A stretch of DNA of 64,000 nt from Candidatus Methanomethylophilaceae archaeon (lineage in GTDB: Archaea > Thermoplasmatota > Thermoplasmata > Methanomassiliicoccales > Methanomethylophilaceae), in contig CALUHR010000009.1 in assembly GCA_944320495.1 (NCBI GenBank), forward strand, positions 1 to 64,000, written 5' to 3'. The translations under genes were made by a program, and so were the position numbers. Of this stretch, positions 1-64,000 are shown one piece after another. Numbering within the stretch: the stretch's first letter is position 1; the number at the start of each line of letters is the position of its first letter. Under the pieces are notes generated by a model. It did not search any database, was not told where the DNA came from, and saw only the letters and a program-made list of their open reading frames with translations.

Positions 1-179
1 ACAAGACGGTCCTGATCGTGGCCCACAGGATGCGCACCATCGAGGATGCGGACAAGGTCGTGGTGCTGAACAACGGAACCGTCGAGGAGCAGGGCTCTCC
101 TGAGGATCTAAGGATGGCGGGAGGGACCTTCGACAGGATGGTGCATCTACAGAGGATGTCCGAGGATTGGAGCATCTGA
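1..179 (+). CDS. C-terminal end of an exporter-type ABC transporter ATPase subunit (5' end outside window)
   Basis: Only the last 58 codons are present, reading from base 3 to a TGA at 177-179. The peptide begins TVLIVAHRMRT, which contains the ABC switch histidine (H-loop), followed by the typical ending of an ABC nucleotide-binding domain (VVL..G.V.EQGSPE.L). By direct alignment 36 of 58 residues match the end of the exporter-type subunit at 54096-55844, including a shared W-S-I terminus. It is therefore a paralogue of the iron-locus transporter, and the missing upstream sequence probably holds a related transporter pair. Substrate cannot be seen from this fragment. Confidence 0.85.
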   Translation, partial: KTVLIVAHRMRTIEDADKVVVLNNGTVEEQGSPEDLRMAGGTFDRMVHLQRMSEDWSI

Positions 180-201
180 AACGGAAACACAAATCACGGG
201 T

Positions 202-288
202 GGCCCCGGGCCATCCGTGGAAACCATTTCCCGGGGCCGATCAGTCCCTGTATTATAGAATATAAAGAATAAAGGGGCCCGGGGCCCC
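202..288. terminator. Two GC-rich hairpins between convergent genes
   Basis: GGCCCCGGG at 202-210 pairs with CCCGGGGCC at 230-238 (9 bp stem). A second hairpin, GGGGCC (274-279) with GGCCCC (283-288), follows. They separate the ABC gene from the convergent ferredoxin gene and probably mark both 3' ends. Neither is followed by a long T run. Confidence 0.5.
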
Positions 289-297
289 GTTCGGGTT

Positions 298-462
298 TCA
301 GGCGGAGATGCAGCTGGAGGGGCACTCGTCGATGCAGGCTCCACAGTTGCTGCACTTGGAGGTGTCGATGATCGCGACGTCCTCGCAGGTGATGGCGTTC
401 TCGGGGCAGACATCCACGCATGCACCGCATGCGACACATTCGGAAGCGTTGATTGTTGTCAT
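298..462 (-). CDS. 2[4Fe-4S] ferredoxin (54 aa)
   Basis: A small electron carrier of the bacterial/clostridial ferredoxin type. Two motifs are visible: CVACGACVDVCP near residues 9-20 and CSNCGACIDECP near 37-48. Together they supply the eight cysteines for two [4Fe-4S] clusters. One extra cysteine (C26) and a late C51 are also present. The length is normal for the family. The ATG at 462-460 is preceded by a GAGGT ribosome-binding site with correct spacing. In methanogens such ferredoxins shuttle electrons among hydrogenase/heterodisulfide reductase and biosynthetic oxidoreductases, but the partner here is unknown. The upstream region carries TTAGGAA/TCCTAA half-sites like those of the iron-uptake operon at 49210. 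Confidence 0.93.
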   Translation of the reverse strand: MTTINASECVACGACVDVCPENAITCEDVAIIDTSKCSNCGACIDECPSSCISA

Positions 463-522
463 TTGAATTACCTCTGATATCCTGATTTTTCTGAAGGGTA
501 TTTGAATGTACCGATTTTTGAG

Positions 523-566
523 TTAGGAATGTCTGAAAATCGACAGCAAATGTTAGTTCATCCTAA
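523..566. promoter_or_regulatory. Inverted half-sites TTAGGAA ... TCCTAA upstream of ferredoxin
   Basis: TTAGGAA at 523-529 and TCCTAA at 561-566 face each other about 60-105 nt upstream of the ferredoxin start. A second looser pair, CCCTAA (656-661) and TTAGGG (673-678), lies further up. The half-site is identical to the arm of the perfect palindrome in front of the iron transporter at 49210-49229. This suggests a shared metal-responsive regulator, but the spacing between arms differs (31 nt versus 6 nt), so the link is an inference. Confidence 0.35.
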
Positions 567-706
567 CCCATTCATCAAACATCCCGGAAACATCTGGCTA
601 CCCCTTGTTTAGATTGCTATGATGCAATCGTATCAGGTTCTCCAAAATCAGGCAACCCTAATTTCAGTAGGTTTAGGGACACCGATATTCTGGCGGCGCC
701 CCACCG

Positions 707-2119
707 TCATTCGACCTGCGAGGACACCAAATCCTCCACGATGTCCAGGAACTGCTCCTTCTTGTCAGGCGGGATCGTCGCACCGGCCGCCACAGTATGC
801 CCTCCCCCGTAGCCCCCGACCAGCTCCGCCGCAGTCTTCATAACGCTCGACAGGTCGAGGCCACGGTCGACCAGACGTCTGTCGGCTCTGGCAGAGACCT
901 TGGTCCCGTCATCGGAGTCCGCGAACGCGATTATCGGGATGTTGCGGGCGCATTCACCGGAGCTGAGGACCATCCCTGCGACGATCCCCACAACGGTCTC
1001 CTTTATCTCGGAGCCGGCGTCGAACCACTGGATGAAGCGCCTCTCCCTGAGCAGATGGTTGTCCTTGATGTACGACATCGCCGATGAGATGTGCCTGCGG
1101 TGCTCCGCACGGTTCCTCTCGGCATCCTTGAGAGCCGACATGTCCCCGCGGCATATCCTCAGCCCGGTCTCGGCATCCTCGTACCTGCCACACGAGTTCA
1201 GGACCGTGGCGAACTCCTTGGCATCCCTCAGGCCCGTCCCGCGGGGCATGTTGGGGAACGAGTACATCTCGCCGAAGGCCCTCGACTCCTGTTCCGGACC
1301 GACAAGCTCGAGGATGCGCTCGGTGGCGCGCTCCCTCTCCTCGGAAGAGAGGTCGTTCCATACCCTCCACCTACCGCCGTCCTTGCCCCTGATCCCCATA
1401 GAATCCAGGAACTGGAGGCATCCGGACGCGTTATCACTGAGCCCCGGGATCTGCGGATCGCTGCTGAACTGGAGATACTGGTTGATCGGACGGGTCTCCC
1501 TGCCGAAGAACCTCAGGTCGTGATCGACGACCAGGTCCCCGTTGGCGCTCGCATCGTCGACGATGACCCTATTGAGACTCACAAGACCGGAATGCCCGGA
1601 ATCCTGGAAATCGCCGACCGCGCCGACGACCGCCAGGTACGCCAGGTCCACGTTCGACGGGTCCACCGCCTTCGACAGGAGATACGTCATCCCGGCTCCG
1701 CAGACCTCGTATGATCCGTCCATGCCGTAGACGTGCGGATTGAGGTGGGTGATCCCGGTGAAGCTGTCGAGGACGGTCTGCTTCCTCCTCCACCTCGGAT
1801 CCGGGACATGATGGTCGGTGACTATGATGCCGTCCCTGGTGAATTCGGAGAGGTATCCGCTGCCGAGGTCACATATCCAGACCAGGCTCTGCTCAGACGA
1901 GTTGATCGCCTCGACGGTCTCCTCCGATATCTTCTTCTCGAACCGGACCTCGTGCGTCTTGCCGAGCCTCTCGGCGGTGATGTCCGCCACCGCGCCCGCC
2001 GATATACCGTCGGCATCGATGTGAGAGATGATCAGGATGTCCTGCGCGTCCCTGAGCTGCGACGCCGCCGCATCGAGGTCCCTCTGCATCCTGCGTAGAT
2101 CACCAGCGGAAGCCGGCAT
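707..2119 (-). CDS. Archaeal RecJ-like / GAN-type DHH-family single-strand exonuclease (470 aa)
   Basis: A DHH-superfamily phosphoesterase expected to degrade single-stranded nucleic acid. In archaea this family (GAN) associates with the GINS/CMG replicative helicase. Visible motifs: SHIDADG at about residues 32-38 (metal-binding H and two D), CDLG near 83, the signature DHH at 102-104, and a C-terminal DHHA1 domain with GGYGGGH near the end. Length is typical. Its start lies inside the end of the upstream exonuclease-like gene (20 bp overlap), so the two are co-transcribed. Assignment to GAN rather than another archaeal RecJ paralogue rests on length and domain order. Confidence 0.88.
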   Translation of the reverse strand: MPASAGDLRRMQRDLDAAASQLRDAQDILIISHIDADGISAGAVADITAERLGKTHEVRFEKKISEETVEAINSSEQSLVWICDLGSGYLSEFTRDGIIVTDHHVPDPRWRRKQTVLDSFTGITHLNPHVYGMDGSYEVCGAGMTYLLSKAVDPSNVDLAYLAVVGAVGDFQDSGHSGLVSLNRVIVDDASANGDLVVDHDLRFFGRETRPINQYLQFSSDPQIPGLSDNASGCLQFLDSMGIRGKDGGRWRVWNDLSSEERERATERILELVGPEQESRAFGEMYSFPNMPRGTGLRDAKEFATVLNSCGRYEDAETGLRICRGDMSALKDAERNRAEHRRHISSAMSYIKDNHLLRERRFIQWFDAGSEIKETVVGIVAGMVLSSGECARNIPIIAFADSDDGTKVSARADRRLVDRGLDLSSVMKTAAELVGGYGGGHTVAAGATIPPDKKEQFLDIVEDLVSSQVE

Positions 2120-2861
2120 GCTCCCTCACCAGCCTTTCGTAGATCGTGTCGGCTATCCTCTCCAGGTTCACGGTATCGGCACGGTTGTACTCGGTCAGGA
2201 TCTCGAGCGCGTCGCGATCCCCGTGCCTCTCCCACATCTTCCAGAGACGCACGGCATCGGCACCGTCTACGCCCTCGATGTCCTCGGACCTTGTTATCCC
2301 CATCTCGATCTCCAGGGGCTTCAGCCCTCCGCGGTAGCCGACCTTCCTGGATGCGAAGCGCAGGTCGAACTGCGGTATGTCCCAGTCAACCTCCGGGAAG
2401 CTGTTCCTGAGGACCGGCACGTCGAAGCAACTGCCGTTGAACGTAACAAGGATCGAGACACCGTCCAGCGCCTGTGCCAGAGCGTCCGGGGTCAGGTCTA
2501 TGCCCTCCGTCAGGGTGACCGTGTCGGCAGGACGGTGTACTGTGACGACGGTCACCAGGGAGTCCCTGGACAGCCCGTCGGTCTCGATATCCAGATACGC
2601 GGCGGAGTCCCTGAAGTGACGGTACATCCTCCACACCTCCCCCTTCGGCATCATGTCCGCCAGCGAACGGGAGTCCCCGTCATCGAGGAGTTCCGATGCC
2701 TGGGTCAGCAGGATGTCGCCCCTCTCCTTGACCTCTGGCCTCATCGTGTGCACCGAATCGGCCGATAGGAATTCATCCCAGGTGCGGACACCGTCCTCCC
2801 ATATCGCCTTCTCCTTCTTGGCGCCGACGGACGGCAGAATCTGGAAAGTGTGTGTTATCAT
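2100..2861 (-). CDS. YprB-type RNase H-like exonuclease domain protein (253 aa)
   Basis: The central part has the DEDD exonuclease fold seen in COG3359/YprB: AYLDIETDGL (first acidic motif), a following LVTFNGSCFDVPVL (N-G-x-x-F-D motif) and YNRADTVNLERIA (late acidic D). The N-terminal part, with VGAKKEKAIWEDGVRTW, looks like a helix-hairpin-helix type segment. The frame is open back to 2972, but the ATG at 2861-2859 was chosen because a TTAACC TATA-like element sits about 30 nt upstream and the extension has no family resemblance. It overlaps the RecJ-like gene by 20 bp; shared transcription suggests a joint DNA-repair or replication role. Confidence 0.8.
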   Translation of the reverse strand: MITHTFQILPSVGAKKEKAIWEDGVRTWDEFLSADSVHTMRPEVKERGDILLTQASELLDDGDSRSLADMMPKGEVWRMYRHFRDSAAYLDIETDGLSRDSLVTVVTVHRPADTVTLTEGIDLTPDALAQALDGVSILVTFNGSCFDVPVLRNSFPEVDWDIPQFDLRFASRKVGYRGGLKPLEIEMGITRSEDIEGVDGADAVRLWKMWERHGDRDALEILTEYNRADTVNLERIADTIYERLVREHAGFRW

Positions 2862-2915
2862 GGACGGCGGGTGTAGTCCGCCGCCGTGGTTAAGGTTATC
2901 GGACCCTGGTGGACC

Positions 2916-2933
2916 CAACCCGAATATGGGTTG
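2916..2933. promoter_or_regulatory. Perfect 6-6-6 inverted repeat CAACCC-GAATAT-GGGTTG
   Basis: An 18-bp dyad about 55 bp upstream of the exonuclease operon start and 120 bp upstream of the zinc-ribbon gene. Its size and position suit a dimeric regulator, but no regulator is identified. Confidence 0.35.
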
Positions 2934-3051
2934 ATGGGGATCCAAGTGCCAGTCCTCCGAGTGCGCAATCATCCAACTTCCGCAAGGGTAGTTTATGTCC
3001 GACGGGGTAGCTCGGAACCGCTTTTAACCTCCGCTCGGATAGTTGAGAGAC

Positions 3052-3156
3052 ATGAGATGCACCTACTGCGGACACGAAATCCCCGCGCTCTACCCGTTCT
3101 CGATGTGCCCCACATGCGGACAGCCTGTGGACAGGCCAGCGGGCTCGGGCAACTGA
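3052..3156 (+). CDS. 34-residue zinc-ribbon microprotein
   Basis: Encodes MRCTYCGHEI...CPTCGQPV, a minimal double CxxC zinc ribbon with an unstructured glycine-rich tail. A TATA-like CTTTTAACC lies at about 3021-3029, some 26 nt before the ATG, consistent with a leaderless transcript. The start context (GAGAGACATGAG) is repeated exactly at the next gene (3232). The function is unknown; candidates are an accessory factor or a nucleic-acid-binding peptide. Confidence 0.65.
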   Translation: MRCTYCGHEIPALYPFSMCPTCGQPVDRPAGSGN

Positions 3157-3231
3157 GCAAAACTCCCGGCCCCGCCGCTTGCAATGGAGCCGGGAAAAGC
3201 ATCTTTTTATGACCATCCATTCACGAGAGAC

Positions 3232-3954
3232 ATGAGGTACAAAGAGATCCTCCCGGGCGTCCGCATCACGAGCGACAGATGCCTGGTGCTCAAAGAAGGG
3301 CCGACCGTGGTCCTCGGGGACCTTCATCTCGGATACGAGCGCGCCCTCGAGCAGGAGGGGATGTACATACCCAGGATAAACACGGACTCGATCCGCGACG
3401 CCCTCAACGACATCCTCTGCCGCTACGAGCCTGAGAGGGTGGTCCTGCTAGGGGACGTGAAACACGACTTCAAGCGTGCCGGGTTCGAGGAGAAGCGCGA
3501 GGTCAGGAGGATCATCGGACTGCTCTCCGAGGCCGCCGAGACGGTCGTCATCAAGGGGAACCACGACAACTACATCCAGAACATCATCTCCGACCTGGGG
3601 ATCCTGGCTGTGGACAACATCGATATCATGGGATACAGGCTGGAGCACGGACATGTGGACTCGGGCGTGAGGCCTGTGATAATCGGGCACGAGCACCCGT
3701 CCGTCAGGATCCCTGGGTCTGTCGGGGGCGGCATGAAGATCCAGTGCTTCGTCCATGCCAGGAAGGACGGGGTCATCGTCCTGCCGCCGTTCAGCCCGTT
3801 CTCGTCCGGGAACGACCTGGTGCTCGACAAGGAGTGCGTGATGGCCCCGGCCCTGAAGAGCTCCGACTTCGCCTCCGCCGAGATATACGGCGTCACCGAC
3901 ATGGGACTGATGGATCTGGGCACCCTCAGGGACCTGTCGGAGGTCACCCTCTGA
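3232..3954 (+). CDS. Calcineurin-like metallophosphoesterase, archaeal SbcD-related (240 aa)
   Basis: Carries the full dinuclear-metal signature: GDLHLGYE, GDVKHDF, GNHDNY and GHEHPS in order. It matches the small archaeal metallophosphoesterase family (YcsE/SbcD-related), which lacks the capping domain of Mre11. The frame is open from 3184, but the ATG at 3232 has a T-rich TATA-like box (ATCTTTTTATG) about 25 nt upstream and starts where family proteins start. It acts on phosphodiesters or phosphomonoesters; the exact substrate is not inferable. Confidence 0.85.
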   Translation: MRYKEILPGVRITSDRCLVLKEGPTVVLGDLHLGYERALEQEGMYIPRINTDSIRDALNDILCRYEPERVVLLGDVKHDFKRAGFEEKREVRRIIGLLSEAAETVVIKGNHDNYIQNIISDLGILAVDNIDIMGYRLEHGHVDSGVRPVIIGHEHPSVRIPGSVGGGMKIQCFVHARKDGVIVLPPFSPFSSGNDLVLDKECVMAPALKSSDFASAEIYGVTDMGLMDLGTLRDLSEVTL

Positions 3955-4071
3955 ACGGAGCTTAATAGCCGTCTGGATTCCTATAAACGCGCGCGTAATA
4001 AAGAACGATGGAGCCAAGGTAGGTCCATTAAAATATGAGAAAGGCATTTGCTCAATCAAGGAGAAATCAAA

Positions 4072-5109
4072 ATGACAATGACTCCTAGAGACAGAGTACT
4101 CGCTGCTATGAAACAGGAATCCCTGGACAGGCCCGCTGTCGCCATCTTCACCCAGTCCGCCACCCTCGGACAGATGGAGAAGACCGGTGCCGCCTGGCCC
4201 GAGGCCCACAAGAACGCCGAGATCATGGCCAAACTCGGTGCCGCCCAGGCCGATGTCTTCGGATACGAGTGCGTCAGGGCTCCCTTCTGCCTGACCGCTG
4301 AGTCCGAGAGGCTCGGCGCCAAGGTCCAGGTTGACAAGAAGGACGCCTCCCCCATGATCAAGGGACACCCCTTCAAATTCGACCCCATGTCCGGAGAGTA
4401 CGACGACCCCTCCGTCATGATGTCCCCCGAGGAGTTCATCCAGGGCGGCAGGCCCGCCGAGGCCATCAAGGCCATGGAGATCCTCGCCAAGTCCCACGGA
4501 GAGAACTACGCTGTCGTTGCCGGAAACACCGGACCCTTCACCCTCACCGGAAACCTCGTCAACACCGAGAACATGATCTTCGGAATGATGATGGCTCCTG
4601 AGGAGGTCGACAAGTGGGTCGACGCCGTCAACCCCATCGTCACCGCCTACACCAACGCCCTCATGGACGCTGGTGCCGACGTCGTTCAGTGCTCCGAGCC
4701 CTCCGGATCCACCGACATGCTCGCTCCCGACATGTTCGAGGAGGCCACCGGACGCCACATCAGGGTCTGCCTGAAGCCCAGGGCCGACAAGTACACCGTC
4801 CTCCACATCTGCGGAGACACCTACCCCATCCTCGACCAGATGGATGCCACCGGAGTTTCCGGACTGTCCATCGAGGAGAAGGTCGAGCCCGAGAAGGCCG
4901 TTGAGAAGGTCGGACACAAGACCGCCCTCGTCGGAAACGTCGGATCCGTCAGGCCCCTGTTCCAGGGAACCCCTGAGGAGGTCGAGGCTGCCGCCAAGAG
5001 GTCTGCCGCCGCTGGATTCAACATCATCTCCTCCGGATGCGGAATCGCTGTCGCCACCCCTGACGCCAACATGGAAGCCATGGTCAGGGCCATCAAGAGC
5101 CTGGCATAA
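4072..5109 (+). CDS. Methylcobamide:coenzyme M methyltransferase, MtaA/MtbA family (345 aa)
   Basis: Transfers the methyl group from a methylated corrinoid protein to coenzyme M, feeding methyl-reducing methanogenesis from methanol or methylamines. It is a uroporphyrinogen-decarboxylase-fold protein with the zinc ligands expected for thiol activation: H245-x-C247 in VLHICGD and C323 in SSGCGIA. Codon usage is strikingly uniform (GGA, GCC, AAG, CTC), indicating very high expression. A strong AAGGAG site (4058-4063) lies 8 nt before the chosen ATG; the frame itself opens at 4048. MtaA (methanol) and MtbA (methylamine) cannot be told apart by eye, and no corrinoid protein or substrate methyltransferase is adjacent. 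Confidence 0.92.
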   Translation: MTMTPRDRVLAAMKQESLDRPAVAIFTQSATLGQMEKTGAAWPEAHKNAEIMAKLGAAQADVFGYECVRAPFCLTAESERLGAKVQVDKKDASPMIKGHPFKFDPMSGEYDDPSVMMSPEEFIQGGRPAEAIKAMEILAKSHGENYAVVAGNTGPFTLTGNLVNTENMIFGMMMAPEEVDKWVDAVNPIVTAYTNALMDAGADVVQCSEPSGSTDMLAPDMFEEATGRHIRVCLKPRADKYTVLHICGDTYPILDQMDATGVSGLSIEEKVEPEKAVEKVGHKTALVGNVGSVRPLFQGTPEEVEAAAKRSAAAGFNIISSGCGIAVATPDANMEAMVRAIKSLA

Positions 5110-5135
5110 GCGCATAGCAGTAACCCAAACCCTTT

Positions 5136-5149
5136 CCCCCTTCGGGGGG
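5136..5149 (+). terminator. UUCG-tetraloop hairpin after the methyltransferase
   Basis: CCCCC-TTCG-GGGGG followed by the pyrimidine-rich GATCTTCTTCTCCC, placed 27 nt after the stop codon. Confidence 0.7.
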
Positions 5150-5255
5150 GGATCTTCTTCTCCCAAATCCTTGATGAATCTTCGGAACGGCAGGCTTCGC
5201 TGTTCCGATAGGATCGAATATGATGGTTGATGGTCAGAGCTCTGACTTCACCAGG

Positions 5256-5473
5256 TCAAGAGATCGTATACGTTCTTCTGTTCTCCGTCAGGATCATGCT
5301 TATCCTCAGATGCTCACCATAATAGTCTGAAGATTCACCAACGGGATCAATCTCAGCATGAGCAACATAGGCATCACCGTAGAGACATCCATCTGCGGGA
5401 TGCTGCTTGTCGCCGATCAGACGGACCCTGCCAGCACATCACCTGCTGAATCATCGAGAGAAATGGGATCCAT
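5256..5473 (-). pseudogene. Small decayed reading frame with one frameshift
   Basis: The 445-bp gap between the methyltransferase and argF holds a broken frame on the minus strand. From an ATG at 5473-5471 it reads MDPISLDDSAGDVLAG and stops; a one-base shift at about 5418 gives a protein-like stretch (RLIGDKQHPADGCLYGDAY ... SMILTENRRTYTIS) ending in TGA at 5258-5256. Joined, it would be about 70 residues. I do not recognise the family. The rest of the gap is the methyltransferase terminator, a stem GGAACGGC/GCTGTTCC at 5183-5205, and the argF terminator. Confidence 0.4.
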
Positions 5474-5494
5474 TCGGGGATGAGAAAAGATGAT

Positions 5495-5544
5495 GCCGGC
5501 ATCCCTGCGTGATTCCGGGGATGCCGGCCCGACCGTACGGTCGG
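5495..5544 (-). terminator. Tandem hairpins downstream of argF
   Basis: GCCGGCATCCC (5495-5505) pairs perfectly with GGGATGCCGGC (5518-5528), and a perfect 16-bp palindrome CCGACCGTACGGTCGG occupies 5529-5544. Both lie immediately after the argF stop at 5555. Confidence 0.65.
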
Positions 5545-5554
5545 ATCAAGGGTT

Positions 5555-6475
5555 TCAGTCCTTCATGAGGGTGTACAGGACGGCCTTCTGGGCGTGGAGC
5601 CTGTTCTCGGCCTGATCGAAGACGACGCTGTGCGGTCCCTCGATGACCTCGTTGGTGATCTCCTGTCCCCTGTGGGCGGGGAGGCAGTGCATTACGATGC
5701 AGGTGGGCTTCGCGATGGAGATCAGGTCATCGTTGATCTGGTAGTCGTGGAAGAGCTTGATGGCATCGGCCTCGGGGGTGCTGTCCCCCATGGAGATCCA
5801 GGTGTCGGTGTAGAGGACGTCGGCGTCCTTGCAGGCCTCCTTCGGCTCATGGGAGGCGATGATCTTGGACCCGTTCTTCTCCGCGATCTGGGACGCCTTC
5901 AGCATGATCTCGGCGTTGGGCATGCGGACAGCGGGGCAGCAGGCGACCATGTCCATGCCCATGATGGCGCAGGCGTAGAGCAGAGAGTTGCACACGTTGT
6001 TGCCGTCCCCGAGGTACACCAGCTTCTTCCCGCGGAATCCTCCGAGCTTCTCCTTGATGGTGACCATGTCCGCGAGGGCCTGGCAGGGATGCTCGAGGTT
6101 GTCGAGTCCGCTGATGACCGGAACGGTCGCCCACTCGCCGAACTTGTCCATCATCTTGTAGTCGAAGGCGCGGTACATGATGCCGTGGACGAACCTACTC
6201 ATGACACGGGCGGTGTCCTCGACGGTCTCGCTGTGGACGCCCATCTGCATCTTGGACTCGTCGATGTAGAGCGCGTGGCCGCCGAGCTCGGTGATGGCCA
6301 CGTCGAACGAGATCCTGGTGCGGGTGCTGGGCTTCTCGAAGATCATCGCGAGGGTCTTACCCTTGAGCGGGTCGCCGTGGTGTCCGCGCTCGGCCTTGAG
6401 CTTGATCGCAAGGTCGACAAGATCCGGCCACTCGGCCTCCATGTCTGAAACGGAGATGAGATCTCTCTTTGCCAT
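5555..6475 (-). CDS. argF: Ornithine carbamoyltransferase (306 aa)
   Basis: Condenses ornithine with carbamoyl phosphate to give citrulline in arginine biosynthesis. Signature residues are clear: S50-T-R-T-R54 for carbamoyl phosphate, HPCQ for the second phosphate contact, the GDGNNVCNS motif for ornithine/backbone, and HCLPAHRG near the C-terminus with the catalytic cysteine and the ornithine site. Length is normal. A TATA box (AGTATATGA) lies about 26 nt before the ATG, so the mRNA is probably leaderless. It is monocistronic, ending in the paired hairpins at 5495-5544. Confidence 0.97.
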   Translation of the reverse strand: MAKRDLISVSDMEAEWPDLVDLAIKLKAERGHHGDPLKGKTLAMIFEKPSTRTRISFDVAITELGGHALYIDESKMQMGVHSETVEDTARVMSRFVHGIMYRAFDYKMMDKFGEWATVPVISGLDNLEHPCQALADMVTIKEKLGGFRGKKLVYLGDGNNVCNSLLYACAIMGMDMVACCPAVRMPNAEIMLKASQIAEKNGSKIIASHEPKEACKDADVLYTDTWISMGDSTPEADAIKLFHDYQINDDLISIAKPTCIVMHCLPAHRGQEITNEVIEGPHSVVFDQAENRLHAQKAVLYTLMKD

Positions 6476-6544
6476 GCCAGGGTGAAGTGGCGGGGGTTCA
6501 TATACTGTGTGAATGGGGGACGGGGTTCGGGGAGTCCCCGCGCA

Positions 6545-7645
6545 TCATCTCTTGACGATGATGCAGACAATGTCCTCGTCCGCCACGATGTGCTCCATAC
6601 CGACGGTCTGGCCGGGGAACTTGGCGCTCTTCCCCCAGATCATCGCGTAACGGAAGTTGTTCTTGAAGTCGCGGTGGATGAGCTCGCAGACGTCACCGAC
6701 GGTGTTCCCCCTCTTGACGATGAGCGGGATGTCCAGGTCCGCCTCCTGACCCTGCGGTTTGAGGAAGATGCGGATCATGTCGATCGTGTCGTAGAGGCCC
6801 TGCTGGAGGTCCTTGATCCCGTATCCGGTCGCGGCGGAGATGGGGATGCAGCGGTAGTCCTTGTGGAGGTCCAGCGCCGCCTCGAGCTCGCCCGGCTTCG
6901 CGAGGTCCACCTTGTTGATGGCCATGATGGCCTTGATGTACACACGGTTCCCTGCGAGGACGTCGAGCATCTGCTCCACGTCGATGTCCTCGCGGACGAC
7001 GACGGTGGCGTTGACATGGCCGTAGGCGGCGGTCATGTCCTTGATCGTATCGACGTCGATCTTGGTGAGCTTCAGCGTCGGCTTCACGAGGATTCCGCCG
7101 TGGTCCGAACCGGTGATGACGACGTCCGGCTTCTTCTGGTTGAGGCGTATGCCGGCGTTGTACAGCTCCCTGAACAGTACGTCCATCTTAGGGTTGAAGA
7201 CGTCGCATACCAGCAGGATGACATCGGCGGATCTGGCGGCCGCGATGACCTCCCTTCCGCGTCCCTTGCCGCGGGACGCGTCCTTGATCAGACCGGGCAT
7301 GTCCAGGATCTGGATCTTGGCGTGGTTGTACTCCATGATCCCCGGGACGACATCGAGGGTGGTGAAGTGGTAGGCGCCGACCTCGGACTTCGCACCGGTG
7401 AGCTGGTTCAGGAGGGTGGATTTACCGACGGACGGGAATCCGACGAGGGCGACGGTGGCGTTTCCGGCCTTCTTGACGTAGAATCCCTTGGTGGGGCCCT
7501 TGGACGAACGGCGCTTCTCCTCCTCCATCGTGAGCCTGGCGATCTTCGCCTTCAGCTTCCCGATGTGTCCCTCGGTGGCCTTGTTGTACTTGGTCTTGGA
7601 GATCTCGTTCTCCAGCTCCTTGATCTGATCCTCGATCGTTCCCAT
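6545..7645 (-). CDS. DRG-family GTPase with TGS domain (366 aa)
   Basis: An Obg-related translation GTPase conserved in archaea and eukaryotes (COG1163), thought to act with ribosomes or translating mRNA. Domain order: an N-terminal lysine-rich coiled coil (about 1-55), the G domain with P-loop GFPSVGKST, switch II DMPGL, and NKVD specificity motif, then a C-terminal TGS domain that binds RNA or ribosome. Length matches archaeal Drg. It lies 24 bp after the zinc-ribbon/helical gene at 7670-8602 and is presumably in the same transcript. Confidence 0.94.
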   Translation of the reverse strand: MGTIEDQIKELENEISKTKYNKATEGHIGKLKAKIARLTMEEEKRRSSKGPTKGFYVKKAGNATVALVGFPSVGKSTLLNQLTGAKSEVGAYHFTTLDVVPGIMEYNHAKIQILDMPGLIKDASRGKGRGREVIAAARSADVILLVCDVFNPKMDVLFRELYNAGIRLNQKKPDVVITGSDHGGILVKPTLKLTKIDVDTIKDMTAAYGHVNATVVVREDIDVEQMLDVLAGNRVYIKAIMAINKVDLAKPGELEAALDLHKDYRCIPISAATGYGIKDLQQGLYDTIDMIRIFLKPQGQEADLDIPLIVKRGNTVGDVCELIHRDFKNNFRYAMIWGKSAKFPGQTVGMEHIVADEDIVCIIVKR

Positions 7646-7669
7646 GACCCCTCACCGTCTGCTGCCGAT

Positions 7670-8602
7670 TCACTGGCCGAAGTACTTGGAGACGTAGTCG
7701 GCCGAGTCCTTCTCCAGGGTGTTCCAGAACACTTCTGACGGATCGAATCCCTGGTCGTCGATCCTGGAGATGAGCTCCGCGGCGACCTCTCCGAGGTCCC
7801 AGTCGGCCTTGTTGCGTTCGACGGCCTGCTCGATCGCGTCGTCGTCCATCTCCATCATGACCGCGGTAGCCGCGTCGTAGAGGCAGGAGGCGGCATCGAA
7901 GATGTAGTCGATGTCGTCGGCGACCTCCGAATCGGGATCCATCTCCCTGAGGGTCTCGGAGAGCATCTCGCTCATGTCCATGAGCCTCTTGGCCGCCATG
8001 ACCTGGTCCATGATGTCGGGGTCGATCTCCATGAGGTCCCTGACGAGCCTGAAAGCCGTGGTCATGAGGCCGTAGGCGGAGTCCTCCCCGGCGACGACGG
8101 TGTCTGGGGACGCCAGGCTGTCAACGATGGTCAGGATGAGCTCGGGGGTGCTCAGGGGTTCCTCGTCCTCGAGGCCCTCGAACTGCAGGATGTCGGCCAG
8201 GGGCACGACCCCTCCCTTGTAGGGCTCTCCGGCAGTGGAGCTCTCGAGCATGCCGCTGATGAGTCTGACTATGGCGGCGCGGCGGATGTCGTCGCGGGTC
8301 GCCACGTCCCTGTCCCTCAGGTCCTCGGAGAGCATGTCGGCCGCATCGGCGTATTCACCGGCGGAGATCTTGTCGAGGGTCCCCTCGACCTCCTCGTACC
8401 AGGGCTCCTTCGTGAAATCGAGCTCCTTCGCCATGTCCACCATCATATGGACCGTCTCACCGAACATGTCGGGCAGATCGAAGGACTCGTCCTTCGAGGT
8501 GTCGAGGGCGGTTCCGCAGTACATGCAGAAGCCCCTGCCGTCGATCTCGTCGAGGAGGGTCTCGCGCTGGCAACCGGGACATGTAACGACTACGAAGCTC
8601 AT
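7670..8602 (-). CDS. Acidic helical protein with N-terminal zinc ribbon (310 aa)
   Basis: I do not recognise the family. Residues 8-30 form a zinc ribbon (CPGCQ...CMYCGTAL). The remaining 270 residues are very acidic and predicted mostly alpha-helical, with methionine-rich helices (TVHMMVDMAK, MDMSEMLSETL) and no membrane segments. A TATA element (CTTTATATG) sits about 26 nt upstream of the ATG. It precedes the DRG GTPase in one transcription unit, so a partner or adaptor role in translation is possible, as other DRG proteins have dedicated partners; this is inference only. Confidence 0.7.
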   Translation of the reverse strand: MSFVVVTCPGCQRETLLDEIDGRGFCMYCGTALDTSKDESFDLPDMFGETVHMMVDMAKELDFTKEPWYEEVEGTLDKISAGEYADAADMLSEDLRDRDVATRDDIRRAAIVRLISGMLESSTAGEPYKGGVVPLADILQFEGLEDEEPLSTPELILTIVDSLASPDTVVAGEDSAYGLMTTAFRLVRDLMEIDPDIMDQVMAAKRLMDMSEMLSETLREMDPDSEVADDIDYIFDAASCLYDAATAVMMEMDDDAIEQAVERNKADWDLGEVAAELISRIDDQGFDPSEVFWNTLEKDSADYVSKYFGQ

Positions 8603-8796
8603 TGGGTCCCCCTAATCTGGTGCTCATATAAAGGTGATGTCGGACCGCCGCGTGTTCCGTTCTGTGATTCCAGCGAAGTACGGACCCGCCGCCCCCCGCT
8701 GAGCTCACAGATCAACAAGGGGATTCGGGCGCGACGGACGTGAAATCGGAAGCCATTCCAGCAAACAATAAAATAGACCGCATGATGGCTTGTGCG

Positions 8797-10290
8797 ATGA
8801 CAGATAACGTCGGGGGCAAGAAATCCCTCGTGGCGGGGTTCCGCGACGATTTCAAGGCCCTCTCACCCAAGCAGCTCCTGGCGATAGTGGCGGCGATCGC
8901 ACTCGCCCTGCTGCTCGAATACATGGGACTGACCAGCCAGTGCCTGGGAGTCCTGATAATTGCCGTCGTCCTCTACATGATACCCCACTTCCTGAAGGTC
9001 ATCTCCGTCAGGGTGAAGGTCGTCATAGGGGTGGTTTTCATACTGCTGTCGCTTCTCGTCGGCACATACGCCAGCGGAAGCTTGGACGATGTGAACACGG
9101 AGATCCGCGACACCGACACGGTGGCCGGGATCCAGCTCGAGTACGACGAGGCCGAGGGCGCGTACGTCCTCAGCTACGAGATCAACCCGAACGGGACGCT
9201 GTCCTTCACCGGCAGCAGCATCGGCCCGGACGTCGATGCCGCCGCGGACCTCTGGGTTCCAGCCAGCGGATCGCTCACCGCCCAGATCAAGGTGACCGGT
9301 CTCGATCCAGGCGACACGTTCGCCGTCTCCGCCGTGGATGCCAACGGCGATGCCGTGACCCTCTCCGGGGTCTCGGTCTCGCAGTCCTACGACGCCGGGA
9401 CGGGCGATGAGCCGTCCACGACCACAGTCACTCTGACGGTCGAGGACGTCGCCGTCCTGCTCCAGGACGAGAAGGAGGGCATCTACTACAACCTGGTCCT
9501 CGGAACCGAGGACGGACACGGGCTCTCCCTGGAACCCGTCGAGGATTCGAACCTGAGGGTCGCCGTCCTCCAGCAGGAGAGCAACATGATCGCCTTCCAC
9601 TCCTTCCACTCTACGAAGGACGTCGATTCCCAGGAGTTCAAGTCCTCCGACCTGACGCTCGGCGCGGATGGATGGTACAGCGGCAAGGCTGTCCTCGAGG
9701 GCGTCTCCGCGGGGACCATCGGGGCCATAGCGGTTCAGATGGGCGAGGGCGACAGGGCGTTCGCCGGATACTCGTTCATCTACGACACCGGCATGACGTC
9801 CGGCGACTTCACGAAGGCCTGCTTCTACGGAGGGGCCTACATGACCTTCGAGATCGCTCTCCTATTCTTCATCATCCTGGCGTTCTCCGCCCTGATGAGG
9901 CGCAGCGCCATGAAGACCCGCGAGAAGATGGAGGCCGAGGGAAGGCTGTATCCCCAGGGATACGGACGCTGCAAGTCCTGCGGCGCCATGGTCCTGCCCG
10001 GGGAGGTCGTCTGCAGGAAGTGTGGCGCCTACATCGATGTGCCGGAGGAGATGAGGAAGCACAAGAACGACTACGTGGTCTGCTCCGAGTGCGGTGCGGA
10101 GGTGCCGGCAGATGCGGCGGTATGTCCGAAGTGCGGCGCGAGGTTCGATGAGAAGGAGGAGGTCGAGGTGTCCCATGCCGACGGCACCGTGGATGTGACC
10201 ACCGAGACCGTCCCCTGCCCCCACTGCGGCGAGCAGATCCCTGCTAACGCAGACTGGTGCCCCAAGTGCGGCAAGAAGGTCAAGGACTGA
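8797..10290 (+). CDS. Membrane protein with external beta domain and three C-terminal zinc ribbons (497 aa)
   Basis: Two to three hydrophobic helices lie near residues 25-90. About 260 residues of beta-rich, Asp/Ser/Thr-rich sequence follow, presumably outside the cell. Another membrane helix (TFEIALLFFIILAFSALM) comes next, then a cytoplasmic tail with three CxxC-x(n)-CxxC zinc ribbons (CKSCG/CRKCG, CSECG/CPKCG, CPHCG/CPKCG). The frame opens at a GTG (8740), but an AATAAAAT TATA box at about 8767-8774 fits a leaderless start at ATG 8797. The family is unknown. The topology of outer domain, membrane anchor and zinc-ribbon tail recurs in smaller proteins at 41257-42327. Confidence 0.75.
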   Translation: MTDNVGGKKSLVAGFRDDFKALSPKQLLAIVAAIALALLLEYMGLTSQCLGVLIIAVVLYMIPHFLKVISVRVKVVIGVVFILLSLLVGTYASGSLDDVNTEIRDTDTVAGIQLEYDEAEGAYVLSYEINPNGTLSFTGSSIGPDVDAAADLWVPASGSLTAQIKVTGLDPGDTFAVSAVDANGDAVTLSGVSVSQSYDAGTGDEPSTTTVTLTVEDVAVLLQDEKEGIYYNLVLGTEDGHGLSLEPVEDSNLRVAVLQQESNMIAFHSFHSTKDVDSQEFKSSDLTLGADGWYSGKAVLEGVSAGTIGAIAVQMGEGDRAFAGYSFIYDTGMTSGDFTKACFYGGAYMTFEIALLFFIILAFSALMRRSAMKTREKMEAEGRLYPQGYGRCKSCGAMVLPGEVVCRKCGAYIDVPEEMRKHKNDYVVCSECGAEVPADAAVCPKCGARFDEKEEVEVSHADGTVDVTTETVPCPHCGEQIPANADWCPKCGKKVKD

Positions 10291-10298
10291 CAAACACA

Positions 10299-10336
10299 GG
10301 GCCCGCAAGGGCCCGACCGCGGGGTTCGCCCCGCGG
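10299..10336 (+). terminator. Double hairpin after the zinc-ribbon membrane protein
   Basis: GGGCCC-GCAA-GGGCCC (10299-10314) is followed directly by CCGCGGGG-TTCG-CCCCGCGG (10317-10336), both with stable GNRA/UUCG-type tetraloops. The rest of the gap to 10515 shows only a partial hairpin (10481-10508) serving the opposite gene. Confidence 0.7.
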
Positions 10337-10515
10337 TATCAATTGTTGTGACAGGTTTCATCAATGGTTTGGGCGTCCGTTCCAAGCCCAAATTCTCATG
10401 CGAGATTCCCGGGAGCAGAGCAATGCCAGCCCCCTCTCGGGCGTAATCATCCCCATCCTGACGATGGGACATGTAGAAGCTAAGGGGAGAGGCCGATTGG
10501 CCCCTCCCTCGTTTG

Positions 10516-10959
10516 TCATCTCTCGATCTCGAACTCGATCGGCTTCATGACGATGTTCAGAATCTGTCCGGCTGCTCCGAGGATCAGTCCGGCCATGGCC
10601 ATCATGTAGCCGGCTCCGCCGAAATCGATATGTTGCTCTATTATGGCCAGGTTCCCGTCCATGATGAATAGCAGCGCGAGGATCGTCAGTATGATGGGGG
10701 GTATCGCGAGCCTTGCCCTGCCGGAATACTCCCTGAACACGAGCGACAGGATTGCCGGTACCACGGTGAGGATGGCTATGGGGACGATGAGGGCGACGCC
10801 GATGGACAGCGTGAACGAATACGTGCTGAAGTCATCGTTGGTTACCAGTTCCCATCCTGGCAGCGATGCGCCGGAAATCCATGATGCGCTCAGTCCGACA
10901 ATCATTAGGATCGCGCCTATCAGGGGTATCAGCGCGTAGACGTTGATGACGATCCTCAT
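10516..10959 (-). CDS. Four-helix membrane protein of unknown function (147 aa)
   Basis: Four hydrophobic stretches are visible (about residues 7-28, 50-74, 83-102 and 113-137), separated by short loops. A conserved-looking WISGASLPGW loop follows helix 1. No recognisable catalytic motif. Its ATG overlaps the stop of the upstream gene (ATGA), so the two membrane proteins are translationally coupled and may form a complex. Confidence 0.7.
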   Translation of the reverse strand: MRIVINVYALIPLIGAILMIVGLSASWISGASLPGWELVTNDDFSTYSFTLSIGVALIVPIAILTVVPAILSLVFREYSGRARLAIPPIILTILALLFIMDGNLAIIEQHIDFGGAGYMMAMAGLILGAAGQILNIVMKPIEFEIER

Positions 10960-11774
10960 TGCGAGCCCTCCTCGGGTTGGAAGTAGTAGAGCAGATCCTC
11001 CACGCCTCCATACTCCTTCACCGTGGACTTCAGCCTCTTCACATCCCTCAGGGTGACCCCGTCCTGGCAGAGCATGACGATGAGTCTGTAACGGATCCTA
11101 TCGCTCCTGATGTCGCCGATTATGCCGGATGCATATCTTATCGCGAATCCCAGAACGGCGCCGATGATCAGGATGGACCCATAGGGTACTGTGTACCAGG
11201 CGATCGTGACGTTCATCACGATCAGGAACTGCAGGTATTCGAGAACGGTCCAGTCGTACGGTTTGTCTATGATGCTGTAAGCTCCGTCCATCATGCCGCC
11301 GAGGAAGACAAAGAGGATGCACAAGACCGTGATCATCTTCCCGATCCTGGCCACGATTCCGGTGATCTGGTTGAACTCCCTGTCCTTCTCCAGCATCTTG
11401 TCGACGTCCTTGCGGACGGTCCTGAAGTGCTTCCTGAGCCCCTTGTCCCTCCTGCATCTGGATTTGAGCTCGCGATACTCCCAGATGACCTCTTCGTCCG
11501 ACATCTCCAGGAGGTCCTTCCCGGACAATGCGCCGTAGTGCTCGTCCTGGTCGATCTCATCGAAGGGATTGCCGAAGGGCCTCCTGTCGGATCCGCCGTC
11601 GCGGTCGTCCCATGTCGACGTGTTCACCTCGGGTCCCGCGCGCGGGTCCTCGTTCCGGACGCTCCTGCGACGGTCCTCCTGTTGACTCTCCTCCCGCGGA
11701 TGCTGCTGGCCCGAGGGTTTGGCCATCCTGTCGAGGAAGGAGGTGTCGATATCTCTGCTGTCTTGATCGCTCAT
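10956..11774 (-). CDS. Membrane protein with long charged N-terminus (272 aa)
   Basis: Residues 1-80 are polar and probably disordered, rich in Arg, Asp, Ser and Gln. A charged helical segment (about 85-140) is followed by two or three membrane helices (TVLCILFVFLGGMMDGAY, FLIVMNVTIAWY and GSILIIGAVLGFAIRYA), then a cytoplasmic tail. No family recognised. A TTTATAAT promoter element lies near 11860. Coupled by ATGA overlap to the smaller membrane protein downstream. Confidence 0.7.
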   Translation of the reverse strand: MSDQDSRDIDTSFLDRMAKPSGQQHPREESQQEDRRRSVRNEDPRAGPEVNTSTWDDRDGGSDRRPFGNPFDEIDQDEHYGALSGKDLLEMSDEEVIWEYRELKSRCRRDKGLRKHFRTVRKDVDKMLEKDREFNQITGIVARIGKMITVLCILFVFLGGMMDGAYSIIDKPYDWTVLEYLQFLIVMNVTIAWYTVPYGSILIIGAVLGFAIRYASGIIGDIRSDRIRYRLIVMLCQDGVTLRDVKRLKSTVKEYGGVEDLLYYFQPEEGSQ

Positions 11775-11930
11775 CGATTCACTCCGTGCGGCAGGTGCCG
11801 GATATCACGATGGCGGTCACCATGCCATATGTTGTATGCAATATCGAGTGCATTCAATTATAAATGTAGAGTGGACAGGATTCGAATCGAATGAGAATCG
11901 ATAAAAGGTTGAGAGTGGAAAGGATGTTTC

Positions 11931-11950
11931 GGAGGGGGAAGTCCCCCTCC
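11931..11950 (-). terminator. Hairpin downstream of the four-CBS protein
   Basis: GGAGGGGG (11931-11938), loop AAGT, CCCCCTCC (11943-11950), 8 bp after the CBS gene's stop. Confidence 0.6.
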
Positions 11951-11957
11951 GTTGGGA

Positions 11958-13133
11958 TCACTTCTTCCTCTTGCGGAAGGTGACCTTGGAGTCCTTCATG
12001 TTCATGACGGCATCCTCGAGCTTCTTGATGAGGTCGCTGGCGGTCTTCGTGAGGTCCCAGCCAACCTCCTTGCCCATGACGGCTGTGCCGTTGATGAACA
12101 GTCTCGCGCTGATGCTGTACTTGAAGTTGCCTCCGGCGTCGTTGTAGCGGGACACGTGCATGGTGAGGGACTCCGGCTTGTAGACCTTGGAGATCTTCTT
12201 CACCATGTCCTCGATGTCCGCGTAGATGACATCGGTGGCCTCCTTCTCGTTGTCGTCGAGTCCGCTGATCTGCACGAAGAGCATGTCCCTCTCGCGGCAG
12301 GCGGAGAGCAGCTCGATGACGTCGTACTCGGTGAGCACTCCGACGAGCTCCTTGCCCTCGATGACGGGGAGGGTGGAGATCTTGTTCTCTACCATGATGT
12401 CGACGGCCGAGGCGATGTCCTCGTCCCAGCTGATGGTCTTCACCGACGTCAGAGCGATGGACTCCACGGTGATCTGCGAGCGTGCGCTCTTCTCCAGGTC
12501 CCCGATGGTCTTGTTGTCCTTCTTCCAGTTGTTGTCGATGATCTCCCTCATTCCGACGATACCGACGACCTCGTTGGTCTCGTTGATCACGGGGATGGTC
12601 CTGTAGTCCTCGCGGATCATGAGCTCGAGGGCGTCATCCATGAGGTCGTTGACCCTGACGGACTCCACCGGGTTGCTCATGATCTCCCAGACCTTGATCT
12701 CCTTGAGCGCCTTGATGTCCCTGACGATCTCGATAAGCCTGTTCCTCTGGATTATTCCGGTGACCTTCTTGCCGGTCAGGACGGGGAGCTGTCTGCAGTT
12801 CGTGGAGACCATCATCTCCGCGATCTTGGTGATCTCCATGTCGGCGGTCACCGTGGGCAGGTTCTTCACGAGTCCCTTCACCTTGGCGTCGAGGGTCACA
12901 CTCTTCTTCCTGAGAATCGAGGCGTAACTGACCATTCCTACGAACTCTCCGCCGTCCACGACCGGTACGTCCTGGTACTTGCTGTCCTTCATGACCGCAA
13001 GCACATCGGCGATGCGATCGTCGGAGGACACGGTGGGGAATTCGGTAGACATGATGCTCTGGACAGATATGCCGTCGATCTGGGATCTCAGCATGGCCAG
13101 CTTCTTCAGGTCTTCAAGGTCCTTTACTCCCAT
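11958..13133 (-). CDS. Four-CBS protein with C-terminal HPF/RaiA-like domain (391 aa)
   Basis: Four CBS motifs are recognisable from their repeated pattern (SIMSTEFPTV, LVKNLPTV, EIMSNPVESV and SIALTSVKTI, each followed by a VGxVxxxxI-type strand), forming two Bateman modules that normally bind adenosyl nucleotides. The last 105 residues (from FVQISGLDD) resemble the ribosome hibernation factor fold: paired helices, then HVSRYNDAGGNFKYSISARLF and a GWDL..A.D.ai.KLE helix, ending in a basic KVTFRKRKK tail. The ATG has a GAGGTG ribosome-binding site. A nucleotide-sensing ribosome hibernation factor is the best inference; the C-terminal match is by eye. Confidence 0.75.
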   Translation of the reverse strand: MGVKDLEDLKKLAMLRSQIDGISVQSIMSTEFPTVSSDDRIADVLAVMKDSKYQDVPVVDGGEFVGMVSYASILRKKSVTLDAKVKGLVKNLPTVTADMEITKIAEMMVSTNCRQLPVLTGKKVTGIIQRNRLIEIVRDIKALKEIKVWEIMSNPVESVRVNDLMDDALELMIREDYRTIPVINETNEVVGIVGMREIIDNNWKKDNKTIGDLEKSARSQITVESIALTSVKTISWDEDIASAVDIMVENKISTLPVIEGKELVGVLTEYDVIELLSACRERDMLFVQISGLDDNEKEATDVIYADIEDMVKKISKVYKPESLTMHVSRYNDAGGNFKYSISARLFINGTAVMGKEVGWDLTKTASDLIKKLEDAVMNMKDSKVTFRKRKK

Positions 13134-13266
13134 AATACACCTCTGGATATGATATTCCCATCCAACGCATTTAACACATTGCTTCGGACATCCGTGTTGG
13201 ATGAATGATTCTACGAAATCCGCAGATTGTCGATATACCGATTACGAAAAAGGAAAATGGTTTGAC

Positions 13267-13281
13267 GGGGGCCATGCCCCC
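13267..13281 (-). terminator. Hairpin downstream of glyS
   Basis: GGGGG-CCATG-CCCCC, 30 bp after the stop of the glycyl-tRNA synthetase gene. Confidence 0.45.
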
Positions 13282-13310
13282 TGGAGGACGCATCCGACAT
13301 CAGTATGATG

Positions 13311-15026
13311 TCAGAGCTCGGAGAACGGCTTCCCTGCGATGAGCTCGTCGATGGTGACGGCGATGCCCTTGACCGGGATGCGCTTCTGCTCCTTGCTGTC
13401 CCTGTCCCTGATGGTGACGGTGCCCTCCGCGGCCCCTCCGGGGAGGGAGTCGTAGTCCACGGTGATGCACCAGGGGGTGCCGACCTCGTCCATGCGGGCG
13501 TATCTCTTGCCGATGGTGCCGGAGCCGTCGTAGTAGGCCTCCACCCTGTGGGAGTGGACGCTCTCGTAGATGGAGCGGGCCAGGTCGTCCAGGCCGTCCT
13601 TCTCCATCAGCGGGAACACGCCGACCTTGATGGGCGCGACCTCGGGCTTCAGCCTGAGGACGGTGTAGTCCTCGGCGTCGTCATGAGAGTATGAGTGCTC
13701 CAGCACGGTGTAGAAGATCCTGTCCAGCCCGTGGGAGGGCTCGATGACGTGGGGCACGACACGGTCCCCCGCGACCTTCTCCTTCACGGTGGCGACCTCG
13801 AAGAACCTGTCGTCCAGGACGATGTCCTCCCCGTCGACGGTGACAGTGAGCTTCCCGTCGACGATGTCGGCGGGGGTCTTGGACTCCATCGCCGCGGCGA
13901 TGTCCTTGGCCTTGCCCTTGAACTCGGGGCCCAGGGCCTTGTGCTTGGCGCGGACCTTCTCGACCTCCATCTCCCTCGGCTCGTCGAACCTGCGGAAGTG
14001 GGTGAGGTCGGCGCCGGAGAACTGGGCGTGCCTGGAGAGGTCCCAGCAGCCCCTGTCGGCGATGCCGGTGATCTCCGTCCATCCGTAGGAGAGCAGGGCC
14101 TCGGCGTCCCAGCAGTCGGCGGCGTAGTGGGCCATCTCGTCCTTCTCGTGCTGTCTGAACCTGAGCCTCTTGGGGTCGACCCCGAGCCTCACCAGGAGCT
14201 GCCTCGTCGTGTAGACGAAGTACGCGAGGACGCGGTTGGCGATGATGCCGTCCTCGACGGCCTTCCCGACGGTGGTGGTGATCATGCCCTCGCCGGTGTT
14301 GGGGACCAGGTCGATCTCCTCGTTCTCGATCTCGTGGAAGCGGGGCCAGTCCTTGTCGTCCGGGTCCACGAAGAGCTCGACCTCCATCATGTTGAACTCC
14401 CTCATGCGGATCATGCCCTGCCTGGGCGCGATCTCGTTGCGGTATCCCCTGCCGGTCTGGATGACTCCCAGTGGCATCTTCTCCCTGTTGTAGCGGTAGA
14501 GGTTCTGGTAGTTCACGAATATGCCCTGAGCGGTCTCCGGCCTCATGTACCCCACACGGCTGGATCCAGGGCCGATGTTCGTCTTGAACATCAGGTTGAA
14601 CTCCTCGACGGGCCCCAGGTCGCCCCCGCACTCGGGGCATTTCACGTTGTACTTGACGAACGCCTCCTCGAGCTCCTTGGGGGTGAGGACGTCCGCGTTG
14701 TCGAAGAACTCCTTGACCATGTGGTCTGCCCTGAACGGGGACTGGCACTTGGTGCAGTACGTGATGTAGTCCGAGAACTCGTCCACGTGCCCGGACGCCT
14801 TGAAGACGTCCCTGGGGTTGACGGTCTCGGAGTCGATCTCGATGAAGCCCTCGCGGCCCTTGTATATGGCGCGCCAGACATCGACGATGTTGTTCCTCAG
14901 GGAGCATCCCAGGGGGCCGTAGTCGTACATGCCGGCGACGCCGCCGTATATCTCGAAGGACGGCCAGATGAATCCCCTGCGCTTGCAGAGGGACATGAGG
15001 TCGGCGGAAACCGATTCATCGCTCAT
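13311..15026 (-). CDS. glyS: Glycine--tRNA ligase, archaeal/eukaryotic homodimer type (571 aa)
   Basis: Charges tRNA-Gly. Class II motifs are visible: the YGGVAGMYDYGPLG N-terminal signature, motif 2 region GRGYRNEIAPRQGMIRMREF, and motif 3 VIEPSHGLDRIFY. A zinc-binding insertion carries CTKCQ and CPECGG. The C-terminal anticodon-binding domain starts near LKPEVAPIKVGVFPL. The open frame extends to 15467, but that part is the antisense shadow of the CBS gene. The ATG at 15026 overlaps the upstream stop (ATGA), placing it last in the operon amidohydrolase-USP-CBS-glyS. Confidence 0.97.
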   Translation of the reverse strand: MSDESVSADLMSLCKRRGFIWPSFEIYGGVAGMYDYGPLGCSLRNNIVDVWRAIYKGREGFIEIDSETVNPRDVFKASGHVDEFSDYITYCTKCQSPFRADHMVKEFFDNADVLTPKELEEAFVKYNVKCPECGGDLGPVEEFNLMFKTNIGPGSSRVGYMRPETAQGIFVNYQNLYRYNREKMPLGVIQTGRGYRNEIAPRQGMIRMREFNMMEVELFVDPDDKDWPRFHEIENEEIDLVPNTGEGMITTTVGKAVEDGIIANRVLAYFVYTTRQLLVRLGVDPKRLRFRQHEKDEMAHYAADCWDAEALLSYGWTEITGIADRGCWDLSRHAQFSGADLTHFRRFDEPREMEVEKVRAKHKALGPEFKGKAKDIAAAMESKTPADIVDGKLTVTVDGEDIVLDDRFFEVATVKEKVAGDRVVPHVIEPSHGLDRIFYTVLEHSYSHDDAEDYTVLRLKPEVAPIKVGVFPLMEKDGLDDLARSIYESVHSHRVEAYYDGSGTIGKRYARMDEVGTPWCITVDYDSLPGGAAEGTVTIRDRDSKEQKRIPVKGIAVTIDELIAGKPFSEL

Positions 15027-15868
15027 TTGGATCCCGTGATGGCGCAGAGGATGTCCACATCGTAGATCATCCCGATGATCTCGTCCTTGTTCCCGTGCAC
15101 GGGCACCTGTCCGTAGTCGTTGGCGACCATGGCCTTGGCGACCTCGGAGAGCCCCGTCTTCTTGAAGACCGAGTAGGGGTTCGTGATCATGACGTCCTTG
15201 ACCAGCCTGTCGTCCTTCAGGTACTTGTCCGTGGCCGTGTAGAACAGCGGCAGGACGTTTCTGGCCCCGGCCATGTTGCCGATGTCGGCGATGCCGAGCT
15301 CCTTCAGGTCCTCGGTGTTCTTCACCTGGTCGCTGAACAGGTCCCTGTCCGTGAGGATGCCCACGAACTTGCCCTGGGCGTCCAGAACGGGCACCGCGGA
15401 CACGTCGCTGACGCGCATGGCTGACACGGTGTACGAGAGGGGGTCGCCCTCCCAGGCGGTGACGCACTTGGTGCGGATGACGTCCTCGGCCTTCATGGGC
15501 GTCTTCATGTCCCTGACGATCTTCAGGAGGTCGGTCGGGGTGATGATGCCGATGAGCATGCCGTCCTCGACGACGGGCAGCCTGTGGATCCTCAGGGTGC
15601 TGAAGATCTCGGCGGCCTTCTCGATGGGGGCGGTGGGCTCGATGGTGATGCAGTTCTTCTTCATGATGAGGGAGAGCTGCTCCTCCTCGAAGTTCCTGAA
15701 GATGTCCCTGCGGGAGACGATCCCCATGAGCTTCCCGTCGCTCGCGCGGATGACGGGGAGTCCGGTGAGCCCGTTCCTGACCATCAGGTTGATCGCGTCG
15801 GCGCGGGAACCGGGGACCTCCACGACGATGGGGGCGGCGGTCATCACGTCGGCTACTGTCAGACTCAT
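15023..15868 (-). CDS. Protein of four CBS domains (281 aa)
   Basis: Consists almost entirely of four CBS motifs (VADVMTAAPIVV; LIMKKNCITI; DVIRTKCVTA; DVMITNPYSV), each followed by the usual LPVV..G.L.GI.T..Dll pattern. Such stand-alone Bateman proteins bind AMP, ATP or SAM and regulate partners. It directly abuts the universal stress protein gene (TAA then ATG with no gap) and overlaps glyS by 4 bp, so expression is tightly coupled. Its partner is not evident. Confidence 0.88.
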   Translation of the reverse strand: MSLTVADVMTAAPIVVEVPGSRADAINLMVRNGLTGLPVIRASDGKLMGIVSRRDIFRNFEEEQLSLIMKKNCITIEPTAPIEKAAEIFSTLRIHRLPVVEDGMLIGIITPTDLLKIVRDMKTPMKAEDVIRTKCVTAWEGDPLSYTVSAMRVSDVSAVPVLDAQGKFVGILTDRDLFSDQVKNTEDLKELGIADIGNMAGARNVLPLFYTATDKYLKDDRLVKDVMITNPYSVFKKTGLSEVAKAMVANDYGQVPVHGNKDEIIGMIYDVDILCAITGSK

Positions 15869-16309
15869 TTAGTTCGAAGCCTCCGAAGACCTGACCACCA
15901 TCACGGGGCAGCTGGAGGCCCTGACGACCCTCTCGGCGACGCTTCCCATGAGGAGCTTGGACATGCCCGTCCTTCCGAGGGTGCCCATGACGATGACGTC
16001 GTAGTTCGCGGACTCGTCGAGGATGACCTTGACGGGGGTGCCCTCCTTGATGGAGAGTTCGACGGGGACGTTCTCGGTCGCACCGAGGTCGCGGACGAAG
16101 TCGACCGCGTCCTTACCCTCCTTCTCGAGGGTGTTGTAGACGTTCATGACCGCAGTGTCCATGGGCATGTTGGTCAGGATGGTCTGGTCCAGGACGTACA
16201 GGGCGGTGACGGTGCCGCCTGTGAGCTTCGCCAGTTCCATGGCCGTCCTCACCGCAGCCTTCGTGTATTCGCTTCCATCGGTCGGGACGAGAATCTTCTT
16301 GAATGCCAT
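15869..16309 (-). CDS. Universal stress protein, UspA family (146 aa)
   Basis: Typical Usp fold: KKILVPTDGSEYTKAAVRTA at the N-terminus and the ATP-binding loop GTLGRTGMSKLLMGSVAERVV near 110-130 (G-x2-G-x9-G-S), closing with CPVMVVR. The frame runs back to 16714, but ATG 16309 has a GGAGGT ribosome-binding site located in the end of the upstream amidohydrolase gene. Expected to bind ATP and respond to stress. Adjacent CBS protein suggests a shared nucleotide-sensing role. Confidence 0.92.
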   Translation of the reverse strand: MAFKKILVPTDGSEYTKAAVRTAMELAKLTGGTVTALYVLDQTILTNMPMDTAVMNVYNTLEKEGKDAVDFVRDLGATENVPVELSIKEGTPVKVILDESANYDVIVMGTLGRTGMSKLLMGSVAERVVRASSCPVMVVRSSEASN

Positions 16310-16311
16310 CT

Positions 16312-17352
16312 TCAGAACCTCCGAATGTTCAGACGGATCCGGTCGCCCCTCATGACCGCTCCCTGTTCGTCCCCGTCGGGGGATGGGAGGATGGTCACGG
16401 GACCCGGACCTGTTGCCCGCGCATTGGCTTTTGAACGATTTAATATCTTGCAGGACACGCGCGTGAGCGCGCGTATACAGTCGGAGGGGTCGCCTCCCTG
16501 CGACGAGGCGGCCTCTGCGAACACGGCCGCTTCGGAGAACATGTCCGGCTCGCAGAGCATGCCGTTGTCCGTACCAAGTGCCAGATCGGCGCCGAGGGCC
16601 TGTGCGCGGGCGACCGGCGGCTCCCTCCCGAAGTATCTGTTCGATGTGGGACAGACGACGATCGGGACCTCGGCCTCGGCGCATTTCGCGATGTCGTCGT
16701 CGGTGGCCTCGCACATGTGCACCACGAACGCCGGGTCCAGGGACAGGACGAAGTCGATGTCCTCCCGTACCCTCTCGCTGACGTGGATGGCGAATACCAT
16801 CCTGCGGTCACGGACCTCGTCTGCCACCGATTCGATGTACCGGTGGTCCATGTCCGATTCGCTCGATATGCCGATCCCGTCTGCCACGGAGAGGATCTCG
16901 TCGATCTCATCGGGGTCGAACTCAGGGGATGTCGGGCGTCCGAGGATCACCGCATCCGGGCACGCCTCCCGGAGCATCCTGCATCCCTCGGCGCCGCCCT
17001 CCCTGAAATCCACGAACGTCTCGGACCCGCGTCCGGACGAGGCGGCGGCGAAGCGACCCATGTTGCCCATCAGGTCAGTCCTCGACGCGGAGCGGAGGTA
17101 CCTGTGCTTCAACCCGTCCGGCGGGGCCACGAGCTCCTCGAGGGAGAGTCCGGGCGGTACGTCCAGGCCGTAGTCCGCGCAATGGGTGTGCATGTTCACG
17201 ACGTCGCGTACGATGAAGCCGGTGACGTCCGGTTCGACGGGGCAGTCCCCGTATCCGATTTCGGAGACGAGGCCGTCCTCGGCGATGACCCATCCACGGC
17301 GCTGGCCGTGCGCGTCGACAATCGTGCCTTCGGCTGAGAGGATGTCCTTCAC
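16312..17352 (-). CDS. Amidohydrolase-superfamily metal-dependent hydrolase (346 aa)
   Basis: Belongs to the deaminase-like amidohydrolases: NMHTHCAD supplies the HxH metal ligands, IHVSE the third histidine, HMCEATDDD a fourth, and LGTDNGML the metal-binding aspartate. CPTSNRYFG is the substrate-loop motif seen in cytosine, guanine and SAH/MTA-type deaminases. At 346 residues it is shorter than MTA/SAH deaminases (about 420). Substrate probably a nucleobase or amino-substituted heterocycle. First gene of the operon with usp, CBS and glyS; only 2 bp separate it from usp. Confidence 0.82.
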   Translation of the reverse strand: MKDILSAEGTIVDAHGQRRGWVIAEDGLVSEIGYGDCPVEPDVTGFIVRDVVNMHTHCADYGLDVPPGLSLEELVAPPDGLKHRYLRSASRTDLMGNMGRFAAASSGRGSETFVDFREGGAEGCRMLREACPDAVILGRPTSPEFDPDEIDEILSVADGIGISSESDMDHRYIESVADEVRDRRMVFAIHVSERVREDIDFVLSLDPAFVVHMCEATDDDIAKCAEAEVPIVVCPTSNRYFGREPPVARAQALGADLALGTDNGMLCEPDMFSEAAVFAEAASSQGGDPSDCIRALTRVSCKILNRSKANARATGPGPVTILPSPDGDEQGAVMRGDRIRLNIRRF

Positions 17353-17397
17353 GGCTGCCGGATGTCCGGTCCGGCCGATAACTGTTGCCTTCCGGGC

Positions 17398-18333
17398 TCA
17401 GGCCCAGTACGGCTTCTTGACGAACTTGTACGCCATCAGGACCGCGGTCGTGGCCTCTCCCATGGCGGTGGTGATCTGCTTCACCTTGCCGGGGTAGCTC
17501 ACGACGTCGCCGCAGGCGAAGATGCCGGGGCGGTTGGTGCTCATGTCGAAGCCGACCTTGACGAGGCCGTCCGGGTTGAGCTCGAGGCCCCATCTCTCCA
17601 GGTCCTCCAGGTCGGCCGAGATGCCGATGTTGATGACGGCGAGGTCCGTGGGGACGATCATCTCGTTGCCGTCTACCGAGAGGGTGACGGACTCGACGTG
17701 GTCGGTTCCGTTGATGGAGACGAGGTTGGCGTTCATGATCGTGCGGACCTGGCTAGCCTTGAGGTGGTCGACGGTGGACTCGTCCGCCCTGAACTCGGGC
17801 CTCCTGTGGACGATGGTCGTTTCGGTGACGCTGTCCGCGATGAGGGCCATGTCGATGGCGCTGTTGCCTCCGCCGAACATCGTGACCTTCTTGCCGACGA
17901 GCTCCTCCTTCACGGGGAGGATGTACGTCACACCCTTCTCGAAGAACTCGTCCTCGCCGGGGCATCCCATCTTCTTGGGCTTGAAGCTGCCCATGCCGAT
18001 CGCGACGATGACGGACTTGGCGTGGTACTCGCCGGCGTTCGTACGTACGATCAGCTCCTGGTCGCCGTTGGCGATCTCGAGGACCTTCTCGTTCTCGTGG
18101 ATGTCGCACTCGGCGGCCTCGGCCTGGGCGTAGAGCTTGTCCGAGAGCTTCCTGGCCTGTATGGTCTCGAATCCGGGGTAGTTGTGGATACCCTTCTCGG
18201 GGTACAGGCTTACAAGCTGTCCTCCGACGCGTCCGGCATCCAGGATGAGGGTACTCATCAGTTTGGACCTGGCGTAGATCCCGGCGGTCAGGCCGGCGCA
18301 TCCAGCCCCGATGATGACGACGTCGTAGCACAT
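17398..18333 (-). CDS. Thioredoxin-reductase-like flavoprotein lacking CxxC; ferredoxin--NAD(P) reductase type (311 aa)
   Basis: FAD site VIIGAGCAGLTAG at the N-terminus, NAD(P) site MFGGGNSAIDMA in the middle with HRR following, and the C-terminal FAD motif GIFACGDVV. The redox-active CxxC normally preceding the NADPH domain is absent (VTYILPVKEEL instead), as in YumC-type ferredoxin-NAD(P) reductases. The frame extends to 18510, but ATG 18333 follows a TTTTTTATAGG box by about 27 nt, implying a leaderless start. It may pass electrons between ferredoxin and NAD(P)H. Confidence 0.87.
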   Translation of the reverse strand: MCYDVVIIGAGCAGLTAGIYARSKLMSTLILDAGRVGGQLVSLYPEKGIHNYPGFETIQARKLSDKLYAQAEAAECDIHENEKVLEIANGDQELIVRTNAGEYHAKSVIVAIGMGSFKPKKMGCPGEDEFFEKGVTYILPVKEELVGKKVTMFGGGNSAIDMALIADSVTETTIVHRRPEFRADESTVDHLKASQVRTIMNANLVSINGTDHVESVTLSVDGNEMIVPTDLAVINIGISADLEDLERWGLELNPDGLVKVGFDMSTNRPGIFACGDVVSYPGKVKQITTAMGEATTAVLMAYKFVKKPYWA

Positions 18334-18433
18334 TGGAGCCACCGAATAAGGTGGACCTATAAAAAAGTGATATATCCCGATATACGAAAACAGGGATTTC
18401 CAAGATGAAAAAAGCAGAATTACATAAACCATA

Positions 18434-18448
18434 CTACGAATTTCGTAG
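18434..18448. promoter_or_regulatory. Perfect palindrome CTACGAA-T-TTCGTAG between divergent genes
   Basis: A 7-1-7 dyad about 100 bp upstream of both the flavoprotein and the PAS gene. Suits a dimeric repressor or activator controlling one or both; no regulator assigned. Confidence 0.4.
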
Positions 18449-18546
18449 GAATCACTCCTATTTTGGACAGGCCGGTGACGCATTAGTCTCGCATCCAGCC
18501 ATGAACGCATTTAAACACAGCACGTCGATACAGGGAGGGGGATTCC

Positions 18547-18921
18547 ATGGACTCTGAAATCAGCAAGGACGAGCTCTACACCGAGAAGCTCATGAACATG
18601 ATCCTTGACATCGTGGACGACATCATCATCATTCATGACTCGTGCCACACCGTCATATGGATGAACAAGGCGGCCGAGAAGGCCTTCGGGAAGTCCGCAG
18701 ACCAGGTGATCGGGAGGAAGTGCTATTCGCTCTTCGGGAACACGGTCTCCTGCAGCGACTGCGTCGTCAACCAGATGAACGTGGGCAGCCCTCAGAACGT
18801 CAAGCGCAGGATCATCCCCGGGACGAACCTCGTGTGCGACTGCGCGGCGGTGCCCTACTACGAGGGCGGCAAGCTGAAGCTGGTCGTCCAGCATCTGCGC
18901 CCGGTCTCCGACGGCCAGTGA
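18547..18921 (+). CDS. Single PAS-domain protein with cysteine cluster (124 aa)
   Basis: A stand-alone PAS fold: MNMILDIVDDIIIIHD...VIWMNKAAEKAFG and GRKCYSLFG are typical PAS core motifs. Cysteines at 59, 69 and 72 (CYSLFGNTVSCSDC) and 97/99 could bind a metal or respond to redox. There is no kinase or output domain, so it must signal through a partner or act as a small sensor. A CATTTAAACA TATA element and a GGGAGGGGG ribosome-binding site precede the ATG. Next come a one-helix microprotein and a flavin-binding protein. Confidence 0.85.
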   Translation: MDSEISKDELYTEKLMNMILDIVDDIIIIHDSCHTVIWMNKAAEKAFGKSADQVIGRKCYSLFGNTVSCSDCVVNQMNVGSPQNVKRRIIPGTNLVCDCAAVPYYEGGKLKLVVQHLRPVSDGQ

Positions 18922-18951
18922 CTATATCTATGGAAAAGGGGATTTGCGGCC

Positions 18952-19053
18952 ATGGAGTTCGACATCGGAAACTTCGTAGCGATCATCGTGGCAGGAGCCA
19001 TCTACTACGTCATCCTCGCCATCGCCAACCGCAAGAGGGCAAGTGAGCAGTGA
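18952..19053 (+). CDS. 33-residue single-helix membrane microprotein
   Basis: MEFDIGNFVAIIVAGAIYYV..., one hydrophobic helix (residues 8-25) with a positively charged tail NRKRASEQ, giving an N-out/C-in type I-like orientation. Preceded by GGAAAAGGGGA. Its stop overlaps the next start (TGATG), so it is coupled to the flavin-binding protein. Too short for automatic callers. Function unknown. Confidence 0.6.
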   Translation: MEFDIGNFVAIIVAGAIYYVILAIANRKRASEQ

Positions 19054-19478
19054 TGAACCAGCTGCCCGAGAACGTAGTGAGGATGCTCAGGCATCCCGAC
19101 ACCAACAAGGTCCTGTCTATGGTGTCGCCGGACGGCTTCCCCCACAGCATCGTGCTGGGCGCCGTCATCGTCGGTGACGACGACCGGATCTATGTCGGAG
19201 AGGTCTACATGTACCGCTCCTCCCAGTATCTCGAGGCCTGTCCCAAGGCCGAGTTCCTCGTGTGGAAGGGGAAGGAGGGATACTCCCTCAGGGTGGAGGC
19301 CGAGGGTCGCATCACCGAGGGACCGGAGTTCGATCGTCTGAGCGAGGTTCTGGGCAGGAAGAACATGCACGTCAACGCTCTATGGGTCTTCAGACCGTCC
19401 GAGGTGTGGGACGAGAGTGCCTCGTACACCTCCGGCGACAGGGTCGTGCGATGGACATCGCCCGCACCCGCAAACTGA
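19053..19478 (+). CDS. Pyridoxamine-5'-phosphate-oxidase-like flavin-binding protein (141 aa)
   Basis: Split-barrel fold typical of small FMN or F420-binding proteins: N-terminal LPENVVRMLRHPDTNKVLSMVSPDG, the barrel strand SIVLGAVIVGDDDRIYVGE and the later strand AEFLVWKG..YSLRVEAEGRI. No PLP-synthesis residues are evident, so an FMN/F420-binding oxidoreductase or sensor is more likely than PdxH. Coupled by one-base overlap to the preceding microprotein. Confidence 0.78.
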   Translation: MNQLPENVVRMLRHPDTNKVLSMVSPDGFPHSIVLGAVIVGDDDRIYVGEVYMYRSSQYLEACPKAEFLVWKGKEGYSLRVEAEGRITEGPEFDRLSEVLGRKNMHVNALWVFRPSEVWDESASYTSGDRVVRWTSPAPAN

Positions 19479-19675
19479 GCGGGTTGCTCGCAGCCCTCTC
19501 CGCCGTATGCATATGCATCGGCGGCATACTCTTCTTCACTGGCTCGGAGGCGGCGGGGATAATCCTGATCGTCGCCTTCGTCGTTGTGCTCGTCCTGTGT
19601 CTGGGCATCAGGAGCTTCATCAGGGCCTTCGCCTTCGAGAACATGAGACGCGGTGCCGGAAAGGATCGAGAATGA
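19451..19675 (+). CDS. Two-helix membrane protein (74 aa)
   Basis: Starts 28 bp inside the end of the flavin-binding gene. Two hydrophobic helices (about 11-30 and 35-54) are followed by a basic tail (RSFIRAFAFENMRRGAGKDRE). No family recognised; position suggests it belongs to the PAS/flavin cluster. Confidence 0.6.
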   Translation: MDIARTRKLSGLLAALSAVCICIGGILFFTGSEAAGIILIVAFVVVLVLCLGIRSFIRAFAFENMRRGAGKDRE

Positions 19676-19718
19676 AGGAAATCGTTTTCATCGGAGGCCT
19701 TCCGGCCCCCGATTGTTC

Positions 19719-19889
19719 TCAGTACCTGCTCCTGTCGGCAGGCTGGTGCTTCCTGAAGCAGTCCCTGCAGTAGACGGGCCTGCCCTGAGTGGGCTTGAAC
19801 GGGACCTCGCACTCCTTGCCGCAGTCGGAGCAGACCGCTTTGAAGAACTCCCTGGGCTTGTCGTTGTCCCTGTAACCACCGTATGCCAT
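19719..19889 (-). CDS. CxxC-x(17)-CxxC zinc-binding small protein (56 aa)
   Basis: VCSDCGKECEVPF...RPVYCRDCFRKH is the compact archaeal zinc-ribbon family that often carries this conserved VPF(K)P-x-GRPVYC core. The C-terminus is basic. ATG 19889 has a GAGGAGAA ribosome-binding site at good spacing. The N-terminal MAYGGYRDND is glycine-rich. Likely nucleic-acid or RNA-polymerase associated, but this is not proven for the family. Confidence 0.8.
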   Translation of the reverse strand: MAYGGYRDNDKPREFFKAVCSDCGKECEVPFKPTQGRPVYCRDCFRKHQPADRSRY

Positions 19890-20027
19890 GTTGTTTTCTC
19901 CTCGGGTTCGAGGTATCCAATAAATCCCCGACTCTGAGCGAGCGGAGGTTACCAAACGCCTCGGCACCGAATCATCGTCCATCTATTTAACGAAGACAAT
20001 ATGATTCCCAGCGGTCGGGAAACCCTG

Positions 20028-20939
20028 TCAGAGGTCTCCGCCGCAGTCGGGACACATCCAGATCCCCTTGTAGCAGATCAGCATCCCGCCGCAGCGCGGG
20101 CACACCTTGGACTGCTTCCTGTCGTCGGAGAGCAGTACCTTCTTGCCACCGAGGTCATCGTTCGCCCATCTGACGAGTTCGGATAGCTCGTGGAAGCGGT
20201 CCTCCTTGTCTGGTCCGTAGAAGCGGAGGTTGTCCGCCTCGTTGTACAGGCGGGTGCGCATCCTCCTGATGGCGCGGACGACGTTGTTGTACGTCCCCTC
20301 GTTGACCGAGGTCTGCGGGAGCACGTTCTTCCTGTAGCGCACATCCAGGTATTCGATGGATGTGTCGAGGAACCTCTCGAACGCCTCCTCGTCGGGGTAC
20401 ACGGGCACGCTGAGGATCAGGTCCCTCTTCCTGGAGAGCTCCGGGTTCCTGGCTATTATCCTCTCCAGGATGATGCGGGTCTCGTCCCTCATGGTGCCGC
20501 CCACCTGCCCGTAGATCTTCCTGATCGCCGGGAGGTCGGAGGCCCTGGCTATGCCGGCCAGCCTGCGGGCCGCACGGGAGAAGTCGGGTCCGCGGGTGTG
20601 CTCCATGGTGTCGATGAGCCCCGGTATGGCCTCATCGTCCTCATGGAGCATCGTGAGGTAGCCGAGGCAGGCCATGGACACGCCGTCGCCCGCCTCGTCC
20701 CTCATCATAAGAATCTTGTCGTAGACGCCGCGCTCCCTCACATCGCCCAGGAGGGTCACGAGCTCGGAGCGCACACGGGCGTCGTCGAAGTCCAGGTACG
20801 GGGTCAGACAGGGGAGCTTCCCCGGATCGTAGTTCGCTACGAGCCAGCGGTCCTCGGATATGGCCCCGGGACGTCCCCCGGAGACCTTGTCCACATCGTC
20901 GAGGAACCTCTCGAGGTACTCGACGTTCGTGACCGCCAT
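20028..20939 (-). CDS. HEAT-like helical repeat protein with C-terminal zinc ribbon (303 aa)
   Basis: The first 150 residues look like paired helices of a HEAT/armadillo type (VRSELVTLLGDVRERGVYDKIL, ...AIPGLIDTMEHTRG). A middle helical region follows, and the protein ends with CPRCGGMLICYKGIWMCPDCGGDL, a zinc ribbon. ATG 20939 chosen over the in-frame GTG at 20948 because AGGGA is correctly spaced for the ATG. Family unknown. It lies 6 bp or so after the PC4-like gene, so both are in one operon. Confidence 0.72.
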   Translation of the reverse strand: MAVTNVEYLERFLDDVDKVSGGRPGAISEDRWLVANYDPGKLPCLTPYLDFDDARVRSELVTLLGDVRERGVYDKILMMRDEAGDGVSMACLGYLTMLHEDDEAIPGLIDTMEHTRGPDFSRAARRLAGIARASDLPAIRKIYGQVGGTMRDETRIILERIIARNPELSRKRDLILSVPVYPDEEAFERFLDTSIEYLDVRYRKNVLPQTSVNEGTYNNVVRAIRRMRTRLYNEADNLRFYGPDKEDRFHELSELVRWANDDLGGKKVLLSDDRKQSKVCPRCGGMLICYKGIWMCPDCGGDL

Positions 20940-20954
20940 CCGACCCACGTCCCT

Positions 20955-21176
20955 TCAGAGGTCCCTGGAGTCGAGGGCCTTCTTGAGGATCGCCGCCTCC
21001 TCCTTGGAGAGCGTGATGCCCTTGCCCATCTTCTCATGGTCGGGGGACCACTCCCTGACATCGTACTTGGGGTCCCTCTCGTTCCAGCTGATGAGGTTGA
21101 GCTCCTTCGTCCATCCTTTGGAGGACTCGGAGAGGACTGCGATCTTCTCGACGATTTCATAGACAATCTCAGGCAC
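20955..21176 (-). CDS. YdbC/PC4-like single-strand nucleic-acid-binding protein (about 73 aa)
   Basis: Contains KELNLISWNERDPKYDVREWSPDHEKMGKGITLSKEE, the hallmark of the YdbC family, a PC4-coactivator-like fold that binds ssDNA/RNA. The frame is open to a TTG at 21197. A TATA box (AATAAATATA, 21205-21215) is too close to that TTG but fits the GTG at 21176, which I prefer. Possible role in transcription or repair; co-transcribed with the HEAT/zinc-ribbon protein. Confidence 0.78.
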   Translation of the reverse strand: MPEIVYEIVEKIAVLSESSKGWTKELNLISWNERDPKYDVREWSPDHEKMGKGITLSKEEAAILKKALDSRDL

Positions 21177-21334
21177 TTTGCCACCTGGGGGCGCCAATCC
21201 GCCGTATATTTATTAACATTAGGCTGGACGTGACGAAGGGAATCCCGCAATGATTATACGCCCCGTCATCAGTTCTCCGAACGGTTGGTGTAATTGGCTC
21301 GAAATATGGCACCGTCGGAGTGTGTTGACAAGAG

Positions 21335-22615
21335 ATGATCGACCCTCTGATCATAGCATATATCGCAATCATTGCCCTGCTGCTGGTCTGCTCAGCGTTC
21401 TTCTCGATGTCCGAGACTGCGTTCACGAGCGCCAGCCAGGTTCGTCTCAAGAAGATGTCGAAGGATGGGGACAAGAGGGCCGAGAAGGCGCTCTACATCC
21501 TCGGGAACTATGACAAGTTCCTGACGACCATCCTCATCGGGAACAACCTCGTCAACATCGCGGCCACCTCGATAGCGACCATCGCGTTCGCCATGCTCCT
21601 CGGAGAGGCGACGGGTTCGCTCGCATCCACGGTCATGATGACGCTGGTGGTCCTCACGTTCGGCGAGATCACACCCAAGACTCTCGCCAAGAGGCGTCCG
21701 GAGAGGACGGTCCTCAAGATCGTGGGAGTCGTCAACGCCATCGAGATCATCTTCTCGCCCCTGTCCTGGATGTTCGGGAAGCTCACCGGATACATCGGCA
21801 GGAAGACGGGAGGGGAGGACAGCTCCACCATGACCGAGGACGAGCTCGAGGTCATGATCGACGAGATCGAGGGCGACGGGGTGATCGAGAAGACCGAGGG
21901 CGAACTCATCAAGTCAGCCATCAGGTTCGACGACACATCCGTCTCGGAGGTCTACGTCCCCAGGATGGACATCGTCGGTATCGATGCCGGCTCCGCCCCC
22001 GAGGACCTCGGGAGGCTGATCTCCACCACAGGATTCTCGAGGATCCCGGTGTACGAGGGCAGCATCGACAACATCATCGGCGTCGTCTACGCCAAGGAGT
22101 TCTTCACCCGCAGGTTCAACGGCGAGAGCCCGACCATCAGGGACCTGATGAAGCCCGTGAAGTACGTCCCGGAGACCATGAGCATCGCCACGATCTTCAG
22201 CGACTTCCAGAAGACCAAGATCCACATGGCGGTGGTTCTGGACTCCTACGGCGGGACCATGGGGATAGTCACGCTGGAGGACATCCTGGAGGAACTCGTC
22301 GGCGACATCTGGGACGAGAGCGACGACATCCAGCAGGACATGGTCCAGTTGCCGGACGGCACCTGGAGCGTGAAGGGCACGGCCAACATCTTCGACACCA
22401 TGGAGAGGCTGGGCGTGGATTTCGATCCCGGCGAGTACGAGGACTACTCCGTCACCGGGTACGTGTTCTACAGGCTCAACAGGGCCCCGGTCCGGGGCGA
22501 CACCGTCGAGACCGGTCGCGTCAGGATCACGGTCAAGGCCGTCAAGGGCCGCAGGGCGGTGGAGTGCGTCTTCGCCGTCAGCGAACCTCCTCAGGAGGAG
22601 GTCGCTGAGGAATGA
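21335..22615 (+). CDS. CNNM/CorC-type membrane protein with CBS pair (426 aa)
   Basis: Domain order: DUF21/CNNM transmembrane domain (residues 1-about 150, with MSETAFTSAS and LTFGEITPKTLAKRRPE motifs), two CBS motifs (VYVPRMDIVGI; LMKPVKYVPE), with GGTMGIVTLEDILEELVGDIWDE, and a C-terminal CorC/HlyC domain. Family members are implicated in Mg2+/Co2+ or Na+-coupled Mg export. The ending overlaps the convergent COG1325 gene by 25 bp. Confidence 0.92.
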   Translation: MIDPLIIAYIAIIALLLVCSAFFSMSETAFTSASQVRLKKMSKDGDKRAEKALYILGNYDKFLTTILIGNNLVNIAATSIATIAFAMLLGEATGSLASTVMMTLVVLTFGEITPKTLAKRRPERTVLKIVGVVNAIEIIFSPLSWMFGKLTGYIGRKTGGEDSSTMTEDELEVMIDEIEGDGVIEKTEGELIKSAIRFDDTSVSEVYVPRMDIVGIDAGSAPEDLGRLISTTGFSRIPVYEGSIDNIIGVVYAKEFFTRRFNGESPTIRDLMKPVKYVPETMSIATIFSDFQKTKIHMAVVLDSYGGTMGIVTLEDILEELVGDIWDESDDIQQDMVQLPDGTWSVKGTANIFDTMERLGVDFDPGEYEDYSVTGYVFYRLNRAPVRGDTVETGRVRITVKAVKGRRAVECVFAVSEPPQEEVAEE

Positions 22616-23052
22616 TCCACATCCGCCAGGAACTCCGAGAGGACCCTGGCGGCAACCTCTTTCCTGGCGGGGTGCGCCTGCACCTTGCCGGTTATCGCTA
22701 TCACGTCGCCGTGGTGCGCCGGTTCGTAGATCCCCTGAACGGCCTTCTGCTTGTCGAGCCTGATGTAGAAGACGCAATCTTCGTCGATGCGGTTGTCTAG
22801 GTCCGAGAGGATCCATCCCCTGATCTCCGGCCCGAGGTCGGTGAAGAGCTTCCTGTACTGCCTCTGATGGGTCAGCCTGGCCTCGAGGATGGTCATGACG
22901 TTTCCGTGCTCCCCGACCGATTCGTCCTCGGAGTACTCGTCCGTCTCCCCGAGGAGGTTCTCCATGGTCTCCTCGAGCAGCTCCTTGCGTTCGGTGGCGT
23001 AGCAGAACGTCTGCACCCTTATCCAGTGAAAAGCCGAGTTAGGCAATCTCAT
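22591..23052 (-). CDS. COG1325 RNA-binding protein, predicted exosome-associated (153 aa)
   Basis: Resembles the DUF54 family: HWIRVQTFCYATE at the start, GEHGNVMTILEARLTHQRQYRKLFTDL in the middle, and IRLDKQKAVQG with a C-terminal helix. Such proteins adopt a dsRBD-like/L5-like fold and are linked to RNA processing in archaea. Start overlaps the end of the upstream membrane gene by 14 bp, so co-expressed. Assignment rests on motif resemblance. Confidence 0.75.
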   Translation of the reverse strand: MRLPNSAFHWIRVQTFCYATERKELLEETMENLLGETDEYSEDESVGEHGNVMTILEARLTHQRQYRKLFTDLGPEIRGWILSDLDNRIDEDCVFYIRLDKQKAVQGIYEPAHHGDVIAITGKVQAHPARKEVAARVLSEFLADVDHSSATSS

Positions 23053-23524
23053 CGACCTCCTCGACGGGAACCATCCCGTACATGCCCTCCGGATCGGAGG
23101 ATGAGAAGACCACGACCCTCTTGCCCTTGAGCTTCAGGGCGACGCCCCCCTCCTCGCCGACGCGGGTGTAGGACTTGTGGCTGACCCCCTTGAGGTTCCA
23201 CTGGGAGTAGTTCCTGATGTTCTCCAGGTCCCCGAACCTCTTGTCTATGATCTGGTCGCGGGGGTACTCGCGGCTCCTGAAGAGGTACGTGATTCTCACG
23301 CCGTTCCCGGAGACCTCGACGTCCATGCGGGCGACGAAGCACAGCAGGATGGCAGCGACGAACACGGCGGCCGACAGGGGAACTATCCACGAGGGCATGC
23401 CCGAGTCCGTGAGATACGCGGTGTACGCCATGCACGCCAGTGTCGCGACGAGCACTGCTGTGACTATCCAAGTGAGGTTCCTCGGGAGCAGCGGCGCGCT
23501 CTCCCTGCGGGAGGGGTCTTCCAT
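23039..23524 (-). CDS. Two-helix membrane protein with C-terminal PH-like domain (161 aa)
   Basis: Two membrane helices (about 16-38 and 44-64) followed by MDVEVSGNGVRITYLFRSREYPRDQIIDKRF..., reminiscent of bacterial PH-like (DUF304/YdbS) domains. Frame extends to 23578, but ATG 23524 has an ATTAATATC TATA-like box about 26 nt upstream. Stop is TAA. Function unknown. Confidence 0.65.
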   Translation of the reverse strand: MEDPSRRESAPLLPRNLTWIVTAVLVATLACMAYTAYLTDSGMPSWIVPLSAAVFVAAILLCFVARMDVEVSGNGVRITYLFRSREYPRDQIIDKRFGDLENIRNYSQWNLKGVSHKSYTRVGEEGGVALKLKGKRVVVFSSSDPEGMYGMVPVEEVDEIA

Positions 23525-23590
23525 GTGACCGCGATTCGTATTCTCGATATTAATCTGGGGGTGCCAGGACTCTATCATTCGAATAGTAAC

Positions 23591-23600
23591 CTTTATATCA
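23591..23600 (+). promoter_or_regulatory. TATA box of tRNA-Ile
   Basis: CTTTATATCA centred about 29 nt upstream of the mature tRNA 5' end, in an AT-rich gap. Confidence 0.6.
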
Positions 23601-23624
23601 TAGCTACATATCCTGGGGTTTGCT

Positions 23625-23699
23625 GGTCCCCTAGCTTAGCCTGGTTGGAGCGCCCGGCTGATAACCGGGAGGTCTTGAGTTCGAATCTCAAGGGGACCA
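23625..23699 (+). tRNA. tRNA-Ile (anticodon GAU)
   Basis: A complete 75-nt cloverleaf without intron: acceptor GGTCCCC/GGGGACC, D stem GCTT/GAGC, anticodon stem CCCGG/CCGGG with loop CTGATAA, and T stem TTGAG/CTCAA around TTCGAAT. Discriminator base is A and CCA is not encoded. The GAT anticodon reads ATC/ATT. Confidence 0.97.
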
Positions 23700-23714
23700 C
23701 TCACTTATCTCATC

Positions 23715-24160
23715 ACAATCTTGGAGTTCTCTTTCACGGACGAGGAGTCGATTGACAGCATTGTCCCCATATTGGAAAGGGAGGGCTACCCGACTTCCAA
23801 GTGGCCCTGCTCCCATCAAGGCCTGAAGGCGGTTAGATTGCGCTTCTACAGGATATTGAAGGGGCTGATGGATGGGGGGCGCACACATTCTGTCAGAATC
23901 TCGGGGACAGCCGTCAGAAGACCTGTCTCAAGAAGTGGGATGGGGATCATCGCGTCCCGATAGGTTTTCTGGTCTTGCGAGATGGGGCCAATCTGCTATT
24001 GCTTTCAACAATCTACTGAGGCGACTATTCACATCGTCGGATTACACGTTGCTCATTGCTTTGAGAATCTGTTCTCTATTCCGGTGGCAAAGTTGTTGGT
24101 TCTTCAGAATGGCGAGGAATCCTTGGATCTGTTGCTCCGTGGATTATGCGCGGTTATCGG
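23715..24160 (+). pseudogene. Decayed gene downstream of tRNA-Ile
   Basis: No intact gene here. Protein-like pieces occur in three successive frames: FSFTDEESIDSIVPILEREG (from 23721), then FCQNLGDSRQKTCLKKWDGDH (about 23889 on, stop at 24015), then HIVGLHVAHCFENLFSI (about 24010-24150). Base composition is less GC-rich than neighbours. It may be one gene broken by two frameshifts, lying beside a tRNA where integrations often occur. No tRNA-end direct repeat was seen to mark an element. Confidence 0.35.
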
Positions 24161-24161
24161 T

Positions 24162-24542
24162 TCATGCCGATACGGTTCGTTTCTCGCCCCTCTTCTCGGC
24201 TTCAATGTCGTTCAATGTACCTGGAGACACCGTCTCCAGATGTCTGTCTATGATTCCGGCGGCCTGCTCGACCAGGGCGGCGACCTCCATTCCATTCTCG
24301 GTTATGATCCACTTGCGTGCCTTGTATCCGCGGGTTCTGGCGTCGGGGTACTCGCTCCTCAAGAGCCCGCACTCCTCCAGCATGAGCAGGCGGGAGCGCG
24401 CCATGTCGTAGCTCCTGGTGATGTCATCCCTCACATCGACCTCCTTGACGGACCCGCGATGGTAGATGTATAGCAGGATCGTCGCGGCGTGCTTCTTCCC
24501 CAGCACCTGGATTCCGGTCAGCTGTTCCGTTTCCGAAGTCAC
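24162..24542 (-). CDS. Winged-helix transcriptional regulator next to the giant surface protein (126 aa)
   Basis: GIQVLGKKHAATILLYIYHRG...DVRDDITRSYDMARSRLLMLEECGLLRSEY forms a helix-turn-helix, followed by a wing (TRGYKARKWIITENGMEVAALVEQ). Starts with GTG at 24542. It is divergent from the surface protein gene and related to the winged-helix protein at 35195 (shared VLGxKH...LL and a dimerisation helix). This pairing suggests regulation of the surface protein, possibly phase or environment dependent. Confidence 0.78.
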   Translation of the reverse strand: MTSETEQLTGIQVLGKKHAATILLYIYHRGSVKEVDVRDDITRSYDMARSRLLMLEECGLLRSEYPDARTRGYKARKWIITENGMEVAALVEQAAGIIDRHLETVSPGTLNDIEAEKRGEKRTVSA

Positions 24543-24577
24543 GGCAAGGGGGATAGAATCCTCTTGAACGTCACTTT

Positions 24578-24625
24578 TGTCAGTTGTTAAGACTTATGTC
24601 AGATTATAGGTAGTACTTTATAATC
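24578..24625. promoter_or_regulatory. Operator-like repeats in front of the giant surface protein
   Basis: Direct repeats TGTCAG at 24578-24583 and 24597-24602, then GATTATA (24602-24608) and TATAATC (24619-24625) as a 7-bp inverted repeat overlapping the AT-rich promoter. They lie between the divergent regulator and the surface gene, followed by a roughly 130-nt leader with no gene. Confidence 0.4.
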
Positions 24626-24770
24626 AGTATATCATAAAACAGGCAATCGACGGCAGGTGTGCCCCTTCTGGGCGATACGCCGGATCCGTCGGCACGGTTG
24701 CAACCGGGAGCGGGAGGAGGTCCCGACGTGGCTGATCCGTTTTCTGCTCCGGGCGTGACCTGGAGGACAA

Positions 24771-27700
24771 ATGATTCAAATCGAGAAAAGGAGGATCGCC
24801 GCCGCACTCGCGGTGCTGGCGGTTGCTGTCGTGGCGATGGGAATCGTGGCGGAGGCCTCGGATTCCCAGGCCGACGACCATGTTTCCATCCCCGCCCCTC
24901 TAGCAACGGAGGTGCCCGGGCTCACCGCGATCGAAGCAGCGTTCGATGCTGATGGAGAGACCATCGACACGTCCATGTTGCCTGAGGACCTCAAAAAGTA
25001 CCTCACCGTTACAGGAACGGTCAATGAGGTGGAAGTAGAGCTGACTTCGGCGCAGTACGATGTCACTACGGATTCTGGGTTCCTGACCCCGGGGGACTGC
25101 ACAGTTACCATCTCATCAGGTGAGATCTCAGACACCGTGACCGTTGCGAATGTTCAACCAGTTGGCATCTCAAACCTGGAATTCAACACCGATGACCTCG
25201 GACAGGTCTTTGTTACCACAGATAATGAGACTGTTGGCGAGAAGGTGACAGTAACCGCTGTATTCTCCAACGGTGTGAGACAAACTCTCTCCCCGGACAT
25301 GTACACAGTTAACTTCAACAAGGATGTCGGAACACAGACGTTCAGCATCTCGGTTAACTTCAATGGAGAGAACATTCCTGGCTCCTTCACCTACGAGGTC
25401 TCTGAATTGGAGATGACTGGTCTGAGGGTCGATGTAGGGGGGAGTAGTGAATTTACAACGAGCATGAACTCGTACCGTTTGCATGATGCCCTGGCTGTTT
25501 ACGGAACATTCAACGATGGGAACGAGTACAGACTGCCTGCCTACGGATTCGACTATGAGGTTGAGGGATCCCTGCTGGCCGGCCCCACAGAGATAGAGGG
25601 TCCGTACCCAGCGACAATCACTGTAACACCCAGCGACAACGACTCCGAAGCCCAGCCCGTGGAGACGACCATCCAGGTTACTCCCGTTAAATTGGAACGT
25701 ATCAGCGCCGAAGACCAGAGGATGGGCTCTTATCAGGCGTACACGACGGTCGATAACGGCTCGGAGTGGTTCTCAGTAAGAGCATACTTCGTGGATGGGA
25801 ATTCGACAAATCTGTCAACTGGCGATTATTCAATAACATACGAGGGCGTCGGTGAAGGTGAGCCGCAAAGCTTCAGATATGGCCATGGGACCATAACCGT
25901 GCATTTCACGGAAAATGGAATAACGAAGACCGATACCATCTCGGGATACAATGTCACACGGGCTCTCGTGGAATTGCCCGATCTGAACACCGGTACGATC
26001 TCCTATGGCGACACAGCGGATTGGCTTATGACCGGCTTCGACGACAGGCTTCGGATCACCACATCTGAGGGGCTGAGTTACTCCGTGGACCCCAACGATG
26101 ATACGAGACTGCATTTCACTGCGACCGAGGCGGGGAAGTACACGGTCGTCGTGAGCCCTCTGAACGACAGCATAGTGCTTGTCCAGCGTGGTACGGACGA
26201 CCCCCTCTTGGAGGGTGAGGTGAACCAGTACACGTACACCCTGACAATCTCCGCCGCCCAGTACGACATAGAGCTCACCCTCGACGATGACATAATCGCT
26301 GGGGAGAGCGGATATCTGACGATCGAGCTGACGGGTCCGAACGGGGAGTCCGTCCCGCTACCAAGTGTGATATCGTACAGATACTCCGGGACCAACATGC
26401 TGGGGAAGCCCATCGAAGGTACGGGACTTCCGACGGATGCGGGAACATGGAATGTGTACGTGACGGTCCCTGCGAGCGGGAACTTCAGGGAGACCGGAAA
26501 ATACACCGGGGATTTCATCATAGACCGCGTGGTCCATGGAGCTCCGACACCGGTGGGCATCCCGTACGACGGGGTTGCGCATTCGGTCGAGTTCGGCACC
26601 GGCGTCGACACCTCGTTCTTCGAGGTCACGGGGGACGAGCACACCGATGTCGACGAGGGCTACGAAAGCACCCTCATCATCAGCGACGATTGCTGGAACA
26701 ACCACTGCTGGACCGGAGGCGAGAGGTCTGTAGTCGTCTATTGGAACATCGTCCAATCTCCCAATGACTTCACCGAGAAGCCATCCATCACGGGATGGGA
26801 TTTCGATGAGAGCCCCAACAGCCCTTCCGCGAAAGCGACGTTCGGCGATCAGAGCGGGATCGTATTCACGTTCTCCCAGAGCAGGGACGACGCCGATTCA
26901 TACAGGACCATGGACGAGATAGAGGTCTGGTCGGCGGGTACGTGGTACATGAAGGCCACCTCGCCAACCGATGGGCGGAACTACACTTCGGTCACATCAG
27001 AACCTCTTGAGTTCCAGATCGGCAAGATGCAGGTAGACTATCCTGCTGAGGACACCTCGACATTCGTATACACCGGCGGCACGCTGTCCTACAACCCCTT
27101 AGGATTTGATGAGTCGTTCATGACGATGACCGTCACCCAGAACGGTTCGACCTTAGAAGACGTCACGAACGCGGGGACGTACACCGTGACAGTCACCCTT
27201 GACGGGAACCATGAGTGGGACACGTCTTCGGCCCACGGGGACCTGAACGATGAAGGAGACCCGACGTTCACATGGACCGTCGGAACAGCGGAGAACACCG
27301 TCGAATCGTTCGACATATCGGGCTGGACATACGGCAGCGGCATCAACACACCCTCGAACGTCGTCATGTCGTTCAGCGATGACTACACGGTCGAGTACTC
27401 CAGAAGCCGTGATGACGGTTTCCGCCCTGCGAACGAGATAAGCTCCTGGGATGCGGGGACGTGGTACGTCCGCGTCACCTCCGGGTCATCCGACAACTAC
27501 ACCTCGGATCAACTGACTAAGAATATCGTAATCGCCAAACTCGCCGTAGACTATCCATCCGAGGACGCTAGTGACTTCGAATACACCGGCGGCACGCTGT
27601 CCTACAACCCCTCCGGATTCGATGAATCGTTCATGACGTTGACCGTCACCCAGAACGGTTCGACCTTAGAAGACGTCACGAACGCGGGGACGTACACCGT

Positions 27701-30700
27701 GACCGTCACCCTTGACGGGAACCATGAGTGGGACACGTCTTCGGCCCACGGGGACCTGAACGATGAAGGAGACCCGACGTTCACATGGACCGTCGGCAAG
27801 ATGGGGATCGATGCAGGCCTGAATCAGAGGGACTTCACGTTCAACGGAAGCCCCCAGACCCCTACGATAACCGGCGACAGCACGCAGTTCTCTGTCAAAT
27901 GGGAGAACCAGGAGTCCACAGTGATTGATTCTTACGAGGTCTATCTGACCCTCAATGACAAGACGAACTACGAATGGGACCACGATGGGGAGCAGTACGG
28001 GGACTCCGTCTCCGGAGACGTCCTCACCCTCGTGTACAGGATAGTCGGCCAGACCTACGACCTGACGATCCAGATCGGAGATGGAGGGAGCGACGTGTCC
28101 TGGACGTACGGGAACGCGCATCTGCAGGTGAGTTGGAACTCGGACATACCCACGGAGATATCCGAGAAGCTGAAGGACCAGGACGATTACGGGAGCGGTT
28201 GGTTCTACGTGTTCAACGGCATAGACGGTACCGAGTACTACGGTAAAGACTGGCCCACCGATGCGGGAAGCTACAGCGTGTACCTGTTCATATCAGACAC
28301 GGGGATCTATGCGAACAAGACGTCCAACACCGTCACGTTCTCGATCGACCCGGCCAAGATTACCGAGCACGATATCGAGGACCACGGCTGGACCTACGAC
28401 GCTCAGTCCCACTCCGTCCTTTTCGACGGTGAGGAAAACATCGTCCCAAATGCTACAACGGTCGATGGTACGACTCCGACATGGTCGTACTCCATGTCAT
28501 CCGACCCTTACGAGTGGGGTACACCATTCCAGATAACCAAGTCGGGAACCTACACCGTCTGGTACAGGGTGTCCGCAGAGAATCATGAGACCATCATCGA
28601 CAGCTTCACACTGACAGTTGGAAAGGCCGAAATCACTGGAATCGTCATACCCGGGGGAGATTGGACCTATGATGGTGAGTATCACGGTGCGATGTGGAAC
28701 GGGGAATCCGACGGAGTGCCGAGCGGCTCCGCCTTGGGGAATGACATCTCCTGGACGTACAAAACCGATGTGAACGGGGAGTTCACCGGTGAGATACCGA
28801 CATTCAGGAACGCGGGAACGCACACAGTCTACTATAGAGCGGATGCGGATAACCACGACCCTGCCTACGGGTCCTTCGAGGTCCATGTAGGGAAGAGGAC
28901 GATCGACCTCGCCTTCAGTACCAACACCAGCGTGTACTCCAACTCCGAACCGTCCGTCCAGGGATGGGACTTCGAGCTCGACGGGTCCGACGTATGCTCC
29001 GGGGACAGCCTGGACACCCTCACGAACCTGGTCGGGATCTCCCTGGAGCAGGGAGTGACCAGATGGAACGTCGGATACTACGACCTTGTCGCCACCATCT
29101 CGGACACCAACTACGAGCTTAGATACGACGGGTCCGATAAGTTCGAGATCACGAAGCGGCCGCTGTCCCTCGAGGATGCCACGATCGTCTATGGGGACGA
29201 GGCTCCTGGACTGTCCGCTATCATCGGCAACATCGCCAACGGTGACACGATCGACGATGCCGTCACCGGGACGGCCGACCTCGACGGGTACGTTCCGGGA
29301 TCCGACTATGGCCGGTATAAGATCGCTGTGGGACAGCTCGCTGCAGGCGCGAACTACTCCATCGATCCATCGGAGACTGCGACGCTCACGGTGAGCCAGC
29401 GGCAGATCACCGTGGAGATCCAGAACGACAGCAGCACCTACGGCGACGCCATAGACGCCCTAGAGGGGATCGTCATCGATGGAAACCTCGCCCTCGATCA
29501 CACCGAGACGGACGTGTTCAAGCTGTACCTCACCGACGAGGGAGACAGCGGCGAGATAGACATCTCCGTGACGGTGAACGCTGGGACCTACCACATACAT
29601 GGAACTGTGCTGAACAACAACTACGCCATCAGGTTCTTGGGCAAGTCCGACGGCGGAACGGAGCCCGCTCCGGAGTACGGGACGTACATCGTGAACCCGC
29701 GGTCGGTCACGATCGAGATCGTGACGGAGAACGGGAGCATGGACTACACCGGCGACCCAGATGCAGTGTTAGAAAAGGTATCCAGCATGTTCAGGGTCGA
29801 CAACGATCCAGATTCGAACTTCCCCGAGCCGGATTTCGTGTTCATGAAGGACGATGATGAACTGGGCCAAATCCCGACGGATGCGGGAAAGTACACCGTC
29901 AGACCGGTCTACAGCAGCAACACCAACTACGTCCCTAGCTCGGACCTGAAGGCGACGTTCACGATCAACAAGATCGACTACGACCTCCCGACCCTCGGAT
30001 GGGACGTCATGAACGATGGGAACTCCGTGAGCGTGACCGAGTACAACGGAGGGGAATACACTGCAGTCCTCTCCTCGGAGAGCACGAGGTTCACCGACGG
30101 ATCGACCGTCATCACGGGCATCGATGACTCCAGGCTGACAGTGAGCTATTCTATCGTGCACGAGGGCCCCACCGTCGGAGGGGCCGTCGATGCGGGCACC
30201 TATGTAGTGACAGCCACGTTCCATTCGGACAGCGGGAACTACAACATCCCTGAAGACATGACGTATGATCTCGAGGTCCAGCCCGCACAGGTGACCATCG
30301 TCTGGGAACCAACCGGCGACCGCTTCACATACGACGGAACCGACCAGAAGTCCGAGGTCACCGCGCACTACGTCGACGTGAAGGGGATTGATATACCTCT
30401 GACGGTGACCATCGAAGGGACGTTCGAGATCCCCAGGACGGAGGCCTACGTCTTCACGGCAGGGTTCAGCGACAGCGACACCGGGAAGGGGAACTACGCC
30501 CTCCCTGACAATCCGACCAGGAGCTACTACATGGACAGGATGCCTGTCACGATCAGCGTCTCCGACCAGAAGGTGCAGTACGGGGATCTGCTTGACGCCT
30601 CCGGATGGTCCTACGAGTTCACCGACGGAACGATACTCGAGAAGGATCTGGAGGAGGGCGGATACGTACAGCTGTACGTCGACAGGAACGTCACCGGGGA

Positions 30701-33700
30701 CAACCCCCTCCCCGCGGATCAGGCGTATGCTGATGCGATAAAGTACACGATTCAGCTGAGGAACGAGTACTACGACATCACCCCTGAGTACGGCGACCTC
30801 AAGGTCACTAAGCGCTCGATCGTGATCACGATTCCAACCATCGAACGCACGTATGATGGCCAGCCGGCAGACCTGGGAACCCTCACGGACATATAGCAGT
30901 ACGTCACAGACGGCTCGATCCTCACATCAGACAACATACTGAGCCTGACGCTATGCTACGGGGAGGGTGGCACCGGCGATGCGCCCACCGACGCCGGCAG
31001 TTACGAGGACATGGTCTGGTGCATATGGAACAACGAGCGCTACGACGTCGATGTGATCCCTGGGGACCTGGTGATCAAACCCGATTCCCTGGAAGTGACC
31101 GTAAACCCCGAGAGGCCCAGTGCCGAGTTCAACGATGAACAACAGAGTCCGAACGTGGGGTACACGGTAACTGGAACGAACAGCGGGATCAGCTTAAGCT
31201 CCGAAGTCTACACCGTAGGGTACAGGATCGGCGATGCCTGGGTGGACGAGGCCCCATCGTTCACCGATGTCGACGAGTACACCATCACCTACAAGATAAC
31301 GCCCGACAGCAACAACTACCTCCCCTACGAGGGCAGCTTCATATTCGTGATCACAGGAACGACGAACAGCTTCACGACCGAGTTCGACCAGGACGACTGG
31401 ACCTACAGGGAGGGCAAGGGAACAAGCGTGGAACCCGTCTCGAAGTTCGGAAACCCAACGGTCAGGTACTACACCGACCCGAATCACACCGAGGAGTACA
31501 CGGGAGGGATGGACAATGACACCCCTGCGGGGACGTACTACGTGGTCGTCAGCGTTCCCGCCGACGGGGACAACTATCCGGAACTGACAGGTTACTACGA
31601 GTTCACCGTCAACAGGGCGACCCTCCATTATGAGTGGGACCAGACGATGAGCATCACGTACACCGGCGATGACATCACCAACACCCTCACCGTGGACCAT
31701 TGGTCCGTGAACGGTGTCGGCGAGGCGATCGCGGTCGGCGGGACCGGGGAAAGCGTCGTCATGTACAGCAACCCCTCCGTCGACGTTACCATCGATAGCG
31801 GGAGACTGTCCATGACGGCGACGGATGTGGGCAGATACAGCGTCGTCCTGACCATAACCGATCCCAATTACATGTGGGACGGCGAGGATGCGGACACCCT
31901 CACCATCGAGACCGCATGGGAGATCGTGGAGGACCTCATGGAGAACGGCTGGACGGAGGATCCGGGGATCGACAGCATCGTCTTCGGTGAGATCCTGAGC
32001 CCGCGCGGGACTCCCGAGCATGGCACTGCAACGTACTACTTCTCGCGGTCTTCCAACCTGGAATCGTTCAACAGCACCGAGAGACCGACGCAGGCCGGAA
32101 CATACTACATGCTCGTCGTGGTCCGTGCAGTCACCGACGGAGGCGTCCATTACGAGAGGCTCGTGTCGGAACCTATCGAGTTCGAGATCCAGGTCAGGAC
32201 GATAGACGTCCCCAGCATCGTGTTCTCCACCAAGTTCTCACCAGGGGACGTGCAGACTGTCGATCTGTCCGACCTCGGAATGGACCCTGATGACCAGGCC
32301 TACGTGTCCATGAGCGGGGACAGCGGAACCTCCGCCGCCACGTACACGGCAATCCTGACCCTCACGGACAAGGTCAACTGCGCGTGGAACGTCGAAGGGG
32401 GCACTAGCACGGAGGACCAGTCCGTGCAGTGGACCATCACGCCTCTGGAGGTGGAGTTCGACACTGACGACTTCGGCAGCCACGACGATGACGCGTACTA
32501 CGACTACGACACTACCCTGAAGACGTACAACCCCAGCTTCTACGACTCCAAGTTCATGGACATCTCCGGCAACACGGGAAGGGATGCTGGCACATACACA
32601 GTCATCGTCACCCTGACATCGACCGACTACGTCTGGAAGGGCATCGAGGAGAGGTCCGTGACAGTCGGCTGGAACATCGATCCGAGAGCGCTGACGATGC
32701 CGACCCTCCGCTACGATACGATGGACGGCGCCAGCCTGGTCATCCCTTACGGGGGTTCCAGCATAACGGTGACCCTCAACGGGTTCGATGCCCAGACCAT
32801 GGGCATAGTCACCCACGGGACCACTGTCTCGTCGTCGGATGACGGCACGATATCGTCCACTGTGGGCATAGGAAGCTACAGTTTCGATATATCCCTGAAG
32901 ACCTCCAACTATGTGTGGGTCGGACAGGACGTTGACGTCAGGTCGATCCAACTCACTCTGAACGTCACGGCTAACCGCGTGGATGTGCCGGACGCGATGG
33001 AGAGCGAGTTCGAATACGACGGCGAGTCCCATTCGATCCTATTCGACGACACGTCGAACCTCATCATAGAGAACAATGTCCATACGAACGCCGGCACCTA
33101 TGTCGTCACGGTCCGTCCCGCCGAAGGATTCTACTGGCAGGACGGCACGTCCGACGCTGTCGAGTTCACTCTGACCATCGATAGAGTCACCGTCGTGATT
33201 ATGGTGGATGGGGACATAGAGGTCTGCTATGGGGAGGACATTCCCGAAATCGGATGGACCTACGCAGAGGGAAGCGACCGGTTCGTGAACGAGGATCTGA
33301 CGAACGGAACCATCGTGGTGACGATAATCCCAGGGGCCTCAAATGGAGATAATGTCGGAACATATCTGATACAAATGACGGCCGTTGCTGGCAACAACTA
33401 CATTGTCACCTGTCTGAATGGCAATCTGACAATCAATCCCGCGATAGTGGATGTGCCATCGGACATCGGGAACGTTCCCGGACTCGCCTACGACAGCGAT
33501 GGCGTCACGTTCGATCCTGCCATCCAGTGGGGTGATGAGTATGACGAGGGGACGATGTCCGTGAGCGACAACTTTGGCACCGACATCGGTGTACAGACCT
33601 CGTACCTGCACCTGAGGGATCCCATCAACCATGTCTGGAACACAGGAGCATCTGCCGACATCGAGTTCCATTGGGAGATCGTGAAGAAACCCGTGTCCAT

Positions 33701-35198
33701 CGTCATCCCAGACCAGGAGGGGTCTAATGTCCCAGGCGTGCCTGGACAGACTGTCGATCTCGGAGAGTACGAGGCGAGCGGAGAGCCTCTGGACATCGTG
33801 ATCGGAGGATTTGACAGCACCTGTATGCGTGTCGAATCGGACCCCGAGGGATGCTTCGCGATCGATCCCGTCACAGGCGTGATGACCATAACCGCCAAGG
33901 ACCTTGGGACATACACGATCCGCTTCTACCTGGTGGACGAGCACTACGAGTGGTCGTCCCCCACCAACTCCATCCTCATGACTCTCGCATCCCCGACACC
34001 AAAGGATGCTCTGATCATGACATTCACCTTCACGATTGTAGCGAATTCGGAAGGGGAGGAGTACACGGTCGAGGCGGGACACAATTCCCTCGTTTATGAC
34101 GGCGAGGAGCAGTCCTACGTACCAGATGGCTTCGACAGCGACCATATGACCCTAGGCGGGACCACGAATGCTACGATTCCAGGGACCTACACCGTGACGG
34201 TCACCCTGAAGGACCCCATCGACCGCTGGGGCTCTCTTGATGACGACGGGGATGGCACCATCTACATAACATGGACCATCACGAAGAGACCGGTCACGTT
34301 GACCGCCGAGAGTGGCAGCATGGCTCTCGGAGGAGACATGCCCGAACTGGACGTCCTCGGGACCGACGGTTTCGTCGACGATGGACTGGACGATCTCTTC
34401 ACGGTATCGTTCGACCTCGTCGACCCTGATGTCCCTGGGGAGTACACCGTCAGAGTCGAGAAGGTCGGTGACCATGCCGCCCTTGCCCACTACGACATTG
34501 AGTTCGTAGACGGTAAGATCCTCGTCATGTCGGGGGACTTCCGGGAACTCTTCGTCCTAGATGGCGTCACTGATCCGGAGACCTACAACGGTACGTACAT
34601 CACCAAGCCGATATCGTCCCCTCACCTCACTCTGGGGGAGGAGTACACCGTGACCTATGCCGACAACATAGACGTGGGGGTGGCGACCGTCACCATCACA
34701 GGATTGGGCAACTACTCCGACCAGAGCCTGTCCTTCCAGTTCGAGATCCTGAAGGCCGACCCGCCAATCAGGTTCGACCAGGAATCGGTGTCCAGATATC
34801 CCGATGACGGGTCCTTCACCAACCCCTTGGTGGTTCCCGACTATGTGGTGACCGAGGGTTCCGCTACGTACGTCAGCAGCGATCCATCCGTAGCATACGT
34901 GGACCCCGTGACCGGCCTTGTAACGACAGGTTCCGCAGGGACCGCGGTCATTACCGTGACGGTGCCGGGCACGGAGAATTACAACGATTCTACCGCCTGG
35001 TTCACGGTGATTGTCAGTAGCACCCCGATGGTCGTCATCCCTGGCGACGATGATGTCATCGTCCTTCCGGGACCCGAGACCGTGAAGTGGTATCAGAAGG
35101 ACATTTCCCTCTACATACTGCTGATCGTCATCCTCGTCGTCGGGTTCCTGCTGTACATCGTCTACACCGTGTGGAAGCGGAGGGGTGACGGGCAGTGA
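24771..35198 (+). CDS. Giant repeat-rich surface protein/adhesin with one in-frame TAG (3,475 codons)
   Basis: A single reading frame with GGAGG ribosome-binding site (24762-24766). Residues 1-about 32 are a signal peptide (basic RR, then a hydrophobic core ending AEAS). The body is tens of Ig-like beta domains of the MBG/YDG type, each with Y.G....P......D.GTY.V.V patterns. Near the end a Big-like domain (SSDPSVAYVDPVTGLVT) precedes a membrane helix (YILLIVILVVGFLLYIVYTVW) and KRRGDGQ. Codon 2042 is TAG (30894-30896). The beta domain continues directly across it, and no other stop or frameshift occurs in 10.4 kb. Read-through as pyrrolysine is the favoured reading; otherwise two halves (24771-30896 and about 31011-35198), one without anchor and one without signal. 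Confidence 0.85.
27069..27796 (+). repeat. Two 215-bp near-identical direct repeats inside the surface protein
   Basis: 27069-27283 and 27582-27796 have equal length, start at TACACCGGCGGCACGCTG and differ at only a few bases. The encoded 71-residue units differ at two residues (L/S and M/L). Other domains of the protein are far more divergent, so this duplication is recent or maintained by conversion. Confidence 0.9.
30894..30896 (+). other. In-frame amber (TAG) codon, candidate pyrrolysine site
   Basis: Context is GAC-ATA-TAG-CAG-TAC. The domain begun by IPTIERTYDGQPADLGTL before the codon is completed by NILSLTLCYGEGG...DAGSY after it. No other gene I could confirm here uses TAG as stop. 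Confidence 0.7.
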
Positions 35199-35671
35199 GC
35201 GCACACGACTGCATGGCCCTGATCGACGTCCTGGGCGAGAAGCACGTGCTGGAGATGTTGCTCTTCCTCCGCGAGAACGGGACATGCAATAAGAGCCAGC
35301 TGTACAGCGCTGTCTCCCGCGGTGCACGTATGCCGGACAAGCTGGACATGATGGAGGTCGTCGGGCTCATCGTCATCGACAGCGTCGACGGCTCCAGGTG
35401 CCACCGCGTCTCCCTGACGGACCTGGGCCGGAGGGTGAGCGACTTCCTTCATGACCTGATGGATGGCGCGTCCAATCGTGACCCGGCTGTCGCCCGACGT
35501 TCCACGGCCGCCGACAAACGACTTACGGGCCCCCGGCCCGGAAACCCCTTCCGGCGTTCGTCCGGACGCCGGTATCACGATTCCTGGATCCTTCACATCC
35601 CGGTGGTAAGTGTCTGCGATTCGTGCGACCTCGGTGTCATCTTTTCAGAATTGTTATATGCCATATGTTAG
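35195..35671 (+). CDS. Winged-helix regulator coupled to the giant surface protein (158 aa frame)
   Basis: GTG start overlaps the surface protein's TGA by 4 bp. Residues 8-92 form a winged helix (LIDVLGEKHVLEMLLFLREN..CNKSQLYSAVSR...LDMMEVVGLIV) related to the regulator at 24162. The following 65 residues (from ASNRDPAVARR) are low-complexity, contain a hairpin (CCGGCGT/ACGCCGG, 35553-35574) at DNA level and end at TAG, so the original stop may have been lost and the functional protein may end near residue 95. Confidence 0.75.
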   Translation: MSAHDCMALIDVLGEKHVLEMLLFLRENGTCNKSQLYSAVSRGARMPDKLDMMEVVGLIVIDSVDGSRCHRVSLTDLGRRVSDFLHDLMDGASNRDPAVARRSTAADKRLTGPRPGNPFRRSSGRRYHDSWILHIPVVSVCDSCDLGVIFSELLYAIC

Positions 35672-35680
35672 CATCAGAGC

Positions 35681-35692
35681 AACATATAAATC
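35681..35692 (+). promoter_or_regulatory. TATA box of the EamA transporter gene
   Basis: CAACATATAAAT, centred about 27 nt upstream of the ATG at 35715; places transcription start at the start codon. Confidence 0.6.
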
Positions 35693-35714
35693 CGCACGTC
35701 GGGAGTTGCGGCGC

Positions 35715-36665
35715 ATGGTTCTCGGGAAGAGTGGGGCGGTCCTCTGCGCATTCATGGCGGCCGTGTTCTACGCGATCAGCTCGCCGGTCTCGAAGGTCCT
35801 GCTGGAGGACGTCTCCCCGTACCTCATGGCGGCCCTTCTGTACCTGGGGACGGGCATAGGCATGACTACCGTCCGCTCCGTCACGGGCGCAGGGAGGCGC
35901 GAGAAGCCCTACGGCCGCAAGGACCTGCCGTACGTCGTGGCGATGGTGGTGCTGGACATAGCGGCGCCCATACTGCTGATGTACGGGCTGCTGAGCTCCC
36001 CCGCGTCCTCGGTCTCGCTTCTGAACAACTTCGAGATCGTGGCCACGACAGTCATCGCCGTCGCGCTCTTCGGCGAGCGTGTTTCGGCGAGGATGTGGTT
36101 CGCGGTGGCGGTGATAACCCTGTCGGTCATCCTGCTGTCGTTGGACGGCGTCACGGGGCTGTCATTCAACCACGGCTCGCTCGCCGTGGTGGCCGCATGC
36201 GTCTGCTGGGGACTGGAGAACAACTGCACGGGGAGGCTCTCGTCCACCGGGCCGTCCAGGGTGGTCGCCATCAAGGGGGTGTTCTCCGGTCTCGGAGCGC
36301 TGGCAATCGCCCTGTTCATGGGCATGGGCTCCCCCACGCCGCTGGAGGTCGTCGCCGCCCTGCTGCTCGGGTTCGTCTCCTACGGGCTGAGCCTTTACCT
36401 GTACATCTCCGCCCAGGCGGCCCTGGGGGCGTCGAGGGTCAGCGCGTACTACGCCTCGGCGCCGTTCATCGGCGCCGTGCTCTCCCTCGCGATCCTGGGC
36501 GAGTCGCTGTCCGGAACGTACCTCGTCGCCCTCGTCGTGATGGCCGCAGGGGCCGCGATCATGACCTGGGACACCCTGCGCGCCGATCCCGGGGACCCGG
36601 ACGGACCGGGCCCCGGCGAGGGGACGCTCAGGCGGTCGGCGCGGGTTCGTAGGCGTACTTCCTGA
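35715..36665 (+). CDS. EamA/DMT-family transporter (316 aa)
   Basis: Ten predicted membrane helices in two homologous five-helix halves, with the EamA-type start AVLCAFMAAVFYAISSPVSKVLLE and the repeat LAVVAACVCWGLENNCTGRLS in the second half. Drug/metabolite transporters of this type export amino acids or metabolites. The frame opens at 35610 but ATG 35715 is favoured by the TATA box 27 nt upstream. Its 3' end overlaps the convergent FNT gene by 38 bp. Confidence 0.9.
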   Translation: MVLGKSGAVLCAFMAAVFYAISSPVSKVLLEDVSPYLMAALLYLGTGIGMTTVRSVTGAGRREKPYGRKDLPYVVAMVVLDIAAPILLMYGLLSSPASSVSLLNNFEIVATTVIAVALFGERVSARMWFAVAVITLSVILLSLDGVTGLSFNHGSLAVVAACVCWGLENNCTGRLSSTGPSRVVAIKGVFSGLGALAIALFMGMGSPTPLEVVAALLLGFVSYGLSLYLYISAQAALGASRVSAYYASAPFIGAVLSLAILGESLSGTYLVALVVMAAGAAIMTWDTLRADPGDPDGPGPGEGTLRRSARVRRRTS

Positions 36666-37263
36666 CGAACGGGATCAGCATGCAGCCGATGGCGTTGCCG
36701 ATCAGGACGAGCACGATAAAGATCAGCGAATCCAGGGTGAACGCGCCCGCGGAGCAGACGTAGAACATGTCGGCGATGGAGTGTTCGAATCCCGCCAGGA
36801 TGAACACGGGGACGCAGAAGAAGATCGCCAGGAAGCTCTTGCGCTGCTTGTAGAAGTCGACGGCGATGAACATCAGGATGCCGCACATCAGGCCCTTGAA
36901 GATCACGGTGTACCACTCGAGGGCGAGCTTCCCGTCCACCAGGGCGGGGGCGTTGTCGTAGGGCATCATCAGACCGATGAATAGGCATCCGATGAAGTTC
37001 CCGATGATGATCACGAGGATGTTCTTGAGGTAGGACGGGGGGTTCTCGACCGCGTATCCCACCTTGCCGGTGTAGAGGTCGAACCCGAAGGCGACGACCG
37101 TGAGGAGTCCGACGGAGAACATGATGGCCCCGACCCATTTGACGTCGCAGGCGAGGTATACGCACCCGCCGATGGAGATGGCGATCCCGGCCAGGAACGC
37201 CCTCAGCAGAATCCGCCAGTAGCGGCCTTTGTCAGAGCTCGTGGTAGTAGACGATGATGTCAT
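36628..37263 (-). CDS. Formate/nitrite transporter family channel (211 aa)
   Basis: Six membrane helices with the FNT signature GFEHSIADMFY in helix 5 and the paired broken-helix motifs GNFIGCLFIG and GNAIGCMLIP. Slightly shorter than typical FNT channels (250-280 aa), mainly at the termini. Conducts formate, nitrite, hydrosulfide or similar monovalent anions; the substrate is not decided by sequence. Start overlaps the end of the GNAT gene by 32 bp, so the two are co-transcribed. Confidence 0.9.
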   Translation of the reverse strand: MTSSSTTTSSDKGRYWRILLRAFLAGIAISIGGCVYLACDVKWVGAIMFSVGLLTVVAFGFDLYTGKVGYAVENPPSYLKNILVIIIGNFIGCLFIGLMMPYDNAPALVDGKLALEWYTVIFKGLMCGILMFIAVDFYKQRKSFLAIFFCVPVFILAGFEHSIADMFYVCSAGAFTLDSLIFIVLVLIGNAIGCMLIPFVRKYAYEPAPTA

Positions 37264-37717
37264 GGTATGCCCCGTCGATGTGCCTGAACCCTCCGGGTAT
37301 CGTTCCGACCCGGTGGAACCCAAGGCTCTCATAGAGGTGTCTGGCTCCGGCGTTCTCCGCCACGACGGCGTTGAACTGCATGATGCGGAATCCCAGCCTG
37401 CGGGCCTGCTCCAGCGAGTCGAGGACCAGCGCCCTGCCGACGTGCATCCCGCGGGCCTCCGGATCGACGGCGTAGCTCGCGTTGGCGATGTGCCCGCAGC
37501 GCCCGACGTTGTTCGGGCGGATCTCGTACATGCCGACGATGCGGCCTTCCGACTCGGCCACGGCGCAGTATGAGAAGCCTCCGAAGAACACGGCCTCGCC
37601 ACCCTCGGGGATGGTATCCATCTGCGGGAACGCCTCCCCGTCCTCCACGACGATGTTCCAGATCCTGGCCATCTCGCGGAGGTCGGAATCGCGGCTTTGC
37701 CTGACCAGAACCTCCAT
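37232..37717 (-). CDS. GNAT-family N-acetyltransferase (161 aa)
   Basis: GNAT fold: VRQSRDSDLREMARIWN start, motif A YAVDPEARGMHVGRAL (acetyl-CoA pyrophosphate loop, R-G-x-x-V/G-x-A) and motif B NAGARHLYESLGF. Resembles phosphinothricin/amine acetyltransferase-like members. A CTTAAATCG TATA element lies about 26 nt upstream of ATG. First gene with the FNT channel. Confidence 0.88.
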   Translation of the reverse strand: MEVLVRQSRDSDLREMARIWNIVVEDGEAFPQMDTIPEGGEAVFFGGFSYCAVAESEGRIVGMYEIRPNNVGRCGHIANASYAVDPEARGMHVGRALVLDSLEQARRLGFRIMQFNAVVAENAGARHLYESLGFHRVGTIPGGFRHIDGAYHDIIVYYHEL

Positions 37718-37804
37718 GGTCTGATGTCATCCCGTCCATACGATTTAAGGGAGCATGGCGGGGTCCTTCCCACCCTTTAAATCGGCCATGGCGTTCGCGG
37801 TCTC

Positions 37805-38731
37805 ATGCCCAGCGTTAAGCCGGTGAAGGCCGGATGGTGGAACGCCCTCAGGCCGTGGACACTCCACGGAGCGGTCGTGCCGGTGCTCATAGGAGGCGTC
37901 GTCGCATACGGCGACGTCGGCTTCGACGCGCTGTCCTGGGTCATGTTCGTCCTGATCCTGGTCGCGGGATGCCTGATACAGTCCGCATCCAACCTCCTCA
38001 ACACCTACGGCGACTTCAAGGCGGGGACCGACACGGTGGAGAACGAGACCAGGTCCCCCGAGCTGGTCACGGGCGTCCTGGATCCGCACTACGTCAAGAT
38101 GGCGGGGATCGCCTGCCTCGGGGCCACATGCCTGCTGGGTCTGATCTTCATATGGTACAGCGGATGGGAGATTCTCGTCTACGGGATCCTCGGGGTCCTG
38201 GGCGCCGGCATGTACACGACCGGCCTGTCCTACAAGTACCACGGCCTCGGCCAGCCCTCGGTCTTCCTGATGATGGGCATCCTGATGCCCCTCGGCACAT
38301 ACTGCGTTCTCGGCGGCGGATGGTTCTCCTGGGAGGTCCTCTGGCTCAGCATACCCAACGCGTTCCTCATCACAGCGGTCCTCTGCGGGAACGAGACCCG
38401 CGACTACGAGGAGGACAGGAAGGCGGGCGTGCGCACCCTCTGCAGCCACTTCTCGAGGGACGGGGCCCTGAGGCTGTACCTGTTCATGACCTCGATCGCC
38501 TATCCGATACTGCTCGTCCTGATCGCCGCCGGCATCGCGCCGTGGCCCTGCGCCCTGGCGTTCCTGTGCCTCTGGGACATGCGCATCCTCTGGCACAACG
38601 CGAAGATGTCCGCCGGCGACGCCCACGCCAACTTCATGCTGGTGCCCCTGTGCTTCAGGATGAACTGGCACTTCGGCGTGCTTCTCGTAGTCGGCTATAT
38701 AATCGGCGAGTTCATCATCCCGGTGATCTGA
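37805..38731 (+). CDS. MenA-like UbiA-family prenyltransferase (308 aa)
   Basis: Integral membrane aromatic prenyltransferase with eight or nine helices. Both aspartate-rich motifs are seen: SNLLNTYGDFKAGTDT near residue 60-75 and NETRDYEEDRKAGVRTL near 197-213, matching the MenA pattern (NDxxDxxxD and N-RDxxxDxxxGxxT). TTTAAAT (37774-37780) places the start at ATG 37805. Followed 1 bp later by a UbiE-like methyltransferase, so the pair probably builds a lipid-soluble redox carrier, such as a methanophenazine-like or quinone-like compound. Confidence 0.88.
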   Translation: MPSVKPVKAGWWNALRPWTLHGAVVPVLIGGVVAYGDVGFDALSWVMFVLILVAGCLIQSASNLLNTYGDFKAGTDTVENETRSPELVTGVLDPHYVKMAGIACLGATCLLGLIFIWYSGWEILVYGILGVLGAGMYTTGLSYKYHGLGQPSVFLMMGILMPLGTYCVLGGGWFSWEVLWLSIPNAFLITAVLCGNETRDYEEDRKAGVRTLCSHFSRDGALRLYLFMTSIAYPILLVLIAAGIAPWPCALAFLCLWDMRILWHNAKMSAGDAHANFMLVPLCFRMNWHFGVLLVVGYIIGEFIIPVI

Positions 38732-38732
38732 C

Positions 38733-39479
38733 ATGGAAGAGGAGCTCAAGAAAGGGGTCCAGTTCGAGGGCAAGGAGGAATACATCAAGGATGTGTTCAC
38801 CGAGATCGCGGACTACTACGACGAGATGAACGAGATCATGTCCATGCACATGGTCCAGGGCTGGCACAAGTTCATGATGCGCAAGGCCGGCGACATCGCC
38901 GGGAAGAGGTGCCTCGACGTGGGCACCGGCACCGGGGAGATCGCCTTCCATGTCGCGAGGACCGCCGGTCCCGGCTCCACGGTCATCGGCGTGGACATCA
39001 CCCCGAGGATGCTGGAGCTCGCCGCGAAGAAGGAGAAGGAGCTCGACCTGCCGGTCAAGATCGACTGGAGGGTCGGGGACGCGCTCAACCTGGACATCCC
39101 GGACGACTCCGTCGACCTGGTCACATCCGGATACATGCTCCGCAACGTCACGGACATCCAGAAGGCGGTCTGCGAGATGCACCGCGTCCTGGCGCCCGGC
39201 GGCAGGGTCGTCGTGGCCGAGCTCTCCAAGCCGAAGAACGGCGTCATCCGCTTCTTCTACAACATCTACATGAAGAGGGTCAAGAGGTACGGCCGCAAGT
39301 ACGACAAGGGCAAGTCCATCGACGGCCGCCAGTCCGCCTACGAGTGGCTGACCTCATCGATAGAGGGGTTCCCCTATGGGGAGGACATGGTCAGGATCTT
39401 CCGCAAGGCCGGGTTCGAGGACGCCAGGTTCTATGTCAAGTCCTTCGGCGCCGTCAACATCTACGTGGGGACGAAATGA
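38733..39479 (+). CDS. UbiE/COQ5-like C-methyltransferase (248 aa)
   Basis: SAM-dependent methyltransferase: motif I CLDVGTGTGEIAFHVA, VIGVDITPRML (motif Post I), GDALNLDIPDDSVDLVTSGYMLRNVTD (UbiE signature II) and HRVLAPGGRVVVAELSKP. The N-terminal segment EYIKDVFTEIADYYDEMNEIMSM matches UbiE. In quinone pathways it methylates the prenylated ring made by UbiA/MenA. It sits between the prenyltransferase and a HAD phosphatase in one operon. Confidence 0.9.
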   Translation: MEEELKKGVQFEGKEEYIKDVFTEIADYYDEMNEIMSMHMVQGWHKFMMRKAGDIAGKRCLDVGTGTGEIAFHVARTAGPGSTVIGVDITPRMLELAAKKEKELDLPVKIDWRVGDALNLDIPDDSVDLVTSGYMLRNVTDIQKAVCEMHRVLAPGGRVVVAELSKPKNGVIRFFYNIYMKRVKRYGRKYDKGKSIDGRQSAYEWLTSSIEGFPYGEDMVRIFRKAGFEDARFYVKSFGAVNIYVGTK

Positions 39480-41185
39480 GGGAGTACAACCTCTACCTCT
39501 TCGACTTCGACAACACCCTGTACGACACGAGCGCCGGCATCCACAGGATCCTCGAGGAGGTCCTGCCGGTCATCGGCGTGGATTACCGCAGGGAGGAGTT
39601 CACTAGGTACCTCGGGATGTCCATGGATGACATCTTCGACACGTATTCGAAGCGTCCGGACGCGTACGACGAGTATCGCTCCAGGTTCTACGATGCGGTG
39701 GCCACGAACTCCTACAGGGAGTCGGAGCCGTTCCCCGAGACGCTCCGCGTCCTGAGGGCCCTCAAGGACAGGGGCAAGCGCATCGGTATAGTGTCGGGGA
39801 AGATGCGCTACAAGATCGTGGACCTTCTGGAGGACCAGGGGCTCGGGGACATCCCCGAGACAATCGTGGGGTGGGACGACACCGACGCCCACAAGCCCGA
39901 CCCCGAACCGGTGGCGCTCGCGTTCTCGAGGTTCGACGTCCCCCGCGACAGGACGCTCTTCGTCGGCGACAGCTACAACGACGCCGGGGCTGCCAACGCC
40001 TTCGGTGTGGACTGCGCCATAGTCAAGCGTCCCGACGGATTCATGGCCGAGGACCTGCCCTGCAGGTACGAGATCCCCAGCCTGGAGGATCTGCTGGTCT
40101 GGGACGAGCGATCGCAGCATCCCCTGGGATGACAGCCTCATCAGCAGGTCCCGGGCCTCGCATATGCCGGACTCGGCGGACGCAGTGAGCAATCTTATCG
40201 CATCCCTGTCCGGCATCTCGATGCGTCCGGACAGTGCCAGGGCGCCGAGGTTGTACATGGCCGTCGGTTCTCCGGCATCCGATGCGCTCCTCAGCAGCGT
40301 CTCCGCACGTTCGATATCCCTGTCGATGAGCATGGATCCGAGCATCGACTGGGCGTAGACGAACCCGGCGTCGGAGGCCATCTCCATCCATTCCATCGCC
40401 TTGTTCTCGTCCCTCTCGCCGAGCGAACCGTCCATGAGCATCAGCGCGAGGTTGTACATCGCCTTGACGTCGCCGTCCAGTGCAGCATCTGTGAAGTATC
40501 CCTCCGCCTCCGCGAACTCACCGCGCTCGTAGAGGATCCCTCCGATGCACAGGCGGGCGTCGTTGTCACCCTGGTCCGCAGATGCGCGGAACCATCTCTC
40601 GGCCTCCTCGCGGTCGACGGGTATGCCGTCACCCGCGTCCAGCATCATGGCGAGATCGTACTGGGAGTCCGGGTCGCCCGCCTCGGCGGCCCTTCTATAG
40701 AGCTCCGCCGCGCGCGGCTTGTCCGGGAAGACGCCCTCGCCGGTGCGCAGGATATGGGCCAATATGCCGGCGGCCTCGGTGCTGGTGGACGCAGCCCTCT
40801 CGAGCCACATGACGGCCCTCTCCGGATTCGCCGCCACCCCGTTCCCTCCGCGGAGCATCGTCGCGGCGTTGATCATGCCCTTCTCGTATCCCGCCTCCGC
40901 GGCCCTCTCGAAGAGGGCGAGAGTCCGAGCGGGGTCGATGCCCATCATGATGCTCCCGAGGTTGCACATGGCCTTCGTGTTCCCGAGGTCGGATGCGCGC
41001 TTGAGGTACTCCGCGGCGGTGACCGTGTCCTGGGGGACGCCCTCGCCGACGATGTACATGTAGCCGAGCGACGACGACGCGTCCGCATCGCCCAGGTCCG
41101 AGGCCTGCCTGTACAGCTCGGCCGCCCTGCCGGGGTCCTGTTCGCGGACCTCGTCGCCCATCTTCCTGATCTCGGAGGCTTCCAT
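39461..41185 (-). CDS. Sel1-repeat protein whose frame runs on through the HAD gene (574 aa frame)
   Basis: Residues 1-about 355 (41185-40118) are nine or ten Sel1-like repeats of about 36 residues (AAELYRQASDLGDADASSSLGYMY and variants), a solenoid that binds partner proteins. After ...CEARDLLMRLSSQGML the sequence is the exact antisense of the HAD gene with no repeat character, ending at TAG 39463-39461. The biological C-terminus is probably near 40118; the stop seems lost. ATG 41185 is preceded by a TTAAGC TATA-like element about 26 nt upstream. Confidence 0.75.
   Translation of the reverse strand: MEASEIRKMGDEVREQDPGRAAELYRQASDLGDADASSSLGYMYIVGEGVPQDTVTAAEYLKRASDLGNTKAMCNLGSIMMGIDPARTLALFERAAEAGYEKGMINAATMLRGGNGVAANPERAVMWLERAASTSTEAAGILAHILRTGEGVFPDKPRAAELYRRAAEAGDPDSQYDLAMMLDAGDGIPVDREEAERWFRASADQGDNDARLCIGGILYERGEFAEAEGYFTDAALDGDVKAMYNLALMLMDGSLGERDENKAMEWMEMASDAGFVYAQSMLGSMLIDRDIERAETLLRSASDAGEPTAMYNLGALALSGRIEMPDRDAIRLLTASAESGICEARDLLMRLSSQGMLRSLVPDQQILQAGDLVPAGQVLGHESVGTLDYGAVHTEGVGSPGVVVAVADEERPVAGDVEPRERERHRFGVGLVGVGVVPPHDCLGDVPEPLVLQKVHDLVAHLPRHYTDALAPVLEGPQDAERLGERLRLPVGVRGHRIVEPGAILVVRVRTLRIRVEDVIHGHPEVPSELLPAVIHADDRQDLLEDPVDAGARVVQGVVEVEEVEVVLPHFVPT
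39476..40132 (+). CDS. HAD-superfamily phosphatase, phosphoglycolate-phosphatase-like (218 aa)
   Basis: Motif I DFDNTLYDTS (catalytic D-x-D), motif II VSGKM, motif III/IV KPDPEP and GDSYNDAGAA. Cap domain C1 type between residues 20 and 90. Overlaps the methyltransferase stop by 4 bp (ATGA). Probably removes phosphate from a small metabolite, perhaps in the same pathway as the prenyltransferase; that link is only by operon. Confidence 0.9.
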   Translation: MREYNLYLFDFDNTLYDTSAGIHRILEEVLPVIGVDYRREEFTRYLGMSMDDIFDTYSKRPDAYDEYRSRFYDAVATNSYRESEPFPETLRVLRALKDRGKRIGIVSGKMRYKIVDLLEDQGLGDIPETIVGWDDTDAHKPDPEPVALAFSRFDVPRDRTLFVGDSYNDAGAANAFGVDCAIVKRPDGFMAEDLPCRYEIPSLEDLLVWDERSQHPLG

Positions 41186-41256
41186 GGGGGCGGAGGATGG
41201 TCGGTTCACGCTTAACCTTTAGGATGATTGATATCGGGGATGCGCATGCAGGTCGC

Positions 41257-41583
41257 ATGGCAAAGGCGAACGGGGTCATGGCGGGTCTGTTCTACATCGT
41301 GTTCGGGATAATCTGGATTGCGATGTGCGGGGCCATCCCGTCCGCCATCGGCTTCCTGTTCATGGTCGTGGGCGCCCTGGTCATCGCCTTCGGGGCCCTC
41401 ATGATCGTCAGGACGATCAGGGGCGGCGGTCCGCAGTCGTTCAGGGCGAGGACCTCCCGCCCGGAGGAGCCGTCCGAAGGGGAGCAGGAGCCGAAGGAGT
41501 ACAGCGGATACTGCCCGTACTGCGGCTCCCCCGCCGAGGAGGGCTACGAATACTGCCGCGTGTGCGGCAAGAGGATAGGGTGA
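41257..41583 (+). CDS. Two-helix membrane protein with C-terminal zinc ribbon, copy 1 (108 aa)
   Basis: MAKANGVMAGLFYIVFGIIW and a second helix (IGFLFMVVGALVIAFGALMIV), an Arg/Glu-rich linker, then YCPYCGSPAEEGYEYCRVCGKRIG. The frame opens further upstream (ATG 41224), but the 41257 start gives a clean first helix. First of three tandem similarly built proteins. No function known. Confidence 0.72.
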   Translation: MAKANGVMAGLFYIVFGIIWIAMCGAIPSAIGFLFMVVGALVIAFGALMIVRTIRGGGPQSFRARTSRPEEPSEGEQEPKEYSGYCPYCGSPAEEGYEYCRVCGKRIG

Positions 41584-41587
41584 GACC

Positions 41588-41908
41588 TTGGACCGTCGCG
41601 ACCTGGTGTTCGTGATCCTGGTGGTCCTGGTCGGGGTGTCCGCCCTTTCGGTCATAGCCTACATGCTGTGGCCCGAGGGGTCCATGCCCTTCCCGTTCGG
41701 ATTCCTCCCCTTCATCTTCCTGTTCTTCCCGATCATTATACCGCTGAGCTGGAGGGGCAAAGGGAGCGCGAGGGTCGAGGACCCTGACGACTACTGTCCC
41801 GGATGCGGATGTCCGCTCGATCCGGAGTACGACTTCTGCACCGTATGTGGCCGGAGAATACGCCGATGCCGAGATGGGTCGGATGGGCGCTGCTGGCGGT
41901 CGGCATAA
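41588..41908 (+). CDS. Two-helix membrane protein with zinc ribbon, copy 2 (106 aa)
   Basis: TTG start 4 bp after copy 1. Helices VFVILVVLVGVSALSVIAYML and FGFLPFIFLFFPIIIPLSW, then DYCPGCGCPLDPEYDFCTVCGRRI. Ends with TAA. Overlaps copy 3 by 43 bp. Same architecture as copy 1 but low residue identity outside the cysteines. Confidence 0.7.
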   Translation: MDRRDLVFVILVVLVGVSALSVIAYMLWPEGSMPFPFGFLPFIFLFFPIIIPLSWRGKGSARVEDPDDYCPGCGCPLDPEYDFCTVCGRRIRRCRDGSDGRCWRSA

Positions 41909-42327
41909 TCTGGTTCTTCTGCTCGCCGGCGGTCATCGTGATCTACGGTCCGATAGGCATCCCCGTGCTCTTCGTCTCGTTCGTCCCTCTGATCCTGGGT
42001 TCCCTGATCATATCGGGGATGACCGGCAGATGGGCACCGCAGGTCTCCGTTCCAGCGGAGGATGCCCCGTCGGCCGAAGAGACGGACGGCGATGCCGACC
42101 TGGCCGCATCCGGATACTGTCCGTTCTGCGGATCGGTTGTCGAGGAATCCGACAGGACATGCGCCGTATGCGGAAGGTCGCTGCGCGGCAAGAGGCGACG
42201 GGAGCATCGCCGGATCCTGGGAGAATCCAAGGGGTTTGGGCCTCCGCCGGACGGATGCCGGCGGAGGGATGGGTATCAGAAGGCCTTGGCCTTCTTGGAC
42301 TCGTACACGGCGCGGATGGCCTTGTAG
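41866..42327 (+). CDS. Two-helix membrane protein with zinc ribbon, copy 3 (153 aa frame)
   Basis: Starts MPRWVGWALLAVGIIWFFC, second helix VLFVSFVPLILGSLII, acidic linker, then YCPFCGSVVEESDRTCAVCGRSLRGKRRR. Beyond about residue 115 the frame crosses a strong hairpin (CCTCCGCCGG/CCGGCGGAGG, 42241-42268) and the 3' end of the convergent aminopeptidase, ending at TAG. The true end is probably near the basic GKRRREHRR stretch. Confidence 0.65.
   Translation: MPRWVGWALLAVGIIWFFCSPAVIVIYGPIGIPVLFVSFVPLILGSLIISGMTGRWAPQVSVPAEDAPSAEETDGDADLAASGYCPFCGSVVEESDRTCAVCGRSLRGKRRREHRRILGESKGFGPPPDGCRRRDGYQKALAFLDSYTARMAL
42241..42268. terminator. Strong hairpin between zinc-ribbon cluster and M18 aminopeptidase
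   Basis: CCTCCGCCGG then CCGGCGGAGG, a perfect 10-bp stem with 7-nt loop, just after the aminopeptidase stop on the minus strand. Confidence 0.6.
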
Positions 42328-43688
42328 AGCATGTACACGTCCATCTTGGCGGTGACCTCGATTGGCGCGTGCATGGACAGCACAGGGACGCCGATGTCCA
42401 CGGTGTCGATGCTGTGGATGGAGATCTCGGACGCGATGGTGCCCCCTCCGCCCAGGTCGATCTTCCCGAGCTCGCCGATCTGCCACCTGACGCCGGCATC
42501 CCTGAAGATGGAGATGACGTAATCCATCATCTCGGCGGACGCGTCGTTGGTCGAGTACTTGCCGCGGGATCCGTCGTACTTGGCGAGGCAGGGTCCCATG
42601 TTCATGAAGCAGCAGTTGTTCCTCTCCATGACGTCGGGGAAGGCGGGGTCGAACCCGGCGCTGACGTCGCACGAGAGGCAGACGGAGTTCCTCATGACGT
42701 CGCGGACCTCCGCGCCCTCGTCCTGGGCCAGGTCCTCGATGAAGTCCCTGAAGAAGAAGGACCTCATCCCGGTGACACCGTCGGACCCGGTCTCCTCCTT
42801 GTCCGCGAATATGGTCACGGTGGTGTACTCGGGGTTCTTGGTGTCCAGCTCGGCCATGAACTCGGCGTAGGCGCAGGAGCTGTCGTCCTGGCCGTAGGCG
42901 GCGATCATGGATCTGTCGAGCCCGAGGTCCCTCGGCTTGAACGCGGGGACGGCGCAGAGCTCGGCGGTCTCGAAGTCGTCCTCGGTGATGCCGTACTTGT
43001 CGTTGAGGATCTTCATGATCGCGAGCTTCACCCTCTCCTTGACCTTGTCGTCCTCGTAGGGGAGGGAGCCGATCAGGAGGTTCATCTGCTCGCCCTCGAT
43101 GACCTCGGAGGCGCCCTTGCGCATCTGATTCTGTGCGAGGTGCGGCAGGAGGTCCGTGATGAGGAACGCCGGCTCGTCATCCTCCTCGCCGATCCTGACC
43201 TTGACGGTCTCACCCTTCTTCGTGTACACGACTCCGCGGATGGAGAGCGGGATGGTGGTCCACTGGTACTTCTTGATCCCGCCGTAGTAGTGGGTCTTGA
43301 AGTAGGCCATCGCCCCGTCCTCGAACAGGGGGTGGGGCTTGAAGTCCAGCCTGGGGCTGTCGATGTGTGCGACGGTGACGCGGACGCCCTCGGACACCGG
43401 CCTCTTGCCCTTGGTGCACATGAGGATGGTCTTGTTGCGGTTGACCTTGTAGAACTTGGATCCGGCCTTCAGCTTGGATCCGCGGGCATACTCCCTGTAC
43501 CCGTGCTCCTCCAGTATCGGGAGCACGTAGTCGACGACCTCGCGCTCGGTCTTGTACGAGAGGAACTCCTTGTATCCCTCGCAGAACTCGTCGGCGTCCC
43601 TGAATGATTTGGGGGACTCCTCCGGGAGGCTCTTGCGGTTGGTGAGTATGTTCTCGGCCAGCTCCTGGCCCTTGCTCTTCTTCACCAT
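42276..43688 (-). CDS. M18-family aspartyl aminopeptidase (470 aa)
   Basis: Dinuclear zinc exopeptidase that removes N-terminal acidic residues. Motifs: AHIDSPRLD (first zinc His/Asp), ADKEETGSDGVTG (catalytic Glu pair), CDVSAGFDP, and GGGGTIAS...VPVLSMHAP (late zinc histidine). Length fits. ATG 43688 (MVKKSKGQ) has GGTATAG about 25 nt upstream; the frame also has an ATG at 43709, with an in-frame TAG just before it. Ends at the hairpin 42241-42268. Confidence 0.92.
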   Translation of the reverse strand: MVKKSKGQELAENILTNRKSLPEESPKSFRDADEFCEGYKEFLSYKTEREVVDYVLPILEEHGYREYARGSKLKAGSKFYKVNRNKTILMCTKGKRPVSEGVRVTVAHIDSPRLDFKPHPLFEDGAMAYFKTHYYGGIKKYQWTTIPLSIRGVVYTKKGETVKVRIGEEDDEPAFLITDLLPHLAQNQMRKGASEVIEGEQMNLLIGSLPYEDDKVKERVKLAIMKILNDKYGITEDDFETAELCAVPAFKPRDLGLDRSMIAAYGQDDSSCAYAEFMAELDTKNPEYTTVTIFADKEETGSDGVTGMRSFFFRDFIEDLAQDEGAEVRDVMRNSVCLSCDVSAGFDPAFPDVMERNNCCFMNMGPCLAKYDGSRGKYSTNDASAEMMDYVISIFRDAGVRWQIGELGKIDLGGGGTIASEISIHSIDTVDIGVPVLSMHAPIEVTAKMDVYMLYKAIRAVYESKKAKAF

Positions 43689-43719
43689 GCGGACCCGTAG
43701 GGTCGCCATCTATACCCGT

Positions 43720-44535
43720 CTTTCGATGGTATCCTCGGCGACCGCGTCGTATCGAGGACGCCTCCCAGGGCGGCACCCAGGAGATCCCGTGGATGTCCAG
43801 GCGGTCGGGTGACACGATCACGGTCCTGTCATCCGGATGGCTCTCGAGATATTCCCTGAGGCTTCTGGCGTAGGCGCGGCTGCGAGGTTCGATCTGGACT
43901 GCGACCGCACTTCCATCCATGCTGTCGACGGTGAACGCCTCGGCGCGGTTGCCCGACCTCCAGCACGCGAGTTCCGGATGCACCCTGCGCATCTCGAGCA
44001 GGACTGCTGACACGGTCATGGCGTCCAGGAGGCTTTCCGGTTCGTAGCCGGGGGATGTTCCCGCCAGAACCCTCATGATCCCTGTGTCCGAGCAGAGCAG
44101 GATGGAACCCGCCCGAGATCCCTTCGAGAATATCGGGATCTCGACCGTGGCACCGGAGCTCTCCAGCGCATCCAGCGGTCCGCGCAGGTCCCTGAGGCGG
44201 AGCCCCGGGGAAACGCTCCCGTACATGAACTTCCGGTTGTTCCCCGACAGCTGCCTCGGTATGCTGCGGAGGATCCACAGGCATTTGGCGGAGAAGGCCT
44301 CGCCCCGCTCATCCGCGATGGAGTCCTCGAGATCATCCAGGATACATGAGAGCACCTCGTCCACGGAAGCGATGTCGCGCGTCTCAGCCCAGGCATCCAC
44401 GGCCTTCGGGATGCCGCCTACGGCGATGTATTCGTCGAAAAGCGTGCGCATGTCCGCGGGACCGTCCGATCCGTCGGCACCCAGCCTGGAGACGAACTCT
44501 CCGAACGGCATGGGGTCGGGGATGCCCCGGAGTGG
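43720..44535 (-). pseudogene. 5'-truncated AAA ATPase of the DUF4143 type
   Basis: The peptide from MPFGEFVSRL (ATG 44511) through FDEYIAVGGIPKAVDAW to DRLDIHGISWVPPW matches the C-terminal half of archaeal/bacterial AAA_14-DUF4143 ATPases. The P-loop N-terminal domain is missing; upstream lies mtnP. At the 3' side the frame enters the aminopeptidase gene without a stop. This is a remnant, probably non-functional. These ATPases are common, mobile and often decayed in archaeal genomes. Confidence 0.7.
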
Positions 44536-44548
44536 ACTTGGTGTCGAG

Positions 44549-44569
44549 CGTTGCACAAGTTGCGCAACG
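44549..44569. promoter_or_regulatory. Dyad CGTTGC ... GCAACG with inner palindrome GTTGCGCAAC
   Basis: Outer arms 44549-44554 and 44564-44569; inner perfect 10-bp palindrome 44559-44568. It lies between the mtnP terminator and the ATPase remnant, possibly the old promoter region of that remnant. Confidence 0.3.
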
Positions 44570-44592
44570 ATGAGCAACCTAAAGAATGATGG

Positions 44593-44612
44593 CCCGGGGC
44601 GGATGCCCCGGG
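44593..44612 (-). terminator. Hairpin downstream of mtnP
   Basis: CCCGGGG (44593-44599), loop CGGATG, CCCCGGG (44606-44612), 10 bp beyond the stop codon. Confidence 0.65.
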
Positions 44613-44621
44613 TGAAGAGGT

Positions 44622-45398
44622 TCAGATGGCTCCGCAACCTTTGGCGGCGCCGATGCACTCCTGGCATCCGTCCCCGATCTTGGGGAGGCCGCGCTCCAGG
44701 AGCATGAGGACGTTGTTGAGGCACTCGGCCATTGTCCTGTTTACCATGTCGATGTCCACGGGCTCGTCCTTCCAGACGTCATAGTCCGTGATGGTGGCGA
44801 GGCTGCAGTAGCACAGGCCGAGCTCCCTGGCGAGCTGGCACTCGGGGACCACGGTCATGCCGATGATGTCGGCGAAGTGCCTGAACATGTTGCTCTCCGC
44901 CATGGTGGAGAACCTGGGTCCTTCGATGCAGAGGTAGGTTCCTCCGAGGTGGTGCTTGAGGCCGAGCTCGGTGGCCGTGGCGTCGAAGATGCCGTTCAGA
45001 TACGGGCAGAACGGGTCCGGGATGGAGATGTGGACCGCCCTGTCGTCGAAGTAGGTGTAGTCGCGCCTCTTGGTGAAGTCGATGAACTGGTCGGCGATGA
45101 CGAGGTCCCCGGGGGCGTAGTCCTCCTGCAGGGATCCGACGGCGCAGGCGGAGATGACGTACTTGCATCCCAGCTCCTTCAGCGCCCACATGTTGGCCCT
45201 GTAGGGGACGTTGGTCGGGGGGTGCTGGTGCTGCTTGCCGTGGCGGTAGAGGAACGCGACCTCCACGCCGTTAATCCTGCCTATGAGTATGGGGTCGGAG
45301 GGTTTGCCGTACGGGGTGTCGGGGAAGACCTCCTCGATCATCTCGAAGGTGTCCGGGTTGTAGATCCCGGTGCCTCCGATGATAGCTATCTTGGGCAT
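44622..45398 (-). CDS. mtnP: 5'-methylthioadenosine phosphorylase, MTAP/PNP family (258 aa)
   Basis: Phosphorolysis of methylthioadenosine or a related thionucleoside to base plus sugar phosphate. Seen: phosphate loop IIGGTGIY, RHGKQHQHPPTNVPYRANMWALKELG, CIEGPRFSTMAES (nucleoside site) and TDYDVWKDE, where aspartates favour an adenine-type base. Length matches archaeal MTAP. The cysteine-rich end (CQECIGAAKGCGAI) is unusual. An ATTATTAT TATA region about 28 nt upstream suggests a leaderless start. Methylthioinosine phosphorylase is an alternative. Confidence 0.92.
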   Translation of the reverse strand: MPKIAIIGGTGIYNPDTFEMIEEVFPDTPYGKPSDPILIGRINGVEVAFLYRHGKQHQHPPTNVPYRANMWALKELGCKYVISACAVGSLQEDYAPGDLVIADQFIDFTKRRDYTYFDDRAVHISIPDPFCPYLNGIFDATATELGLKHHLGGTYLCIEGPRFSTMAESNMFRHFADIIGMTVVPECQLARELGLCYCSLATITDYDVWKDEPVDIDMVNRTMAECLNNVLMLLERGLPKIGDGCQECIGAAKGCGAI

Positions 45399-45434
45399 GT
45401 CCGGTTTATTGTGACGCTGATAATAATATGATTG

Positions 45435-45473
45435 GAACGCGGACCGCTCACTTGTTGAAGGGTCCGCGTTCCT
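45435..45473 (-). terminator. 12-bp stem hairpin ending the first histidine cluster
   Basis: GGAACGCGGACC (45435-45446) pairs perfectly with GGTCCGCGTTCC (45462-45473), 12 bp after the stop of the PHP gene. Confidence 0.7.
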
Positions 45474-45485
45474 GGAACGGTTTCA

Positions 45486-46136
45486 TCAGGCGATGTGCCT
45501 GGTGGCCTCGTAGGGCGTGACGTGGAGGGCCCTCTCGGCCTCCTCCGGGGTCATGCCGGCCCCGAGGGCGACGACCAGCGCGGCCTTCTCGTCCATCAGG
45601 TTCTCCGGCGCGTGGGTGTCGGAGTCGATGACCATGTCGGCGCCCACGGCGCGGGCCATGTTGACGACGTGCCCGTTGGTGATGTTGTGCCCCATGCGGC
45701 CCGTGACCTCGATGAGGACGCCGTTGTCCTTGGCGAGCTGGGTCTCCTCAAGGGTGATGAACCCGGGGTGGGCGAGGACGTCGATCTCCGGATCCTCGGC
45801 GGACGCGCGGTTGGTGCCGGGGGCGACCGGCTCGGTGACTGTCTCCCCGTGGACCACGATCCACTCAGCCCCGTACTTCCTGGCGAGCTTGGCGACGTGC
45901 CCGATCTTGGACGGCGGGACGTGGGTGATCTCCACGCCGGGGATGACCTTGATGTAGTCCTCGCACAGCTCCACGGCCTTGGCGACGTTGGATGCGACGA
46001 ACTCCACGTTCGTCATGTCCACGTGGTCGGTGATGGCGATGACGTCGTGTCCGAGGACCATGGCCCTCCTAACCAGCTCGGCCGGGATGAGCTCCCCGTC
46101 GCTGAAGACGGTGTGGGTGTGGAGGTCGGCCCTCAT
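45486..46136 (-). CDS. PHP-domain phosphatase, probable histidinol-phosphate phosphatase (216 aa)
   Basis: PHP metal sites: DLHTHTVFSDG at the start, TDHVDM, GVEITHVP, HGETV, LAHPG and DSDTHAP near the end, supplying the trinuclear metal ligands. Overlaps hisIE by 4 bp (ATGA), so it is the fourth gene of hisB-hisF-hisIE-PHP. Given the operon, it probably dephosphorylates L-histidinol phosphate, a step for which no other enzyme is seen here. At 216 residues it is shorter than bacterial HisK PHP phosphatases. Confidence 0.82.
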   Translation of the reverse strand: MRADLHTHTVFSDGELIPAELVRRAMVLGHDVIAITDHVDMTNVEFVASNVAKAVELCEDYIKVIPGVEITHVPPSKIGHVAKLARKYGAEWIVVHGETVTEPVAPGTNRASAEDPEIDVLAHPGFITLEETQLAKDNGVLIEVTGRMGHNITNGHVVNMARAVGADMVIDSDTHAPENLMDEKAALVVALGAGMTPEEAERALHVTPYEATRHIA

Positions 46137-46738
46137 TGCGCCCTCTCCCACAGCTTGCGGTATACCTCGGACATCGGGAGGCCGGTCTTCTCGATTGCGA
46201 CCATGGTGTGGTAGATGAGGTCGGCGAGCTCCCAGGCCATCTCGTCGGTGTCCTTGTCCTTGATGGCGAGGGCGAACTCGCCGGCCTCCTCGATGACCTT
46301 CTTGCACATGCGGGTCTCGTCGTTGTACAGCTTGCAGGTGTAGCTCTCCTCGGAGGGGTTCTCGAGCCTGTCGATGAGGACGCGTCTGAGCTCAGGGATG
46401 ATCGCCATGGTCTCCTCGGTGGATCCGAGGATGACCTCGTCGAAGCAGGAGGGCTTGCCGAGGTGGCAGGCGATGCCCCCGACCTGCTCGACCCTCGCCA
46501 GGAGGGTGTCGCCGTCGCAGTCGGCCTGCAGGGATTTGATCTTCTGGAAGTGCCCGGACTCCTCGCCCTTCTTCCACATCCTCTGCCTGCTCCTGGACCA
46601 GAAGTGGGTGTATCCGGTCTCCTTCATCAGGCGGACCGCCTCCTCGTTGGCCCAGGCGACCATGAGCACCTCGTTGGTGATGTAGTCCTGGACGACCACG
46701 GGGATGAGTCCGTTCGCATCGTACTTCAGTTCGCTCAT
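46133..46738 (-). CDS. hisIE: Bifunctional phosphoribosyl-AMP cyclohydrolase / phosphoribosyl-ATP pyrophosphohydrolase (201 aa)
   Basis: HisI domain (residues 1-about 110): [41 protein letters not shown] and [20 protein letters not shown] with zinc cysteines. HisE domain (about 115-201): [28 protein letters not shown] and the pyrophosphatase helix [13 protein letters not shown]. Catalyses steps 2 and 3 of histidine synthesis. ATGA overlap on both sides couples it to hisF and the PHP gene. Confidence 0.96.
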
Positions 46739-47487
46739 CTTACCTCGACTCCCTTGTCTCTGAGATACTGCTTGACCTCCGCCACGGTGCACTCGCCGTA
46801 GTGGAAGATCGATGCCGCGAGCGCGGCGGATGCGCCGGTCTGCGAGAACACGTCGTAGATGTGCTCCATGCTGCCGCAGCCGCCGGACGCGATGACCGGA
46901 ATGCTGACCTCGTCCGTCACGGCCGAGGTGAGCGGTATGTCGTAGCCGTTCTTGACGCCGTCCGTGTCCATGGACGTGAGGAGGATCTCCCCCGCCCCCA
47001 GGTCCTGGGCCCTCTGGGCCCATTCGATGGCGTCGATGCCGGTGCCCCTGGTGCCCCCGTGGGTGAAGACCTCCCAGTGGTCGCCCACGCGCTTCGCGTC
47101 TATGGCCACGACCACGCACTGCCTCCCGAAGCTCTCGGCGCATTCGCCGATGATGGACGGGTCCTTCACGGCGGCCGAGTTCACGGACACCTTGTCCGCC
47201 CCGGCGTTGAGCGCATCCCTCATGTCGGTCACGCTCCTGATGCCCCCTCCGACGGTCAGCGGGACGAACAGGTTGCTGGCCGTGCGTGTGACGATGTCGA
47301 GCATGGTCTGCCTCGTCTCGAGGGAGGCGGTGATGTCCAGGAAGGTGATCTCGTCGGCGCCCTGGGCCTCGTACTCCGCGGCCATGGTGGGCGGGTCCCC
47401 GACCTCCTTGAGTCCCTTGAAGTTGATCCCCTTGACGACCTTGCCCTCCTTCACGTCCAGGCAGGGTATGATCCTCTTCGCCAGCAT
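46735..47487 (-). CDS. hisF: Imidazole glycerol phosphate synthase cyclase subunit (250 aa)
   Basis: TIM barrel cyclase that joins with His[22 protein letters not shown] is the classic start with catalytic D11-equivalent; VGGGIRS and VSVNSAAV are phosphate/substrate motifs; [14 protein letters not shown] and VIASGGCG carry the second catalytic Asp and phosphate site. HisH lies in the other his cluster (57486). Coupled by ATGA overlap to hisIE. Confidence 0.97.
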
Positions 47488-47491
47488 GGGA

Positions 47492-48040
47492 TCACCCGAT
47501 GACCTCGCGGTCCTTGGTCGAGAGCTCGGTGCCCCTCGGCCTCACGGCCTGGGAGAGCGCCTTGCCGACGGCCTTGAACGCAGCCTCCACGATGTGGTGT
47601 TCGTCGAATCCCCTGATGACCACTATGTGCAGGGTCATCCCGGTGGACATGGCGAGGCTCCTCATGTAGTGCGTGTAGAGCGGGTCCGGGAGGTCCACGT
47701 CAGCGTACGGGCGGTCGACCAGGTCGAGGGACGCCATGACGAGGGCGTCGTCCATGGGCACCACGGCAGTGGCCATCCTCTCGATGGGGCCGTCGCCGAG
47801 GGCCTGCCTGAGGGCCTTGCCGACGGTGATGGCGCAATCCTCGATGATGTGGTGGTCGTTGTCCCCCTCCGCGCTCATCGTGAGGTCGAAGGATGCGTAC
47901 CTTGCGAGCGTCTCGGTCATGTGCTTCAGGAACTGGATGTCGCTGGTGACGTCGAAGACGCCGCTACCGTCCAGGTCCAGGGAGACCGAGATGCGGGTCT
48001 CCCTCGTGCTGCGCTCAATCTGGGACTTCCTGGCGCTCAT
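47492..48040 (-). CDS. hisB: Imidazoleglycerol-phosphate dehydratase (182 aa)
   Basis: Monofunctional HisB dehydratase with the Mn-binding histidine motifs [12 protein letters not shown] and [14 protein letters not shown], and the [10 protein letters not shown] strand. Length is normal for archaea. Leaderless start: TATA box TTATAAG (48065-48072) about 26 nt upstream of ATG. First gene of the cluster, just downstream of the COG2522 regulator. Confidence 0.96.
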
Positions 48041-48064
48041 GTTAACGTCCACGCGATGTACCGC

Positions 48065-48072
48065 GCTTATAA
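48065..48072 (-). promoter_or_regulatory. TATA box of hisB overlapping the regulator's stop codon
   Basis: On the minus strand CTTATAAG contains the TAA stop of the upstream regulator (48069-48067). The start codon follows about 26 nt later with GTTAAC just ahead. Confidence 0.6.
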
Positions 48073-48510
48073 GGGCATTTCTGAGCCGATGCTTCGGGCC
48101 CTCTCGGAGACGATCTCGTTGGACGTCACGATGTTGAGGCGCGGGCAGTCGGCGCAGATGCCGAGGTCCCCGCTGTATCCCTCGAAGACGTACAGCGCCT
48201 TCAGCAGGCCGCTCTCCTTCACGAAGTTGCAGATTCCGCAGAGCGACTCGGTGACGTCCGCTCCGTTGGAGATCTCGTCGGCCATCCTGGCTATCTCGGC
48301 GTAGAAGTCGTCCTTGTAGGCGCTGCGGTCGATCAGGTTGTTCCCGCCCCGCATGCCCTTGAGGTACTGGGACACCGCTGCGCTTGTGACGCCGAAGAGC
48401 TTGGCCACCTGTGTCTGGGTCATGCCGTGGCTGGTCACCAGGTCCCTGGCGAGCGCTCCGCGCGCTGTGGGCAGAATGTGTGTGACTATGAGCTCGCACG
48501 GCATCTTCAT
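48067..48510 (-). CDS. COG2522-type HTH regulator with C-terminal cysteine cluster (147 aa)
   Basis: XRE-like helix-turn-helix: GMTQTQVAKLFGVTSAAVSQYLKGMRG at about residues 29-55. The C-terminal half carries CGICNF and later CADCPRL, four cysteines that may hold an Fe-S cluster or zinc. Such archaeal regulators often control a neighbouring operon. Its gene ends within the hisB promoter, and GTTAAC motifs occur both in its own promoter (48526-48531) and at hisB (48041-48046). Confidence 0.85.
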   Translation of the reverse strand: MKMPCELIVTHILPTARGALARDLVTSHGMTQTQVAKLFGVTSAAVSQYLKGMRGGNNLIDRSAYKDDFYAEIARMADEISNGADVTESLCGICNFVKESGLLKALYVFEGYSGDLGICADCPRLNIVTSNEIVSERARSIGSEMPL

Positions 48511-48558
48511 GAGCGGTGTAACGACGTTAACGACTTCAAGATATCGGATGCCAGCGAC

Positions 48559-49059
48559 TCACTTCGGGGCGTTCTGGATCTTGGATGAGACGGCCTGTGT
48601 CTTCCCGGAGAACGCCACCCCATACAGAACGGTCATCCCATCCATGCCGTGCGCGTAGTTCCTGTCGACGATTTGGCCCAGGGCCCTCTCGGCGGCCGAG
48701 CGTAGCTCGTCCTTCCCGATCCTGTCTCTAGTCATGCGCTTAATCTCGATGACGACGTTTGGACCGCTCCCCCTTAGACGCTTCAGTCTGATGTCGTGAC
48801 ACTCGTCGCCTGATTCGAAGTCAGCGGTGATGTCGTAGTCCCTGAAAAGGCTCATTAGAGCCCGGTCACGAACGTCTGGTACGAGTGATCGTTGTCCAGC
48901 ACCCTGCCGCTGATGGCGCTCTGGAGCAGATCCCTCGGGCACATTCTCCATGCGTCCTGTGTCGTTGCAGCGGATGGCCTTGGACAGTCCCCTCATGGAT
49001 GACGACATCCCTTCCGCATCGATTCTGCGTATGATGGTGTCCGCGAACACGCCGTACAT
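48559..49059 (-). pseudogene. Remnant of an AAA ATPase / PD-(D/E)XK nuclease (DUF1703) gene
   Basis: The end reads LFRDYDITADFESGDECHDIRLKRL...VVIEIKR...ALGQIVDRNYAHG...VLYGVAFSGKT, the C-terminal nuclease-like domain of DUF1703 proteins. Upstream the sense pieces ISGRVLDNDHSYQTFVTGL are out of frame with this, showing two compensating frameshifts, and the ATPase part is missing. A further protein-like scrap (MLQIAGNGIYNVLAFLDI, about 49167-49114) follows. Clearly decayed. Confidence 0.75.
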
Positions 49060-49209
49060 CCCCCTATCATGTATCCTGGGGGCGTAACCCGTGTCGGTTG
49101 GTACGGCTATCAGATATCTAGAAACGCGAGCACGTTGTAGATTCCGTTGCCGGCAATCTGCAGCATCTAGACCGGATGCCTATCCGATGCCTCCGCAAAT
49201 TATTCGTTT

Positions 49210-49229
49210 TTCCTAATTATATTTAGGAA
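49210..49229. promoter_or_regulatory. Operator TTCCTAA-N6-TTAGGAA in front of the iron transporter operon
   Basis: Perfect 7-6-7 inverted repeat, just before an AT-rich ATAAAAATAAATA promoter. Size, symmetry and location suit a dimeric DtxR/MntR-type metal repressor, which is established for such uptake loci; which regulator binds is not visible here. Confidence 0.65.
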
Positions 49230-49304
49230 TACCATAAAAATAAATATGCCCGGTCCATCCCATCGGTGTCGGGAAACGGAGGTTCATGGAAAAAGGGTGA
49301 ATCC

Positions 49305-50453
49305 ATGAACAGCAAAATAGTGGTAGCCGTGGTGGCCGTCATAATCGTGATGGCGGCTGCGGCGGCTGTAGTGTTGACCAGGGATGGTGGGGAGGACGGT
49401 ACCGTCGAGGGAGTCACCGTCACCGATAGCTCGGGACGCGAAGTGTTCGTTCCGACACCTGTGGAAAGGGTGGCCATAACCGATCCAACCATCGTAGAGA
49501 TATTCGCACAGGCTGTAGGCGAGGGCTGGGAAGACTATGTGTGCCTGCTCCCGCAGGACATCGAAACCAGGGAGCCTGCGAAGTGGGCTCTGCTCAAGGA
49601 GACCTATCCGGAACTGGCCGACGTCCCGCTCTGTGCCGATGTGTATGGAACGGGTGCAATACCTGTCGATGACATCCTCAACTCGGAGCCCGACCTGGTG
49701 CTTCTCGCCGGCGCGACGGTGAACTATCTGCCCGGAGCGGAGGAGCAGATATCGGCTCTCGGTGACATACCCTGCATCTATCTCGAATTCTACGACAAGT
49801 CGTTCACCGACGGCATCGCCGAGGCCAACTACGGCATCCTCGGGGAGATCTTCGGGACGCAGTCGGTGGCCGACAGGATCGTGGACTACTACAACGAGAA
49901 GGTCAGCATCGCGAAGGACCGCATAGCATCCGCAGACAGGTCCTTCACGTACTACGTCGAGCTCCCGGGCTCCGACCCATCCGTCTACGGCAGCGTCGTG
50001 GCCATGGGATGCCCCGAGTTCGATATCCTGGGCGGCACCAACGTGTGCAGCAATCCGGCAGGAGTCGACATGGAATGGAACATCGAGAAGATGCTCCAAT
50101 CAGGGGACGGCGGTCCGGACTACATCGTCCTCATCAGCACCCCCTACTACAACGGGCCGGCGACCCTCGGATACGGATCTACGGCCACGGCGGAAGAGAT
50201 CCAGGATTCGTTCGAACCGTACCTCGAGAGGGCCGGATGGGACAACTTGAAGGCCGTCGAGGAGGGGAACGTCATGATCAACTACGGGGAGCTGAGGAAC
50301 AGCGCCCTCGGACTCATCGACCTCTACTCCGTCGCCGCGATGATCTATCCCGATCTGTTCACACTCGAGGAGGTCGAGCAGATCGCGGAGGACCTGGACG
50401 CCATGACGCCATTCGGATTCGAGGGTGTCTGGTACTACCACGTCGGAGCCTGA
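49305..50453 (+). CDS. Periplasmic-type iron/siderophore-binding protein of an ABC importer (382 aa)
   Basis: N-terminal membrane anchor or signal helix (VVAVVAVIIVMAAAAAVVL), no lipobox cysteine. Then a FecB/TroA-like fold: VTDSSGREVFVPTPVERVAI, ...EPDLVLLAGATVNYLP and IYLEFY. The long C-terminal helix pair is normal. ATG 49305 with AAAGGGTGA ribosome site. Stands first in the operon with FecCD-type permease and ATPase, behind the inverted-repeat operator. Captures ferric siderophore or haem-like ligand; exact ligand unknown. Confidence 0.9.
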   Translation: MNSKIVVAVVAVIIVMAAAAAVVLTRDGGEDGTVEGVTVTDSSGREVFVPTPVERVAITDPTIVEIFAQAVGEGWEDYVCLLPQDIETREPAKWALLKETYPELADVPLCADVYGTGAIPVDDILNSEPDLVLLAGATVNYLPGAEEQISALGDIPCIYLEFYDKSFTDGIAEANYGILGEIFGTQSVADRIVDYYNEKVSIAKDRIASADRSFTYYVELPGSDPSVYGSVVAMGCPEFDILGGTNVCSNPAGVDMEWNIEKMLQSGDGGPDYIVLISTPYYNGPATLGYGSTATAEEIQDSFEPYLERAGWDNLKAVEEGNVMINYGELRNSALGLIDLYSVAAMIYPDLFTLEEVEQIAEDLDAMTPFGFEGVWYYHVGA

Positions 50454-50494
50454 TCCCATTGGGGGCCACAGCCGGGCGCGAGCTATACCGCAGG

Positions 50495-51499
50495 ATGACG
50501 AGCCGCAGGGTCGCGATGATAGCGATGTTGGCGGCGATGGCGGTGGTACTGTTCGTAGTGAACTGCACATTCTTCATGAGATGGAGCCCGCTGGAGGCCC
50601 TCCAAACCATATTCGACCCGGGTTCGGTGAGCAGGTCGCTGGATTCGGTGGTCTGGAGCTATCGCATCCCCGAGAGCTGCTTCGCCGTACTGGTGGGGGT
50701 GGCCCTCGGGATGGCCGGTGCTGAGATGCAGACGGTTCTGAACAACCCCCTGGCGGAGCCCTACACCCTGGGGATATCCATGGCGGCCGCATTCGGAGCC
50801 GCCCTGGTGATAGGCTTCGGGTTCGGGACATCGTTCCTGGGCGGCTATGCGATGATCGTCGGGGCGTTCCTCATGTCCATGGTGGCCTGCGGGGCGATCT
50901 ATGCCGTCTCCAGGAGGAGGGGATCGTCGAGGACCACCATCATACTCACCGGGGTGGCGATGCTGTTCCTGTTCCAGGCCCTGGTGAACGCCGTTCAGTC
51001 CCTGGGTGGTAAGGAGGTGTCCAATTCCATCACTTTCTGGATGTTCGGCAACCTGGCCAGGTATCCGGACGAGATGGGATACGTGCTCGTACTGCTCATC
51101 GTCGTGGTCCTTGTGGCGGCGCTGTTCGCCATGAACATGTGGAAGCTCTCAGCGCTGAAACTGGGGGATGCCAAGGTCTACAGCATGGGCGTGGACGCTT
51201 CCAGGCTCAGGAGGAACACGATCATCGGGATATCGGTGGTCACGGCGGTCGCTGTCAGCTTCACCGGAACCATCGGATTCGTCGGGCTCGTGGGCCCCCA
51301 TGTGGCCAGGATGCTCGTGGGGGACGACCAGCGCTTCCTTCTGCCGATGTCCGCGCTTTGCGGCGCGGTGTTCCTCTGCGCCTCCTCCGTGCTGATCAAG
51401 GGGCTGGACCTCAGTCTCCCGGTGGGTGTGGTCACATCTCTGATCGGCGTTCCGTTCTTCCTCTATCTCGTACTGACTCGCAGGAGGTCGCTGGCATGA
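50495..51499 (+). CDS. FecCD/BtuC-family permease (334 aa)
   Basis: Nine to ten membrane helices with family motifs IPESCFAVLVGVALGMAGAEMQTVLNNPLAEPYTLGIS (cytoplasmic and pore region) and GPHVARMLVGDD (coupling helix), ending LPVGVVTSLIGVPFFLYLV. Single permease, thus a homodimer. ATG 50495 chosen; the in-frame TTG 50459 would add 12 residues. Stop overlaps the next ATG (ATGA). Confidence 0.93.
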   Translation: MTSRRVAMIAMLAAMAVVLFVVNCTFFMRWSPLEALQTIFDPGSVSRSLDSVVWSYRIPESCFAVLVGVALGMAGAEMQTVLNNPLAEPYTLGISMAAAFGAALVIGFGFGTSFLGGYAMIVGAFLMSMVACGAIYAVSRRRGSSRTTIILTGVAMLFLFQALVNAVQSLGGKEVSNSITFWMFGNLARYPDEMGYVLVLLIVVVLVAALFAMNMWKLSALKLGDAKVYSMGVDASRLRRNTIIGISVVTAVAVSFTGTIGFVGLVGPHVARMLVGDDQRFLLPMSALCGAVFLCASSVLIKGLDLSLPVGVVTSLIGVPFFLYLVLTRRRSLA

Positions 51500-54099
51500 C
51501 ACTCAGGACCGTGAATCTGAGTTTCTCATACGGCGGAGACCGGATACTGAGGGAGGTGTCGATAGAGGCCGGTTCCGGGGTCACCGCCCTGTTGGGTCCG
51601 AACGGTGCGGGGAAGTCCACGCTAGTGAAGTGTCTGTCGGGAGTCATCCGCCCGGATGGGGGTACGGCCGAATTCAACGGCATTGACCTGCTGGATACTC
51701 GTCGCGGAAGTCTTAGAATGGGCTATCTGGCACAGGATCTTCCGGCGGTCTCGGAGACCAATGTTCTGGAGATGATGCTCCTCGGGAGGATCAACTCCCT
51801 CGGCCTCGAGGTGGGCGTGGAGGACCTGGACAAGGCTTACGGCGCATTGGAGGACGCCGGCATAGAGGATCTGGCGGCCAGGGACTTTAATGAACTCAGC
51901 GGTGGGCAGCGTCAGATGGTCATGGCCGCCCAGTGTCTCGTCGACGATCCCGATCTGATAATACTTGACGAGCCGACGAACAACCTGGACATCCGCAGGG
52001 AGTTGGATTTGTTCGAGATGATGACCCGTTACACGGAGGAGCACGGCATCACCACACTGATGGTCCTGCACGATGTGAATTATGCCTCCAGGTTCGCGGG
52101 AAATGTCGTCGTTATGAGGGATGGCAAGGTGTATTCCACCGGCACTCCTGAGGAGGTCATCACGGAGGGGATGCTCCGCGATGTCTACGGCGTCGAGGCC
52201 AAAGTGGGGAGAGATGTCTTCGGGAATCCCCATGTGGAGGTCCTCCATTCGATCCGTCTCCGATCCCATTCCACAGTCCAAACACGATCGGAAGTGTATG
52301 TTATGAGTGAAAGCAAGGAGAAGAGACAGGGGAGGTTCTCGAAGCTCGCCGGTTATGCCGGAGGTCACAGGTACCTCACCTACGCGGCCATGATCCTGTC
52401 CGGATTGAGCGCGGCCATCTCCGTGGTGCCCTTCTATTACATCTGGAAGATGATCGAGGAGGTCCTCCGTGTGATGCCCGACTACGACCGGGCGGTCGGT
52501 CTGGCGAACGACGGATGGATGGCCCTAGGATTCACTGCCCTGGGGGTGCTGGTGTACATCGCGGCGCTCATGTGCTCCCATGTGGCGGCGTTCCGTGTCG
52601 CGAAGAACATCCGGAAGACATGCATCGAGCATGTCATCGAACTACCCCCGGGCGCGTTCGACATGATGGGATCGGGCAAGGTCAGGAGGACCATACAGGA
52701 TTCCGCCTCCGCCACCGAGACGTATCTGGCGCATCAGTTCCCGGATATGGCGGGCAGTGTCGTTCTGCCGCTAGCCATCCTGGTGATGCTGTTTCTGTTC
52801 GATTGGAGGCTGGGCATCGCCAGCCTCGTGCCCGTGGCCCTTGCCTTTCTGGTCATGTGGACCATGGTCGGCAGCAAGGTCATGAAAGAGCATATGGCGG
52901 CATACCAGGAGGCTCTCGGAGATGTCAACAAAGAGGCTGTGGAATATGTCCGCGGTATATCGGTCGTCAAGGCGTTCCAGCAGACCGTCGAGTCGTTCCA
53001 GGCGTTCAAGGAGTCGATACTCAGGTACAGCGAGTTCGTCATCAAGTACACAAGGTGGTGCAGGGGCAGGATGTGCCTATTCGTGGTCGCATCGAACCTG
53101 GCTTTCGCCTCTATTGTGATCATGGCGTTGGCCATCGACGGCTCTCTTGATTGGACGCCGGAGTTCCTCTCCGACTTCCTGTTCTATGTGATATTCACCC
53201 CGCTGGTCGGGGTGCTCCTCATGAGGATAATGTTCGCCAGCAATGAGGGCTACATCGTGGATGACGCGCTGTCGAGGGTCGATGACCTCATGGCCATCCG
53301 GCAGCTCCCCGAGCCAGATGATCCCAAGATCCCTTCCGATTCGACACTGAGGTTCGAGAATGTCACATTCACCTATCCCGGGGCGGACCGCCCGGCGGTG
53401 GATTCGTTCTCGCTGACGATGTCACCCGGTACCGTCACTGCGCTGGTGGGTCCGAGCGGCAGCGGCAAGAGCACCGTAGCCAATCTCGCCTGCAGGTTCT
53501 GGGATCCACAGTCCGGCAGGGTGATTGTCGGTGGCGTCGATCTCCGGGAGATCGGCGGGGCAAAGCTGGGCGAGATGATCTCGTTCGTGTTCCAGAGTTC
53601 CCATCTCATCAAGGGGACGCTGGCCGAGAACGTGAGAATTGCCAGACAGGACGCCTCTGTCGAGGAGGTGCTTGCAGCGCTTCATATGGCGCAGTGCGAT
53701 GACATACTGGCTAAGCTCCCGGAGGGTCTGGAGACGAATATAGGCCCAAGAGGCGTGTACCTCTCCGGGGGAGAGGTCCAGAGGGTGGCGATCGCACGCG
53801 CGATTCTCAAGGACTCCCCGATTGTGATACTCGACGAGGCCACGGCCTTCGCCGATCCCGAGAACGAGTACCTTGTGCAGCGTGCCTTTGAGAACCTATC
53901 CAAGGACAGGACAGTCCTGCTCATAGCGCATCGTCTCACGACAGTACGGGATGCCGACCAAATCTGCGTCATGAGGGACGGCCGCATTGTGGAGGTCGGG
54001 ACGCACCCAGAGCTGTTGGAGTCTCGTGGGGTTTACAGCAGGATGTGGAGCGACTACCAGCAGGCTCTTTCGTGGAAGGTTCAGGGGGCGGTGCAGTGA
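51496..54099 (+). CDS. FecE-type ATPase in one frame with an exporter-type ABC subunit (867 aa)
   Basis: Residues 1-about 258: importer ATPase with LLGPNGAGKST, LSGGQRQM and LDEPTNNLD, partner of the FecCD permease. Residues 270-867: six membrane helices, then a second ATPase domain with GPSGSGKST, LSGGEVQR, LDEATAFAD and AHRLTT. No stop separates them. An internal ATG at 52303 (MSESKEKRQGR) could also start the second part separately. Exporter-fold heterodimers next to siderophore genes (YbtPQ/IrtAB type) import metal-siderophores; this is the likely role. Whether the fusion is one polypeptide is open. Confidence 0.85.
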   Translation: MTLRTVNLSFSYGGDRILREVSIEAGSGVTALLGPNGAGKSTLVKCLSGVIRPDGGTAEFNGIDLLDTRRGSLRMGYLAQDLPAVSETNVLEMMLLGRINSLGLEVGVEDLDKAYGALEDAGIEDLAARDFNELSGGQRQMVMAAQCLVDDPDLIILDEPTNNLDIRRELDLFEMMTRYTEEHGITTLMVLHDVNYASRFAGNVVVMRDGKVYSTGTPEEVITEGMLRDVYGVEAKVGRDVFGNPHVEVLHSIRLRSHSTVQTRSEVYVMSESKEKRQGRFSKLAGYAGGHRYLTYAAMILSGLSAAISVVPFYYIWKMIEEVLRVMPDYDRAVGLANDGWMALGFTALGVLVYIAALMCSHVAAFRVAKNIRKTCIEHVIELPPGAFDMMGSGKVRRTIQDSASATETYLAHQFPDMAGSVVLPLAILVMLFLFDWRLGIASLVPVALAFLVMWTMVGSKVMKEHMAAYQEALGDVNKEAVEYVRGISVVKAFQQTVESFQAFKESILRYSEFVIKYTRWCRGRMCLFVVASNLAFASIVIMALAIDGSLDWTPEFLSDFLFYVIFTPLVGVLLMRIMFASNEGYIVDDALSRVDDLMAIRQLPEPDDPKIPSDSTLRFENVTFTYPGADRPAVDSFSLTMSPGTVTALVGPSGSGKSTVANLACRFWDPQSGRVIVGGVDLREIGGAKLGEMISFVFQSSHLIKGTLAENVRIARQDASVEEVLAALHMAQCDDILAKLPEGLETNIGPRGVYLSGGEVQRVAIARAILKDSPIVILDEATAFADPENEYLVQRAFENLSKDRTVLLIAHRLTTVRDADQICVMRDGRIVEVGTHPELLESRGVYSRMWSDYQQALSWKVQGAVQ

Positions 54100-55844
54100 C
54101 CCTCAGGGAATACGCCATGCGCAGGTTCGCCCTGTCTGAGAACGGATATCTTAATCTGAAGCGCAGCACATTGGCGGTCATCCTGCATGACATCAGTCTG
54201 ATCGTACCGGTGATGATCCTGTTCATGCTCGTGTGCGACGTCATGGGCGACAACCCATACGATTTCGGGCTAGATCCTTGGATGTACATCGCTCTGTGCG
54301 TCGTGTCTGTGGCGCTGATGTATGTGACGTACCAGCATCAGTATAATCGCACGTACTTCGACACCTATGTCGAGAGCGCGGAGGTCCGCATCTCCCTGGC
54401 GGAGAGAATAAGGATGCTTCCCCTCTCGTACTTCTCCAAGAAGGACCCTACGGATCTGACGGTCCGCATAATGGGTGATGCCACCATGCAGGAGTCGGCC
54501 ATGACCCATTGGTTCCCGGAGCTCATCGGGGCGATGATCTACACCGTCGTCATGGGAGCGTGCATCATCGTGTTCTCACCCGCCATGGGTGTGGCCTCCC
54601 TATGGCCGGTGCCGTTCGCGTTTGCCATCGTCCTCCTGTCCAAGAGGGTCCAGAGGAGGTTCGCCGACACCAAGAACCGCAGGATGCTGGAGGTCACAGA
54701 GGGAATCCAGGAGTGTCTGGAGTGCCTGAGGGATCTGAGGGGCAACAATGCCGCGAATTCTTACGCGGAAAGACTCTTCTCCAGGATGGACAGGGTCGAA
54801 GGCAGTGAGATCCGCTCCGAGCTCGCCACCGCCGTGTTCGTGGTGGGGGCCCAGCTGCTTCTCAAATTCGGCATCGTCACCACAGCCGTGGTCGGAGGGA
54901 TCCTGCTGATCGATGGATCGATCGACGTAGTAGTTTTCCTGGCGTTCCTGATATTGATCTCCAGGCTCTACGATCCGTTGAACACGGCTCTGCAAAACCT
55001 CGCCGCGATGATCTCCGCGGAGTACAACATGGAGCGTATGCAGGAGATCAATGATCAGCCCGTGATGACTGGGACGACCGATTTCCGTCCGGACGGCTAT
55101 GATATAGTGTTTGACCAAGTCGGATTTTCATACGACGGAGGGGTCACGGTGTTGGGGGACGTATCCTTTACGGCGAAGCAGGGTGAGGTCACGGCGCTGG
55201 TGGGTCCCAGCGGCAGCGGTAAGTCCACGGCAGCGAAGCTCGCCGCCAGATTCTGGGATGTAGGCTCCGGAAGGATAACCATAGGGGGCGTGGATGTCTC
55301 GACGGTGGATCCGGAGACTCTGCTGTCGTGCTTCTCGATCGTCTTCCAGGATGTGACGCTGTTCAACACCACGGTGATGGAAAACATCCGCATCGGTAGA
55401 CGCGGGGCCACTGACGAGGAGGTCCTTGCTGCAGCGAGGGCGGCCAACTGTGACGAGTTCGTGTCCAGGCTTCCGGACGGGTATTCGACTGTCATCGGTG
55501 AGAACGGTGCCAAGCTATCGGGTGGTGAGAGGCAGAGGGTGTCGATCGCTAGGGCGATACTCAAGGACGCCCCGATCGTTCTGTTGGACGAGGCGACAGC
55601 CTCGCTCGATACAGAGTGCGAGACCCAGGTTCAGCATGCGCTCTCCATCCTTGTCAGGGGCAGGACCGTCCTCATCGTGGCGCACAGGATGCGCACGGTG
55701 GAGGGTGCCGACAGGATCGTGGTGCTATCTGGCGGGAGCGTATCCGAGCAAGGTTCCCCGAGAGAACTGATGGAAGAGGATGGGCAGTTCGCCCGCATGG
55801 TCTGCATTCAGCGGTTCTCGGACGAGTGGTCCATCAGGAGCTGA
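54096..55844 (+). CDS. Exporter-type ABC transporter subunit, partner of the preceding one (582 aa)
   Basis: GTG start overlaps the previous stop by 4 bp. Six membrane helices (about 20-300), then ATPase domain with GPSGSGKST, LSGGERQRVSIARA, LDEATASLD and AHRMRT. The two subunits would form a heterodimer; both have intact catalytic glutamates. Its C-terminus is 36/58 identical to the gene fragment at the window start. Confidence 0.93.
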   Translation: MTLREYAMRRFALSENGYLNLKRSTLAVILHDISLIVPVMILFMLVCDVMGDNPYDFGLDPWMYIALCVVSVALMYVTYQHQYNRTYFDTYVESAEVRISLAERIRMLPLSYFSKKDPTDLTVRIMGDATMQESAMTHWFPELIGAMIYTVVMGACIIVFSPAMGVASLWPVPFAFAIVLLSKRVQRRFADTKNRRMLEVTEGIQECLECLRDLRGNNAANSYAERLFSRMDRVEGSEIRSELATAVFVVGAQLLLKFGIVTTAVVGGILLIDGSIDVVVFLAFLILISRLYDPLNTALQNLAAMISAEYNMERMQEINDQPVMTGTTDFRPDGYDIVFDQVGFSYDGGVTVLGDVSFTAKQGEVTALVGPSGSGKSTAAKLAARFWDVGSGRITIGGVDVSTVDPETLLSCFSIVFQDVTLFNTTVMENIRIGRRGATDEEVLAAARAANCDEFVSRLPDGYSTVIGENGAKLSGGERQRVSIARAILKDAPIVLLDEATASLDTECETQVQHALSILVRGRTVLIVAHRMRTVEGADRIVVLSGGSVSEQGSPRELMEEDGQFARMVCIQRFSDEWSIRS

Positions 55845-55855
55845 AACATAAAAAC

Positions 55856-55873
55856 GGGCCCCTTCGGGGGTCC
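55856..55873 (+). terminator. UUCG-tetraloop hairpin after the iron operon
   Basis: GGGCCCC-TTCG-GGGGTCC followed by TTTCTTCT; 11 bp after the stop. Confidence 0.75.
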
Positions 55874-56040
55874 TTTCTTCTGTAGGTCGAGGGGATGCTG
55901 GGCCATTGGCGGACCCCGAACGCACTCCAATGGCAACGACCTCCATGCAGGCGTGCGCGTGCTTTCCGTTATTGGCGTCCAGATCCTCGAGATCGTCTGG
56001 GCAGTCTCCGATTTATACCATGCACACCACTCCGCCCTCC

Positions 56041-57663
56041 ATGGACAGGGACGAGGTCCAGAGGGTCAAGACCAAGCCGACGCTGGCTGATTTCGCCGAG
56101 ATGACCCTCGCCGTCTTCATAATGGCTCTGGGCGTCATCATCACCGTCAGGTCCCTCCAGGGCGTCTCCCCGGTGTCGTCCCTCACATACGTCCTCAGCC
56201 AGGTCGCCGACGTCTCACTGGGGACGATGACGTTCATCGTCTACTTCGTGTTCGTCCTGTTCCAGTGCGCCGTCTACAGGGACAGGGGTATGACCATCAG
56301 GGTCTTCAGCCAGCTGCCGTACACGATCCTGTACAGCGTCTGCATGGATGTGCTCGATTACGCGCTCGCGCCGCTCAGCGCGGAGACGCTGGCGGGCCAG
56401 TGGGGGCTCGTCCTGATCGGATGCATGCTCACCAGCCTGGCCATCGCCATGGAGGCGGACGCGAACGTGTCGATGCTCCCGGACGACGGTCTGATGCTCG
56501 CGGTCCACAGGGCCACGAAGATCCCCCTCGGCAGGAGTATCATCGTCGTGAACATTGTGTCCATAGCGGCGGCCTTCGCCATCTCCCTGGGTGTCCTGGG
56601 AGGATTCTACGGGGTCGGTCTGGGAACGATATTCATGGCCATCGCCCAGGGGTACATAGTCAAGGCGATGACGCCGATGTTCAGAAGGTTCCGCAAGCAC
56701 GGCCATCTGGATCTCCGACGGCCGTGCCGGTGCGGGACGGGTTTCACGGAAATGCCGTCGTCACGATGTGTGGGATCAGGCGGTCCAGGGGGTCTCCCAC
56801 TCCCAGGGCCTGATGACCTCGGTGTACAGGGCCAGTCCGACGACGGCTCCCTCTGCCCCCGCATCGGCGAGGATCCTCGCGTCCTCCTCGGACGTGATGC
56901 CCCCGGACGCTATGACCGGGCACGGGCAGGCCGAGATGAATCCGCGGGCCTGGGACTCGTCTATTCCTTTCCTCTGACCTTCCACATCGACGTTGGTGTT
57001 CAGGACGCCGGCCAGCGGGAGGTCGCGGATCTTGTCGAACATCTCCTCCACGGTCATCTGCGCGGACTCCTGCCATCCCTTGATGGCGATGCGTCCGCCC
57101 TTGGTGTCCATGGACAGGACGATCCGTCCGGGGTGGCGGTCGGCGATCTCCGCGAGCCATTCCGGTTCCTTGACGGCCTTGGTGCCTACGACCACGCGGT
57201 CCGCCCCTGCGGCAACGAGCTCGTCGACGGTCTCGGTGGACCTGATCCCGCCCCCGACCTCTGCGGGGACGCCGCATTCCTCGATGATCCTCTTGAAGAC
57301 GGGGATGTTCCCCTCCTTCCCGAAGGCGGCGTCCAGGTCCACCAGGTGGAGGTATCTGGCGCCCTTGGAGATCCACATCTCCGCCACGGAGGCCGGATCG
57401 GGCATGACGATCTGCTGGCTGCCGGGGACTCCCCCGACGAGCTGGACCACCTGGTGGTCCATGACGTCCACCGCGGGTATGACCCTCACAGTACCGACTC
57501 CGCGAATGAGATGAAGTTCCTGAGGAATGCCATGCCCGACGCGCTGCTCTTCTCGGGATGGAACTGGGTGCCGTACGTGTTGGCCTTGCGGAAGAACGCC
57601 GGCACGGTCTTCCCCTCGTATTCGGTGGTGCCGATGGTGACGTCCTCGTCCGGACTGCCGTAG
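56041..57663 (+). CDS. YczE/YitT-like membrane protein with a run-on frame
   Basis: Residues 1-about 225 (56041-56715) form five or six membrane helices (FAEMTLAVFIMALGVIITVRSLQGVSPVSS, typical of YczE-type proteins, and ITLGTIFMAIAQGYIVK near the end). Then the frame passes a hairpin (CACGGCC/GGCCGTG, 56698-56726) and continues through antisense of hisA and hisH to a TAG at 57663; that part is almost certainly not functional. A TTTATACC TATA element lies about 26 nt before ATG 56041. Substrate unknown. Confidence 0.7.
   Translation: MDRDEVQRVKTKPTLADFAEMTLAVFIMALGVIITVRSLQGVSPVSSLTYVLSQVADVSLGTMTFIVYFVFVLFQCAVYRDRGMTIRVFSQLPYTILYSVCMDVLDYALAPLSAETLAGQWGLVLIGCMLTSLAIAMEADANVSMLPDDGLMLAVHRATKIPLGRSIIVVNIVSIAAAFAISLGVLGGFYGVGLGTIFMAIAQGYIVKAMTPMFRRFRKHGHLDLRRPCRCGTGFTEMPSSRCVGSGGPGGLPLPGPDDLGVQGQSDDGSLCPRIGEDPRVLLGRDAPGRYDRARAGRDESAGLGLVYSFPLTFHIDVGVQDAGQREVADLVEHLLHGHLRGLLPSLDGDASALGVHGQDDPSGVAVGDLREPFRFLDGLGAYDHAVRPCGNELVDGLGGPDPAPDLCGDAAFLDDPLEDGDVPLLPEGGVQVHQVEVSGALGDPHLRHGGRIGHDDLLAAGDSPDELDHLVVHDVHRGYDPHSTDSANEMKFLRNAMPDALLFSGWNWVPYVLALRKNAGTVFPSYSVVPMVTSSSGLP
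56776..57489 (-). CDS. hisA: ProFAR isomerase (237 aa)
   Basis: TIM barrel isomerase of histidine synthesis. RVIPAVDVMDHQVVQLVGG start with catalytic Asp, LHLVDLDAAFG, EVGGGIRSTE and SMDTKGGRIAIKGW, then VIASGGITSEEDARIL. GTG start overlaps the hisH stop (GTGA). Last gene of the hisG-hisC-hisH-hisA cluster. Confidence 0.95.
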   Translation of the reverse strand: MRVIPAVDVMDHQVVQLVGGVPGSQQIVMPDPASVAEMWISKGARYLHLVDLDAAFGKEGNIPVFKRIIEECGVPAEVGGGIRSTETVDELVAAGADRVVVGTKAVKEPEWLAEIADRHPGRIVLSMDTKGGRIAIKGWQESAQMTVEEMFDKIRDLPLAGVLNTNVDVEGQRKGIDESQARGFISACPCPVIASGGITSEEDARILADAGAEGAVVGLALYTEVIRPWEWETPWTA

Positions 57664-58088
57664 TAGGAATGGACGAAGTAGAAGTGGTCGTCGGGCACGC
57701 CGTCCATCAGGGGATCCCCCGATTCCACGGTGTTCCAGCCCATGTGGGGGACGATCTCGGCCTCGAGGGGCACAACGCGTCCCTTTATGACGCCGAGTCC
57801 GGGGGACCTGCCCTCGTCGCTGCCCTCGAACAGGATCTGCATGCCTATGCATATCCCGAGCGCGGGGGTCCCGGAGAGGAGCCTCTCCATGATCTCGTCG
57901 CGGTAGGGCTCCAGCCTCTCCATCGTCTTGTCGAAGGCCCCGACGCCGGGGAAGACTATGCATTCCGCATCGAGCACTTCCCTCATGTCGGTGACCACCT
58001 CGACCCTGGCGCCGCAGTTCTCCAGCGAGCGCCTTATCGAGTACAGGTTCCCGACGCCGTAGTCGGTGAGCGTGATGCTCAGCGGCAT
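57486..58088 (-). CDS. hisH: Imidazole glycerol phosphate synthase glutaminase subunit (200 aa)
   Basis: Class I glutamine amidotransferase: FPGVGAFDKTM, nucleophile elbow ALGICIGMQILFEGSDEG (Cys), and FVHSYY plus YGTQFHPEKS (His/Glu). Gives ammonia to HisF. Start overlaps hisC by 10 bp; end overlaps hisA. Confidence 0.96.
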   Translation of the reverse strand: MPLSITLTDYGVGNLYSIRRSLENCGARVEVVTDMREVLDAECIVFPGVGAFDKTMERLEPYRDEIMERLLSGTPALGICIGMQILFEGSDEGRSPGLGVIKGRVVPLEAEIVPHMGWNTVESGDPLMDGVPDDHFYFVHSYYGSPDEDVTIGTTEYEGKTVPAFFRKANTYGTQFHPEKSSASGMAFLRNFISFAESVL

Positions 58089-59134
58089 TCCTCGATCACC
58101 TCGGCGGTCTTCTCGAGGAGCAGGGCGTTGAGCTCCGGTGTGCCCACGGTGGGCCTGACGCAGTTCTCCGTCCTCCTCTTGGCGCCGAAGTCCCTGATGA
58201 GGATGCCCCGCTCCTTGAGGCCGGACACGAGTGCGGTGTGGTCCACGGGGGACCTGGCGAGTATGAAGTTGGCGTCGGAATGGAAGGTCTCGAACCCGAG
58301 CTTCCTGAGGCCGGCCTCGAGCTTCGGGCGCTCCTGTCTGACCATGTCGACGCTGCGGCGTATGAAGTCCTGGTCGTGCACGGCGGCTATGGCGGCCCCC
58401 TCGCTCACGGCGTTCAGCGAGTAGGGGATCTTCACGCTGGCCATCATGTCGGCCAGCTTCCTGTTGGACGCCATGTATCCGACGCGCATCGCCGCGAGGG
58501 CGTACGCCTTGGAGAAGGTCCTGGTGACGACGAGGTTGTCGAACTCCCCGACCCTGCGGATGAGCCCCTCGCCGGAGTACTCGGTGTACGCCTCGTCGAT
58601 GACGACGATGCCCTCGAACCTGGAGAGGAGGTCCTCGATGTCCCTGTCGCGGAAGCAGTTCCCGGTGGGATTGTTGGGGGACGGGATGATGGTGAGCTTC
58701 GCCCCCGTCCTGACCATGGAGTCGACGTCCAGCTGGAAGTCGTCGGTCAGATCGACCATGATCGCCTTGCCGCCGTTGCTCTTGACGAAGTAGTCGTAGA
58801 GCGAATACGATGGGTAGGGCAGGGCGGTGTCGTCCCCCCAGTTGGTGAACGTTTTGAAGATGACGTCGATCATCTCGTCGGACCCGTTCCCGGCTATGAT
58901 GGTGTCGGGGTCCAGGCCGTAGAGCTCGCCCAGGGCCTCCCTCAGGCCGCCGGAGTAGGTGTCCGGGTAGGCGTTGAGGTCCCACTCATGGGTGCGGAGG
59001 TACTCCGCCGCGGCGGGGTTCGATCCGAGGACGTTGGTGTTGGTGTCGAGGCGCACCTCGCCGTGCAGCTTGGGGTTGTAGTACTTGACGAAATCCCTCG
59101 CCGTCTCCCTCATTATGCTGCGGTCCGCGTCCAT
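58079..59134 (-). CDS. hisC: Histidinol-phosphate aminotransferase (351 aa)
   Basis: Fold-type I PLP enzyme: LDTNTNVLGSNP, DLNAYPDTYSGGLREAL, NGSDEMID, PSPNNPTGN, IDEAYTEYSG and the PLP lysine in TRTFSKAYALAAMRVGY, plus the phosphate-binding R late in NFILAR. Start overlaps hisG's stop by one base (TGATG). Confidence 0.95.
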   Translation of the reverse strand: MDADRSIMRETARDFVKYYNPKLHGEVRLDTNTNVLGSNPAAAEYLRTHEWDLNAYPDTYSGGLREALGELYGLDPDTIIAGNGSDEMIDVIFKTFTNWGDDTALPYPSYSLYDYFVKSNGGKAIMVDLTDDFQLDVDSMVRTGAKLTIIPSPNNPTGNCFRDRDIEDLLSRFEGIVVIDEAYTEYSGEGLIRRVGEFDNLVVTRTFSKAYALAAMRVGYMASNRKLADMMASVKIPYSLNAVSEGAAIAAVHDQDFIRRSVDMVRQERPKLEAGLRKLGFETFHSDANFILARSPVDHTALVSGLKERGILIRDFGAKRRTENCVRPTVGTPELNALLLEKTAEVIEECR

Positions 59135-59997
59135 CAGTTCACCAGCCTCTCGATGGCGGTGGTGAGGATTCCCTTGGCCCCGATCTTCTTCAGTTCGAGG
59201 ATGGTGTGGAAGGTGTCCTTGCTGTCGATGACCGCGTGGAGCGCGACGTATCCGCTGTTGCCGGCGATGTCGAGGATGGTGGGCCCCTCGAGTCCGGGGA
59301 CGATCCTCTCGGCGTCGGCGATGCGGTCCTTGGGGACGTTGGCCATGAGGTACTTCTTGCGCTCGGCGTCGATGACGCTCCTGATGGAGTCCGCGAGCTC
59401 GTCTATGGCGTCGCCGCACCTGTCCATGGCCTCGCGGCTGGTGAAGATGCAGGCCTGGGAGTCCAGGATCCTGGCGGCCTCCACCATCCTGTTCATCTTG
59501 AGGGTGGATCCGGTGGACACGAGGTCGACGATGAAGTCGGAGATGCCGATGTAGGGCATGACCTCGGCCGCGCCGGTGACCTCGATGACCTTGACGTCCT
59601 TGCCGATGGACTCGAAGTAGAGCCTGGCTATGTTGGGGTACGAGGTGGCGGCCCTGCTGCCGTCCCTGATCTGGGACGCATCGGTTATGCCACTGCTCTC
59701 GGGGACCGCCACGGCCATGTGGCAGTATCCGAACTCTAGGGGCAGCCTCTCGACCAGTTCGTATCCGGACTCGGCCACCTGGTCCTGGCCGGTGATTCCA
59801 AGGTCGATGGCTCCGGAGGCTATGAACTCAGGTATGTCCTGGGCCCTGAGGAACAGCACCTCCACATCATGGTTCCTAGCTCTGATGTAGAGCTTCCTGC
59901 CGATATCCTCTCCAAGGTCGATCCCCGACTTGGTCAGGAGCTCGACCGCCCTCTCGTTGAGGCGCCCTTTGTTTGGCACACCGAATTTAAGCGTCAT
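59134..59997 (-). CDS. hisG: ATP phosphoribosyltransferase, long form (287 aa)
   Basis: First committed step of histidine synthesis. KFGVPNKGRLNERAVELL start, LGITGQDQV, SRAATSYPNIARLYF, and the P-loop DLVSTGSTLKMN. The extra C-terminal ACT-like domain (SPGLEGPTILDIAG...LKKIGAKGILTT-type region) marks the histidine-feedback-regulated long form, so HisZ is not needed. ATG 59997 with GGTGGAGCGAGG upstream; a CTTATACC TATA element lies near 60030. First gene of the second his cluster. Confidence 0.95.
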   Translation of the reverse strand: MTLKFGVPNKGRLNERAVELLTKSGIDLGEDIGRKLYIRARNHDVEVLFLRAQDIPEFIASGAIDLGITGQDQVAESGYELVERLPLEFGYCHMAVAVPESSGITDASQIRDGSRAATSYPNIARLYFESIGKDVKVIEVTGAAEVMPYIGISDFIVDLVSTGSTLKMNRMVEAARILDSQACIFTSREAMDRCGDAIDELADSIRSVIDAERKKYLMANVPKDRIADAERIVPGLEGPTILDIAGNSGYVALHAVIDSKDTFHTILELKKIGAKGILTTAIERLVN

Positions 59998-60092
59998 GTT
60001 GCCTCGCTCCACCCAATGTCTGATGGTATAAGGACATTTACGGTTGCGAGTCCTGGGAGTCGCTAAATACGTCGCAGGGGAATCATCGGGTC

Positions 60093-60644
60093 ATGGATGT
60101 CTCGGAAGTCCTTTCGGGGCTGAGGGGTCAGGCGGGTACCGTGGACGCCCAGCTGATGTCTGACGGGCTGTTCTCCAGGATACTGGCGGAGGAGTCCACG
60201 GTGGTCGGTGCGGGGGGCACGATGCCGGTCAGGAACGTCGGCATCGAGGAATGCTCCGAACGCGACCACAGGTTCTGCATCTTCCTGCGTCCCGGAGGCA
60301 TAGACAGCCAGAGGGGGCCGGGGACCCACACGATGATCATGAGGGACGGTCAGGGACGCGTCGTCGGATACGACATCCCCCGGGACGAGATACCGATCTG
60401 GCGCAGCAGGACGGACGTGATCTTCCTGTCCGACGACTTCGTGATGTTCTCGGATGCGATAACCCACGGGCAGGTCACCATGGAGATCCACTCCCGCCCG
60501 TACAGGGGCGAAGGCGACTGGATCCCGGAGTCCTGCAGGTCGATAATCTGGTTCCCGTGCTCGACCAGCTCGCTGATACTCGGGGAGTCCTACGGCGTCA
60601 CGGTCGGGACGGTCTCCGCGGCGATCGTCGCGATGGATCTTTGA
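60093..60644 (+). CDS. Protein of unknown function (183 aa)
   Basis: Soluble, beta-rich protein: RHRFCIFLRPGGIDSQRGPG, HTMIMRDGQGRVVGYDIPRDEI and VTMEIHSRPYRGEGDW. No recognised motif or membrane segment. GCTAAATACG at 60061-60070 puts the transcription start at the ATG. Stands alone between hisG (divergent) and asd (convergent). Confidence 0.65.
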   Translation: MDVSEVLSGLRGQAGTVDAQLMSDGLFSRILAEESTVVGAGGTMPVRNVGIEECSERDHRFCIFLRPGGIDSQRGPGTHTMIMRDGQGRVVGYDIPRDEIPIWRSRTDVIFLSDDFVMFSDAITHGQVTMEIHSRPYRGEGDWIPESCRSIIWFPCSTSSLILGESYGVTVGTVSAAIVAMDL

Positions 60645-60651
60645 AGAAGGT

Positions 60652-60669
60652 CCGGGGCATGGGCCCCGG
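60652..60669. terminator. Hairpin between the unknown gene and asd
   Basis: CCGGGG (60652-60657) with CCCCGG (60664-60669), in the 34-bp convergent gap. Confidence 0.5.
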
Positions 60670-60678
60670 GAAGGAATT

Positions 60679-61743
60679 TCAGAGGATGCCGGTGGCCTTG
60701 GCCAGCTCAGCGTTGAGGACGGATCCGCCGGCGCCGCCCCTGAGGGTGTTGTGGGACATGGCGAAGGCCTTGTAGTATCCGTTGCTCTGTCTGAGTCTGC
60801 CGACGGTCACGGCCATGCCGCGTGCCCTGGCGGGCCTCCCGGCCATGGCGTCGAACACGGGCTGGGGGCGGTTGTCCTCGGTCCTGACGATGATGGGCTG
60901 CTCGGGAGCGGACGGAAGTCCGAGCCTCTGGGGCTCGCCGCGGAAGCCGGTCAGGCATGCGGACAGCTCGTCGAGGGTGGGCTGCTGCTCCATGTCCAGT
61001 ACGAGGGACTCGAGGTGGCCGTCGACGACGGGGACCCTGGCGCAGTTCGCCATGACCTTGAATCCGGCGTAGCGGAACTCCCCGTCCTCGTAGGTGCCGA
61101 GCATCTTGGCGAGCTCGGTCTCCATCTTCTCCTCCTCGTGGCTGATGAAGGGCACGACGTTGCCGACGGCGTCGAGCGACGGGACGCCTGGGTAGCCAGC
61201 TCCGGAGAGCGCCTGGTAGGTGGACACGAAGACCTGCCTGAGCCCGAACGCCTGGTTGATGGCGTGGAGGGGAGCGGCGATGCCGGTGGACGAGCAGTTC
61301 GCGTTGGTGACGATGTATCCGCCGGTCTCGGAGTAGGTGGGCTGGTCCCTGATGGAGGCCATCTGGGCTGGGTTGACCTCGGGGATGATGATGGGCACGT
61401 GGGCGTCCATCCTGTGGGACCCCGCGTTGGTGAAGACCGCCACGCCGGCCTGTGCCAGCTCGGTCTCGGTGGGTCCGGCGAGGTCCGACGGGATGCCGCT
61501 GAAGGCGATCCTGCAGTTCTTGGAGATCTTGGCGATGTCCATGGTCTCGATCCTGCGGTCCATGGTGTCGTCCAGGTACTCGTGGTCCCTGACCTTGAGG
61601 ACGTCTCCTAGCCTCTTGCCGTTCGACCTCTCCGATGCGTAAAGCCCCTCGATCTCGAACCAGGGGTGGTCCTCCAGCATCTGGATGAACCTCTGACCGA
61701 TCATCCCCGTTGCACCGAGGACTGCGACGCTGATCTTGCTCAT
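60679..61743 (-). CDS. asd: Aspartate-semialdehyde dehydrogenase (354 aa)
   Basis: Reduces aspartyl phosphate to aspartate semialdehyde for lysine, threonine and methionine. N-terminal NADP loop AVLGATGMIGQRFIQML, catalytic C150 in VTNANCSSTG, and the archaeal/fungal-type substrate region (SGAGYPGVPSLDAVGNVVPFI). Chosen ATG 61743 has GGAG about 10 nt upstream; the frame extends to 61770. Ends at the hairpin 60652-60669. Confidence 0.95.
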   Translation of the reverse strand: MSKISVAVLGATGMIGQRFIQMLEDHPWFEIEGLYASERSNGKRLGDVLKVRDHEYLDDTMDRRIETMDIAKISKNCRIAFSGIPSDLAGPTETELAQAGVAVFTNAGSHRMDAHVPIIIPEVNPAQMASIRDQPTYSETGGYIVTNANCSSTGIAAPLHAINQAFGLRQVFVSTYQALSGAGYPGVPSLDAVGNVVPFISHEEEKMETELAKMLGTYEDGEFRYAGFKVMANCARVPVVDGHLESLVLDMEQQPTLDELSACLTGFRGEPQRLGLPSAPEQPIIVRTEDNRPQPVFDAMAGRPARARGMAVTVGRLRQSNGYYKAFAMSHNTLRGGAGGSVLNAELAKATGIL

Positions 61744-61784
61744 TGCGGATACACTCCGATGCGCGTGCATCCCCGCTACGATAT

Positions 61785-62540
61785 TTAATGTGTCGATGCG
61801 GACCTGTTGATGAGGCTGGCTATGTATCCGGCCCCGAACCCGTTGTCGATGTTGACGACGCTCACGCCGCTGGAGCAGGAGTTGAGCATGGCAAGGAGTG
61901 CTGCCACGCCTCCGAACGACGCCCCGTATCCGATGCTGGTGGGGACCGCGATGACCGGGCAGTCCGCCATCCCGCCGACGACGCTGGCCAGAGCCCCCTC
62001 CATGCCGGCGACGGCGACGATGGCGTTCGACGACATTATCTCCTCGGCATGGGCCATCAGCCTGTGGAGTCCGGAGACGCCCGCGTCGTAGATGCGGACC
62101 ACCTTGTTGCCCAGGGCCTCAGCGGTCTGGGCCGCCTCCTCGGCCACGGGTATGTCGCTGGTGCCCGCCGTGACGACGGCTATCTGTCCGCGGCGCTCCT
62201 CCGTCGGCGTTCCGGCTATGCCTATGCGGCTCACGGGATCGTACCTCAGCCCGATCAATCCGGACACCGCTTCGGCGGATGATTGCGGCAGACGTGTGAT
62301 GATGACGGATCCGGACCCGGACGCTAGGAGCCTCTCCGCTATGGACGCTATCTGTCCGGGGGTCTTGGTCTCGCCGAAGATGACCTCCGGCACACCCTGG
62401 CGCATCCCACGGTGGAGGTCCACCTTGGCGAACCCCAGGTCCTCGAACGGCTCCATGCGCAGCATGAGCGCGGCGTCATCGGGGGACACGGCCCCTGCGG
62501 CCACCTGGCCGAGCAGTCTCCTCAGCTCCATCTCATCCAT
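61785..62540 (-). CDS. larB: LarB, pyridinium-3,5-biscarboxylate mononucleotide synthase (251 aa)
   Basis: Carboxylates and hydrolyses nicotinate adenine dinucleotide in nickel-pincer cofactor synthesis. The PurE-like core is visible: VVTAGTSDIPVAEEAAQTAEALG, AVAGMEGALASVVGGM and VPTSIGYGASFGGVAALLAMLNSC. N-terminal helical part as usual. Start overlaps larE's end by 8 bp, so larE-larB form one operon. Confidence 0.94.
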   Translation of the reverse strand: MDEMELRRLLGQVAAGAVSPDDAALMLRMEPFEDLGFAKVDLHRGMRQGVPEVIFGETKTPGQIASIAERLLASGSGSVIITRLPQSSAEAVSGLIGLRYDPVSRIGIAGTPTEERRGQIAVVTAGTSDIPVAEEAAQTAEALGNKVVRIYDAGVSGLHRLMAHAEEIMSSNAIVAVAGMEGALASVVGGMADCPVIAVPTSIGYGASFGGVAALLAMLNSCSSGVSVVNIDNGFGAGYIASLINRSASTH

Positions 62541-63297
62541 CTCTCACATCCTCCGATATCGAAATCCTGGTGAACCATCCCGAGAGGGCGGCCCCGATCT
62601 CCCCGCTGCGTCCCATCGCCTTATCCCTCTGCGACGCGGGCATCTCGACCCTTGCCGATGTCCCGTCGGTGCGGACGCGGAAGCCGCTGAAACCGAGCCC
62701 GCGCACCACATCCTCGCTGCTCTCTACGATGTCCAGCAGTTCCCGGGTGAGCGGTACGCCGGTGTCCACCCTGGTCGCCCGGCACGAGTCGGACGGCAGG
62801 TCCCATGTGACGAGCCCGTCGACCCTGGAGAGATCCCTGATGCGGTCCTTGGTGAGGCCCGCGTCCCTGAGCGGCGAGACGATGCCCAGTTCTCTGATGG
62901 CCCTCATCCCCGGCCTGTCATCCTCCGCGTCCGAGGCGTTTGTCCCGTCTGCTATGACGGGATATCCCATTCCGAAAGCCGCTTCGCGTATGGCGGAGAA
63001 CATGGCGCGCTTGCAGTGGTAGCAGCGATCGGCCCTGTTCTCCGAGATCTCCGGGATCCCGAGGAAGTCAATGTCCAGGACCATGGGTTCCAGCCCCTCC
63101 TCCAGGCACAGTACGATGGCGCGCTCGACCTCCGTCTCGCGGGACAGATGGGTCCTCACGATGACCGGGAGGACGTCCGCTCCCGAGGCATTGGCGCGGT
63201 GCAGGAGGAAGGCGGAGTCCGTGCCTCCGGAGAGGGCTATCGCTACCTTCCCGTTGGCGTCGAAGAAGGATTGGAGGGTCTCTTCGCTCACGTCCAC
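62533..63297 (-). CDS. larE: LarE-type ATP-dependent sulfur transferase (254 aa)
   Basis: PP-loop pyrophosphatase: S23-GGTDS28 binds ATP. Cysteines C92 and C95 (RCYHCK) plus C172 (DSCRATR) form the three-cysteine set seen in [4Fe-4S]-type LarE, rather than the single sacrificial cysteine form. Adds sulfur to the LarB product. GTG 63297 is used; a second GTG at 63291 fits the TATA element TTTTAACC (63310-63317) slightly better. LarC is not in the window. Confidence 0.9.
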   Translation of the reverse strand: MDVSEETLQSFFDANGKVAIALSGGTDSAFLLHRANASGADVLPVIVRTHLSRETEVERAIVLCLEEGLEPMVLDIDFLGIPEISENRADRCYHCKRAMFSAIREAAFGMGYPVIADGTNASDAEDDRPGMRAIRELGIVSPLRDAGLTKDRIRDLSRVDGLVTWDLPSDSCRATRVDTGVPLTRELLDIVESSEDVVRGLGFSGFRVRTDGTSARVEMPASQRDKAMGRSGEIGAALSGWFTRISISEDVRDG

Positions 63298-63333
63298 TCT
63301 CAGACCGACGGCGGTTAAAATCTGTTCCGCCGG

Positions 63334-63615
63334 TCACTCGAAGATGTGCTTCTGCCTCTCCTTCGAGATCGACAGCAGGACCTCGGCGATCTGGGACGCC
63401 TCGAACTCCGTCAGGCTGACCTCTTCGCAGAGCTCCTTGTAGTGCTGCTTGACCTCGCGCTCCTTGTCTTCGTCCCAGTAGCGCTGGTGTGAGTTCTTCT
63501 TGGCCTTCGCCAGCTCGTCGGCGATCTCCATGCGGGTGGCTATGAGGTCGATGATCTGCTCGTCGATCGCCTCGATCTGAGACCGGAGCTCATCTGTGTC
63601 GGACATTTCGATCAC
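63334..63615 (-). CDS. Chorismate mutase, AroQ type (93 aa)
   Basis: All-helical mutase: DELRSQIEAIDEQIIDLIATRMEIADELAKAKK contains the conserved arginines/lysine for chorismate binding, and the last helix LTEFEASQIAEVLLSISKERQ completes the active site. Converts chorismate to prephenate for Phe/Tyr. GTG 63615 has GAGGT close upstream and a GTTTATCT TATA element; ATG 63606 is an alternative. Confidence 0.92.
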   Translation of the reverse strand: MIEMSDTDELRSQIEAIDEQIIDLIATRMEIADELAKAKKNSHQRYWDEDKEREVKQHYKELCEEVSLTEFEASQIAEVLLSISKERQKHIFE

Positions 63616-63698
63616 ATCTACCTCAAGGCGAATAGATAAACTTTGGCGGACGCGACGGGGATGCCTCGCTCTCCCGGATTACATCGTGTCACTGCTGA

Positions 63699-63708
63699 CC
63701 TTTAAATC
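63699..63708 (+). promoter_or_regulatory. TATA box of the ACT-domain regulator
   Basis: ACCTTTAAAT centred about 27 nt before ATG 63732, giving a leaderless transcript. Confidence 0.6.
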
Positions 63709-63731
63709 CTGATACCACGATTCGAATAATT

Positions 63732-64000
63732 ATGGACATAGTGGAATCAAAATTCAAGTCCACTCCTGCGCAGGCCGCGGTGGTGGACCTCTTCCTGAGG
63801 GTGGGGGTCAGGATCGAGGACGGTCGCGCATGGTGCGACGGCATAGTCCTCGGCGACTGTGCCATCGGACGCGCGGCGGGCGTGGACCGCAGGGTGGTGA
63901 GGGCCACCATAGAGAAGATAGCGGGGGATCCAGATCTCCTGAGGATCTTCTCCAAGCTGAACTGCACCCTGTCCATGGTGGACATGGCGCCCGAGATCGG
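63732..64000 (+). CDS. COG2150 predicted amino-acid-metabolism regulator, N-terminal part (cut by window end)
   Basis: The first 89 codons read FKSTPAQAAVVDLFLRVGVRIEDGRAWCDGIVLGDCAIGRAAGVDRRVVRATIEKI, the helix-turn-helix start typical of the archaeal COG2150 family, whose C-terminal ACT domain (outside the window) senses an amino acid. Adjacent to chorismate mutase, which could be linked to aromatic amino acid control. Confidence 0.8.
   Translation, partial: MDIVESKFKSTPAQAAVVDLFLRVGVRIEDGRAWCDGIVLGDCAIGRAAGVDRRVVRATIEKIAGDPDLLRIFSKLNCTLSMVDMAPEI

Follow-up and report, generated by a model that had tools for sequence, protein, structure and literature searches.

Introduction

'Ca. Methanomethylophilus alvus', which probably belongs to the same order as the archaeon studied here, is one of the closest described systems. 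In the portion of the published account that bears on this subject (Borrel 2014, PMC4153887), 16 putative pyrrolysine (Pyl) proteins other than methyltransferases are given, TAG makes up 1.6% of the stops, and the in-frame amber codon is proposed to be a stable mutation. The present genome resembles M. alvus in its rare TAG stops, in TAG-interrupted genes with intact downstream sequence, and in the presence of TAG-less homologs elsewhere (PMC4153887). The M. alvus Pyl proteins treated in that portion of the account are however mostly of 149–425 aa, and no adhesin of 3,475 residues is among them. A second system is the strain ISO4-H5, where the relevant part of the genome report (PMC5011839) gives 46 genes with an in-frame amber codon: methyltransferases, hypothetical proteins, 10 insertion sequences and one adhesin-like protein. 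This last is an amber-containing adhesin-like gene as is the one described below, although from another strain.

Two protein families are also pertinent. The adhesin-like proteins of gut archaea and Firmicutes with MBG or Big_2 repeats likewise have a signal peptide, tandem MBG repeats and a C-terminal anchor, but those of their frames that were examined are free of internal TAG codons. The methylamine methyltransferases MtmB and MtbB have an in-frame TAG read as Pyl, and both are found in the genome studied here. Their Pyl is catalytic and its position is invariant, whereas no such role is indicated in the adhesin.

Kivenson et al. are said to have described, in Science in 2025, archaea with a Pyl code in which all TAG codons are read as Pyl. 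A genome-wide reassignment of that kind, with many Pyl proteins, would cover the present case, but in this genome TAG still seems to be the terminal codon of about 34 high-scoring genes.

The adhesin open reading frame

The stretch of DNA analysed, termed the window, makes up the initial 64 kb of contig C9; the genome to which it belongs measures 1.77 Mb and is 90.6% complete. Gene content and gene order, taken together with the literature, suggest that the archaeon belongs to the order Methanomassiliicoccales. Window positions 24771–35198 display a frame of 3,475 codons followed by TGA. The translation has a single internal stop, a TAG at positions 30894–30896 (codon 2042), and the codon directly after it is CAG. 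A GGAGG ribosome-binding site is situated immediately 5′ of the ATG at position 24771.

Hydropathy analysis shows two membrane segments only, one at residues ~9–27 in the signal peptide and one that forms the C-terminal anchor (Table 1). The TAG separates the signal peptide, which comes before it, from the sole membrane anchor, which comes after it. Pfam repeats of the MBG_2 and MBG_3 types are present on both sides of the TAG, and a Big_2-like repeat is found near the C-terminus. The three features of an adhesin-like surface protein, i.e. signal peptide, tandem extracellular repeats and C-terminal anchor, are all present.

Per codon, the dicodon coding score amounts to 0.251 upstream of the TAG and 0.276 downstream of it, and GC3 is 0.75 and 0.78, respectively. 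The other two forward frames contain 74 and 33 stops across the same 1,433 codons downstream of the TAG. An open, coding-like sequence of this length is far from chance. A preliminary description of the locus had claimed a frame that is complete save for one TAG at codon 2042, a signal peptide 5′ and the only anchor 3′ of that codon, and no further stop beyond it. The translation bears out the first claim and the hydropathy profile the second, and the 1,433 codons past the TAG are open with an undiminished coding score and GC3.

Selection on the 3′ half, which the preliminary description had claimed, is suggested only by the intact coding signal and by the 4-base overlap with a downstream gene. 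This small open reading frame has a ribosome-binding site inside the 3′ end of the adhesin sequence. It ends in TAG itself, with a backup stop 5 codons on.

Table 1. Positions of the adhesin features and of other open reading frames. Positions without a contig name are those of the window.
Feature	Position	Strand	Remarks
Adhesin-like protein, 5′ part, 2,041 codons	24771..30893	+	Signal peptide at ~residues 1–32; MBG-type repeats
In-frame TAG, codon 2042, probably decoded as pyrrolysine	30894..30896	+	Translation; genome-wide TAG context
MBG-like beta-rich domain holding the TAG (predicted)	30825..31085	+	MBG_3 match below cut-off, clostridial MBG alignment, model
Adhesin-like protein, 3′ part, 1,433 codons, then TGA	30897..35198	+	MBG_2, MBG_3 and Big_2-like repeats
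C-terminal membrane anchor, residues ~3443–3466, then KRRGDGQ	35097..35168	+	Hydropathy
Small open reading frame, 158 aa, winged-helix look (by inspection)	35195..35671	+	GTG start overlaps adhesin TGA by 4 nt (GTGA)
Second giant adhesin-like gene, 2,301 codons, TAG at codon 666	C3:62673-69578		Signal peptide and C-terminal anchor
TatD-family gene with TAG	C13:283363-284232		GAG in sister species G008
SPFH-like gene with TAG	C13:128268-129665		TGG in sister species G008

The domain around the TAG

An MBG_3 match of 19.2 bits, which is below the 25-bit cut-off, begins 7 residues after the TAG. As it enters the profile at position 20, the start of the domain should lie upstream of the TAG. An alignment with a clostridial MBG protein crosses the TAG site as well. 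The AlphaFold model puts the TAG residue on a short turn within a domain rich in beta structure, with moderate confidence (pLDDT 69 when 13 aligned repeats were supplied, 33 from the single sequence).

A search of the PDB for similar folds with this model gave no match at E ≤ 0.001, and the top hits were Rib domains of surface adhesins. Profiles built from the internal repeats scored the TAG-containing domain only weakly, the repeats being too diverged. The domain had at first been described as an Ig-like one that spans the TAG. The MBG_3 match and the model agree with a TAG inside a domain, but the repeats are of the MBG/Big_2 kind and not classical Ig. Both the coding sequence and the domain continue across the in-frame UAG, as is expected of a Pyl-containing protein.

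Decoding of UAG

The genes pylT, pylS, pylC and pylD are found on the same contig as the adhesin, 2–5 kb past the end of the window. PylS gives a match of 260.8 bits (cut-off 178) at C9:67854-68522, which is 4 kb beyond the window. Directly upstream of it, at ~68755–68689 on the minus strand, is pylT, whose anticodon is CTA and whose fold is that of a cloverleaf; Rfam gave no match when this region was scanned. The pylC and pylD genes come after pylS. In-frame TAG codons are present in two MtmB genes and in two MtbB-like genes (the latter named by inspection). The genome thus has PylRS and tRNA-Pyl(CUA) together with in-frame TAG in methylamine methyltransferases, as is expected of a Pyl-decoding organism. 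According to the preliminary description, a genome without pyl genes would have been an argument against its reading; pylT, pylS, pylC and pylD are present.

PylB is the exception to the full pylT, pylS and pylBCD set that had been proposed for the search: it was not detected above the cut-off in the 90.6%-complete genome or in the sister species G008. The pylS and pylC genes abut without an intervening pylB both here (C9:67848 region) and in G008 (C92), whereas in two congeners (G014 and G007) a PylB match sits between them. In M. alvus, pylB is 0.7 Mb away from the other genes (PMC3941956), so relocation into unassembled DNA appears to be the simplest explanation for the missing gene. Were pylB truly lost in the species pair, the UAG residue would be desmethyl-pyrrolysine or would need a precursor supplied by neighbours. 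Synthesis of the complete anchored adhesin, and of the methyltransferases, would then hinge on the community, and supply would decide at the TAG whether the secreted or the anchored form is made. Such a loss would be far more interesting than a relocation, but the reading built on it is considered very unlikely.

Other TAG-interrupted open reading frames

A dicodon model, for which the genome itself served as training set, was run over the whole sequence, and a TAG was counted if coding sequence was found on both sides of it. This gave 11 cases, four of which are methyltransferases. The other seven are the adhesin described here, a second giant adhesin, an SPFH-like gene, a TatD-family gene, a DUF4238 gene, a transposase-like gene and a helicase. 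In TatD and in the AAA_11 domain of the helicase, the Pfam match continues past the TAG without a break. When TGA and TAA were treated in the same way, most cases proved to be pairs of adjoining genes, with a start codon no more than a few codons away from the stop.

The adhesin is thus not special as a putative Pyl protein outside the methyltransferases, as there are at least seven such TAG-interrupted genes in the same genome. The earlier suggestion that a pyrrolysine outside methylamine methyltransferases would be exceptional is not supported, given these seven and the M. alvus and ISO4-H5 figures, as far as the latter are given in the portions of the reports cited above.

Comparison with a sister species

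G008 is a sister species of the genome under study (termed G000), with 94.6% DNA identity over ~390 kb of aligned sequence; 446 kb of G008 was compared. Differences between a sense codon and a stop codon were counted only where the frame was the best-scoring one on both sides and in both genomes. Four such differences in coding frames are TAG (two per species), one is TAA and none is TGA, yet the TGA triplet is three times as common. With TAG at 21% of the stop triplets in the genome, the probability that at least four of five differences are TAG is ~0.008, a hand calculation that is based on small numbers and ignores mutation bias.

For two of the TAG genes, those of the TatD family and the SPFH-like type, a sense codon is present in homologs at the TAG position. 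TatD will be used as an example. Its sequence is 98.6% identical in G008, and the residue at the TAG position is E in all five nearest congeners, including G008. The GAG in G008, together with E in the four next-nearest congeners, indicates that the TAG in TatD is the derived state. The sense-to-TAG changes across the genome look like a pattern of drift made harmless by decoding.

This bias to TAG over TGA and TAA favors what the preliminary description had offered as a sober alternative, i.e. a sense-to-TAG mutation tolerated by Pyl decoding, and this is the best reading of the adhesin TAG, whether the ancestral codon was CAG or another. The pyl genes, the methyltransferase TAGs and the tolerance of TAG inside genes are also in accord with the view that the organism decodes TAG.

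The adhesin locus in related genomes

An ortholog that extends across the adhesin TAG site was not found in 31 relatives, in 102 genomes of the family, or in the genome_contigs and viral_contigs sets. The nearest matches are at the level of repeats only, with 25%–37% identity, and come from the congeneric G014, from G106 of the same family and from clostridial proteins. At the syntenic place in G008 (C52, C37) the flanks are conserved with 91%–96% identity (81% close to the gene). The G008 contig then enters a different adhesin-like open reading frame without detectable similarity, and breaks. The locus is apparently a hypervariable adhesin island between conserved flanks.

These properties bear on the main rival explanation, which is that the gene was recently broken and yields a truncated secreted protein, or that faulty sequencing or assembly has put a TAG into a normal adhesin without pyrrolysine. 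In favor of this view, adhesins are dispensable and evolve fast, and the sister species has an unrelated-looking adhesin in the same place. The genome is also metagenome-assembled and contains a few TGA and TAA interruptions. The strong TAG bias of the coding interruptions, however, is unlike that expected of errors or decay, and the coding signal persists at full strength through all 1,433 codons past the TAG. A broken gene or a sequence error is on balance unlikely.

TAG as a probable terminator of some genes

About 34 of the 913 genes with a score of at least 60 (3.7%) end in TAG, a small share next to the 21% of TAG among stop triplets. One example is a Sel1-like gene at positions 39461–41209 on the minus strand of the window. 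Read-through of its terminal TAG would add 571 non-coding codons that contain seven more TAGs; UAG is for this reason not purely a sense codon here. (In G008, the same gene shows an earlier GAG-to-TAG difference at ~codon 430.) TAG therefore probably still terminates some genes in this genome, and a fraction of the adhesin may stop at residue 2,041.

A TAG-ended gene at C5:129064-130179 on the minus strand is followed in frame by a gene for an RpoE-like protein (archaeal RNA polymerase subunit), and read-through would result in a fusion.

Termination at some TAG codons makes both adhesin products physically possible, and the signal peptide before the TAG with the only anchor after it would suit a programmed switch, in which the availability of Pyl would govern how much adhesin is secreted as a 2,041-residue form and how much is anchored as a 3,475-residue form. 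Such a switch, which the preliminary description had considered, finds no positive support. The RNA at and after the TAG has no unusual fold (z = −0.48 and 0.90, not stronger than in shuffled sequence). The TAG is inside a domain and not at a domain boundary, and no ortholog that might share the TAG site was found in the 102 family genomes. In addition, TAG is equally present in TatD, the helicase and the transposase-like gene, where switching would be senseless. A programmed switch is thus very improbable.

Discussion

Pyrrolysine at codon 2042 might have a selected function, e.g. as a reactive surface group, as Pyl is known to be functional in methyltransferases. The second giant adhesin speaks against this: a comparison of 22 of its repeats shows free variation at the TAG position, with AGC and CAG in the two repeats closest to the one with the TAG. 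In unrelated genes, TAG has taken the place of E and is aligned with W and Q, which is a pattern of drift. A selected role is accordingly hard to credit. Least credible of all is a pair of genes, with one open reading frame that ends at the TAG and a second protein from the ATG at position 31011: a table-11 gene caller would give exactly these two, but the second would begin inside a domain and without a signal peptide, and only GAGG is found ~2 nt before its ATG.

The explanation that is considered likely is a single 3,475-residue anchored adhesin in which codon 2042 is translated as Pyl, the TAG being a tolerated neutral point mutation and some termination a by-product. From the pyl genes, the methyltransferase TAGs and the tolerance of TAG, but not of TGA or TAA, inside genes, we infer that a full-length Pyl-containing adhesin is the likeliest product, and the anchored full-length protein of the preliminary description is retained in this sense.

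In the proposed process, the locus would encode one adhesin-like surface protein of a Pyl-decoding methylotrophic methanogen, and tRNA-Pyl(CUA) would translate the TAG. This would yield mainly the anchored protein in full length, with pyrrolysine at a single residue. Most likely, a simple point mutation turned a sense codon into the TAG where the fast-evolving protein tolerates such a change, and the TAG may have been kept because UAG is read through across the genome. The 2,041-residue secreted form that some termination at UAG would give is expected to be incidental and not the outcome of a designed switch.

Among the cases of this published phenomenon, the adhesin is an unusually large one. 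Standard annotation cuts it and other genes, such as TatD, into false halves if UAG is read in this genome. The surface structure of these archaea would then also depend in part on pyrrolysine supply. As the pair of sister species shows recent sense-to-TAG differences, the speed at which a stop codon is converted to a sense codon should be directly measurable.
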